This document shows positions 1-34,233 of a stretch of DNA of 34,233 nucleotides, one piece after another; within the stretch, counting starts at the first letter, position 1; every line of letters begins with the position of its first letter. The DNA lies in contig CADAEX010000001.1 of NCBI GenBank assembly GCA_902787125.1, forward strand, positions 1-34,233, written 5' to 3'. The notes beneath the pieces were generated by a model. That model saw only the letters and a list, made by a program, of their open reading frames with translations. It was not told the DNA's origin and made no database searches. The DNA comes from an uncultured Spirochaetaceae bacterium (GTDB lineage: Bacteria > Spirochaetota > Spirochaetia > CADAEX01). The translations under genes were made by a program, and so were the position numbers.

Positions 1-723
1 GAATACATAGATGAATGCCATAAATGGAACAACGATGGATGCAACCTTGGAGATTCTCTTGAGGCCACCGATGATTACCAGGCCGGCGAAGAATGTAACA
101 AAGAGGCCACCGATAACAGTTGCCCATGAATATGATGTGCCTGCGAACTCGAAGGCGATATGTGCGTTCTTGGGGTCAAATACATTGTTGATGGCAGAGG
201 TGATACCGTTGATCTGGGTCATGGTACCGATTCCCATCATTCCGGCCATTGCGCCGAATACTGCAAACAGGACTGCCAGCCACTTCCATTTTGCTCCCAT
301 ACCTTTCTCTATTGTATAGAATGGTCCGCCGAGAACATGTCCGTCCTTAGGGTCAACCTCGCGGTACTTGATTGCAAGCATACACTCGGCATACTTGGTT
401 GCTGTGCCCAGGATAGCGGCAAACCACATCCAGAACAGGGCACCAGGGCCGCCTGCTGCAATGGCGGTTGCAACACCTACGATGTTACCGGTTCCGATTG
501 TTGCCGAAAGAGCAGTACACAGAGCCGCAAAACCGGTAAGCTCTCCATAGCCGTTCTCTTCATTCTTCTTGAAGATAGACTTAAAGGCCAGCTTGCTCTT
601 TGTAAACTGGATACCGCGGCAAGCTATAGTCATAAGAAGACCGGTTGCCAGAATCAGGACAATGGTAGGAATTCCCCATACCACGTCATCAATCGCATTT
701 AAAAAAGCATCTAATCCGTTCAC
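1..723 (-). CDS. Sodium:alanine/glycine symporter (AGCS family), N-terminal part, cut by window edge
   Basis: The minus-strand reading frame from a GTG at 723 stays open to base 1 (241 codons), so the C-terminal part lies outside the window. The start follows a purine-rich ribosome site (AAAGGGAG) and begins MNGLDAFLNAIDDVVWGIP, typical of the AGCS N-terminus. Visible family signatures include TALSATIGTGNIVGVATA around residue 75, the GGPGALFWMW stretch and KYAECMLAIKYR. Several hydrophobic helices follow. The family imports alanine or glycine with sodium across the inner membrane. It lies 12 nt after the glucosaminidase-type lipoprotein gene, so both are probably co-transcribed; import of wall-derived alanine would fit but is inference. 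Family assignment is firm, exact substrate is not. Confidence 0.9.
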   Translation of the reverse strand, partial: MNGLDAFLNAIDDVVWGIPTIVLILATGLLMTIACRGIQFTKSKLAFKSIFKKNEENGYGELTGFAALCTALSATIGTGNIVGVATAIAAGGPGALFWMWFAAILGTATKYAECMLAIKYREVDPKDGHVLGGPFYTIEKGMGAKWKWLAVLFAVFGAMAGMMGIGTMTQINGITSAINNVFDPKNAHIAFEFAGTSYSWATVIGGLFVTFFAGLVIIGGLKRISKVASIVVPFMAFIYVF

Positions 724-735
724 TTTTTTCTCCCT

Positions 736-1329
736 TTAATAATTATCGAGCTCCTTTAAAAGAGCATCAAGTTTGTTTCCGTAATTTTTGTCCATGGCCC
801 AGGTTCCTGCCAGCTTCCATATTGTGGGGGCCTTTCCCCTTGGCTGCACATATTTGTAGCGTGGATCCACCAGCTTGTTCCTAAGCTTCTTATCCTTGGT
901 TGCAAAGGCATGGAGGTGCTGTATATGGGCCCGGACTCCTATGGTCTCGGAGGGGAATTTTTCTCCCGGGTTCTTCTTGTTCATAGCTCCAAGTCCGCAG
1001 TAGTTGTTGAACCATGGCTTAACCAGCCCTCCATATCGGAGAAATCCGGTCTCAAGGCACATCTGGCAGAACGCCACATCGGAATTTATTCCCTCGAACC
1101 TTCCTTCGTTCACATAGTAGCCTGCCAGCCGCATGACCTTGGCCTTGTCCACCTTCGGGTTATGGGCCAGGAAAAACTGCTCAAGTTCGTATGCATCCTT
1201 TATTCCCAGCGCCGCAATGTCCCGGGAGCACACCTTGGAGAAGCTCTGCTTTGTGTTCTCGTAGGTGGCACAGGAGAAGAGGAGGCAGGATAAAATAGTA
1301 AGCAGGATGGCAGAGAGCAGTTTGCGCAT
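736..1329 (-). CDS. Glucosaminidase-domain lipoprotein (GH73/LytD-like)
   Basis: 197 residues. The N-terminus is a lipoprotein signal with lipobox LFSC and predicted lipidated Cys20. The mature part resembles the mannosyl-glycoprotein endo-beta-N-acetylglucosaminidase (glucosaminidase) fold: DVAFCQMCLETGFLRYGG carries the likely catalytic Glu in the family's E-[ST]-G context, followed by NNYCGLGA and a segment matching the family's later GVRAHIQHL region. It would cleave peptidoglycan glycan strands from a membrane-anchored position. It begins 6 nt after the stop of the upstream ATPase gene and has no clear Shine-Dalgarno, so translational coupling is likely. It is short for a GH73 enzyme and has no SH3 or LysM binding domain. 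Domain call fairly sure; activity inferred. Confidence 0.8.
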   Translation of the reverse strand: MRKLLSAILLTILSCLLFSCATYENTKQSFSKVCSRDIAALGIKDAYELEQFFLAHNPKVDKAKVMRLAGYYVNEGRFEGINSDVAFCQMCLETGFLRYGGLVKPWFNNYCGLGAMNKKNPGEKFPSETIGVRAHIQHLHAFATKDKKLRNKLVDPRYKYVQPRGKAPTIWKLAGTWAMDKNYGNKLDALLKELDNY

Positions 1330-1335
1330 TATATC

Positions 1336-2538
1336 TTACAGCTGTCCGTTCTGAAGAAAATCCAGGGCATTGCAGAACCGTATTCCGGACTCTGATGTAC
1401 CTGTTGTCTTATCAAGCGAAATAAGGACTCTTGGATAGAAATCCCTGATCTGTCTGAAGGGGCGCAGCTTCTTGTTAAGCACCTTTGTATCCTTGACAAA
1501 TGCTTCCACCTGGATGTACCAGGTCTGACCACCCTTTGATGCCACAAAATCGATGGTGTTGTTTCCCACCTTGCCCACGCAGATGTCGTATTGCTGCCGC
1601 TTGAGCTCCAGGAACACCAGGTTCCTGAGGATAGGATTCATCTCCGGCTTCTTTGTCAGCATGTTGCTCAGGCCCATATCTGCTGCATAGAAGGTAGGAA
1701 GGCTCTTGAGATTCTCCCTTTCCTTGATGTCATAGCGTCCGACACGGAAGATAAGGCCGCATTCCTCCATGAACTGCAGATAGTTCTCGGCGGTAGGCTG
1801 GGTAGTCTTGAATCCCTGCTCTGTCAGGGTGTCAGCCAGTTTCTTTGAGGAACATGATATGCCTGTGTGAGTGAGCATGTAGCTCATGGCCGCATCCAGC
1901 ACTTTGATTTCCTTGATAGGGTGGATGGAGGCTATATCCTGCACGATGATGGTGTTGTAAAGTCCCAGCAGGTACTGGTTGATGTTCCTTGAGTTCTTGA
2001 AAAGCTGCAGTGTGAATGGGATGTTGCCATACCGGGCAAAATCCATGAAGTGCTGCTCCACAGTCTGTTCTGCCACTGCCTTGAGCATGCTCTGCTTCTG
2101 AGCCTCCAGGTATTCTGCGAAGGAATAGGGAAGCATGGTGACAAGCTGGAAATCGGAAAGTCCTTCGGTCAGGGCAGTCCGGTTGGAGCCGGATATGTAG
2201 AGGTCGGCATTTCCCCTGGCAAGGAGGGAAGAGAGCACTTTCTGGAAACCTGTGCACTTGTAGGCATCGTCGATGAAGATATAGTTCATCACTCCTTCCT
2301 GGAGTTTCTCTACAATATAATCTTCCAGGTTTTTTGCATCCAGGAGCCTTGAGTAGGCACTTTCGTCCAGGTGGACAAAGATCATGCGGTTCTCCGGTAT
2401 TCCTTTCTGCATAAGCACTTTCTGGAAAAGTTCCAGAACCACTGATTTACCGCATCCGCGGATGCCTGTAATCACCTTGATAACATGCTTGTCCATGTGA
2501 CGGGCAAGCTCTTTCAGGTATTGAATTCTTCCAATCAT
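1336..2538 (-). CDS. AAA+ family ATPase with DUF4143-type C-terminal domain
   Basis: 400 residues from the ATG at 2538. An upstream in-frame TTG at 2565 is possible, but it lies upstream of the transcription start predicted from the promoter hexamers, and MIGRIQYLKELARHMD is the usual family N-terminus. Walker A is GIRGCGKS, Walker B is NYIFIDDAY, and a sensor-like SGSN follows. The C-terminal half (AADMGLSNML, NLVFLELKRQQYDICVGKVGNNTIDFVASKGG) matches the DUF4143 region, with a PD-(D/E)XK-like E-x-K/D-F-V arrangement. These proteins are common in bacteria and archaea, often horizontally mobile, with no settled function; a defence or toxin-like role has been speculated. It heads a minus-strand operon with the glucosaminidase and symporter, and has a predicted leaderless promoter. 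Confidence 0.85.
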   Translation of the reverse strand: MIGRIQYLKELARHMDKHVIKVITGIRGCGKSVVLELFQKVLMQKGIPENRMIFVHLDESAYSRLLDAKNLEDYIVEKLQEGVMNYIFIDDAYKCTGFQKVLSSLLARGNADLYISGSNRTALTEGLSDFQLVTMLPYSFAEYLEAQKQSMLKAVAEQTVEQHFMDFARYGNIPFTLQLFKNSRNINQYLLGLYNTIIVQDIASIHPIKEIKVLDAAMSYMLTHTGISCSSKKLADTLTEQGFKTTQPTAENYLQFMEECGLIFRVGRYDIKERENLKSLPTFYAADMGLSNMLTKKPEMNPILRNLVFLELKRQQYDICVGKVGNNTIDFVASKGGQTWYIQVEAFVKDTKVLNKKLRPFRQIRDFYPRVLISLDKTTGTSESGIRFCNALDFLQNGQL

Positions 2539-2573
2539 ACTTGGATTATAGTTTGAAAATCTCAATAAATCAA
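2536..2573 (-). promoter_or_regulatory. Predicted leaderless promoter of the AAA+ ATPase gene
   Basis: On the minus strand TTGATT (2573-2568), exactly 17 bases, then a perfect TATAAT (2550-2545), then 6 bases, then ATG at 2538-2536. Counting from the -10 hexamer, +1 falls on the A of ATG. There is no Shine-Dalgarno before this ATG, which agrees with a leaderless transcript. Confidence 0.6.
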
Positions 2574-2661
2574 GTACTTTTTAAAATAAACTTCTATAAA
2601 GTTGCAGAAATATTCAAAATCAACTTTGAAACTTGGATATGATGAAAATGGCGATTTTCTA

Positions 2662-2697
2662 TTGCAAATATATATAAATCATTATAAGATAAAGTTA
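2662..2697 (+). promoter_or_regulatory. Predicted leaderless promoter of argA operon
   Basis: TTGCAA (2662-2667), 17 bases, TAAGAT (2685-2690), 6 bases, ATG at 2697. The geometry is the same as at the divergent ATPase promoter, although the hexamers are weaker. An alternative -10 (TATAAG at 2683-2688, spacer 15 from the same -35) would give a 2-nt leader. No Shine-Dalgarno is present upstream of the ATG. Confidence 0.45.
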
Positions 2698-4022
2698 TGG
2701 AAAATAGTGAATTAAACCAGGGACAGATCCAGGTACAGACTATCCGCGAGGTGTTCCATTACCTGCATCAGTTTAAAGGCAAGTGCTTTGTCATCAAGAT
2801 TGACTGTGACATTATTGACAATCCTCAGTTTCCTCTTCTTATAAGGGATGTGGTGAAGCTGCGGGAGGCCGGCATACGGATTGTGCTGGTGCCCGGAGCC
2901 AAGGAGCGGATCGACGAGGTCCTTTCCGACTACAGCATAAAGTACCAGTGGATTGACGGCATGCGTGTCACAGGGCCGGATGCCATTCCCTTTGTGGAGA
3001 TGGCAGCCTTTGATGTGGCCAACAGGATCATGACCAGCCTTTCTGCCTACGAATGCCCGGCAGTGATCGGCAACTGGGTGCGGGCCCGGGGCGTCGGAGT
3101 GGTGGATGGCACCGACTACCAGCACACCGGCTATGCAGAGCGTATCCTGACCAAGGAGCTCCTAAAGATCCTGGACGACGGCTTTATTCCTATTCTCCCA
3201 TGTGTGGGGTGGAGCTCCATCGGGCGCCCCTACAACCTCCTCTCCGACGATCTGGCTGTGGTCACCGCATCACGGCTGGGGGCTGACAAGCTCTTTTTCA
3301 TAACATCCCGGCCCGCCTTCATGGCAGCCGATTATAAACTGCCGGCCGGAGCCGTGGTAGCCACCACCGGCCGCATAAGCAACCTCAGCCTGCTTGATGT
3401 CCAGCAGTTCTTCAGGGACAACGAGCTGGTGCCTGGTCTGACACTGCTGGACAAGGCACGCCGTGCCTGCGAGGCCGGTGTCTCCCGCGTCCACATACTG
3501 GACGGCTGCAGCGACGGTGTTCTCCTGCGGGAGGTGTTCTCCAACCTGGGCTCCGGCACTATGGTCTACTCTAACCAGTACAGCGGCATCCGCTCCATGC
3601 GCTACGACGAGGTGGGGGATGTGCTCCGTGTCATGAAGCCTTTTGTGGACAAGAACATACTTCTTCCCCGCACCGAGGCTATGATAGAGGATGCTCTCAA
3701 CGATTTCATCGTGTTTGAGATAGATGGTGCAGTCCACGCTTCCTGCGCTCTCCATGTCTACCCGGAGGGGGTGGGCGAGATTGCGGCTGTGGCTGTGGAT
3801 TCTGCCTATTCCCACCTGGGTGTGGGACCGAAGATGATAGAGTTCCTGTGCGAAAGGGCCAAGAAGATGGGGCTTAAGAAGGTGTTTGTCCTTACAACCC
3901 GCACTTCAGACTGGTTCCTGGGAATGGGCTTTGAGGAAGGGGTTGTCTCCGACCTGCCCGAGAAAAAGAAAACTGCATATAACTATTCAAGGAACAGCCG
4001 GATCTTTATTAAAAACATTTAA
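2697..4022 (+). CDS. argA: Amino-acid N-acetyltransferase (N-acetylglutamate synthase, ArgA type)
   Basis: 441 residues, close to the roughly 443 of the classical ArgA. Residues 1 to about 285 form an amino-acid-kinase fold (KCFVIKIDCDII, IRIVLVPGAKERIDEVL, LPCVGWSSIGRPYNL, HILDGCSDGVLLREVF). Residues from about 300 form a GNAT acetyltransferase domain (IAAVAVDSAYSHLGVGPKM as the acetyl-CoA loop, VFVLTTRTSDWFLGMGFEE, DLPEKKKTAYNYSRNS), whose end closely follows enterobacterial ArgA. The enzyme makes N-acetylglutamate from acetyl-CoA and glutamate, the first arginine step, in the cytoplasm. No other arg gene is in the window. It leads an operon with DUF1538, P-II-like, nadK and recN genes. The start has no Shine-Dalgarno and a predicted leaderless promoter. 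Confidence 0.93.
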   Translation: MENSELNQGQIQVQTIREVFHYLHQFKGKCFVIKIDCDIIDNPQFPLLIRDVVKLREAGIRIVLVPGAKERIDEVLSDYSIKYQWIDGMRVTGPDAIPFVEMAAFDVANRIMTSLSAYECPAVIGNWVRARGVGVVDGTDYQHTGYAERILTKELLKILDDGFIPILPCVGWSSIGRPYNLLSDDLAVVTASRLGADKLFFITSRPAFMAADYKLPAGAVVATTGRISNLSLLDVQQFFRDNELVPGLTLLDKARRACEAGVSRVHILDGCSDGVLLREVFSNLGSGTMVYSNQYSGIRSMRYDEVGDVLRVMKPFVDKNILLPRTEAMIEDALNDFIVFEIDGAVHASCALHVYPEGVGEIAAVAVDSAYSHLGVGPKMIEFLCERAKKMGLKKVFVLTTRTSDWFLGMGFEEGVVSDLPEKKKTAYNYSRNSRIFIKNI

Positions 4023-4031
4023 TAGCGCCGT

Positions 4032-5480
4032 ATGAATATTGTCGTAAAGCTGAAAGAGACCTGTATCTCAGTCGTTCCCATCATTGTCATAGTCCTTCTT
4101 CTCAACTTTACAATTGCCCCGGTGGGTTCTGCCACCCTGGTGCGGTTTCTGGCCGGCTCCCTGCTGGTCATTGCAGGGCTTACCCTGTTCCTGGTGGGAG
4201 CCGACCTGGGTATAAGCCCCATAGGACAGAAGGCGGGGGCTGCCCTTACTGCAAAGCGGAAGCTTCTGCTTCTTATAGGTGCCGCCTTTGCCATAGGCTT
4301 TTTCATCACCATAGCCGAGCCTGATGTCCAGGTGCTGGCCACCCAGGTGGTGGGGGTGAACCCGGCTGTCTCGAAGATTCCCCTTATTCTCATGATTGCT
4401 GTGGGTGTAGGCTTTTTTGTGGTCATAGGTCTGCTCCGTATCGTGTTCAATATATCCTATCGCTGGCTTCTGATTATCTTCTATGGCATTGTATTTCTGT
4501 GTGCCTACCTGACAAAGCCTGATTTCATGGCTGTAGGCTTCGATGCCGGGGGAGCCACCACCGGCCCTATGACTGTTCCTTTTATAATCGCCCTGGGTGT
4601 GGGTGTGGCCTCCTCCAAAGGTGGAGCCGCAACCCGTGATTCCAGCTTCGGTCTGACTGGAATAGCCTCCATAGGTCCTATCCTTGCAGTGCTGCTTCTG
4701 GGACTCCTGAGCAGCGGTACAGCTTCCGGGGCTGCTTCCAGCGACCCTGTGGAGTTCACAGGCTTTATTGATGTAATGCCTGATGTGGCAAAGGAGATTC
4801 TATCATCTCTTCTCCCTATGGCATTCATGTTCATAATATTCCAGCTTACCCTTATACATATGCCTCCATATCAGGTGCGGAGAATGGTCACAGGACTTAT
4901 CTACACCTTTGTGGGACTTGTCCTGTTCATGACAGGAGTGCAGGGGGGCTTTATGCCGGTGGGGAACAAAATCGGCGCAGTCATAGGAGCTCTTTCCTGC
5001 AGCTGGATTCTCATCCCCATAGGCCTTGTGCTGGGTGCTGTGGTCGTGTGTGCAGAGCCTGCGGTTTGGGTTTTGAACGGGCAGATAGAGGAGATTTCCG
5101 GAGGTCATATACGTAAGCGTTTTATGCTTATCTCCCTCTCTGCCGGTATAGCCCTGGCTATCGGACTATCCATGTACCGAGTCCTTTCAGGGGCTAGCCT
5201 GTGGCACTTCATCATCCCTGGCTATGCCTTGGCAATACTTCTCACATTCTTCACCCCGAAGCTCTTCACAGCTATTGCCTTTGACTCCGGTGGTGTTGCT
5301 TCGGGACCCATGACCTCCACATTCATTTTATCATTTACGCTGGGGGCATCCAGGGCGGCAGGGGGAAATCCTGTCCTTGATGCCTTTGGAGTCATTGCCA
5401 TGGTTGCCATGACACCTCTCATAACTATTCAGATTCTGGGCCTTGTGTTCAGCATGAAGGAGAAGCAGTATGGAAAATAA
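4032..5480 (+). CDS. DUF1538 family membrane protein (two repeated halves)
   Basis: 482 residues, almost entirely hydrophobic helices. The two halves repeat the same signatures: VGADLGISPIGQKAGAAL in the first matches TGVQGGFMPVGNKIGAV in the second, and FDAGGATTGPMTVPFIIALG matches FDSGGVASGPMTSTFILSFT. This internal duplication is typical of DUF1538 proteins and suggests a transporter or channel, but the substrate is unknown to me. The gene starts 9 nt after argA with no visible Shine-Dalgarno, and its end overlaps the P-II-like gene by 11 nt. DUF1538 genes are, as I recall, often next to P-II-like genes, so the membrane protein may be gated by its small partner as AmtB is by GlnK. That role is inference. 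Confidence 0.88.
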   Translation: MNIVVKLKETCISVVPIIVIVLLLNFTIAPVGSATLVRFLAGSLLVIAGLTLFLVGADLGISPIGQKAGAALTAKRKLLLLIGAAFAIGFFITIAEPDVQVLATQVVGVNPAVSKIPLILMIAVGVGFFVVIGLLRIVFNISYRWLLIIFYGIVFLCAYLTKPDFMAVGFDAGGATTGPMTVPFIIALGVGVASSKGGAATRDSSFGLTGIASIGPILAVLLLGLLSSGTASGAASSDPVEFTGFIDVMPDVAKEILSSLLPMAFMFIIFQLTLIHMPPYQVRRMVTGLIYTFVGLVLFMTGVQGGFMPVGNKIGAVIGALSCSWILIPIGLVLGAVVVCAEPAVWVLNGQIEEISGGHIRKRFMLISLSAGIALAIGLSMYRVLSGASLWHFIIPGYALAILLTFFTPKLFTAIAFDSGGVASGPMTSTFILSFTLGASRAAGGNPVLDAFGVIAMVAMTPLITIQILGLVFSMKEKQYGK

Positions 5481-6132
5481 GATGATCTATGCCCTTGTGG
5501 GGCGGAATTCCGGTGAGCTGCTGGTGAATGCGGCTAAAGGGGCCGGTGCCCGGGGAGGCACTATAATTCCCTGCCGCTCAATCTCTGACAACTCTGTGCT
5601 GCAGTTCTTCGGGCTGGGGGAGAGCGACCAGGATGCTGTGATTATTGTCACAGAAAGCCAGAATCTCAATCCTATCCTTGATGCTGTTCAGAATGCTGCC
5701 CTGGAGGATAAGAGACTTTCAGGCTTTGCAGCTGTGACAGGGGTAAGTTCTGTGATGAAGTTCATGGCAGAGAGCAACGGGATGGAATATTTCAAGACAG
5801 GAGAACAGACAATGAATAAAGAGACTTCTCATGAGATGATTTTTATTATCGTAAACTCAGGCTTTGCAGATGATGTGATGGCTGCGGCAAGAAAGGCAGG
5901 AGCCCACGGCGGCACTGTCCTGAATGCCCGGGGCACCGGAAAGCAGGAGGATGTGAAGTTCTTCGGCATAACTATTGTGCCGGAGAAGGAGATTCTCCTG
6001 ATCATAACAGAGAAGGAGAAGTCGGCCGCCATACTGGATGCCATCAAGGCCCTTGACTGCTTTGCCACACCGGGAAGCGGCATTGTCTTCAGCTCAGATG
6101 TTGACAACTTCACCATATTGGGGAAAAAATAA
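5470..6132 (+). CDS. Tandem P-II-like signalling protein (two fused domains)
   Basis: 220 residues. Two P-II-like ferredoxin-fold units are fused: residues 5 to about 100 (IYALVGRNSGELLVNAAK, AGARGGTIIPCRS, DAVIIVTESQNLNPILDAV, GFAAVTGVSS) and 122 to about 217 (MIFIIVNSGFADDVMAAAR, AGAHGGTVLNARG, EILLIITEKEKSAAILDAI, TPGSGIVFSSDV). The AGAxGGT motif sits at 25-31 and 143-149. The classical T-loop tyrosine that is uridylylated in GlnB is not visible, so control would be by ligand rather than by GlnD. A good ribosome site (AAGGAG, 7 nt spacing) lies inside the end of the DUF1538 gene. Likely partners are the DUF1538 protein and possibly the neighbouring kinase-fold ArgA. Fold call good; partners inferred. 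Confidence 0.8.
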   Translation: MENKMIYALVGRNSGELLVNAAKGAGARGGTIIPCRSISDNSVLQFFGLGESDQDAVIIVTESQNLNPILDAVQNAALEDKRLSGFAAVTGVSSVMKFMAESNGMEYFKTGEQTMNKETSHEMIFIIVNSGFADDVMAAARKAGAHGGTVLNARGTGKQEDVKFFGITIVPEKEILLIITEKEKSAAILDAIKALDCFATPGSGIVFSSDVDNFTILGKK

Positions 6133-6992
6133 TGGCAGATACTATGGAAAACGGGTTTAAAAAAGTTCTTATAGTTTGCAATTACAATAAAGAGGGTGCC
6201 GGCCGTATCGCCATGGATATGGAGAAGTACCTTATGGAGAGGGATTACTCTGTCACTGTCATAAGGAACAGCCAGCTGGACCACTACAGGGTGGGAAGCC
6301 AGTTCTCTCTTCTTGTGACATTGGGTGGCGACGGTGCAGTGCTTGCGGCTGCAAGAAAAGCGGCTCCCTTTGATATCCCTATTCTTGCCATCAACTTCGG
6401 CACCATAGGATTTATGACCGAGGTGGAGAGAGACCAGTGGGAGAATGCCCTTGAAAACTTTGTGAACGGCACTTATGTATGCCGTCAGCATACCATGCTG
6501 GATGTCTCTGTCATCAGGAGCGGCGAGACTGTTGCCCACGGTCTGGTCCTCAACGAAGGGGTGATCAACTGCCCGGACTCAAGGACAGTGCGGATGGCTG
6601 TGGATATAGATGATGAGCGGCTTGGACGCTATATGGCAGACGGTCTTATTGTATCCACAACCACAGGCTCCACTGCCTATTCATCGGCAGCAGGCGGTCC
6701 TATTGTATATCCTGATATGGATACCACAATCCTCACTCCTATATGCCCATATTCATTCATTGTACGGCCTATTGTGGTGTCACCGGAGAAGAAGATCACA
6801 GTGACACTGGAGGCCAGGAACAGCAACATAATCCTGGCTCTGGACGGTCAGACCACCATATCCATCAGGAACACAGACAAGATTGTGTTCGAGAAAAGTG
6901 TATGCAAGGCCAGGGTGATCACACTGCCCGGCAGCGACAAGCGGTTCTTCTTCAAGTTCAGGGAGCGGATGAGCCTCCATGGAGCTGACTGA
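6132..6992 (+). CDS. nadK: NAD kinase
   Basis: 286 residues. It phosphorylates NAD+ to NADP+ in the cytoplasm. The GGDG motif is at 65-68 (LVTLGGDGAVLAA), NEGVI binds substrate, and the conserved DGLIVSTTTGSTAYSSAAGGPIVYPDM and PICPYSFIVRPIVV segments are complete. The ATG shares one base with the stop of the P-II-like gene (TAATG), and its own stop overlaps recN as ATGA, so it is translationally coupled on both sides. nadK beside recN is a frequent bacterial arrangement. No missing residues noted. Confidence 0.95.
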   Translation: MADTMENGFKKVLIVCNYNKEGAGRIAMDMEKYLMERDYSVTVIRNSQLDHYRVGSQFSLLVTLGGDGAVLAAARKAAPFDIPILAINFGTIGFMTEVERDQWENALENFVNGTYVCRQHTMLDVSVIRSGETVAHGLVLNEGVINCPDSRTVRMAVDIDDERLGRYMADGLIVSTTTGSTAYSSAAGGPIVYPDMDTTILTPICPYSFIVRPIVVSPEKKITVTLEARNSNIILALDGQTTISIRNTDKIVFEKSVCKARVITLPGSDKRFFFKFRERMSLHGAD

Positions 6993-8650
6993 TGATTGAC
7001 GAGATAGTCCTCAGGAACTTTGCACTGGTGGAGGAATGCACCATCAGCTTCACCGAAGGGCTCAATATATTGTCCGGTGAGACCGGGTCGGGAAAATCCA
7101 TAATTGCCTCATCTGTGGCCATGCTTTGCGGCTGTAAGGGCGATGCCAAGATGGTGCGGACCGGCACCGATGAATGCCAGATAACAGGACGTTTCTTCAC
7201 TCAGAATCCAGAGGTTCTTGCCTGGCTCAAGGAGCACGGTATTGCAGATGATGAGGGCTCTGTGCTGGTGCGGCGTACCCTGCGGAAGAACGGAAGAGGC
7301 TCCATCTCCATCCAGAAAACAAGCATAACCAGGGACGAGCTATCAGAGTTTGCCTCCCTTGTGCTGGATATCCATGGGCAGCACGAGCAGTACACCCTGG
7401 TTAACCAGACCAGTCAGATGCGGCTTTTAGACAGCGGTGCAGGGCTTGGGAAAGAGCTTTCTGAGCTTAAGACCCAGTATGGTCAGCTTCTTGCCTGCCG
7501 CCGCTCCATAGAGGAGCTTGAGAAATCGGCAGCCGACAGGGAGCGGGAACTTGAGCTCCTGGCCTTTGCCATGGACGAGATCTCAAAGGCTGACCTTAAG
7601 GTGGGCGAGGAAGAGGAGCTTGATAACCGCATAAGAGTTCTTAACAGCCACGACAAGCTGTCCCATTATCTGGAAGAAGCCTCATCCTTCCTCTCCGGAA
7701 GCGGCAGTGCGGTCCAGGCTCTTAAGCAGGCGCGGAGCGCGGCAGAGCAGGGGGCAAAGATTGATCAGTCCCTGGAGGATCTTTCAAGGCGTCTTGATGA
7801 ATCCTACTACGAGGTGGAGGATATAGCCCAGAACCTTAAGGACTACCTGGCCCACGATGCCTATGATCCCGATGAGCTTGAACGGTGCCAGGAACGGCTT
7901 TTCCTTATAAGGCGCCTTAAGAAGAAATATGGCCAGACCATAGAGGATGTGATTGCCTATGGGGAGGAGGCCAGAAAAAACTACAGCCAGCTTTCTGATT
8001 TCAGCGGCAGCAGAGATGCACTCCTTAGGGAGGAGGGCAGGCTGGAGAAACAGGTTGTGACCTTGGCCCAGGCTGTCTCAAAAGCCCGTAAAAAAGAGGC
8101 CCAGAGTCTTGAGAAAGAGATTGAGGCTATACTCAAGGAACTTGGAATGCCAAAGGCAGTATTCCATATTGCAGTTGATGAGACTGAGCTTTCATCCACA
8201 GGTATAGATGCCATTAACTTCATGATCTCTCCCAACAAGGGAGAGCCTATGCGGCCTATAAGCAGCGCAGTGTCCGGAGGTGAGCTCTCAAGGATCATGC
8301 TGGCAGTCAAGAGTGCCTTTGCAAGCTCAGATCCTGTGGACACCATCCTGTTTGATGAGATTGATGCAGGAATAGGCGGCGAGGTTGCAGTTCAGCTGGG
8401 CCACTACCTCTCAAAGCTTTCTGCCAAGAAACAGGTGCTCTGCATAACCCATCTGGCCACAATTGCAGTCAATGCCGACAACCATATACTGGTGACCAAG
8501 CGGACCGAGGGGGAGCGGACCTGTACCGAGGCAGCAGTCATCACAGGACAGGAGCGTATCTCGGAGATTGCCCGGATGCTCTCCGGAAAGAGGGATGCCA
8601 TCTCCCTTGAGCATGCTCAGTCGTTGCTTGCAAAGAAGACCAGGTCCTGA
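6992..8650 (+). CDS. recN: DNA repair protein RecN
   Basis: 552 residues, normal for this SMC-like ATPase used in double-strand-break repair. Walker A GETGSGKS lies at 29-36. Two coiled-coil arms follow (for example the K/E-rich stretches around 155-200 and 350-390), then the ABC signature SAVSGGELSRIMLAVK, Walker B TILFDEIDAGIGGEVA, and the H-loop region QVLCITHLATIA. The start overlaps the nadK stop by one base (ATGA). The last 34 bases overlap, tail to tail, the end of the SRPBCC-like gene on the other strand, so there is no space for a normal terminator. Confidence 0.95.
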   Translation: MIDEIVLRNFALVEECTISFTEGLNILSGETGSGKSIIASSVAMLCGCKGDAKMVRTGTDECQITGRFFTQNPEVLAWLKEHGIADDEGSVLVRRTLRKNGRGSISIQKTSITRDELSEFASLVLDIHGQHEQYTLVNQTSQMRLLDSGAGLGKELSELKTQYGQLLACRRSIEELEKSAADRERELELLAFAMDEISKADLKVGEEEELDNRIRVLNSHDKLSHYLEEASSFLSGSGSAVQALKQARSAAEQGAKIDQSLEDLSRRLDESYYEVEDIAQNLKDYLAHDAYDPDELERCQERLFLIRRLKKKYGQTIEDVIAYGEEARKNYSQLSDFSGSRDALLREEGRLEKQVVTLAQAVSKARKKEAQSLEKEIEAILKELGMPKAVFHIAVDETELSSTGIDAINFMISPNKGEPMRPISSAVSGGELSRIMLAVKSAFASSDPVDTILFDEIDAGIGGEVAVQLGHYLSKLSAKKQVLCITHLATIAVNADNHILVTKRTEGERTCTEAAVITGQERISEIARMLSGKRDAISLEHAQSLLAKKTRS

Positions 8651-9267
8651 GATCCCAGCTTTTTCATGAAATTTTTCGCAAAAGTACGGATATACCACTC
8701 AATGTTCTTCTTGTAAAGGTTCAAGGTGAAGAACCGGGCCGCAAGTCCCCGGAGTCTGCATTGGCCTGTATAGTAGATTGTGGCTTTATCCCCCTGATGA
8801 TCTGTTGATATGGTGTAGCTCAAGGTATCGATTATCTTTGTTATCCTCCCTTCATCCACCACGTCCAGCCTTATTCCGTCTGTTCCATTATCCATCGGTT
8901 TTACAGTGAACGATATGGAATATTCCCTGTTCTTCAGAAACCAGAAGTTGAGGGAAAACAGGATCCTGAAAATGCTTCTGTCCTGGATGAACTTCATACT
9001 GTTCAGTGTGCAGGTAAGCTTCTTTGCCTCGGGATCTTCCCGGGTAAGGCCGTCTAAAAGCCAGTTCTCGTAGTCGGCAAAATTCCACAGCACTGCATCT
9101 ATTTTTTCCTTGGAAGCAGAGAGTGATATCTGACCATAGGTGCTGTATCCCTCTTCCCTAGAATAGGTTGTGATAGGGTCCTCTGTCTCGTCAGCCGGCA
9201 GAAAAGGCCCTGTGAACAGGCCAAGCAGAAGAAAACTGAATAGCAGAACGCTGATTTTAGTGCTCAT
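8617..9267 (-). CDS. Exported SRPBCC/START-like protein, function unknown
   Basis: 216 residues. A hydrophobic N-terminal signal (about residues 5-22, no lipobox Cys) suggests export, followed by an acidic linker. The remainder has the alternating pattern of a START/polyketide-cyclase-like lipid-binding fold: SLSASKEKIDAVLWNFADYENWLLDG at the start, YSISFTVKPM and IRLDVVDEGRITKI strands, and a long C-terminal helix region with RGLAARFFTLNLYKKNIEWYIRTFAKNF. Such proteins may bind or move hydrophobic molecules; substrate unknown. The ATG lies 1 nt after the EamA transporter stop, and the gene tail overlaps recN by 34 bases in antisense. I do not recognise a named homologue, so fold assignment is moderate. 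Confidence 0.6.
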   Translation of the reverse strand: MSTKISVLLFSFLLLGLFTGPFLPADETEDPITTYSREEGYSTYGQISLSASKEKIDAVLWNFADYENWLLDGLTREDPEAKKLTCTLNSMKFIQDRSIFRILFSLNFWFLKNREYSISFTVKPMDNGTDGIRLDVVDEGRITKIIDTLSYTISTDHQGDKATIYYTGQCRLRGLAARFFTLNLYKKNIEWYIRTFAKNFMKKLGSQDLVFFASND

Positions 9268-9268
9268 A

Positions 9269-10117
9269 TCAACCTAATTTTATCAGAACCAGACCGATGG
9301 TGATAAGTATTATACCGATGATCTTCTGCTTGGTAGGCTTTTCTTTGAGCACCACAAAGCCCAGTATGGAGGCCAGGATCACGGAGCATTCCCGGAGTGC
9401 CACAATGTAGCTGGCATGGTTTGACAGGCTGAAGGCAAACATTATGATAAGGTAGGTTCCCAGGGAGCCTAGCCCTATTACAGGGGCATAGGGCAGATGG
9501 TCCAGGTTCTCCCTCACTGTCTTGCCGAACCCTTTCCTGAAGGCAACAGGGTAAACAAGTATGAATGAGGTTATACTCATGACATTTATGCACACTATAG
9601 GATGATTGAAGCCTGCACTCCGGCTGTCTGCCAGGGAGTAGCCTGCTATGGTTATACCTGTGAGGAATGCGAAGAGGCAGCTTGTTATATCCTCCTTGGT
9701 CATGGTGTTGGAAAGTCCTACTGTAAGGATTCCTGATACTATCAGCAATATTCCTGTCCAGCCTGTGGCAGAGACATAATCATGGAGCACAAATACAGCC
9801 ACCAGGGCAGTCAGGGCAACGCCGGTACCTCTGGAGATAGGGTATGCTGCTGAAATATCACCGAACTTGTAGGAGTTGAACAAGGTTATGTAGTAAAAGC
9901 AGTGGAATGTGGCTGATGTCAGGATTGGAATCGCACCCTGCCAGTTGAAGCCGTTTCTTGCGATTATGACGATGGTGAAGGGGAGCAGTATCATGTTGAT
10001 GCACATGGAACCCAGCCAGAAGACAGGCAGATTGCCGGATATTTTCTTGGATAAGAAGTTCCAGCTGGCATGGGCCACCGCAGCCAGAATGACTAGAAAA
10101 AATACAAACGAGCTCAT
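9269..10117 (-). CDS. EamA/DMT superfamily transporter
   Basis: 282 residues with about ten hydrophobic helices in two halves, the layout of EamA drug/metabolite transporters. Family marks include HASWNFLSKK early in helix 1, FGDISAAYPISRGTGVALTALVA in the first half, and SYIVALRECSVILASILGFVVLKEKPTKQKIIGIILITIGLVLIKLG, the typical final helices, in the second. Substrate cannot be told from sequence. It leads a two-gene unit with the exported SRPBCC-like protein. There is no real Shine-Dalgarno, only an A-rich stretch, and a strong promoter is placed so that the leader would be about 3 nt. It diverges from uvrA. Confidence 0.85.
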   Translation of the reverse strand: MSSFVFFLVILAAVAHASWNFLSKKISGNLPVFWLGSMCINMILLPFTIVIIARNGFNWQGAIPILTSATFHCFYYITLFNSYKFGDISAAYPISRGTGVALTALVAVFVLHDYVSATGWTGILLIVSGILTVGLSNTMTKEDITSCLFAFLTGITIAGYSLADSRSAGFNHPIVCINVMSITSFILVYPVAFRKGFGKTVRENLDHLPYAPVIGLGSLGTYLIIMFAFSLSNHASYIVALRECSVILASILGFVVLKEKPTKQKIIGIILITIGLVLIKLG

Positions 10118-10119
10118 TC

Positions 10120-10155
10120 TTTTTTTATTTTAATACGCGTATTTTCGGTTGTCAA
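10120..10155 (-). promoter_or_regulatory. Strong promoter of EamA operon with 12-bp palindrome in the spacer
   Basis: On the minus strand a perfect TTGACA (10155-10150), 17 bases, TAAAAT (10132-10127), then 9 bases to the ATG at 10117, giving a predicted start near 10120. The perfect palindrome AATACGCGTATT (10132-10143) occupies most of the spacer, where a bound repressor would block RNA polymerase. The regulator is unknown. Confidence 0.55.
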
Positions 10156-10177
10156 TTCAGAAAGCTCAGTCCTATTC

Positions 10178-10206
10178 TTGCATATATAATAATTATAGGA
10201 TATTCT
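10178..10206 (+). promoter_or_regulatory. Possible uvrA promoter
   Basis: TTGCAT (10178-10183), 17 bases, TATTCT (10201-10206), predicting a start near 10213 and a leader of about 26 nt. Hexamer matches are weak; a TATAAC at 10215-10220 is an alternative -10 without a -35. The uvrA start has GGAG 4 nt upstream. Confidence 0.3.
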
Positions 10207-10238
10207 TTACTCTGTATAACTATGTACTTTGGAGTATT

Positions 10239-13064
10239 ATGAATAAGATTATTATAAAAGGGGCAAGGGAGCACAACCTCAAGAATATTGATGTGGAGCT
10301 GCCCAGAGATCAGCTTGTGGTCATATCCGGCTTGAGCGGCTCCGGGAAGTCATCCCTGGCCTTTGATACTATATTTGCTGAGGGACAGCGGCGCTATGTG
10401 GAATCCCTCTCATCCTATGCCAGGATGTTCCTGGGGCGGATGGAAAAGCCTGACCTGGATTATATTGAGGGCCTTTCTCCTGCCATCTCCATAGAGCAGA
10501 AGACCACCCACAGAAACCCCCGTTCCACAGTTGGAACTGTAACAGAGATATATGACTATTTCCGTCTTCTCTTTGCCCGTATCGGCGTGGTGCATTGTCC
10601 TCAGTGCGGCAGGGAGATTCATGAGCAGTCTGTGGACCAGATCCTGGATGTGATCTATGCATTTCCCGACGGAACCAAGATGACAGTTCTGGCTCCTATG
10701 GTCTATGGAAAGAAGGGGGAGCACGAGAAGCTTATCTCCGATGCTGCCAAGGCAGGCTTTGCCCGGATCAGACTGAATGGGGAAATAAGGGAGCTTACCG
10801 AGACCATAACACTGGACAAGAAGAAAAAGCATTCCATCGACATAGTGGTGGACCGTATCAAGAAGAGCCAGGAGAACAAGAGCCGACTCAGCGAGGCTGT
10901 GGAGACAGCTGTCCATACCAGCGGCGGCCGCGTCATTGTCTCTGTAATGGAGGAGGGGGGCAGCAGCAAGGACTACTACTTCTCAGAGAAGAACTCATGT
11001 CCAGACTGCAACATCAGTATTCCGGAACTGCAGCCAAGGCTTTTCTCCTTCAACAACCCATACGGCGCCTGCCCATCCTGTGCAGGACTTGGCATAACCA
11101 TGGAGTATGACGAGAAGCTTATAATGCCGGACACGAGCCTTTCCTACAACGAGGGGGGCATACTGCCTTTCACACCCAAGTCGGCCTGGTACCACAGCTG
11201 GTTCGAGGCATTGGCCAAGGCATATAACTTCTCCCTGGACACACCACTCAAGGATCTGCCCAAGAAGATAATGCACATCCTTTACCACGGCTCCGACAAG
11301 GTGCTCCATATCTCCTACAAGAGCAGGCAGGGAGACCATACATCGGACTACAACAAGCCTTTCCCAGGCATCTTCAAGGAGCTGGAGCGGCGGCACAGGG
11401 GATCCTTCTCCGACAGCATGAGGGAATACATAGAATCCTTCATGAGCCAGCGGGAATGCACCGCCTGCCACGGCGCCCGCCTCAGGCCCGAGGCCCTGGC
11501 TGTCACTATCGGCGGCAGGAACATAGAGCAGCTTACATCATCCTCAGTGCAGGAGCTTAAAGCATTCTTTGACAAGCTGGAGCTCTCCGACACGGAGAAG
11601 CAGATTTCAGGTCAGATCATGAAGGAGATCAAGGCACGTCTTCAGTTCCTGGATTCTGTAGGGCTTGGCTACCTGACCCTGAACAGAAAGGCGGCCACCC
11701 TGTCAGGGGGCGAGGCCCAGCGCATAAGGCTGGCCACCCAGATCGGCAGCTCCCTGGTGGGTGTCCTCTATATACTGGATGAGCCTACCATAGGTCTCCA
11801 CCAGCGGGACAACGAGAAGCTTATAGATACACTCAAACATCTGCGGGATATAGGCAACACCCTTATTGTGGTGGAGCATGATGAGCAGACTATCAGAGCT
11901 GCCGACTATGTGGTGGAGCTGGGCCCCGGCGCCGGTGTCCACGGCGGCAGCATAGTTGCCCAGGGGACAGTGAAGGAACTTCTCAAGAACAAGAAGAGCA
12001 TAACTGCAAAGTTCCTGAACGGTGAGGAGAAGGTGGAGGTCAAGGAGAAGACCCGGATTCCCAACAATCATTGGATAACCATAAAAGGGGCAAAGGAGCA
12101 TAACCTCAAGAACATCGATGTGAAGTTCCCCCTGGGCAAGCTGGTGGTTGTGACTGGTGTATCAGGCAGCGGCAAGTCCAGCCTGGTGAACGACATCCTG
12201 TTCCCGGCCGCCTACAACCGGCTCAACCGTGCCTCTGAACCGGAGGGTGCATATAAGAGCATCTCCGGCCTTGAATACATAGACAAGATCATAAACATAG
12301 ACCAGTCGGCAATCGGACGCACACCCCGGTCCAACCCGGCCACATATGTGGAGGTCTTCGGAGCCCTCCGGGACCTGTTTGCCGAAGTGCCCGAGGCAAA
12401 GGCCAAAGGCTACAAGCCGGGCCGGTTCTCCTTCAATGTGAAGGGCGGCCGGTGCGAGAACTGCGAGGGTGGCGGCACCATCAAGATCGAGATGCACTTC
12501 CTCCCCGATGTCTACATAACCTGTGATGTCTGCGGCGGAAAGCGGTTCAACAGGGACACCCTGGAGATCCGCTACAAGGGCAAGAACATCTACGAGGTGC
12601 TGGAGATGACAGTGGAGGAGGCCTGCCTCTTCTTCAAGAACAACACGATCATAAGCCGCAAGCTCAATGCTCTGCGGGATGTAGGCCTTGGCTATATAAA
12701 GCTGGGACAGTCGGCCCTGACTCTGTCGGGCGGCGAGGCCCAGCGTGTCAAGCTGGCCTTTGAGCTTTCCAAGGTCAGCACCGGCAAGACCCTCTACATA
12801 CTGGATGAGCCTACCACAGGATTACATTTTGCCGACGTCAAGCAGCTTATGGAAGTTATAGAGAAGATTGTGGCCAAGGGCAATTCCGTGGTGATAATCG
12901 AGCACAATATGGATGTCATCAGAATGGCAGACTACATAATAGACTTAGGCCCTGAAGGGGGCACCGGCGGCGGCACAGTTGTGGCCGCAGGCACTCCCGA
13001 GGAGATTGCCAAATGTCCAGCCTCCTACACAGGCCGGTTCCTTAAGGAGATGTACCGCCTCTGA
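10239..13064 (+). CDS. uvrA: Excinuclease ABC subunit A
   Basis: 941 residues from the ATG at 10239, the usual UvrA size. The frame is open back to 10149, but MNKIIIKGAREHNLKNID is the standard start and has GGAG in front of it. Two ABC modules are complete: Walker A GLSGSGKSS at 31-39 and GVSGSGKSS in the second half, two LSGGEAQR signatures, and ILDEPTIGLH / ILDEPTTGLH Walker B regions. Zinc-binding cysteine pairs are visible (CPQCG, CPDC, CPSC, CTAC, CENC, CDVC). It recognises DNA damage with UvrB in nucleotide excision repair. The stop overlaps the start of the LptD-like gene as ATGA, a link I recall from other treponemes. Confidence 0.97.
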   Translation: MNKIIIKGAREHNLKNIDVELPRDQLVVISGLSGSGKSSLAFDTIFAEGQRRYVESLSSYARMFLGRMEKPDLDYIEGLSPAISIEQKTTHRNPRSTVGTVTEIYDYFRLLFARIGVVHCPQCGREIHEQSVDQILDVIYAFPDGTKMTVLAPMVYGKKGEHEKLISDAAKAGFARIRLNGEIRELTETITLDKKKKHSIDIVVDRIKKSQENKSRLSEAVETAVHTSGGRVIVSVMEEGGSSKDYYFSEKNSCPDCNISIPELQPRLFSFNNPYGACPSCAGLGITMEYDEKLIMPDTSLSYNEGGILPFTPKSAWYHSWFEALAKAYNFSLDTPLKDLPKKIMHILYHGSDKVLHISYKSRQGDHTSDYNKPFPGIFKELERRHRGSFSDSMREYIESFMSQRECTACHGARLRPEALAVTIGGRNIEQLTSSSVQELKAFFDKLELSDTEKQISGQIMKEIKARLQFLDSVGLGYLTLNRKAATLSGGEAQRIRLATQIGSSLVGVLYILDEPTIGLHQRDNEKLIDTLKHLRDIGNTLIVVEHDEQTIRAADYVVELGPGAGVHGGSIVAQGTVKELLKNKKSITAKFLNGEEKVEVKEKTRIPNNHWITIKGAKEHNLKNIDVKFPLGKLVVVTGVSGSGKSSLVNDILFPAAYNRLNRASEPEGAYKSISGLEYIDKIINIDQSAIGRTPRSNPATYVEVFGALRDLFAEVPEAKAKGYKPGRFSFNVKGGRCENCEGGGTIKIEMHFLPDVYITCDVCGGKRFNRDTLEIRYKGKNIYEVLEMTVEEACLFFKNNTIISRKLNALRDVGLGYIKLGQSALTLSGGEAQRVKLAFELSKVSTGKTLYILDEPTTGLHFADVKQLMEVIEKIVAKGNSVVIIEHNMDVIRMADYIIDLGPEGGTGGGTVVAAGTPEEIAKCPASYTGRFLKEMYRL

Positions 13065-16000
13065 TGAGAAAGCTTCTGCTGCTGTTTACAGTTCTGTTCC
13101 TCATTTCTGCATTCCCGGCCCTGGCCCAGGATGCTGGGGAACAGCCGGCTGGAACTGCACAGCAGGGCGACAAGGACACTCTTTTCTACCGCACCTTGGT
13201 TCGGGATATAGAGACTGCCAGCTACACCGAGCTGGTGGAGTGGTGCCGGACTGTGGGAGTGCCTGAGAATGGCGAAAGCGACACCCTTAAGAAGCGGCTT
13301 TTAGACTATTTTGAGCTTGAGAGCCAGCCCCCTGAGAAGAAGAACGGGGATACCTTCATCATCAGAAGTTCTGACAAGACCCGCTACTTCAATGTGGAGC
13401 AGGCAGACGAGAACTATGTCACCATAAGCGGCGGCGTAACACTGGAAGTCAACGAGGAGAAGGAGAATGTCCTCCACCAGATCCAGGCTGACAAGCTTGT
13501 CTACAACCAGAAGAAGCAGCTTATGACTGCCGAGGGCAATGTAATCTACACCAGGAAGGTCAAGGACAAGGAAGAGAAGTATTTCGGCGACAAGCTCACC
13601 TTTGATCTGGACGACTGGAGCGGAGTCTTCTTCCAGGGTATCTCTGAGAAGACCATAGATATGAAGGGTAACGATACCAAGTTCTTCTATTCCGGCGACA
13701 AGATATTCAAGTCGGGCAAGAATGTATCTGTCATGGAGAATGCCACCATCACCTCCAACGGCAATCCCGAGACCTCGTATTACAGGCTCAAGGCCAAGAA
13801 GATATGGCTTCTGGCGCCGGGAGAGTGGGGAGTGCGCAATGCTGTACTCTATGTGGGCAATGTCCCCATGTTCTACTTCCCCTTCTTCTTCAAGCCGGGA
13901 GACCGTTTTGTATTCCGTCCTTCAGTGGGATATCATGATGTGAAAGGACACTTTATCCAGACCACCACCTACTTCAAGGGAGAACCGACAGAAAGCGGCG
14001 AGAACCTCTCTTTCCTGGCAGCCTCAGATGCCGAGGACAGGCTTTACGAGAAGGAACTTAACGGCCTTTACCTTCGCCGTACCGACACTCTCAAGGAGAA
14101 CCCGGATGATGATTCATACGTCAAGCTCATGGTTGATGCCTACTATAACCTGGGACTTTACGGAGCTCTTCAGGGAGACCTGAACAAGACTGACCATATA
14201 AACGAGACCAAGTTCTATCTGGGTTTTGCCAAGACCCGTAACATATACGATTACTCAGGCTACAGCACTCCATACTATCAGTATGATGACGGCAGCCTGG
14301 ACGACTACTGGAACAAAGGCTATTTCGGCAGCACCGAGCTGCCATTCCGATACGGAGCAGAGCTGAATACCGGAATTGAGTTCAAATACTTCAAGTCCAC
14401 ACTCTCCTTCGATATCTATTCAGACCCGTATCTCCTCCGGGATTTCGAGAACCGCAGCGAGAACATGAACTGGGGCAAGATCCTGGGAATGGAGGAGGAT
14501 GTGGAGGATGAGGAAGACGAATATACCGGTGTCCGGGACCGTCTGTACTGGCTGTTCCACACTGAGTTCGATCCTACATTCAAGATTTTCGGCAACTATT
14601 TTGACCTTCAGGTGACCAAGCTTGACTTCTATATGAACTGGAAGAACAAGGCACGGGACATCTCCGGCTTCAAGGGACTTGATCCGTCTGAAGACAGATA
14701 TGTGGACCCAGGGCATAAGACCGATTACAGCTTCCCGGAGGCCACTTTCTACTATCCTGAGAACTATGTTCTTCCTGATCTGGCTGTCAAGGTGGACGGC
14801 ACTATCTTTGACCGGACTTTCAACAGGGACACTGCCCGGGAATCACGGGAGCAGCGCCGGGCTAAGGAGCTTGAGGAACGCAAGGCGGCCCAGGAGGCAG
14901 AGGAATCGGAGGAATCCGAGGAGGAGAAGGCAAGGAAGAAACAGCTTGCAGAGCAGCTCAAGGCTAAGGTCCAGTCTCCTTTTGCAGATGAGAAGGAGGA
15001 TGGGAAGGAGGAAATCTGGGGACTCCGTACCCCTGATGATATCTCTGATATCCCGATAACTCTCTATTCCGACAGGAACTTCTTTGAGCACAACCTGGGA
15101 TACCTGATCACCCCTAACTTCATCATAGATAACCGTCTCAAGGATGCCGATGTCCTTGTACCAAGCGATGTGGACTTTGACCGTACCTATTCTGTAATGC
15201 GTACATACGGTGAAGGAAAGCTCATGTACAAGGCCGGAATCCTGAATACACTGTTCACCATCAACGAGGATCTGGTGTTCAGCGGCGAGTACCGTAAGCA
15301 TGCCAACCGGGACGAGACTCTTACCGATAATGAGTGGGATAGCCTCAGACTTCAGGATTATATGTCTTCCAACTATCAGATCGAGAACGACCTGATGCTT
15401 AAGACTATGCCTCTTTTCATGTTTGACCGGATATCTGAAAGCTATCTTTCCTACTCGGTGGACACCATATTGTTCAAGAAGAGCTTTGACTATATAGACG
15501 ATAAGGATGATCCTGTATATGTTGAGGACACCTTCGAATGGGACAAGGAATATTTCAAGAAGCATGAGGCAGAGCTTATGCTCAGCTATCTTTCCGGCTG
15601 GCGGCAGTTCCAGACAGCCCGCTTCAAGACTGTTATGGAGCCTCTGAACAGGGAATTTGAGAATGAGGATATCATGCGCACCGGCCCCCTCACTTCATCA
15701 ATGTTCTTCAGGATGAAGGAGAATGATGATGGTGATGTCTTATACGATCCACTCAGGTTCACTGAGCGGCTTGAATATGGAAACAGCTATCTGCAGGGTA
15801 TTTACAGACAGAACCTGCAGCACAGCTATGCCCAGGATTACGAGCTGGAGGGCAAGATCAGCTTCTTCGATGACGACCTCTATTTCAAGCAGAGCTATAT
15901 GTATAATATTCACGAGGGACATCATCAGGAGGCAATATCAACTCTGAACCTGTGGTATCTGAACCTTATGTACAAGGCAGAGTGGATGCGCCCATACTAC

Positions 16001-16588
16001 TATGAGGATGGTGTAGGCTGGCTCCAGGAGGATGATGAGGATTTTGTTCCGTCAAAGTTTGTTGCCACATTGAACTTCTCCAAGTATGGAAAGCCTTTCT
16101 GGCGCAACAGGATAAGATATAAGACCGAGGCCAACATAGGGTACAACATGGATCTCCAGAAGTTCACCGACAACGCCCTGACTGCAAGCTTCGGCTTCCA
16201 TGCAAATATTTACAGGCTCTTTGATATCTCCTTCAAGACCACATCGGAGAACAACAGCACTTACCGCTATTCCAAGTCAAAGGCTGACAAAGTGGGTGAG
16301 GAATATATAAATCCGTTCACCGACCTGTGGAAATCCTTCTCCTTCTGGGACAAGGACAAACGGTATGAGTCAGGCTTCAAGCTGAAGAGCCTGGAGACAA
16401 AGATAGTACATCATCTGGGGGACTGGGATCTTTCCTATACCTACAAAGGATATCCTGAGCTGGATTCTTCGGGACAGACTCCGGAGTGGGACTGGAAGTC
16501 TGAGTTCTGCATCCTGGTGCAGTGGAACCCTATACCGGAGCTCAAGACCCAGGTCAGGAAGAACAAGGAAGACAGGTATACAATGTGA
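13064..16588 (+). CDS. lptD: LptD/OstA-like outer-membrane assembly protein
   Basis: 1174 residues, longer than usual LptD. Residues 1-21 are a signal peptide ending ALA-Q. Residues about 50-87 (SYTELVEWCRTVGVPENGESDTLKKRLLDYF) look like a SAP/helix-extension-helix motif. An LptA/OstA-like beta-jellyroll follows (ISGGVTLEVNEEKENVL, QIQADKLVYNQ, GNVIYTRKV), then the LptD hallmark LYVGNVPMFYFPFFFKPGDRF near 263-283, then a long aromatic-rich beta barrel. An acidic loop lies near 480 and a charged E/K/R-rich insert near 589-650. LptD places lipopolysaccharide in the outer leaflet; many treponemes are thought to lack classical LPS, so the cargo may be another glycolipid. Coupled by ATGA to uvrA before it and pgeF after it. 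Family good; symbol by homology. Confidence 0.82.
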   Translation: MRKLLLLFTVLFLISAFPALAQDAGEQPAGTAQQGDKDTLFYRTLVRDIETASYTELVEWCRTVGVPENGESDTLKKRLLDYFELESQPPEKKNGDTFIIRSSDKTRYFNVEQADENYVTISGGVTLEVNEEKENVLHQIQADKLVYNQKKQLMTAEGNVIYTRKVKDKEEKYFGDKLTFDLDDWSGVFFQGISEKTIDMKGNDTKFFYSGDKIFKSGKNVSVMENATITSNGNPETSYYRLKAKKIWLLAPGEWGVRNAVLYVGNVPMFYFPFFFKPGDRFVFRPSVGYHDVKGHFIQTTTYFKGEPTESGENLSFLAASDAEDRLYEKELNGLYLRRTDTLKENPDDDSYVKLMVDAYYNLGLYGALQGDLNKTDHINETKFYLGFAKTRNIYDYSGYSTPYYQYDDGSLDDYWNKGYFGSTELPFRYGAELNTGIEFKYFKSTLSFDIYSDPYLLRDFENRSENMNWGKILGMEEDVEDEEDEYTGVRDRLYWLFHTEFDPTFKIFGNYFDLQVTKLDFYMNWKNKARDISGFKGLDPSEDRYVDPGHKTDYSFPEATFYYPENYVLPDLAVKVDGTIFDRTFNRDTARESREQRRAKELEERKAAQEAEESEESEEEKARKKQLAEQLKAKVQSPFADEKEDGKEEIWGLRTPDDISDIPITLYSDRNFFEHNLGYLITPNFIIDNRLKDADVLVPSDVDFDRTYSVMRTYGEGKLMYKAGILNTLFTINEDLVFSGEYRKHANRDETLTDNEWDSLRLQDYMSSNYQIENDLMLKTMPLFMFDRISESYLSYSVDTILFKKSFDYIDDKDDPVYVEDTFEWDKEYFKKHEAELMLSYLSGWRQFQTARFKTVMEPLNREFENEDIMRTGPLTSSMFFRMKENDDGDVLYDPLRFTERLEYGNSYLQGIYRQNLQHSYAQDYELEGKISFFDDDLYFKQSYMYNIHEGHHQEAISTLNLWYLNLMYKAEWMRPYYYEDGVGWLQEDDEDFVPSKFVATLNFSKYGKPFWRNRIRYKTEANIGYNMDLQKFTDNALTASFGFHANIYRLFDISFKTTSENNSTYRYSKSKADKVGEEYINPFTDLWKSFSFWDKDKRYESGFKLKSLETKIVHHLGDWDLSYTYKGYPELDSSGQTPEWDWKSEFCILVQWNPIPELKTQVRKNKEDRYTM

Positions 16589-17328
16589 TGTATCTTGCTA
16601 TGCCATTTTCAGACAGAAAAGCAGAGGTCTGCATCTCCCTGGCAGCTGCCGGCGACATGGGTGCCAACACAGAGCCCCACCTGGCGCACCGGGAGGCCTT
16701 TTTCAAGGCCTCGGGGCTCCCGGACCCGGAGCAGTACCCGCTGGTGCTGGAGCAGGTGCATTCCCACGTCATCTACGACGCAGAGGAGCTTGCTGGCCAT
16801 GGCTCAGCCGCCGACGCCCAAGGGCTGTTCCCCGGGGACGGCATAATATCCCGGGTGCCGAGAGCCCTGGGTGTCTCGGTGGCAGACTGCGTCCCCATAT
16901 TTCTCCGAGACACCCGCACCGGTGCGGTGGGAGCTTTCCATTCGGGCTGGAAGGGAACCGGCATAGCGGCCGAAGGTGCCCTGCGGATGGCAGAGGAATA
17001 TGGGTGCCGGCTTCAGGATATGGAGGCCTTGATCGGTCCTGCCATAGGTGGATGCTGCTACCGGGTGGAGCAGGAGCGGTATGACTTTTTTCTCAAGAGC
17101 TTCGGTCCCGCAGGTGTGACTTGCACCAAGACAAAAGATGGTGAAACTATTTATAGTTTAGATTTAAAACTGATAAATTTTGAACTTTTATCAAAGTTGA
17201 ATTTGAAAAAAATAATAAAATCTGAGGCCTGCACCTGCTGCGACACCAGGTTTTTCTCTTTCCGCAGGGCAATGGCAGAGGGGGCTCATTTCTCCCGGAT
17301 GCTTGCATATATAAAAATTTTAGAATAA
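16588..17328 (+). CDS. pgeF: PgeF/YfiH family laccase-domain protein (purine nucleoside phosphorylase / peptidoglycan editing factor)
   Basis: 246 residues from the ATG at 16588, which overlaps the LptD-like stop (ATGA); the frame is open farther upstream but lies inside lptD. The metal site typical of the family is complete: QVHSH (His), SVADCVPIFL (Cys) and HSGWKGT (His), with IGPAIGGCCYRVE and TCCDTRFFSFRR near the end. Members act on purine nucleosides (LACC1-like) and in some bacteria prevent mis-incorporation into peptidoglycan. Bases about 17140-17225 are far more AT-rich than the rest of the gene, though the protein stays in frame. Family assignment firm; physiological substrate uncertain. 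Confidence 0.9.
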   Translation: MYLAMPFSDRKAEVCISLAAAGDMGANTEPHLAHREAFFKASGLPDPEQYPLVLEQVHSHVIYDAEELAGHGSAADAQGLFPGDGIISRVPRALGVSVADCVPIFLRDTRTGAVGAFHSGWKGTGIAAEGALRMAEEYGCRLQDMEALIGPAIGGCCYRVEQERYDFFLKSFGPAGVTCTKTKDGETIYSLDLKLINFELLSKLNLKKIIKSEACTCCDTRFFSFRRAMAEGAHFSRMLAYIKILE

Positions 17329-17338
17329 GGTGAGTATT

Positions 17339-19075
17339 ATGATTGATACAGGAAAACAGCTTATAAATATAGTCTACGATGCCCTTTCGGCAGTGTTCAA
17401 GGAGGCAGGGGGCGAGGTTGATTTTACCCCCGATTCCATCATACCCGGAATCCCTCCCAAGCCGGAGCTGGGAGATGTGGCTTTCCCTATGTTTGCCTAT
17501 GCCAAGAAGCTTCGCACAGCGCCTCCTAAGATTGCAGCTGATGTTGCAGCCCATATCCAGGGCATACCTGGGCTCCAGGTCCTTACAGCGGGCCCATACG
17601 TCAATTTCAAGGTGGACCGGAAGGCTGTGGCGGAGCAGACTCTCAGCTCTGTCCTTTCCCAGGGCGATAACTACGGCCGCACAGATTCCCTTGAAGGAAA
17701 GAGGATCATGGTGGAATTCTCCTGTCCTAACACGAACAAGCCGCTCCATCTGGGTCACCTTCGTAACGACTCCTACGGCGAGAGCGTATCCCGGATCTTT
17801 GCGGCCAACGGCGCCGAGGTCAAGAAGGTTAACCTGATCAACGACCGGGGTATCCATATCTGCAAATCCATGGCAGCCTATCAGAAGTTCGGCGCCGGCA
17901 CAACCCCGGAGTCGGAGAATATCAAGGGAGACCACTTTGTAGGCGACTATTATGTGAAATACAATACATGGTCTCAGACCGACGACCAGGCTGAGCCTAT
18001 AGCCAGGGACATGCTGGTGAAGTGGGAAGCCGGGGATGAGGCTACAGTGGATCTTTGGAAGCTTATGAACAAGTGGACCATAGACGGCATTTTCCAGACT
18101 TATAAGAAGACTGGAATCTCCTTTGACAAGATCTACTATGAGAGCCAGACCTACAAGTCGGGGAAGGAGATAATTATGGAAGGGCTTGAGAAGGGCCTTT
18201 TCTATAAGAATGAGAAGGGTGCCATCTGTGTTGACCTTTCCGAGATCAATCTGGACACCAAGGTGCTTCTCCGTGGTGACGGCACATCTGTATACATAAC
18301 CCAGGATATCGGAACCGCCATTGCCCGGCATAAGGACTGGCCTTTCGATGCTCTTTTCTATGTGGTGGGCTCTGAGCAGCAGTATCATTTCAAGGTTCTT
18401 TTCTATGTGCTTCAGAAGCTGGGCTTTGACTGGGCCAGGGATCTGCATCACCTTTCCTACGGCATGGTCAATCTTCCTGAAGGAAAGATGAAGTCTAGAG
18501 AAGGAAAGGTTGTGGATGCCGACGACCTTATCGAAGAGCTTGAGAAGATGGCAAAGGAGGAGATTATTGCCAAGGGAAGAGAATCTGAGATCTCCGATGT
18601 GGACAAGGCTGCAGAGTCTATTGCTCTGGGTGCCCTGAACTATTTCCTCCTCTCAACAATCCCCACAAAGGATATGGTTTTCAACCCTAAGGAGTCCCTC
18701 TCTTTCAACGGAAACACAGGACCATACCTGCAGTACACCGGAGCCCGTATCTGCACAATGCTGGGCAAGTATGAGGGGACAACCGATTCAGTGGACTACA
18801 GCCTGGCCACCAGCGATGATGAGTGGGAGATAATCAAGCTTATAGGCAACTTCGGGGAGACTGTGAAGCAGGCAGGAACAGAGTACAATCCAATGCTCAT
18901 TGCAGGATATCTCTACAACCTGGCAAAGCATTACAGCAAATACTACCACGACTGCCCGATCCTGAAGAGCGAGCCCGAGGTTGCCAAGGCAAGGGTAGTG
19001 CTTTCAAAGGCAGTGCTTCAGGTGCTTAAGAACGGCTTTGCCCTTATAGGAATTCCGTTCCTTGAGGCTATGTGA
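17339..19075 (+). CDS. argS: Arginyl-tRNA synthetase
   Basis: 578 residues. The ATG at 17339 is preferred over a GTG at 17330 because AAGGTGAG at 17327-17334 is then a Shine-Dalgarno 4 nt before it. The class I signature is PLHLGHLRNDSYGES near residue 136, and the KMSKS equivalent is GKMKSREG near residue 381, the relaxed form often found in ArgS. The N-terminal Add-1 region (ELGDVAFPMFAYAKKLRTAPPKIA) and the C-terminal anticodon-binding helices (YLYNLAKHYSKYYHDCPIL) are present. It charges tRNA-Arg in the cytoplasm. It follows pgeF by 10 nt and ends only 2 nt from the convergent thioesterase gene. Confidence 0.96.
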   Translation: MIDTGKQLINIVYDALSAVFKEAGGEVDFTPDSIIPGIPPKPELGDVAFPMFAYAKKLRTAPPKIAADVAAHIQGIPGLQVLTAGPYVNFKVDRKAVAEQTLSSVLSQGDNYGRTDSLEGKRIMVEFSCPNTNKPLHLGHLRNDSYGESVSRIFAANGAEVKKVNLINDRGIHICKSMAAYQKFGAGTTPESENIKGDHFVGDYYVKYNTWSQTDDQAEPIARDMLVKWEAGDEATVDLWKLMNKWTIDGIFQTYKKTGISFDKIYYESQTYKSGKEIIMEGLEKGLFYKNEKGAICVDLSEINLDTKVLLRGDGTSVYITQDIGTAIARHKDWPFDALFYVVGSEQQYHFKVLFYVLQKLGFDWARDLHHLSYGMVNLPEGKMKSREGKVVDADDLIEELEKMAKEEIIAKGRESEISDVDKAAESIALGALNYFLLSTIPTKDMVFNPKESLSFNGNTGPYLQYTGARICTMLGKYEGTTDSVDYSLATSDDEWEIIKLIGNFGETVKQAGTEYNPMLIAGYLYNLAKHYSKYYHDCPILKSEPEVAKARVVLSKAVLQVLKNGFALIGIPFLEAM

Positions 19076-19077
19076 TT

Positions 19078-19431
19078 TTACCTTATTGAGGTCTTTTTCC
19101 CGTTTTCATCCACTGCGGTGAATGTGATGGTGGTGGAGAATACAGGTTTTTTGTTCTCTTCCTTGTCATCTATTATGTAGACATCGCAGCTGTAGGTTGC
19201 GCTGGTGCAGCCTATATGCTTCTGCTTTGTATCGAACCGCAGTATGGAGCCGTTGGGTATGCCCCGGTTGAAGGAAGTCTCTCCCATGGCCCGGGTCACC
19301 AGTTTCTTGGTGGGGAAGTCTATGGCTGCGGCAATCCAGCAGAATTCGTCGATCCACAGCAGCATCTGGCCTCCGAAAAGGTGTCCATGCTGATTCAGGT
19401 GTTCTGTCCGTACAATAATATAGTTGTCCAT
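19078..19431 (-). CDS. Hotdog-fold acyl-CoA thioesterase
   Basis: 117 residues, the size of a single hotdog domain. The HLFGGQMLLWIDEFCWIAA segment matches the acyl-CoA thioesterase (YciA/BFIT-like) active helix, in which the Asp after W-I is the expected catalytic residue. TRAMGETSFNRGIPNGSILRFDTKQKHIGCTSATYSCDVYII gives the following strands. It probably hydrolyses an acyl-CoA in the cytoplasm; chain length unknown. A ribosome site GGAG lies 5 nt before ATG, 10 nt after the metallo-hydrolase stop, so it is the last gene of a three-gene unit. The 3' end is 2 nt from the convergent argS. Confidence 0.8.
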   Translation of the reverse strand: MDNYIIVRTEHLNQHGHLFGGQMLLWIDEFCWIAAAIDFPTKKLVTRAMGETSFNRGIPNGSILRFDTKQKHIGCTSATYSCDVYIIDDKEENKKPVFSTTITFTAVDENGKKTSIR

Positions 19432-19441
19432 GTTTTCTCCG

Positions 19442-20209
19442 TCAGATTGTTATCCTTAGACCGTCATAGGCCGGCTCTATCCCGGCAGGCAGCTCCGAAA
19501 GAAGCTTGGCGTGGTCTATGTCGTGGCACATGTGGGTGAAGTATGTGCGCTCAGCCCCTATTTTCCGGGCTAAAGCCAGGGCTTTATCCACTGTCAGGTG
19601 AGTAGGGTGATCCTTGTATTTAAGGGCATCCAGCACCAGAACCTTAAGGCCGTTCAGCAGATGCATGGAAGCCTTGGGAATATAGCTGCAGTCGGTAAGG
19701 TAGGCAAAGCTGCCGATTCTGTAGCCGAAAGTCTCCAGTTTTCCGTGGAGCATAGGAACAGGTATTATCTCCAGCTTGCCTCCATCCCTGGTAGGAATAT
19801 AGAATGGGCCTTCCACCGGGTAAAGCTGGATATGTGGTTTGCCGCCTCCTATCTGCGTAACGTTGAAGATATAATCGAAGCGTTTCCGTATTATCCCTAC
19901 CACCTTGGTGCTGCCGTAGACAGGCATAGGGCGCTTGAAAGTCATGGGACGGATATCATCCAGCCCGTGGAGATGGTCGGCATGGGTATGGGTTATAAGG
20001 ACTGCATCGGCTGTAGAGAGCTTTTCCCGCAGCATCTGGATCCGGAACTCCGGGGTCATGTCTATTATTATGTCTGCCCCCTGGGCCTTGACATAGACTG
20101 AACACCGGGTACGGTTGTTCTTTGGGTCGGTTGAGGTGCAGACAGGGCAGTCGCAGCCTATTACAGGTATTCCGTGGGATGTCCCTGTGCCTAAGAAGAT
20201 TACTTCCAT
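19442..20209 (-). CDS. PhnP-like MBL-fold metallo-hydrolase
   Basis: 255 residues from the ATG at 20209, which has AAGG about 6 nt upstream and gives the family start MEVIFLGTGTSHGIPVIGCDCPVC; the frame is open for 12 more codons. The CDCPVC cysteines match the extra zinc site of PhnP-type enzymes. The metal motif THTHADHLHGLDD and later His/Asp ligands (PMLHG, FAYLTDCSYIP, HMCHD) are present. PhnP hydrolyses cyclic phosphodiesters of ribose, but related proteins vary and no phn genes are here, so substrate is open. It lies 7 nt downstream of a glycerophosphodiesterase, which suggests shared phosphodiester turnover. Fold sure, substrate not. Confidence 0.88.
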   Translation of the reverse strand: MEVIFLGTGTSHGIPVIGCDCPVCTSTDPKNNRTRCSVYVKAQGADIIIDMTPEFRIQMLREKLSTADAVLITHTHADHLHGLDDIRPMTFKRPMPVYGSTKVVGIIRKRFDYIFNVTQIGGGKPHIQLYPVEGPFYIPTRDGGKLEIIPVPMLHGKLETFGYRIGSFAYLTDCSYIPKASMHLLNGLKVLVLDALKYKDHPTHLTVDKALALARKIGAERTYFTHMCHDIDHAKLLSELPAGIEPAYDGLRITI

Positions 20210-20216
20210 CTCTGCC

Positions 20217-20966
20217 TTATTTTCCGCTGCAATAGTAGTCGGCAATATTGGTGAAGATATCTGTTACACCCAGCTTCTCAAGCTCTGCAAAGTCATAGTG
20301 CTTGCATGGCTCCTTTCCGGGATAGAAAATCTCCTCCTCGTTCCAGACACGGATAGGAAGGTCTGTCTTCTCCCTGATGTTTGGAACATCCAGCATCTCT
20401 ACGTATGGATGCAGTGCATTCACAGGATACTTCTGAGAGAACTCAAGGCAGAGCTTCTCGGAGTCATAGAGGATTCCTGCATTGACATATGGGTACTTCT
20501 GCTTGATCAGCACGATGGAGTCAGGGTTGAAAGAAGAGTAGACAATGTACTTGTCCAGCCCCCATTCCTTGACCAGCGCCACAATCATATCCTCGATCCC
20601 TTCGTAGCGCACCTCGCTGGTCTTAAGCTCAATGTTGATGAGAAGGCCTTTGCTTAGGCACACAGGTTTGAGCAGGGTGAAAACCTCTTCAATGGTCGGG
20701 ACCTGGGTGTACTGCTTTATCCCATTCACAGGGTGGGTCTCTATCTTGAGGGCCTTGATCTCTTCTAGTGTGAAATCCTTCACCCAGCCTTTTCCATTGG
20801 TGGTGCGGTCCACTTTCTCATCGTGGATTACAACCATCTTGTTGTCTTTTGTAAGCTGGATATCAAGCTCTATTCCTGTCACAGGCAGCTTGCTGGCAGC
20901 CTCAAAGGACTGCAGTGTATTCTCTGGCCAGGTGTAGCAGCACCCTCTGTGGGCCCAAATTTTCAT
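20217..20966 (-). CDS. Glycerophosphodiester phosphodiesterase (cytoplasmic type)
   Basis: 249 residues, typical of the single-domain GDPD family. Catalytic motifs are complete: WAHRGCCYTWPENTLQSFEAA (His-Arg and PENT), GIELDIQLTKDNKMVVIHDE (metal-binding E-x-D and second catalytic His), and GLLINIELK. There is no signal peptide, so it resembles UgpQ rather than periplasmic GlpQ. It releases sn-glycerol-3-phosphate from glycerophosphodiesters, products of lipid turnover. A strong GGAGG ribosome site lies before the ATG. It is 58 nt from the end of the thiamine transporter operon and leads a unit with the metallo-hydrolase and thioesterase. Confidence 0.92.
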   Translation of the reverse strand: MKIWAHRGCCYTWPENTLQSFEAASKLPVTGIELDIQLTKDNKMVVIHDEKVDRTTNGKGWVKDFTLEEIKALKIETHPVNGIKQYTQVPTIEEVFTLLKPVCLSKGLLINIELKTSEVRYEGIEDMIVALVKEWGLDKYIVYSSFNPDSIVLIKQKYPYVNAGILYDSEKLCLEFSQKYPVNALHPYVEMLDVPNIREKTDLPIRVWNEEEIFYPGKEPCKHYDFAELEKLGVTDIFTNIADYYCSGK

Positions 20967-21011
20967 ATATGCCTCCGATTATTTTGCGTTTGTATAAGTA
21001 TATCACGGTTC

Positions 21012-21034
21012 TTTCCAGTTGTCATTACTGGAAA
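21012..21034. other. Stem-loop over the thiQ stop codon
   Basis: TTTCCAGT (21012-21019) and ACTGGAAA (21027-21034) form an 8-bp stem with a 7-nt loop and include the stop of the thiamine ABC ATPase gene. No T-tract follows on either strand, so it is more likely an RNA 3'-end or processing element than an intrinsic terminator. Confidence 0.35.
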
Positions 21035-22062
21035 AGTATTATGTTCTCCGGTCTTACAGCCAGCTGGCAACCGGCGCTCCGAAGCTTGAAGGGGTAGGTG
21101 TCATACACCTTGATAATGCCGCAGTCTGTATTTACAGAACAGGTGTAGCGGCTTCCGTAGAAAGTTCTGTCTGCTATTTTCCCTTTGATTATATTTTCCC
21201 CGTTTCCCTGGGCAGCTGTGCAGCATTCAGGACGGAAGAACAGTATCACCTGATCTCCGGCAGAGTACCGGTATGACCGGTTCTGAACCTTGAAAATCTG
21301 ACCCTGGCACTCTACCTCCACCATATCTCCGGCGGAGATCACCTTTCCTTTCAAGATGTTGGACTGGCCTATAAACTTGGCAGTGTATAGGGTTCTGGGC
21401 TGGAAGTAGATTTCCTGAGGTGTGCCGGTGCACTCTATGTTTCCCCGGCGGAAAACGGAGATGCGGTCAGAGATAGTCATGGCCTCCTCCTGGTCGTGGG
21501 TGACATAGATGGTGGTCAGGTGATTTTTCCGATGGGTCTCCAGAATCTGGGCCTTAAGCACCCCTTTCAGCTTTTCATCAGCCGCGCTGAGGGGCTCGTC
21601 CAGGAGGAGCAGAGCAGGGTTCACTGCAATGGCCCGGGCCAGGGCAACCCGCTGTTTCTCGCCTCCGGAGAGGGTGTCTGGTTTCCGCTTCCCGTACCCA
21701 GGAAGTGCAATTGCCTCCAGCAGTTCTTTTGTCCTGGACTCAATCCTCTCTTTTGGCCAGTGACGGGTCTCCGGGCCATAACTGATGTTTTTTGCCACTG
21801 TCATATTGGGGAAGAGGGCGTAATCCTGAAAGACTATGGATATGTTGCGCTTTTCGGATGGCATTTCAGTTATGTCTTTGCCATCAAGGTATATGCGGCC
21901 GGAATCGGGGGCAGTGAACCCTGCGATTATACGAAGCAGGGTAGTCTTTCCGCATCCGGAAGGTCCCAGGAAAGTGTGAAATTCTCCCTCTTTAAGCTCC
22001 AGGTCTGCATTCAGGGTGAATGCCCCATAGCTCTTCTTTATATTCTCCAGTTTCAGTTTCAT
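21025..22062 (-). CDS. thiQ: Thiamine-type ABC transporter ATP-binding protein (with TOBE domain)
   Basis: 345 residues. Walker A GPSGCGKT, Q-loop VFQDYALFPNMTV, signature LSGGEKQRVALARA, Walker B LLLLDEPLSAAD and H-loop VTHDQEEAMTISDR are complete. A C-terminal TOBE-like region (KGKVISAGDMVEVECQGQ, IILFFRPE) makes it longer than enterobacterial ThiQ (about 230) and more like FbpC/PotA ATPases. It energises uptake with the adjacent permease, overlapping its gene by 4 nt (ATGA). The thiamine assignment comes from the TPP riboswitch at the head of the operon and the ThiB/ThiP-like partners, not from this protein alone. Confidence 0.85.
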   Translation of the reverse strand: MKLKLENIKKSYGAFTLNADLELKEGEFHTFLGPSGCGKTTLLRIIAGFTAPDSGRIYLDGKDITEMPSEKRNISIVFQDYALFPNMTVAKNISYGPETRHWPKERIESRTKELLEAIALPGYGKRKPDTLSGGEKQRVALARAIAVNPALLLLDEPLSAADEKLKGVLKAQILETHRKNHLTTIYVTHDQEEAMTISDRISVFRRGNIECTGTPQEIYFQPRTLYTAKFIGQSNILKGKVISAGDMVEVECQGQIFKVQNRSYRYSAGDQVILFFRPECCTAAQGNGENIIKGKIADRTFYGSRYTCSVNTDCGIIKVYDTYPFKLRSAGCQLAVRPENIILFQ

Positions 22063-23684
22063 AGGCTTATCTCTCCCAGCCGGTCAATTGCATAGAAGGC
22101 TGCAATGCATATCAGAAGAAGCACAGTTCCCATGGCACAGGCCTGGTAGAACCTGTATGCTCCTATAAGGCGGTAGATTGCCACAGGCATGGTGGTAAAG
22201 CCCTCAGGAGCAAGCATAAGGGCTCCGTTGACCTCTCCGGCCGATACTGCAAAGGCAAATATGCCGGCTGTGAATATACCGTTCTTTATCATCGGCAGCT
22301 TTACTGTCCATAGAATCCGCAGCGGTTTTGCCCCAAGACTTTTGGCACACTCTATGCACCTTCTGTTTATCCTGCTGTAGAACAGGGATATGGCTTTTAT
22401 GGTGAAGGGGAGGACTGCCGCTGTGTGGACAGCGATAAGGAGCAGCTTCCCGTTGGGTCTGAAGCCCAGCTTGGATATGGTCAGCATAAAACCCAGAGAA
22501 AGCAATATGGAGGAGATTCCTAATGATGCAAAGAAGAAAATCTGAATCAGGAATGCTCCCTTGGGCCATCTGGATATTACAGCAGAGATGATCAGGGAAA
22601 GTATTATTGCACATATCACGGTGGCGACAGCTATTAATATAGTGTTAAGCACCGGGTTGTACATGACCGGCTGTGTAAAGGCCCGGTACCATTTTAAAGT
22701 AAGGCTGTTTTCCTTTCCCCATCCGCTTTTTCCTGTCAGGGAATTCAGGGCAATGGTCACCATAGGCATGGCAATATAGAGAATCAGGAAAAATATGTAG
22801 AGGAGAGCAGGGAAGTGATGCAATGAAAGCTTTTTTGCCGGCACAGTTCCGTGCTTTCCTGCAGGGGCCGGATAGCTGCTCTTCTGATGCCCTGCGGCAG
22901 TATATACTGCGATGAAAAGCAGGGTTATAAGGGATTCTATGCCTCCCAGCGCACAGGCTTTTGTAATATTGGATGTGGTGCGGGCAAGCTTGTATATCTC
23001 CACCTCCATTGTTGAGTACTGAGGACCTCCTCCCAGCACCAGCACTATGGAGAAACTCATGAAGCAGAGTACAAATATAAGGGCGCAGGCTGCTGTTATG
23101 GCACACAGCAGCCAAGGACAGGTGACTGTCCTGAACAGCCGCCACCTGCCTGCTCCCAGGCTTTTGCCTGCCTCGTAGAGAGATACAGGTATATTCTCCC
23201 ACACCGGATATACAAATCGTATAAAGAGCGGGATGTTGTAGAAGGTGTGGGCTATGAGTATGGCCTTCATGCTGTAGAGCAGGCGCAGTGGCGGCTGTTC
23301 TGCGCCCGACAGGGCCATGAGGGCCCGGTTGACGATACCGTTGTTACCTATCAAAAGGACAATTCCCAGCACTGCCGCGATAGTGGGCAGTACGTAGGGC
23401 ACTGTTATAAGAGCCTTTATGAAGTTCTTCCCCCGGAATGTATACCGGGCCAGTATATATGCCCCAGGAAAGCCTATTGCGGCAGAGAGCAGGGTGCTCA
23501 GTACACCCTGCTTCAGCGAGAAAAGGCATATACTCCTGCAGTAGCTGTCAGTCAGTACAGATTTAAGCCCCTCCTTGGAAAAACCGGTGATGAAAACATT
23601 GATCACCGGCACATAAAAGAAGACCAGCAGAAGCAGGAAGGGGACTATGAACAGCAGCAGGAGTAAAAGTCTGTTCTCTTTCAT
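22059..23684 (-). CDS. thiP: Thiamine-type ABC transporter permease, fused double-domain
   Basis: 541 residues, near the size of ThiP. Two membrane halves each carry an EAA loop: EAGKSLGAGRWRLFRTVTCPWL in the first and ECAKSLGAKPLRILWTVKLPMI in the second. About twelve helices span the inner membrane. A polar cytoplasmic stretch (HQKSSYPAPAGKHGTVPAKK) joins the halves. Its start overlaps the stop of the binding-protein gene by 4 nt and its stop overlaps the ATPase start, so all three are translated together. Confidence 0.88.
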   Translation of the reverse strand: MKENRLLLLLLFIVPFLLLLVFFYVPVINVFITGFSKEGLKSVLTDSYCRSICLFSLKQGVLSTLLSAAIGFPGAYILARYTFRGKNFIKALITVPYVLPTIAAVLGIVLLIGNNGIVNRALMALSGAEQPPLRLLYSMKAILIAHTFYNIPLFIRFVYPVWENIPVSLYEAGKSLGAGRWRLFRTVTCPWLLCAITAACALIFVLCFMSFSIVLVLGGGPQYSTMEVEIYKLARTTSNITKACALGGIESLITLLFIAVYTAAGHQKSSYPAPAGKHGTVPAKKLSLHHFPALLYIFFLILYIAMPMVTIALNSLTGKSGWGKENSLTLKWYRAFTQPVMYNPVLNTILIAVATVICAIILSLIISAVISRWPKGAFLIQIFFFASLGISSILLSLGFMLTISKLGFRPNGKLLLIAVHTAAVLPFTIKAISLFYSRINRRCIECAKSLGAKPLRILWTVKLPMIKNGIFTAGIFAFAVSAGEVNGALMLAPEGFTTMPVAIYRLIGAYRFYQACAMGTVLLLICIAAFYAIDRLGEISL

Positions 23685-24706
23685 TTAGCCATAGTGCTCT
23701 CGAGCCAGCCGTTAAGCCAGCTGTCAAGATTCTTGTCTATTTCATCTGCCTTAAGCAGAAGCGGTCTGTCAGAGACAGGAGCACTCTTATAAGAGTCTGG
23801 CAGCTTTGTCTCTATTACAGGGTACATCCAGTTGGTAAGAGCCAATTCATTCTGGAAATCCTCGGTCAGGACAAAGTCCATGAACTTCTTTGCCGCATCC
23901 ATGTGGGGGGCATCCTTAAGAATTCCCATTCCTTCGGTCTGCATATAGTTGCCTTCCTCAAAGAGCACAGTCTTTATATGCTCGTCCTTATCATATTCCA
24001 CATGGTAGGCAGGGCTTGTAGTGTAGCTTGTGACCATAGGTGCCTCGCCGCTGGTGAAAAGGCCGTAACCGGAGCTCCAGCTGGAAGATACAGTAAGCAC
24101 GTTAGGCATAAGTTTCTTCCAGTATTCCTTGTAGCCTTCTCCCTTGCACTTGACAGTCCACATAAGAAATCCCAGCCCGGGGCTTGATGTCCTGGGATCC
24201 ATGATGATAAGGGATTTCTTATATTTAGGGTCGAGAAGATCATCCAGGTTCTTCGGCGGATTCTTTATCCTGTTGCTGTCATATACTAATGCGAAGAAGC
24301 TGTAATCGTAAGGGATCACATGATAGCTGCTGTCAAAGATAAGCTCTTTCTTGACATTCTTTATTCCGGCAGGTTTGTAAGGAACAAACAAGTCGTTCTT
24401 GAGAACGGTGGAGAGAAGGTTGTTGTCAACTCCGATTATGATGTCGGCTCCTGTCTTTCCTTTCTCCATTATTGCCAGATTAACAATCTCGCCTGCACTG
24501 CCTCCCTGGCGCTGCTCAATCTTGATTCCGAACTTTTCCTCAAACTTGGGAAAAACCACCGGGGCGGGTCCCCATTCGGAAAGGAAGGAGTCTGTGGCAT
24601 AGACCACAAGTACAGGTGCATCAGAAGAAGCCTTTTCCTTGGAAGCGCCGGCAAATGCTGATGCTGCACAGATGAGACACAAAACTGAAACCAGAATCTT
24701 TTTCAT
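23681..24706 (-). CDS. thiB: Thiamine-binding periplasmic protein
   Basis: 341 residues. The signal peptide MKKILVSVLCLICAASAFA is followed by a cluster II-type binding protein: PVLVVYATDSFLSEWGPAPVVFPKFEEKFGIKIEQRQGGSAGEIVNLAI, GADIIIGVDNN, VIPYDYSFFALVYDSNRI, LIIMDPRTSSPGLGFLMW. This matches ThiB (thiamine, TMP or TPP binding). A Cys at 13 could suggest a lipoprotein, but spacing fits signal peptidase I better. A strong ribosome site GGAGG (24711-24715) sits 4 nt before the ATG, immediately below the TPP riboswitch, so translation is likely controlled by TPP. Confidence 0.92.
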   Translation of the reverse strand: MKKILVSVLCLICAASAFAGASKEKASSDAPVLVVYATDSFLSEWGPAPVVFPKFEEKFGIKIEQRQGGSAGEIVNLAIMEKGKTGADIIIGVDNNLLSTVLKNDLFVPYKPAGIKNVKKELIFDSSYHVIPYDYSFFALVYDSNRIKNPPKNLDDLLDPKYKKSLIIMDPRTSSPGLGFLMWTVKCKGEGYKEYWKKLMPNVLTVSSSWSSGYGLFTSGEAPMVTSYTTSPAYHVEYDKDEHIKTVLFEEGNYMQTEGMGILKDAPHMDAAKKFMDFVLTEDFQNELALTNWMYPVIETKLPDSYKSAPVSDRPLLLKADEIDKNLDSWLNGWLESTMAK

Positions 24707-24721
24707 ACTACCTCCGGAAAA

Positions 24722-24810
24722 GGGGTGGAGATGGTACGGTTTTCCTACGCCAGCATTACCTGGATCAGGTCAAAGGGTATAATCTCAGAGATTCCTAGGA
24801 ATCCCACCCC
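24722..24810 (-). promoter_or_regulatory. TPP riboswitch (THI element)
   Basis: On the minus strand all conserved blocks are present in order: GGGGTGG (P1), CTGAGA, ATACCC, then TGACCTGATCCAGGTAAT, GCTGGCGTAGGAA, and the closing CCACCCC that pairs with the first block. P3 is a short GATTC/GAATC hairpin. Only a few bases separate P1 from the thiB ribosome site and no terminator lies between, so control of translation is more likely than termination. It senses thiamine pyrophosphate and normally lowers uptake gene expression. Confidence 0.95.
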
Positions 24811-24829
24811 AATTTATAAATAAAAAATT

Positions 24830-24851
24830 AAGGCTGCATTGCTGCAGCCTT
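24830..24851 (-). terminator. Intrinsic terminator after tRNA-Asn (possibly bidirectional)
   Basis: AGGCTGCA (24831-24838) and TGCAGCCT (24843-24850), extended by an A-T pair, form a 9-bp perfect stem with loop TTGC. On the minus strand it is followed by TAATTTTTT. It starts 3 nt after the tRNA 3' end and would end the tRNA transcript just before the riboswitch leader. Confidence 0.75.
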
Positions 24852-24854
24852 TTT

Positions 24855-24927
24855 CTCCCCCGGACAGACTCGAACTGCCGACCTAGTGGTTAACAGCCAC
24901 CCGCTCTACCGGCTGAGCTACAGGGGA
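24855..24927 (-). tRNA. tRNA-Asn (GTT)
   Basis: 73 bases fold as a complete cloverleaf: acceptor TCCCCTG with CGGGGGA, D-arm AGCTCAGCCGGTAGAGC, anticodon loop CTGTTAA with anticodon GTT, T-arm GGCAG-TTCGAGT-CTGTC. The discriminator base is G, as expected for Asn. The 3' CCA is not encoded and must be added. Confidence 0.97.
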
Positions 24928-24931
24928 ATGA

Positions 24932-24967
24932 TGGTTGTATATTAATTAAATAGGGACTTTGTGTCAA
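24932..24967 (-). promoter_or_regulatory. tRNA-Asn promoter
   Basis: Minus-strand TTGACA (24967-24962), exactly 17 bases, TAATAT (24944-24939), start predicted near 24932, 5 nt before the tRNA. The -35 overlaps the stop codon of the Nudix gene, so the tRNA can be transcribed independently of that operon. Confidence 0.6.
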
Positions 24968-25527
24968 CTTATTTTTGGAAAAATATTTGACACAGCCCTG
25001 CAGCCATCAAGTAATATCTGATCGTGGTCAAAAGCCAGGAAACAGCCCCTGCTGTCCTTTTTCAGCTTTATGGTGCTGTTCTCTACAGTCTCAAGCCCTT
25101 TATCAGAGAAGGATACTGAAAACCATTCTGCATCCGAAGCATCATCTCCTGCCTTTACTTCAAGCCTGCTCCTGTCTACCACAGTGTAGTAGGCGGCAGA
25201 TACCACCCAGCCCCTAGGATCCCGTCCAGGTGCGCTGTAGACCCCCAGAAGGGCAGAGCTCACTCCAGTAAGGCCTGTCTCCTCCTGAAGCTCCCGGTAA
25301 GCAGTCTGGGCCAGAGTCTCGCCTTTGTCGGCAAAACCGCCCGGGAATGCCCAGCGGGTCATGAAAGGATGCCCTTTTCTCTGGATGAGCAGAACCTCAA
25401 GTCCAAACTCTCTGCTGACAGAAAACAGCACATTGTCTGCAGTAAGAGAAGGCTTTGGATACTTGTCAGAATTATACTGACGGAGAAATTCCTCCTCCGT
25501 CAGTCCTTTCTTATCTCTCAGTTCCAT
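24964..25527 (-). CDS. Nudix hydrolase (ADP-ribose pyrophosphatase-like)
   Basis: 187 residues. The Nudix box is perfect: G64, E70, R78-E79, E82-E83, G85 (GFADKGETLAQTAYRELQEETGL). VLLIQRKGHPFMTRWAFPGG before it and SAPGRDPRGWVVSAAYYTVV after it resemble the ADP-ribose/NUDT-NrtR type. It would hydrolyse a nucleoside diphosphate linked to another group, such as ADP-ribose. There is no DNA-binding domain, so it is not an NrtR repressor. The ATG lies 1 nt after the alcohol dehydrogenase stop, making it the last gene of that operon and hinting at nicotinamide-nucleotide housekeeping (inference). Confidence 0.88.
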   Translation of the reverse strand: MELRDKKGLTEEEFLRQYNSDKYPKPSLTADNVLFSVSREFGLEVLLIQRKGHPFMTRWAFPGGFADKGETLAQTAYRELQEETGLTGVSSALLGVYSAPGRDPRGWVVSAAYYTVVDRSRLEVKAGDDASDAEWFSVSFSDKGLETVENSTIKLKKDSRGCFLAFDHDQILLDGCRAVSNIFPKIS

Positions 25528-25528
25528 A

Positions 25529-26746
25529 TCAGAAATCTACTTCTGTGTCGTAGTAGCAGCACTTGAGAAGCTTTTCCATCTCTGCCTGGTTAGGCTGTCT
25601 TGGGTTTGAACCTGTGCAGGCATCCAGGAGAGCGTTCTTTGCAATATCCGGAAGTCTCTTGAGGAATACATCCTCAGGAACAAAGCCCTGCTCGACAGGG
25701 TAGCTGTCTGCGCCGTAGTTCTTGATGCAGTGAGGGATGTTCAGCTTGTCGTTGAAACCTCTGATGTATTTGATGAGGGCTGCTACCTTCTCATCGTCAT
25801 TCTTTCCGCCCAGCTTCATGTAGTCTGCGATTACGCCATAGCGCTTCTTTGCCTCAGGGTTCTTTGCATTGTAAGCAATAACTTTAGGCAGGTACATTGC
25901 GTTTGCCGCACCATGGATGATGTGTGCTCCCAGGTCTGCAAAGACAGCTCCTGTCTTGTGGGCCATGGAGTGTACAATTCCCAGAAGTCCGGAGGAGAAT
26001 GCGATTCCGGCAAGACACTGTGCGCTGTGCATGTTGTCCCGAGCCTTCATGTCGCCGTTGTAGGAGTCAACCAGATCTCTCTGGATCATCTCGATGGCAT
26101 GGATTGCAGGTGCGTCGGTAAAGTCGCTGTGGACTGTGGATACATAAGCCTCGATTGCGTGTGTAAGAGCATCCATTCCTGTGTGGGCAACCAGTTTCTT
26201 TGGCATAGTCTCTGCCAGATCAGGGTCTACAATTGCAACATCCGGAGTGATCTGGAAGTCTGCGATAGGGTATTTGATACCTTTCTGGTAGTCGGTGATG
26301 ATTGAGAATGCTGTAACTTCTGTAGCTGTTCCGGAAGTGGATGATACAGCACAGAACTTAGCCTTTGTGCGCAGCTTCGGCAGGCCGAATACCTTGCACA
26401 TGTCCTCGAATGTTGTCTCTGGATACTCATATTTAATCCACATTGCCTTTGCGGCATCGATAGGGGAGCCTCCGCCGATTGCCACAATCCAGTCAGGCTT
26501 GAACTCCTGCATGACAGCAGCGCCTTTCATTACTGTATCTACTGATGGATCAGGCTCGATTCCCTCGAAGAGAGTAACCTTCATTCCAGCTTCTTCCAGA
26601 TATTTCTGTGCCCGGTCCAGGAACCCGAATTTCTTCATGCTTCCGCCGCCGACGCATATGATAGCTCTTTTTCCTTCCAGTGTCTTAAGCGCCTCAAGCG
26701 CTCCCTTACCATGGTAAATGTCTCTTGGGTTAGTAAATCTCTGCAT
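25529..26746 (-). CDS. Iron-type (group III) alcohol dehydrogenase
   Basis: 405 residues. The dinucleotide-binding segment is IICVGGGSMKKFGFLDRA with GGGSPIDAAKAMW. Metal ligands are in the usual places: GMDALTHAIEAY (Asp and His), GIVHSMAHKTGA (His), and HGAANAMYLP (His). It resembles butanol/ethanol dehydrogenases reducing aldehydes with NAD(P)H; the coenzyme is not certain. A strong AAAGGAG ribosome site suggests high expression. It lies 21 nt after the PHP gene and directly before the Nudix gene. In a fermenting gut spirochaete it would dispose of electrons as alcohol. Confidence 0.93.
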   Translation of the reverse strand: MQRFTNPRDIYHGKGALEALKTLEGKRAIICVGGGSMKKFGFLDRAQKYLEEAGMKVTLFEGIEPDPSVDTVMKGAAVMQEFKPDWIVAIGGGSPIDAAKAMWIKYEYPETTFEDMCKVFGLPKLRTKAKFCAVSSTSGTATEVTAFSIITDYQKGIKYPIADFQITPDVAIVDPDLAETMPKKLVAHTGMDALTHAIEAYVSTVHSDFTDAPAIHAIEMIQRDLVDSYNGDMKARDNMHSAQCLAGIAFSSGLLGIVHSMAHKTGAVFADLGAHIIHGAANAMYLPKVIAYNAKNPEAKKRYGVIADYMKLGGKNDDEKVAALIKYIRGFNDKLNIPHCIKNYGADSYPVEQGFVPEDVFLKRLPDIAKNALLDACTGSNPRQPNQAEMEKLLKCCYYDTEVDF

Positions 26747-26767
26747 TTAATTTCTCCTTTATATAAT

Positions 26768-27472
26768 TTATTTCAGAACTATTCTGTTGTTCTGGAGGCT
26801 GTCACGGAGTGCTGCGAAGCTTTTCTCCTCTACATCAATGTAGAGCTGCTTCTTTGCCACATCATCAAGGTAGTGGGCATCGGAGTCGGATATGACAGGG
26901 TATTTTGCATAGTCCTTGGCGTTGGCCGGATTGAATACCTCGATGGCAGTATATGTGGCATCGGGGAGGAACCCCAGCTGGGATACTATGGAAAAGACAG
27001 GCTTGTCCACATGGGCCGGGATGAAAAGACCGTTGCGGAAGAACACCTCTTCCCGGACATCATCTATGGAAAGGCCGCTGGCGTTGCCCAGGTACTTCTC
27101 GACTTCCCCAAGAATCTCCTCATTCTCGTCCACGTAGACCTGATCGCCGAAGACTTCGGGCTTGTTCTCAATATCAGGCATATATTTATAGACAAATTCG
27201 GAGAATTCAAGTGCTGTCTCCACATCTTCGAACAGGCACACGAGGTGTGCTTCCTCGCTGGAGGTGACCTCCATGCCGTAGAGGCTCCAGAGTCCCTGCT
27301 GGGCACAGTTTGCCTTGAATGCAGGGCAGTTCAGGGCTGTGTTGTGGTCGGTGAGGGCCACCAGGTCAAGCCCTTTCTCCTTTGCCTTTTCCGCAATGGC
27401 GGCAGGTGACATCTCCAGCGAGGCACATGGGGATACACAGGAATGAATATGGAAATCGGCTCTGACCAGCAT
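26768..27472 (-). CDS. PHP-domain phosphoesterase
   Basis: 234 residues, a stand-alone PHP domain. Metal ligands are visible: DFHIHSCVSP (H-x-H), ALTDHNTALN (D-H), GMEVTSSEEAHLV (E and H), FIPAHVDKP (H), and ISDSDAHY (D-x-H). It should hydrolyse a phosphate ester; nucleotide and polynucleotide substrates are known for relatives. Its ATG shares a base with the stop of the second DRTGG-like gene. Genes of this type occur next to DRTGG and HATPase genes in [FeFe]-hydrogenase operons of clostridia and Thermotogales, from memory. Specific role unknown. Confidence 0.85.
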   Translation of the reverse strand: MLVRADFHIHSCVSPCASLEMSPAAIAEKAKEKGLDLVALTDHNTALNCPAFKANCAQQGLWSLYGMEVTSSEEAHLVCLFEDVETALEFSEFVYKYMPDIENKPEVFGDQVYVDENEEILGEVEKYLGNASGLSIDDVREEVFFRNGLFIPAHVDKPVFSIVSQLGFLPDATYTAIEVFNPANAKDYAKYPVISDSDAHYLDDVAKKQLYIDVEEKSFAALRDSLQNNRIVLK

Positions 27473-27804
27473 CAGTCCTTCATTTTTTCAGCAACTTTTG
27501 CAGATGCCTCAAACTGGGTCTCGGCTGTCTTGAAGAGAGCTACGTCGTTATCGTTGGCAGCTTCGATCATGTCTGAAGGGATAGCACGCTTGTTGCAGAC
27601 CAGTATAGCCCTGATTCCAGCCAGTGTAGCCACAGCGATAGTGTTCTTGTGTGCCTGGATGGTGATAAGGATGGAATCGGATGGGGCATTTGCCATGACA
27701 TCGCTCAAGAGGTCGCCGGTGTATCCAGCCTTGATTTCAAAATCTTCCATCTCATTCTTTGTCTCTCTGGTATAACCCAGTGCTTCTAAATCACTTACTT
27801 TCAT
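27472..27804 (-). CDS. Small DRTGG-like domain protein (second copy)
   Basis: 110 residues: MKVSDLEALGYTRET, then YTGDLLSDVMANAPSDSILITIQAHKNTIAVATLAGIRAILVCN, a Rossmann-like beta-alpha pattern that resembles small DRTGG-domain proteins. The motif after which the family is named is not literally present, so the call rests on overall similarity and context. It contains no catalytic motif I recognise and may bind a ligand or nucleotide. It starts inside the end of the CBS/HATPase gene (14-nt overlap) and shares a base with the PHP start. Moderately sure of family, unsure of function. Confidence 0.6.
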   Translation of the reverse strand: MKVSDLEALGYTRETKNEMEDFEIKAGYTGDLLSDVMANAPSDSILITIQAHKNTIAVATLAGIRAILVCNKRAIPSDMIEAANDNDVALFKTAETQFEASAKVAEKMKD

Positions 27805-28741
27805 CTTCTTCGTTCCCTAAATTGATTTTTATTTTTACTTCCGTACCTGTAACGTCGGAAGCTATCTGGAAGTCATTGCTGACTCTCTTTACATTCGGAA
27901 GACCCATTCCTGCGCCGAAGCCCTGGGACCTTATCCATTCGCTGGCTGTGGAGAAGCCGTCGGTGAGAGCTTTCTCCAGGTCTGGTATGCCGGGCCCCTT
28001 GTCCTGGGTCTTTATCATTATTGCATCGGGCAGAAGCTGGAATATAAGGACACCGCCGTCGGAATGGACAACCAGGTTTATCTCCAGCTCATAGGCCGCT
28101 ATGGAGACACGTCGGATTATACTCTGCTTTATTCCCCGTTCCTTGAGGATCTTCTTGATCTCGGAGGTGACCTTTCCGGCATTCTCAAAGTCGTACTTGT
28201 GGACTATGAACTGACGGTAGATCACTGTATCAGGTCTTATATCGGAAGGGTCCGGGTCGCTTAAGCGCATATTGAGCTTGTCATATTTCTGCAGCTGTTT
28301 GTTGATATTGTTAAGCATGGCGGCAGTAAGGTCACGGGCCGTTATCATGCCGGTGAGCTCTTTGTTCTTGTTTATTACCGGGAACCGTCTGAATTTGAAT
28401 TTATTGAAATAGTTGATGGCGAAGGATATAGGCATATCCTCTTCCAGCAGAATCACATCCCTGGACATGTACTTGCTTACTTTCTCGTCCAGGTTGCCGT
28501 TGTCATAGCAGGCCATGATGTCATAAAGACTTAAGATTCCTGCCAGTCTGTTCCCATCTACAACAGGAAGTCCGGTAAGGCCGTTATCCCTCATGATATT
28601 CTTTGCTGAGCGCATAGTATCGTCAGGAGCTACCTTCATAGGGTTGGCATTCATAGCCTCCTTGACCCTGACGGTGTAGATGCTCTCAAGAATAACTTCG
28701 TGAGAATCGTTTACGAAAAGAAGATTATTTACACTTCCCAA
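27791..28741 (-). CDS. CBS-pair protein fused to an anti-sigma-type HATPase domain
   Basis: 316 residues. Two CBS motifs form residues 26 to about 145 (VKEAMNANPMKVAPDDTM, GLTGLPVVDGNRLAGILSLYDIM; VSKYMSRDVILLEEDMPI, RRFPVINKNKELTGMITARDL). Residues about 175-311 form a GHKL ATPase of the RsbW/anti-sigma kind: N-box YELEINLVVHSDGG, G1 DKGPGIPD, and GFGAGMGLPNVKR. CBS pairs sense adenosine nucleotides, so the kinase-like domain may be controlled by energy charge. The start is a TTG at 28741, since no closer in-frame ATG or GTG exists, overlapping the preceding gene by 17 nt. No sigma factor or anti-anti-sigma gene is nearby; the target is unknown. Confidence 0.82.
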   Translation of the reverse strand: MGSVNNLLFVNDSHEVILESIYTVRVKEAMNANPMKVAPDDTMRSAKNIMRDNGLTGLPVVDGNRLAGILSLYDIMACYDNGNLDEKVSKYMSRDVILLEEDMPISFAINYFNKFKFRRFPVINKNKELTGMITARDLTAAMLNNINKQLQKYDKLNMRLSDPDPSDIRPDTVIYRQFIVHKYDFENAGKVTSEIKKILKERGIKQSIIRRVSIAAYELEINLVVHSDGGVLIFQLLPDAIMIKTQDKGPGIPDLEKALTDGFSTASEWIRSQGFGAGMGLPNVKRVSNDFQIASDVTGTEVKIKINLGNEEDESK

Positions 28742-29069
28742 GCAATTTCCCCAATTCGATGCAGGTAGTAAACATATTGTTCTTGGTGGAAATAAGGGTC
28801 AGCCCAGATTCCTCTGCCAGTGTCTTCATGGAAGTCTGGGGCCGTTTGCCATTTATAAGGATAACTCCGCGGGCTTCCACAATGTCGGCAGTCCGTACCA
28901 CCTGGTCAGTTGTAAGGGCCGTAACCAATATTCTGTTATCTTCATCTCCAACCAGAACTTCACTCATCATGTCTCCGGCAGAAACATTCTCAATAACAGC
29001 TGTATCAAAATCATTGCCTTTGTTTATTATCTCGCAGCTGATATGCTCAACAATCTCTTTGAAAGTCAT
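28725..29069 (-). CDS. Small DRTGG-like domain protein (first copy)
   Basis: 114 residues: IVEHISCEIINKGNDFDTAVIENVSAGDMMSEVLVGDEDNRILVTALTTDQVVRTADIVEARGVILINGKRP. The pattern of strands and the VSAGDMMSEVL / TADIVEARGVILINGK features resemble DRTGG-domain proteins found beside hydrogenase operons. It is the first gene of a six-gene minus-strand operon. AAGGA precedes the ATG by only 2 nt. A possible promoter is TTGTTT (29130-29125), 17 bases, TACAAT (29107-29102). It and the second DRTGG-like protein could form a pair with the CBS/HATPase protein between them. Function unknown. Confidence 0.6.
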   Translation of the reverse strand: MTFKEIVEHISCEIINKGNDFDTAVIENVSAGDMMSEVLVGDEDNRILVTALTTDQVVRTADIVEARGVILINGKRPQTSMKTLAEESGLTLISTKNNMFTTCIELGKLLGKCK

Positions 29070-29148
29070 ATTCCTTATTGCCTCTTATAGCGTTTGGACT
29101 TATTGTACTGGCTTTATAAGGAAAAAACAAGATAGTATTTAAAAATAT

Positions 29149-30045
29149 TTATTTTGTGTTCCGGGCAAGTTCGGCAATGACAACTCCGCTCAGGATAAGC
29201 ACTGCACCAAGCACCGCATAGATGCTGAACGGCTCCCCAAGTATTATGGAGGACTCTATAAGGGTGAAGAGGGGAATCATATATATGAAGTTGTTTGTCT
29301 TGGCCGCCCCCAGGGCAAGTGTGGCTTTTCCCCAGATGTAATAGGCCATGGTTGAGGCAAAGAAAGCCAGCATAAGGAGATTGAAGGCGTTTTCCGGCTT
29401 GAGGAAGAGTCTGGGTTCAAAAGGAGCCTTTGTAAGGAAGTAGAGGGGCAGGATAGTCACCACTGCCCAGAAGAATGTCTTCCGTGTTATGTAGACAGTT
29501 GGATATCTGCTGTCCACCAACTTGAGGATTATGGAGTAAAAGCCCCAGGATACCACCGAGACAAGTGCAAGCAGACAGCTTATAGGCTGGATATATGGCA
29601 TGGCAATTCCGTTGTAGACCACCATGAATACTCCTGCCAGTGCAATAAGACCTCCCATTGTTATCTGCTTTGTTATCTTCTCGCTCTTGAGAAAACGGCT
29701 GGCCAGAAATATGGTGGCCAGAGGGGCTGTTGCCACTATGATGGCTACATTGGAAGGGGTGGAGTATTTTATGGCATAGGATTCCCCCAGGAAGTAGAGA
29801 GATCCTCCAGTTATTCCAAGTGCAACCTGCAGAAGTTCGGTCTTAAGTGACTCCGGCTTATGGAAATGGGGATAGAATGGAATAGTCAGCAGGTATGCAA
29901 GAATAAAACGATATACAAAGAGGTCTATGGGCTTGAAGTCATTAAGCAGTATCTTTGTCGAGACAAAGGTGGAACTCCAGAACAGGATGGTTATAAGAAT
30001 GAGAAGATAGTAGATGAAGTTACGGTTTTTCCCATTGTTTCCCAT
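29149..30045 (-). CDS. EamA/DMT superfamily transporter
   Basis: 298 residues with ten predicted helices. The opening FWSSTFVSTKILLNDFKPIDLFVYRFILAYLL is the classical EamA first-helix pattern; the end IPLFTLIESSIILGEPFSIYAVLGAVLILSGVVIAEL is the classical last pair of helices. It probably exports or imports a small metabolite; substrate not known. It is not closely similar to the other EamA protein at 9269-10117. No Shine-Dalgarno precedes the ATG; a TATAAT at 30088-30083 could serve as -10 with about a 30-nt leader. It diverges from pgi. No clear terminator is seen before the downstream operon. Confidence 0.87.
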   Translation of the reverse strand: MGNNGKNRNFIYYLLILITILFWSSTFVSTKILLNDFKPIDLFVYRFILAYLLTIPFYPHFHKPESLKTELLQVALGITGGSLYFLGESYAIKYSTPSNVAIIVATAPLATIFLASRFLKSEKITKQITMGGLIALAGVFMVVYNGIAMPYIQPISCLLALVSVVSWGFYSIILKLVDSRYPTVYITRKTFFWAVVTILPLYFLTKAPFEPRLFLKPENAFNLLMLAFFASTMAYYIWGKATLALGAAKTNNFIYMIPLFTLIESSIILGEPFSIYAVLGAVLILSGVVIAELARNTK

Positions 30046-30059
30046 AGAATTTAATTAAT

Positions 30060-30087
30060 TTGACAAAAACTCCGATAGATATATTAT
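30060..30087 (+). promoter_or_regulatory. Promoter of pgi
   Basis: Perfect TTGACA (30060-30065), 16 bases, TATTAT (30082-30087). Predicted start near 30094, leader about 24 nt. An AAAAGGA at 30096-30102 is too far from the ATG (16 nt) to be an ideal ribosome site. Confidence 0.55.
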
Positions 30088-30117
30088 ATTTATCAAAAGG
30101 AATTAAGTCTATCAGAG

Positions 30118-31677
30118 ATGAACTATTTTGACCTGACGGAAACAGAAGCCTACAGAAAGCTGTGCGCCTATTACAAGGGAAAACCGGAGCTCAAGAAGCT
30201 CCTTACTCCCGAAGCAGTTGAGAAATATGTTGCCCCTGCGGGGAAAAACATTTCCTTCAGCTATGCTGGAAAAGGGATGACCCCTGAGCTTGTGGAGCTC
30301 TGCCAGAGCCTTGCAGACGAGCAGGAGTGCATAGCAAAATACCGGGATCTCCTTGCCGGCGGCATAGCCAATAAAGGGGAGAACCGGGCAGTGATGCACC
30401 ATCTGTGCCGCGGGACTTCCGGTCTGCCTGTCTCTGATGAATCAGCTGCCTGCGGCAAGTTCTATGCCCGGGAGAAGGAAAAGTTCTTTGCCTTTTCTGA
30501 CCAGATCCGTTCCGGCGCTTTAAGAGGCAGCACCGGCAAAAAGTTTGATACAGTGGTGCAGATAGGCATAGGCGGCTCAGGGCTCGGTCCCAAGGCTGTC
30601 TACCAGGGGCTCCTTGGCTACTGCCGGGCAGAGAAGGTATCGCCGATACTCAGGGCCGAGTTCATATCCAACATAGACCCGGATGAGCCTGTCTCTGTCC
30701 TTTCAGGAATAAACCCGGAGACTGCACTGTTCATTCTTGTGACCAAGAGCGGCACTACCCTTGAGACCCTTACCAACTATGCATTTGTAGAAGAATATTT
30801 ACGTAAGAACTGCCCGGCAGTGGATGTGAGAAAGCAGACAGCAGTTGTGACTGCCTCAGGCTCTCCGCTGGATGACGGGAAGCAGTTCCTGGCTTCATTC
30901 CACATTGACGATTCTGTGGGTGGCCGTTTCTCATCCACCAGCGCCTGTGCCGGTGTTCTTATTTCTGCAGCTTTCGGAAAGGATATCTTCAGCCGGTTCC
31001 TGTCCGGTGCCCACAGCAGCGATATCCTGGCTTTGAACGGGAAGGTGGGGGAGAACGGGGCTCTTATGGATGCCCTCCTTGAGGTGATAGATGTCAATAT
31101 CAGGAATATCCCGGTGGAGGCTGTGATTCCATATTCTGCTTCCCTGGCCCCCTTTGTGCTCCACCTGCAGCAGCTTTATATGGAGAGCAACGGTAAACCG
31201 GCAAGATATGCCACCTGTCCTGTGATATTTGCCTCGGTGGGAACCGACTGCCAGCACTCCTTCTTCCAGCAGCTTCATCAGGGAAAGGTTGAGATGCCGG
31301 TTGAGTTCATAGGCTTTAAGCACAGTCAGTACAGAACTGATGTACAGTACAGAGGCTCAAGCTCGCAGGCAAAGCTGGATGCGAACCTGGCTGCCCAGAT
31401 CACAGCATTTGCAGACGGCCGCTCCAGCTCTGATATCAATAAATGCATCCCGGGGAACAGGGCCACCTCTCTGCTCTTCGGAGACAGGCTTACACCTGAG
31501 AATTTAGGAGCTCTCTTTGCCCATTTCGAGAACAAGGTGATGTTCCAGGGATTCCTGTGGAATATAAACTCCTACGACCAGGAAGGGGTGCGGCTGGGCA
31601 AGGACCTGGCAAAAGAAGCCCTTGAATTTGAGAAAAACGATACCCCAGTTCTCAAAAGCTATTATTCTTTCTTCTGA
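30118..31677 (+). CDS. pgi: Glucose-6-phosphate isomerase
   Basis: 519 residues. It interconverts glucose-6-phosphate and fructose-6-phosphate in the cytoplasm. Core motifs are present: VVQIGIGGSGLGPKAVYQGL, LFILVTKSGTTLETLTNYAF, DDSVGGRFSSTSACAG, TDCQHSFFQQLHQGK and the C-terminal NSYDQEGVRLGKDLAKE containing the catalytic Lys region. Monocistronic: its own promoter lies upstream, and the structured 306-base gap with convergent cdd follows. There are no unusual gaps. Confidence 0.95.
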   Translation: MNYFDLTETEAYRKLCAYYKGKPELKKLLTPEAVEKYVAPAGKNISFSYAGKGMTPELVELCQSLADEQECIAKYRDLLAGGIANKGENRAVMHHLCRGTSGLPVSDESAACGKFYAREKEKFFAFSDQIRSGALRGSTGKKFDTVVQIGIGGSGLGPKAVYQGLLGYCRAEKVSPILRAEFISNIDPDEPVSVLSGINPETALFILVTKSGTTLETLTNYAFVEEYLRKNCPAVDVRKQTAVVTASGSPLDDGKQFLASFHIDDSVGGRFSSTSACAGVLISAAFGKDIFSRFLSGAHSSDILALNGKVGENGALMDALLEVIDVNIRNIPVEAVIPYSASLAPFVLHLQQLYMESNGKPARYATCPVIFASVGTDCQHSFFQQLHQGKVEMPVEFIGFKHSQYRTDVQYRGSSSQAKLDANLAAQITAFADGRSSSDINKCIPGNRATSLLFGDRLTPENLGALFAHFENKVMFQGFLWNINSYDQEGVRLGKDLAKEALEFEKNDTPVLKSYYSFF

Positions 31678-31690
31678 TTAAAATTGTTTC

Positions 31691-31737
31691 AAAAAAAATC
31701 CTGCCGGCTTCAGACGGGGAAAAGGTGCCGGCAGGAT
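31691..31737 (-). terminator. Minus-strand intrinsic terminator (distal)
   Basis: Perfect 11-bp stem ATCCTGCCGGC (31698-31708) with GCCGGCAGGAT (31727-31737), loop 18 nt. On the minus strand the stem runs directly into a tract of eight T. Either a back-up terminator for cdd or the end of a small RNA starting between the two terminators. Confidence 0.65.
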
Positions 31738-31755
31738 ACACATAAAAGGAGGTTT

Positions 31756-31824
31756 ATGAAAAGATTTCACATCTTTCATAAACCAAACCGTCCAGTGAAT
31801 TTCAAGTTACAAATTTTTGATTAA
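31756..31824 (+). CDS. Possible 22-residue peptide under a hairpin
   Basis: ATG at 31756 follows AAGGAGG with a 3-nt gap, the best ribosome-site match in the intergenic gaps of this window. The frame reads MKRFHIFHKPNRPVNFKLQIFD, then TAA. It is basic and not a signal peptide. The end of the ribosome site and the start codon lie in the stem of a 14-bp hairpin with one bulge (31751-31765 with 31771-31784), which could hide them. No homologue is known to me; chance is a real alternative. Confidence 0.25.
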   Translation: MKRFHIFHKPNRPVNFKLQIFD

Positions 31825-31852
31825 TTTTTCTGAATGTCTTTCAGATTTCAGG

Positions 31853-31894
31853 CAAAAAGAAACCTGCTGGAAAAGGAGAGAGAACCAGCAGGTT
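31853..31894 (-). terminator. Minus-strand intrinsic terminator of cdd
   Basis: Stem AACCTGCTGG (31861-31870) with CCAGCAGGTT (31885-31894), 10 bp, loop 14 nt, followed on the minus strand by TCTTTTTG. It lies 90 nt after the cdd stop codon. Confidence 0.65.
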
Positions 31895-31983
31895 AACATT
31901 GAATTATTTGGAAGAAAACTTTTTAGTTTTTTATCGCTTTGTACTTAGTAAACAACTCTCCCTTATGACAGTTACAAAATAAT

Positions 31984-32388
31984 TCAATTTTTTTTCAGAT
32001 CATGCAGGGAATCCATAGGATAGAGCTCAGAAACAGGAATCTCAACAGCTTTACCTTTGCTTCCGCAGCATATAACTGCAGCATCTGGGGCAGAGAACTC
32101 TGTTATTACCTGCCGGCAGGCTCCGCAGGGAGGAAGTGGATCTGCAGAATCTGGCGAATAGATTGCCACAGCTTTTATCGACTTCATTCCCATGGCCACT
32201 GCATGGGCAATTGCATTCCGCTCGGCACAGATTGTAAGGCCGTAGGAGCGGTTCTCCACATTCACCCCGGTGTAGATTGTCCCGTCGTCTGCAAGCACAG
32301 CAGCTCCCACCCGGAACTTTGAGTAAGGGGCATAGGCTCTGAGAGCGGCATTGGATGCCTCTGATATCAGTTTTTCCTTGTCTTTCAT
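31984..32388 (-). CDS. cdd: Cytidine deaminase
   Basis: 134 residues from the ATG at 32388, which has AAGGA 7 nt before it; the frame is open farther upstream, but that part crosses the divergent promoter and is lysine-rich nonsense. Zinc ligands are Cys54 in TICAERNAIAHA with catalytic Glu56, and Cys88 and Cys91 in PPCGACRQV. It deaminates cytidine and deoxycytidine in pyrimidine salvage. A TATACT at 32413-32408 is a possible -10, giving a leader of about 13 nt. Monocistronic, followed by two terminators. Confidence 0.95.
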   Translation of the reverse strand: MKDKEKLISEASNAALRAYAPYSKFRVGAAVLADDGTIYTGVNVENRSYGLTICAERNAIAHAVAMGMKSIKAVAIYSPDSADPLPPCGACRQVITEFSAPDAAVICCGSKGKAVEIPVSELYPMDSLHDLKKN

Positions 32389-32402
32389 ATTATTGTCCTT
32401 CA

Positions 32403-32438
32403 TTGACAGTATATTATCAGTATTATAAAATTGATACA
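32403..32438 (+). promoter_or_regulatory. Predicted leaderless promoter of the exported protein gene
   Basis: Perfect TTGACA (32403-32408), 17 bases, TAAAAT (32426-32431), 6 bases, ATG at 32438. The predicted start of transcription is the A of ATG, and there is no Shine-Dalgarno. The -35 shares a base with the possible -10 of the divergent cdd gene. Confidence 0.6.
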
Positions 32439-33136
32439 TGGAAAAGAAATTTTTTCTTTTTATTCCTCTATTTTTTCTCCTCTTTTCTTTTCTTTTTCCC
32501 ATAAAAGGGGGATCTGACCGGTATTTTATCCAATCGGCCCATGGTACAAAGACTGGGCCCCGGGTTCCTTCTTCCTATTCTGTCCAGCAGCCTGCCGGAA
32601 TGGTCATGACATGCAATTATTCCAATAAAGACTTTATTGCCTCTGGATTTCTGGATGGAACTCTTCTTGTCGACGGCAGACCTCTTGAGATCATGACTCA
32701 GAGTAAATATAAGACAATTTATGCAGTTGCCGCCTCGGATGATGGTGAATATCTTGCTGCTATAGCCGGCTTATATCCAAGGAGCCTCTATGTGTATCAG
32801 AAGAAGCAGGAGGGCTGGAATCTGTCCCGCAGGATCAACCTTGCAGATGATGTGCGGCGCACCCCTTTTCTTGCATTCTCGGGCAATATACTGCTTTTTG
32901 AGGACACAGCAGGGCTTTCGGTGCTGAATATGACCACATTCAATCTTTATTCCATGTCATTCAGCGGAACTCTGAAGGATGTGGCTTTTGACCCTGAGCA
33001 GGAGTATGTCTGGGTTGTATCGGCTGATGAGACAGGCGACCATATCCGCATTTTCCTTTACAACGGCAGTCTGGTTGCTTCGGCCCTGTATGACGGCAGG
33101 GAAGACATCAGGAATTTAAGGGTGACGGAGCAGTGA
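32438..33136 (+). CDS. Exported beta-propeller-like protein, function unknown
   Basis: 232 residues. MEKKFFLFIPLFFLLFSFLFP is a signal peptide or membrane anchor. The rest has repeated blade-like units resembling WD40/TolB propellers: DFIASGFLDGTLLVDGRPLEIM, TIYAVAASDDGEYLAAIAGLYPRSLYVYQ, TPFLAFSGNILLFEDTAGLSVLNM, LKDVAFDPEQEYVWVVSADETGDHIRIFLYNGSLV. At this size only four or so blades fit, too few for a closed propeller unless partnered. It starts an operon with a degenerate LytM protein (1 nt after its stop) and a DUF4954-like gene. Probably periplasmic; role unknown. Confidence 0.65.
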   Translation: MEKKFFLFIPLFFLLFSFLFPIKGGSDRYFIQSAHGTKTGPRVPSSYSVQQPAGMVMTCNYSNKDFIASGFLDGTLLVDGRPLEIMTQSKYKTIYAVAASDDGEYLAAIAGLYPRSLYVYQKKQEGWNLSRRINLADDVRRTPFLAFSGNILLFEDTAGLSVLNMTTFNLYSMSFSGTLKDVAFDPEQEYVWVVSADETGDHIRIFLYNGSLVASALYDGREDIRNLRVTEQ

Positions 33137-33137
33137 T

Positions 33138-33869
33138 ATGAGAAATCTGATCCTTATCTTCTGTTTTATTATGACCGTATCCTTATTGACCGCCTTTGAT
33201 TCTCCGGCTCCTGACGGCAGGATGACTGCTTCTTTCGGAGCAGCGGTCAAGGGAGAGCTCAATACGGGAATAGATATCCGGACCCGGGATGTCATTGCCT
33301 CGGAAGACGGCGAGGTTCTCTACTATAGCTCCGATCTCATCGCCTTAGCCCATGATGATTCCATGCTTACTATCTATTCAGGTGTTGCTGTATCGGAGGC
33401 TCTGGCAAGGAATGTCCATGTGGAGCGGGGTCAGCTTCTTGGTAAGACAAAAGAAGGAGTCCTCCATTTTGAAGTCTATGACCTGGAGATGGAACGGTAT
33501 ATCAATCCGCTCCTTATGACTGAAAAAATTAAGAAATCTGAACTTCCGCAGGTCAAGGACCTTTCCTATGACTCTAAGACCGGTATGCTGAGTGTATATA
33601 TGTCTGATAAGGAGCTTATGGGACTTTGCAAGGTGCAGATTTCTGTGGATGGACAGGTGGTGAGCACTCTTGGATTCAGGACAATTCAGCGTAGGGGAGA
33701 GACTCTGGCACTGGAGCGGGAGGGCTTTGAATATAGAGTGCTGTATGGCCGGCAGGGGGCATTTACATTCCCCGATATTAAGCTTAAGCCCGGTGAAAAC
33801 AGTGTTGATGTGATTGTCACAGATTTTTATGGAAAAAAAGTTGTATTCCATGGTAGGATAACAGTATGA
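33138..33869 (+). CDS. Exported degenerate M23/LytM-like protein
   Basis: 243 residues with signal peptide (1 to about 19). Residues 22-130 follow the M23 (LytM) fold: MTASFGAAVKGELNTGIDIRT, VIASEDGEVLYYSS, VERGQLLGKTKEGVLHFEVY. The first zinc His (normally H-x-G-I-D) is Asn and the first His of H-x-H is Val, so it is probably inactive; Asp and the last His remain. The C-terminal part is a beta-rich, Ig-like segment (PGENSVDVIVTDFYGKKVVFHGRI). Inactive LytM proteins elsewhere activate amidases (EnvC, NlpD), a possible role here. GGAG lies 7 nt before the ATG. The stop overlaps the next gene as ATGA. Confidence 0.75.
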   Translation: MRNLILIFCFIMTVSLLTAFDSPAPDGRMTASFGAAVKGELNTGIDIRTRDVIASEDGEVLYYSSDLIALAHDDSMLTIYSGVAVSEALARNVHVERGQLLGKTKEGVLHFEVYDLEMERYINPLLMTEKIKKSELPQVKDLSYDSKTGMLSVYMSDKELMGLCKVQISVDGQVVSTLGFRTIQRRGETLALEREGFEYRVLYGRQGAFTFPDIKLKPGENSVDVIVTDFYGKKVVFHGRITV

Positions 33870-34233
33870 GAGAGAAGAAAAACAGTCATTGCTATTTTAA
33901 TGTCGGATATCCTGACAGCGGTATTTTTTCGAAATTTAATTTAAAAAAATTTAATAATAATTCTACACATTTGAAAGATGAAGAAGTAAAAATTCTTGAA
34001 AATAATGGATGCTGGGCCGAGAACTGGAAGCAGATTCAGGTAAAGCGTCCTTTTGATCCAAGCCTTATCCGAGGCACAGGATTCTATGGAACAGTTTATA
34101 TCGGGCGCCTTGAGAAAGGTTTCATCCAGTTCCATGGAGTATCTCATCCAATCGGAATATATGGCTGCCAGATAACCTCATCCTGCATTGACGATTATTC
34201 CTCTCTTTCCCAGAGCACAATCTCTGAATCTCT
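33866..34233 (+). CDS. DUF4954-like protein, N-terminal part, cut by window edge
   Basis: The frame from the ATG at 33866 (overlapping the LytM-like stop) stays open to the window end, 122 codons. After an AT-rich, variable start the sequence LKDEEVKILENNGCWAENWKQIQVKRPFDPSLIRGTGFYGTVYIGRLEKGF, then the HPIGIYGCQITSSCIDDYSSLSQ segment, closely resembles the opening of DUF4954 proteins, large left-handed beta-helix proteins of treponemes and Bacteroidetes with a nucleotidyl/acyl-transferase-like fold. Function unknown. Family call from memory. Confidence 0.7.
   Translation, partial: MREKKNSHCYFNVGYPDSGIFSKFNLKKFNNNSTHLKDEEVKILENNGCWAENWKQIQVKRPFDPSLIRGTGFYGTVYIGRLEKGFIQFHGVSHPIGIYGCQITSSCIDDYSSLSQSTISES

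Follow-up and report, generated by a model that had tools for sequence, protein, structure and literature searches.

A conserved DRTGG, CBS-HATPase and PHP gene cassette associated with HydB-based bifurcating enzymes, beside an optional alcohol dehydrogenase in a spirochaete

Bifurcating hydrogenases and their relatives set the H2 and ethanol yields of fermenting bacteria, and their regulation beyond Rex is poorly known. Several described systems come close to the gene set considered here. The putative operon Halsa_1862-1871 of Halanaerobium hydrogeniformans encodes HydA, HydB, a ferredoxin-like protein, a histidine-kinase-like protein, NuoE, a PHP protein and an anti-sigma/serine-threonine kinase, and the passage that presents it leaves the DRTGG and CBS parts unnamed and gives the accessory genes no function (PMC4237134). 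CBS-pyrophosphatase carries a regulatory part in which a CBS pair is joined to DRTGG (3l2b, 3l31); it binds AMP and Ap4A (PMC10742508) and, in the relevant passages of two reports, is inhibited by AMP/ADP and activated by ATP/Ap4A (PMC10742508; PMC11172384). Sensory [FeFe]-hydrogenases (HydS M2e/M2f; hfsABCD) are located alongside group A hydrogenases and genes for HATPases (PMC8163306, PMC5707799), and in Thermoanaerobacterium higher adhE expression and a higher ethanol yield accompany deletion of hfsB (PMC5707799). Finally, the BfuABC family (PMC9304861) is the module that co-occurs with the cassette described below; the paper deals with the enzymes, and a term search of its main text found DRTGG, PHP and CBS unmentioned. 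Our literature search, covering few subscription journals, returned no paper pairing DRTGG proteins with hydrogenase operons, and none giving the cassette a function.

Here we analysed a stretch of 34,233 nucleotides from an uncultured spirochaete (the window). A preliminary description had reported two DRTGG-like proteins flanking a CBS/HATPase fusion and followed by a PHP phosphoesterase, with overlapping genes, and next to them an iron-type alcohol dehydrogenase (ADH) and a Nudix hydrolase. Indeed, all six genes are present at that place on the minus strand, each with Pfam support, which for the second DRTGG protein stays under the cut-off (Table 1). The first four lie in this order on one strand, overlapping by 17 nt (DRTGG1/CBS-HATPase), 14 nt (CBS-HATPase/DRTGG2) and 1 nt (DRTGG2/PHP). 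The overlap chain stops at PHP, and a gap of 21 bp containing a ribosome-binding site leads to the ADH (PF00465/PF25137, E 1e-50), after which the Nudix gene follows (PF00293, E 1e-19). As a side observation, the tRNA-Asn(GTT) just downstream is the boundary of the variable ADH-Nudix segment. Taken together with the surveys below, the cassette is real, widespread and without assigned function, and the locus is of a known kind with an unusual optional neighbour.

Table 1. Features of the cassette locus, in positions of the window
Feature	Position	Strand	Support
DRTGG1, stand-alone DRTGG-domain protein, 114 aa, heads the cassette	28725..29069	-	PF07085
CBS-CBS-HATPase, GHKL/anti-sigma-type, 316 aa, TTG start	27791..28741	-	PF00571 x2, PF13581, PF02518
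DRTGG2, second stand-alone DRTGG-fold protein, 110 aa	27472..27804	-	sub-threshold PF07085, profile and fold
PHP-family metallo-phosphoesterase (putative metal ligands intact), 234 aa	26768..27472	-	PF02811
Fe-type alcohol dehydrogenase (ADH), facultative neighbour	25529..26746	-	PF00465/PF25137
Nudix hydrolase, facultative, co-travels with ADH	24964..25527	-	PF00293
tRNA-Asn(GTT), conserved, just downstream	24854..24928	-	ARAGORN, Rfam

The flanking proteins were assessed against the DRTGG family. DRTGG1 scores 28.5 bits against PF07085, over the Pfam cut-off of 25.2, the domain is matched in 15 of its 16 orthologues, and M35, S36, Q56, R59, T60, A61 and K75 are invariant. DRTGG2 reaches 19.3 bits and thus remains under the same cut-off; at E<=0.01 the domain is nonetheless recognised in 12 of its 13 orthologues, and comparison of the two profiles returned a probability of 99.5%. 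The AlphaFold model of DRTGG2 (pLDDT 97) was exploited for a Foldseek search, where the top solved structures were 2ioj (a DRTGG domain, TM 0.83) and 3l2b, the CBS/DRTGG regulatory part of the C. perfringens pyrophosphatase. Judged from orthologue matches, profile comparison and predicted fold, DRTGG2 is a DRTGG domain despite its sub-cut-off score, congruent with the flanking arrangement first proposed.

The central fusion protein holds two CBS domains (E 1e-26) plus HATPase_c_2. Across 16 diverse orthologues S71 and D74 of CBS1 and D137 of CBS2 are invariant, a pattern that fits the nucleotide-ribose motif [ST]xxD. In the same orthologues the HATPase part keeps E218, E220 and N222 of the N box, as well as H226, the G1 box D247xGxG (D247, G249, G251), the glycine-rich lid GFGAGMG (G276, G278 and G280; GxGxG) and T300, so that the N, G1 and G2 boxes of a GHKL ATPase or anti-sigma-type serine kinase are intact. 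A substrate gene (STAS) for the predicted GHKL kinase was not found within the cassette. Analogously, the PHP protein (PF02811, E 1.7e-11) has H8, H10, D42, H43, E68, H76, H154, D198 and H200, together with C12 and C16, invariant across 13 orthologues, and the His/Asp/Glu set fits putative PHP metal ligands. In comparison with CBS-pyrophosphatase, the CBS pair and DRTGG are in common, as the match of the DRTGG2 model illustrates, whereas the effector there is a DHH phosphatase and here a GHKL domain, with DRTGG supplied as separate proteins.

An identical gene order of the cassette recurs across many phyla. Among the 80 best loci of a genome collection covering bacteria, where many contigs are short, the record names include Spirochaetes, Kiritimatiellae, Verrucomicrobia, Chloroflexi, Deltaproteobacteria, Planctomycetes, Cloacimonadota, Atribacteria and others. 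Within the genus, dN/dS of the cassette genes is mostly 0-0.06, with a maximum of 0.13 (DRTGG2 against the sister species G001), values that place the proteins under strong purifying selection. The cassette is therefore no chance arrangement, as the same four-gene order is kept in dozens of genomes and the proteins are under such selection within the genus. The conserved 5' stretch of DRTGG1 shows no RNA structure (z -0.10), and a search of viral contigs returned no encoded CBS-HATPase relatives.

The preliminary description had further proposed that such sets accompany electron-bifurcating [FeFe]-hydrogenase operons. In spirochaetes and other phyla the cassette often adjoins HydC-HATPase-[2Fe-2S]-HydB-HydA, and a frequent spirochaete layout has hydA-hydB-fdx-HAT-hydC divergent from rex-DRTGG1-CBS-HATPase-DRTGG2-PHP. 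In many spirochaetes the cassette lies away from the hyd genes, and linkage to hydABC is common, not universal. We then counted partners in 296 genomes of the phylum, of which 58 carry the cassette (CBS-HATPase match at E<=1e-30). PF02906, the [FeFe]-hydrogenase, occurs in 50 of these and in 118 of the 238 others (odds ratio 6.4), and in all 39 genomes with a full-length CBS-HATPase match (E<=1e-66). HydB (E<=1e-140) is present in 56/58 against 80/238, giving an odds ratio of 55 and a Fisher value of 4e-20, although such p-values overstate significance, since phylum counts ignore shared ancestry. The two cassette genomes without HydB (G112, G149) have HydB/HydA-like genes of 603 and 230 aa near the cassette, which by size and neighbours suggest a NAD-reducing Hox-type enzyme (HoxF/HoxU-like).

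Among the best 80 loci HydB was found inside the fetched stretch in 40, many of the contigs being short, and the [FeFe] catalytic domain in only 8. By Pfam, the terminal enzyme beside the cassette can instead be a [NiFe] large subunit (L238, L194) or a molybdopterin oxidoreductase of formate-dehydrogenase type (L201, L224, L212), and one locus each shows an HdrA-like flavoprotein (L222) and an NfnB-like/molybdopterin fusion (L229). To judge from these counts, the constant partner of the cassette is HydB/BfuB, more strictly so than the [FeFe] subunit. The proposed company of bifurcating [FeFe]-hydrogenases hence stands insofar as the link recurs, but was drawn too narrowly.

The genome of the window (1.46 Mb in 193 contigs, 95.7% complete) encodes HydB/BfuB and has two [FeFe]-hydrogenase matches. 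On contig C155, rex is divergent from hydC-HATPase-[2Fe-2S]-hydB-hydA, the last truncated by the contig end; the hydA sought elsewhere in the genome is thus located, together with hydBC and rex. Physical linkage of cassette and hydABC is absent in this genome, as the two are on different contigs, and in G001 some 34 kb of a shared contig separate hydB from the cassette. Relative to the Halanaerobium operon, where PHP and anti-sigma/serine-threonine kinase genes accompany those of hydrogenase subunits (PMC4237134), the cassette of the window is detached from hydABC. Matches to the Rex operator, in the window and on the hyd contig, were at chance level only. The second hydrogenase, on contig C4, is a protein of 430 aa with Fe_hyd_lg_C, a C-terminal FeS domain and a C-terminal Cx2Cx4Cx16C motif, and is classed as a sensory type like HydS of PMC8163306; the HATPase beside it is 42% identical to that of the window. 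Compared with the sensory systems, the cassette comes without an H-cluster protein, and the HydS-like gene with its own HATPase occupies another locus.

Aggregated, these findings lead us to favor, with a probability of roughly 0.6, a regulatory cassette serving HydBC (BfuBC)-based bifurcating enzymes, acting in trans in this spirochaete and comprising an adenylate-gated GHKL protein and a PHP enzyme. Its target here would be the hydABC located elsewhere with rex. The CBS pair would sense the adenylate state, with AMP/ADP/ATP or Ap4A as candidate ligands, and the DRTGG proteins would act as separate partner subunits, comparable to the CBS-DRTGG arrangement that regulates CBS-pyrophosphatase. 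Ligand binding may then gate the fused GHKL domain, in this view an ATPase or protein serine kinase; reversing or ending the signal may fall to the PHP enzyme, through a presumed substrate. The output would be the activity or the expression of an NADH/ferredoxin-coupled enzyme, with ADH-Nudix as an optional NADH-consuming neighbour outside the machine. The position of rex at the head of the cassette in numerous genomes suggests a meeting point of two signals, redox through Rex and energy charge through CBS. We consider it unlikely that the cassette is instead an energy-charge or stress regulator of general scope, with bifurcating enzymes as one target of several; its frequent location away from hyd genes would suit such a role, as would the use of CBS and DRTGG as adenylate-sensing modules in CBS-pyrophosphatase (PMC10742508), but the very strong HydB association and the physical linkage repeated in unrelated phyla speak against it.

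The ADH and Nudix genes were examined separately. The best PDB match of the ADH is AdhE (7dag, E 1.6e-85); the ADH domain of AdhE is represented among its closest solved relatives, the window protein being the stand-alone ADH half, and elsewhere the genome encodes, in a eut-type operon, an aldehyde dehydrogenase similar to the other half. Co-distribution of the ADH with this EutE-like aldehyde dehydrogenase was considered and is not exclusive, given that G004 and G005, which have no ADH beside the cassette, carry the aldehyde dehydrogenase too. The Nudix box, GGFADKGETLAQTAYRELQEETGL, is complete by inspection, and in NCBIfam the best match of the protein is the Nudix part of NtrR, under the cut-off. 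Outside the genus the closest ADH relatives, at 80-82% identity, come from three genomes of another family, none of them among the CBS-HATPase-positive ones; each stands by itself with unrelated genes around it, and the matches suggest transfer at a deeper level.

The preliminary description had regarded the cassette as attached to the ADH; as a conserved unit, this attachment is not supported. In the order survey of 11 genomes (the window genome being G000), nine carry the cassette; the other two, G008 and G010, possess hydABC all the same, so that the cassette is not essential for hydABC. The genus comprises seven species, and ADH-Nudix follows PHP in three only, G000, G001 and G002. In the congeners G003, G004 and G005, where the cassette is almost identical, PHP is followed by tRNA-Asn and then an ABC transporter; ADH-Nudix is likewise missing after PHP in G006, with a more diverged cassette, and in G007 and G009. 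A close ADH copy elsewhere was not found in the genomes that have no ADH-Nudix beside the cassette. No ADH was detected near the cassette in any genome surveyed outside the genus, and the fetched stretches of the best 80 loci contained an Fe-ADH in none (0/80). Within-genus presence and absence together with the wide survey thus rule out the ADH as a conserved partner: it is a local and optional neighbour, to be placed outside the conserved system.

The history of the segment is partly legible. In G004 and G005 the gap between PHP and tRNA matches the 3' end of the G002 Nudix coding region (29 and 37 nt aligned), and none of 2000 shuffles scored equally high; this remnant is best read as a probable deletion scar, with ADH-Nudix presumably lost in these two species. 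The dS of the ADH (0.43, 0.81) is close to that of neighbouring genes. A recent horizontal acquisition of ADH-Nudix by the window species alone was considered and is not favoured, in view of these dS values and of the Nudix remnant in two ADH-less species. Since support in the species tree is weak (36-96%), this order of events is only the likelier of the two.

Next, we weighed whether recruitment to the ADH in this lineage has made the cassette a switch choosing between H2 and ethanol as electron sink. PHP and ADH are on the same strand without a clear terminator between them in the window genome and G002, and the 21-bp gap, shared by G002, makes co-transcription plausible here; ADH-Nudix is probably co-transcribed with the cassette in the window genome, where the PHP-ADH interval shows only a 9 of 12 promoter match overlapping the end of PHP, with the regional number of matches at shuffle level. 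The dN/dS of the ADH within the genus, 0.007-0.026, reflects very strong purifying selection, an EutE/AdhE-like aldehyde dehydrogenase is encoded, and the raised adhE expression upon hfsB deletion in Thermoanaerobacterium (PMC5707799) would fit such a switch. Yet in G001 the PHP-ADH interval is longer and gives the ADH a sigma-70-like, promoter-like site of its own (11 of 12), the closest outside ADHs occur in genomes without the cassette, and other surveyed genomes have no ADH near it. Moreover, since the ADH arrangement is optional within one genus, being absent beside almost identical (G003, G004, G005) and diverged (G006) cassettes, the ADH cannot be the purpose of the cassette. We regard the switch as improbable.

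We give still less credence to a role in building the bifurcating complex or maintaining it at the protein level, for instance through a chaperone-like ATP-driven HATPase and PHP-dependent processing: the cassette is often in or beside the structural operon and tracks the HydBC module, not the terminal enzyme, but CBS, anti-sigma-like HATPase and DRTGG are typical regulator domains, and HydABC occurs without the cassette.

Returning to a regulator of HydBC-based enzymes, the cassette follows the HydB module whichever terminal enzyme is attached, a pattern that suggests one regulation common to the bifurcating core and narrows the genes to be tested to a short list. More tentatively, an undescribed and widely distributed adenylate-gated kinase/phosphoesterase module, with a split CBS-DRTGG sensor, GHKL and PHP, could be a common regulator of BfuBC enzymes of the [FeFe], [NiFe], formate/molybdenum and Hdr kinds, coupling bifurcation to cellular energy charge; here it would work in trans, at times with an ethanol-forming NADH sink in one transcript. 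Two variants of the favored regulatory reading concern the individual proteins: binding by the GHKL protein might not entail phosphorylation, and the PHP substrate might be a nucleotide instead of a protein.

The cassette of genes for DRTGG1, CBS-HATPase, DRTGG2 and PHP was recovered at six surveyed loci alongside bifurcating-type enzymes other than [FeFe]-hydrogenases, namely of the [NiFe], molybdopterin and Hdr-like kinds. Because the cassette also accompanies such enzymes, the survey points towards the HydBC module, the core of electron-bifurcating enzymes, as the regulated target.

Across six species, the 5' untranslated part of DRTGG1 and its first ~50 codons are almost unchanged, synonymous sites included. 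Variable four-fold sites amount to 20/51 in DRTGG1, versus 139/204 in CBS-HATPase plus PHP (p = 2e-4), with the majority of those in DRTGG1 falling in the 3' half of the gene. A stable RNA fold accounting for the conserved stretch was looked for, and none was found.

Features of the window and of other contigs of its genome
Feature	Location	Strand	Basis
Near-invariant 5' untranslated part and start of DRTGG1	window 28905-29148	minus	six-species comparison
TPP riboswitch and three-gene ABC transporter	window 21025-24821	minus	riboswitch by Rfam
Second HydC-HydB operon with NfnB-like flavoprotein	L151 (contig C13, window genome) 7689-11662
Ethanolamine-utilisation-type operon	L240 (contig C145, window genome)

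A parallel mini-cassette, DRTGG1-HATPase-HydS, in which HydS is a sensory-type [FeFe]-hydrogenase, occurs at four loci of related spirochaetes; the window genome holds HATPase-HydS without a DRTGG gene. The transporter behind the riboswitch (binding protein, permease and ATPase) is probably a thiamine uptake system. The C145 operon encodes EutC-like, EutL-like BMC shell, EutE-like aldehyde dehydrogenase and cobalamin adenosyltransferase-like proteins, and could supply acetaldehyde to the Fe-type alcohol dehydrogenase following PHP. Finally, the C13 operon, preceded by genes for an aldehyde dehydrogenase and a citrate-synthase-like protein, carries Pyr_redox_2 and Fer4_20 domains in its flavoprotein, altogether resembling a Sporomusa-type Nfn transhydrogenase.

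Follow-up and report, generated by a model that had tools for sequence, protein, structure and literature searches.

A CBS-domain protein with a SpoIIAB-like ATPase domain in a conserved, hydrogenase-linked gene cassette of an uncultured Spirochaetaceae bacterium

The gene at positions 27791–28741 (minus strand) of the analysed stretch of DNA, 34,233 nucleotides from an uncultured Spirochaetaceae bacterium (the window), encodes a protein in which a probable sensor of cell energy is fused to a SpoIIAB-like ATP-binding domain of the anti-sigma type. Its conserved neighbourhood is that of a hydrogenase-linked regulatory cluster, and the tendency of the cassette to travel with hydrogen-making enzymes, and not with a sigma factor, is a well-supported association. 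We lean, if only slightly, towards the reading in which a cassette of four genes (DRTGG-A, CBS-HATPase, DRTGG-B and PHP), with the CBS-HATPase as its sensor-kinase, controls hydrogenases that are NAD-linked and often electron-bifurcating. The tie to these hydrogenases and to Rex, the PHP gene as the fourth core member and a HydS-linked sister line go beyond the first-pass annotation of this DNA.

On the minus strand, the genes are arranged in the order DRTGG-A (29069–28725), CBS-CBS-HATPase (28741–27791), DRTGG-B (27804–27472) and PHP (27472–26768), followed by an alcohol dehydrogenase (ADH) and a NUDIX hydrolase, and the overlaps along the cassette are 17, 14 and 1 nt. The CBS-HATPase gene encodes 316 aa from a TTG start codon, and the upstream DRTGG-A gene ends at position 28725, which gives an overlap of exactly 17 nt; the ORF coordinates agree in both points with the first-pass annotation. 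Its suggestion that these two features set a low stoichiometry is unsupported, since the start codon is TTG in six of the seven same-genus loci (own locus counted) and ATG at the identical codon in the seventh, L009. The Pfam matches of the protein to CBS (E 1e-26, two stretches), HATPase_c_2 (8.8e-7) and HATPase_c (3.2e-6) were above the curated cut-off, as were those of the DRTGG-A, PHP, ADH and NUDIX neighbours. The promoter scan gave 9 sites against 7.0 expected, and 12 terminator-like sites were found against 4.8 expected. Elsewhere in the window, positions 10149–16588 of the plus strand hold two adjoining very long ORFs of 971 and 1174 aa.

The protein contains a tandem CBS fold with an S/TxxD motif in both repeats. 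The first CBS domain comprises aa 26–77 (28511–28666, minus strand), where S71 and D74 of the motif are nearly invariant, and the second comprises about aa 85–142 (28316–28489, minus strand), where T134 is nearly invariant and D137 is invariant. In CBS domains, the S/TxxD motif contacts ribose. Structures of AcuB and CBSX2 holding AMP, ADP or ATP are among the matches of the CBS half, and the pair is a putative sensor of adenine nucleotides, its presumed ligands.

The ATPase domain covers aa 172–310 (27812–28228, minus strand). In the AlphaFold model of the CBS-HATPase (mean pLDDT 81.7, pTM 0.58), in which the relative placement of the two halves is unreliable, this region is predicted to have a GHKL fold like that of SpoIIAB, with a VIA-align Z of 17.0 and an rmsd of 2.2 over 133 residues against 1til_E. 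The other SpoIIAB matches were 1l0o (Z 16.8), 1tid (16.2), 1thn (16.1) and 1th8 (15.8); no ATPase-domain structure besides these five SpoIIAB entries was among the 50 VIA-align rows listed, in a table that re-scores Foldseek's list and leaves room for other GHKL folds. Based on alignment, the N-box extends from E218 to N222 (28076–28090), the G1 box DKGPGI from D247 to I252 (27986–28003) and the G2 box GFGAGMGLPN from G274 to N283 (27893–27922), all on the minus strand. E218, N222, D247-x-GPGI and GFGAGMGL-x-N were invariant in 20 of 20 aligned sequences with 36–77% identity to the window protein, and P282 of the G2 box was nearly invariant. Likewise, a regex search of 121 HATPase segments found the G2 box in 118, DxGPG in 117 and E-x3-N, a loose pattern, in all 121. 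The N-box Glu and Asn, four residues apart, and the G1 and G2 boxes therefore appear, at the level of the alignments, as in the SpoIIAB/RsbW kinases of Bacillus. In SpoIIAB, the N-box Glu is the general base of the kinase, and histidine kinases differ at that position. The sister HATPase encoded elsewhere in this genome had CheA (E 0.0027) as its best sequence match, ahead of SpoIIAB (E 0.037), and its N-box Glu and Asn pair with those of SpoIIAB in the alignment. The identity of a histidine kinase was rejected, as the CBS-HATPase lacks HisKA/DHp (the Pfam search at E 0.1 gave no HisKA match) and the segment before its ATPase domain is the CBS pair. The fusion of a CBS pair and an anti-sigma-type ATPase in one protein, as proposed in the first-pass annotation, is thus borne out by the Pfam domains, the SpoIIAB-like fold and the ATP-site motifs, the ATP-binding residues being present in every sequence aligned.

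The two genes that flank and overlap the CBS-HATPase gene both encode proteins of the DRTGG fold (PF07085), DRTGG-A by the Pfam cut-off and DRTGG-B by structure match. DRTGG-A (28725–29069, minus strand) has 114 aa, and DRTGG-B (27472–27804, minus strand) has 110 aa and overlaps the CBS-HATPase gene by 14 nt and the PHP gene by 1 nt. The DRTGG and Hpr_kinase_N matches of DRTGG-B in Pfam were both below the cut-off; its AlphaFold model has a mean pLDDT of 96.7, and the first five rows of the Foldseek search with it were DRTGG structures (2ioj, 3l2b and 3l31). Moreover, the DRTGG-A and DRTGG-B families align with each other by profile with a probability of 99.9. Both families carry an invariant serine in a DL(M/L)SDV-like motif: Ser36 of DRTGG-A (codon 28962–28964, minus strand) in 59 of 59 aligned rows and Ser34 of DRTGG-B (codon 27703–27705, minus strand) in 81 of 81 (80 distinct), one short row having been omitted from each of the sets of 60 A and 82 B rows. 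When all rows were searched by regex, the motif was found in 56/60 A and 76/82 B rows and in 18/19 rows from CBS-less loci; row sets A2 and A3 comprised 27 and 35 of the DRTGG rows, respectively. The motif was absent from all seven DRTGG domains of other, longer proteins compared in related genomes, which are part of the longer-frame DRTGG loci, the others spanning domain fragments or lying outside the sample. In the DRTGG-B model, Ser34 lies close to the N-terminus of a helix (33–39) that follows a strand. The phosphorylated serine of SpoIIAA is similarly placed, at a helix N-terminus after a strand. This makes the invariant serine a suggestive candidate for the phosphoacceptor of both DRTGG proteins, although it could be structural instead.

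The fourth gene (26768–27472, minus strand) encodes a putative phosphoesterase of 234 aa with a PHP domain, assigned by Pfam. Nine residues (H8, H10, D42, H43, E68, H76, H154, D198 and H200) are conserved in 95–100% of 46 rows, and we take these His/Asp/Glu positions to form the metal site; the conservation is in keeping with a working, if putative, site. The search for solved structures gave no match to the PHP protein at E 0.001. A defence system was also considered and rejected: PADLOC gave no match for the CBS-HATPase or for either DRTGG protein, and a weak match of the PHP protein to PDC-M49A.

The contig scan yielded at least 571 confirmed loci, and the neighbourhood counts rest on the best 80 of these, with neighbours detected by profile models made from the loci's own protein clusters. 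The best 80 loci span 11 or more phyla, their record titles naming Spirochaetes, Verrucomicrobia/Kiritimatiellae/Lentisphaeria, Chloroflexi, Deltaproteobacteria, Planctomycetes and Cloacimonadota, as well as Delongbacteria, Atribacteria, Nitrospirae, Acidobacteria-like names, TA06 and others. DRTGG was present no further than 1.5 kb from the HATPase gene in 77 of the best 80 loci, and PHP in 63, so the DRTGG neighbours to which the first-pass annotation had pointed are conserved; in 20 further Spirochaetota loci, the corresponding numbers were 16 and 10. A NuoE, NuoF, HydA, HydS or [NiFe] gene (at least 60 bits) lay within 8 kb in 48 of the best 80 loci and in 7 of the 20 further Spirochaetota loci. 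By comparison, no NuoE/NuoF/hydrogenase gene was found in 20 hand-picked control regions of 16.9 kb from 10 Spirochaetota genomes, that is, from one phylum, which contained one Rex, one PHP and two weak HATP2 matches. The 48 linked loci divide into 22 with a catalytic or [NiFe] subunit nearby and 26 with NuoE/NuoF and neither of these nearby, and for the latter a hydrogenase is unproven by neighbourhood alone, because NuoE/F are also used by NAD-linked formate dehydrogenases, some of which are among the structure matches of this genome's NuoE. The remaining 32 loci have no NuoE/NuoF/hydrogenase gene within 8 kb, many loci being cut by contig ends.

The order DRTGG, CBS-HATPase, DRTGG, PHP is often followed by NuoE, a second HATPase, a ferredoxin of the thioredoxin-like type, NuoF and a HoxU-like subunit, with [NiFe] subunits coming next in some cassettes. 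In 9 of the best 80 loci, Rex comes immediately before the cassette, and in six of these nine (L039, L044, L045, L047, L053 and L059) it stands between the cassette and an oppositely oriented hydrogenase operon, which suggests one shared, NADH-controlled divergent promoter region. In the genome of the window, the hydrogenase operon sits on a different contig from the cassette. On contig C155, Rex is divergent from a NuoE-HATPase-TrxFd-NuoF-HydA operon whose NuoE is closest to HydC of the bifurcating hydrogenases 7q4v and 8a6t and whose NuoF (HydB) frame is broken into two overlapping frames (L187:2268-3994). Since Rex faces this same hydrogenase operon in the six cassette loci, the window cassette looks, from its position, like one half of a divergent Rex-hydrogenase cluster that has moved away.

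The association also holds at the level of whole genomes. In a phylum sample of 246 genomes of at least 90% completeness, 53 encoded a full-length CBS-HATPase. The [FeFe] hydrogenase family PF02906 was found in 46 of these 53 genomes versus 105 of the 193 others (p 7e-6), and all seven CBS-HATPase genomes lacking PF02906 have a full-length match to PF00374. Taken together, an [FeFe] or [NiFe] hydrogenase was present in 53/53 versus 127/193 genomes (Fisher p 5e-9, with genomes treated as independent despite kinship; PF00374 may also catch relatives of the complex I type, in which case the 127 is too high). Four weak NiFe matches (G044, G056, G123 and G269) were excluded from the hydrogenase counts. 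With the genomes that have only CBS-less HATPases included, a hydrogenase was present in 66 of 66, and both CBS-fused and CBS-less HATPases occurred in 12 of the 246 genomes, the source genome among them.

All 26 places with a CBS-less HATPase in this sample were examined. DRTGG lay within 1.5 kb in 22 of them and HydS in 17, versus HydS within 1.5 kb of none of 100 CBS-fused loci (80 + 20; 99 distinct, as L082 is L137). Between 1.5 and 8 kb from the CBS-fused HATPase, HydS was detected in 6/80 and 1/20 loci at 20 bits and in 0/80 and 1/20 at 60 bits. Because the CBS-less sister HATPases mostly adjoin a HydS-like [FeFe] protein, the transduction core appears to be shared while the sensor differs. 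The source genome itself has such an arrangement, with its second, CBS-less HATPase gene directly before that of a 430-aa [FeFe] hydrogenase-like (HydS-like) protein consisting of N-terminal ferredoxin and C-terminal FeS domains, with no PAS match. In the HATPase tree (138 columns, many forks unresolved, built without L212-L217), the CBS- and HydS-linked rows need one change; repeated swapping of sensors was therefore rejected in favour of sister lines. In seven CBS-less loci (L131, L132 and L213-L217), HATPase and DRTGG-B are fused in one frame, with Pfam support, and DRTGG-A lies just before. The frame L131:8505-9293 is one such natural variant of the cassette. The three HATPase-DRTGG fusions whose translations were inspected show an altered G1 box (GQG or GKG), with the E-x3-N of the N-box and the G2 box intact. 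We also rejected the idea that L131 and L132 hold a split form whose CBS is encoded by a gene of its own, since the CBS found in these two loci is part of an MgtE magnesium transporter. HATPase and HydS are likewise fused in one frame in L123:9030-10757, inside a full hydrogenase operon. The pairing of HATPase and DRTGG is thus supported, and both kinds of fusion hint directly at physical partnership. The first-pass annotation's choice of the DRTGG proteins as candidate partners was reasonable, as they are the most constant neighbours and are fused to the HATPase in the seven sister loci.

Hydrogenase control is the most likely setting of the cassette, and within it we infer a specific, testable phospho-switch. 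Binding of adenine nucleotides by the CBS pair would set the state of the SpoIIAB-like ATPase domain, which would bind ATP and phosphorylate the DRTGG proteins at the invariant serine or, in partner-switch style, release them. The PHP protein would take the phosphate off the DRTGG proteins and so be the reversing enzyme. The free or modified DRTGG protein, as the presumed output, would then act on the hydrogenase complex or its expression, alongside the NADH-sensing repressor Rex. Several observations weigh against this reading: the separate contigs of cassette and hydrogenase operon in this genome, the 32 loci with no NuoE/NuoF/hydrogenase gene within 8 kb and the 26 with NuoE/NuoF but no catalytic subunit nearby, the lower DRTGG and PHP counts in the 20 further Spirochaetota loci, the better match of the sister HATPase to CheA, the altered G1 box of the DRTGG-fused HATPases and the single change between CBS- and HydS-linked rows on the tree.

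The same components may also work with no phosphotransfer at all, the CBS pair and the DRTGG proteins forming a nucleotide-binding assembly and the ATPase acting as a conformational switch that binds and gates HydABC/NuoEF-type complexes. Such an assembly, which we think unlikely, though it deserves attention, has a parallel in the CBS-DRTGG region of the Clostridium perfringens pyrophosphatase (3l2b, 3l31), where CBS and DRTGG occur in one chain; this region is matched by both DRTGG profiles, and the DRTGG-B model fits it with a TM of 0.71-0.73 (query-normalised). In contrast to that single chain, the domains are encoded here by separate genes together with an ATPase, and the serine motif is absent from the seven other DRTGG domains. 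The HATPase-DRTGG fusions are as compatible with a stable assembly as with a kinase and its substrate, and a second HATPase, found within 8 kb in 45 of the best 80 loci, indicates that ATPase modules are common near these enzymes. However, the invariance of E218, whose counterpart in the sister HATPase aligns with the N-box Glu of SpoIIAB, and the presence of a phosphoesterase gene in the core of 63 of the best 80 loci are more easily explained by phospho-signalling.

A SpoIIAB-like fold would also suit a classical partner switch, in which the ATPase binds a STAS protein or a sigma factor encoded elsewhere in the genome. The other contigs hold three STAS (PF01740) and six sigma-70 region 2 (PF04542) matches, and in genome G000 (L120:7384-9192, contig C4) a response-regulator-PP2C gene and a STAS gene share a strand and are found upstream of the HydS-linked HATPase, with two ecf transporter genes in between, a pair that recurs in G003 (L119). 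This pair was nevertheless confined to these two loci among those searched and was absent from the same-genus L118, and the window contig has no match to PF01740 or PF04542, so that, as the first-pass annotation had stated, neither a STAS protein nor a sigma factor is encoded beside the CBS-HATPase. The cassette thus differs from SpoIIAB/RsbW in that its ATPase is joined to a CBS pair and has DRTGG and PHP as constant partners. The HATPase-DRTGG fusions shift further weight from the classical switch, which we consider improbable, to the DRTGG cassette.

Downstream of the PHP gene lies a possible operon tail, composed of a stand-alone iron alcohol dehydrogenase gene (25529–26746, minus strand), most like the C-terminal half of the bifunctional AdhE, and a NUDIX hydrolase gene (24964–25527, minus strand). 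It is very unlikely that the tie to hydrogenase has been lost in this organism and that the cassette regulates something local, such as this ADH as another NADH sink: the ADH gene follows PHP after 21 nt and NUDIX follows ADH after 1 nt, and the hydrogenase operon sits on another contig, but a near-identical ADH stands beside the cassette only in the close relatives L190, L005 and L007 and is missing in the same-genus L191, elsewhere only distant ADH relatives occur (in L131 and L132), and the hydrogenase tie is seen across phyla.

Among described systems, the sister line resembles the group D (M2e) HydS clusters, such as that of Thermoanaerobacter mathranii TamHydS, in that most CBS-less HATPases adjoin a HydS-like gene, whereas the window HATPase has a CBS pair in place of HydS, as far as the cited passages of PMC8163306 describe these clusters. 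The HydS-like protein of this genome has in its translation the C-terminal Cx2Cx4Cx16C motif given in those passages for group D/C HydS and is likened to group D by motif, not by phylogeny. In the relevant excerpts of other papers, HydS is treated as putatively sensory (PMC13104023, PMC10055695), the A1 cluster of every Thermoanaerobacter strain has a group D-like hydrogenase and a histidine kinase upstream (PMC3608648), a HATPase domain occurs in Hydrogenedentota group C1 hydrogenases (PMC11406978), and a neighbour table includes HATPase and CBS entries (PMC12727194). The passage on the hydrogenase operon Halsa_1862-1871 of Halanaerobium hydrogeniformans lists annotations and proposes no mechanism, and neither "CBS domain" nor "DRTGG domain" appears as a term in the paper (PMC4237134). 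None of the cited passages describes a CBS-HATPase/DRTGG/PHP cassette, and a literature search, mostly of papers outside subscription, found none that deals with a CBS-HATPase together with DRTGG and hydrogenase.

The shared HATPase-DRTGG core offers concrete partners, natural fusions and one testable residue in each DRTGG protein. More tentatively, and with somewhat less than even confidence, we propose that the family represents a sigma-free partner switch, in which DRTGG proteins would take the place of STAS antagonists and PHP that of PP2C, and in which a shared SpoIIAB-like kinase core, plugged to either CBS as a sensor of energy charge or HydS as a sensor of hydrogen, would control the main hydrogenases in anaerobes of many phyla. 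If this is true, the switch would fill in the signal-transduction step that is missing for group D HydS, and many H2-producing anaerobes would link their H2 metabolism to the ATP level and H2 pressure via related protein switches, which would matter for the balance of fermentation, for H2 transfer between species and for work on biohydrogen.
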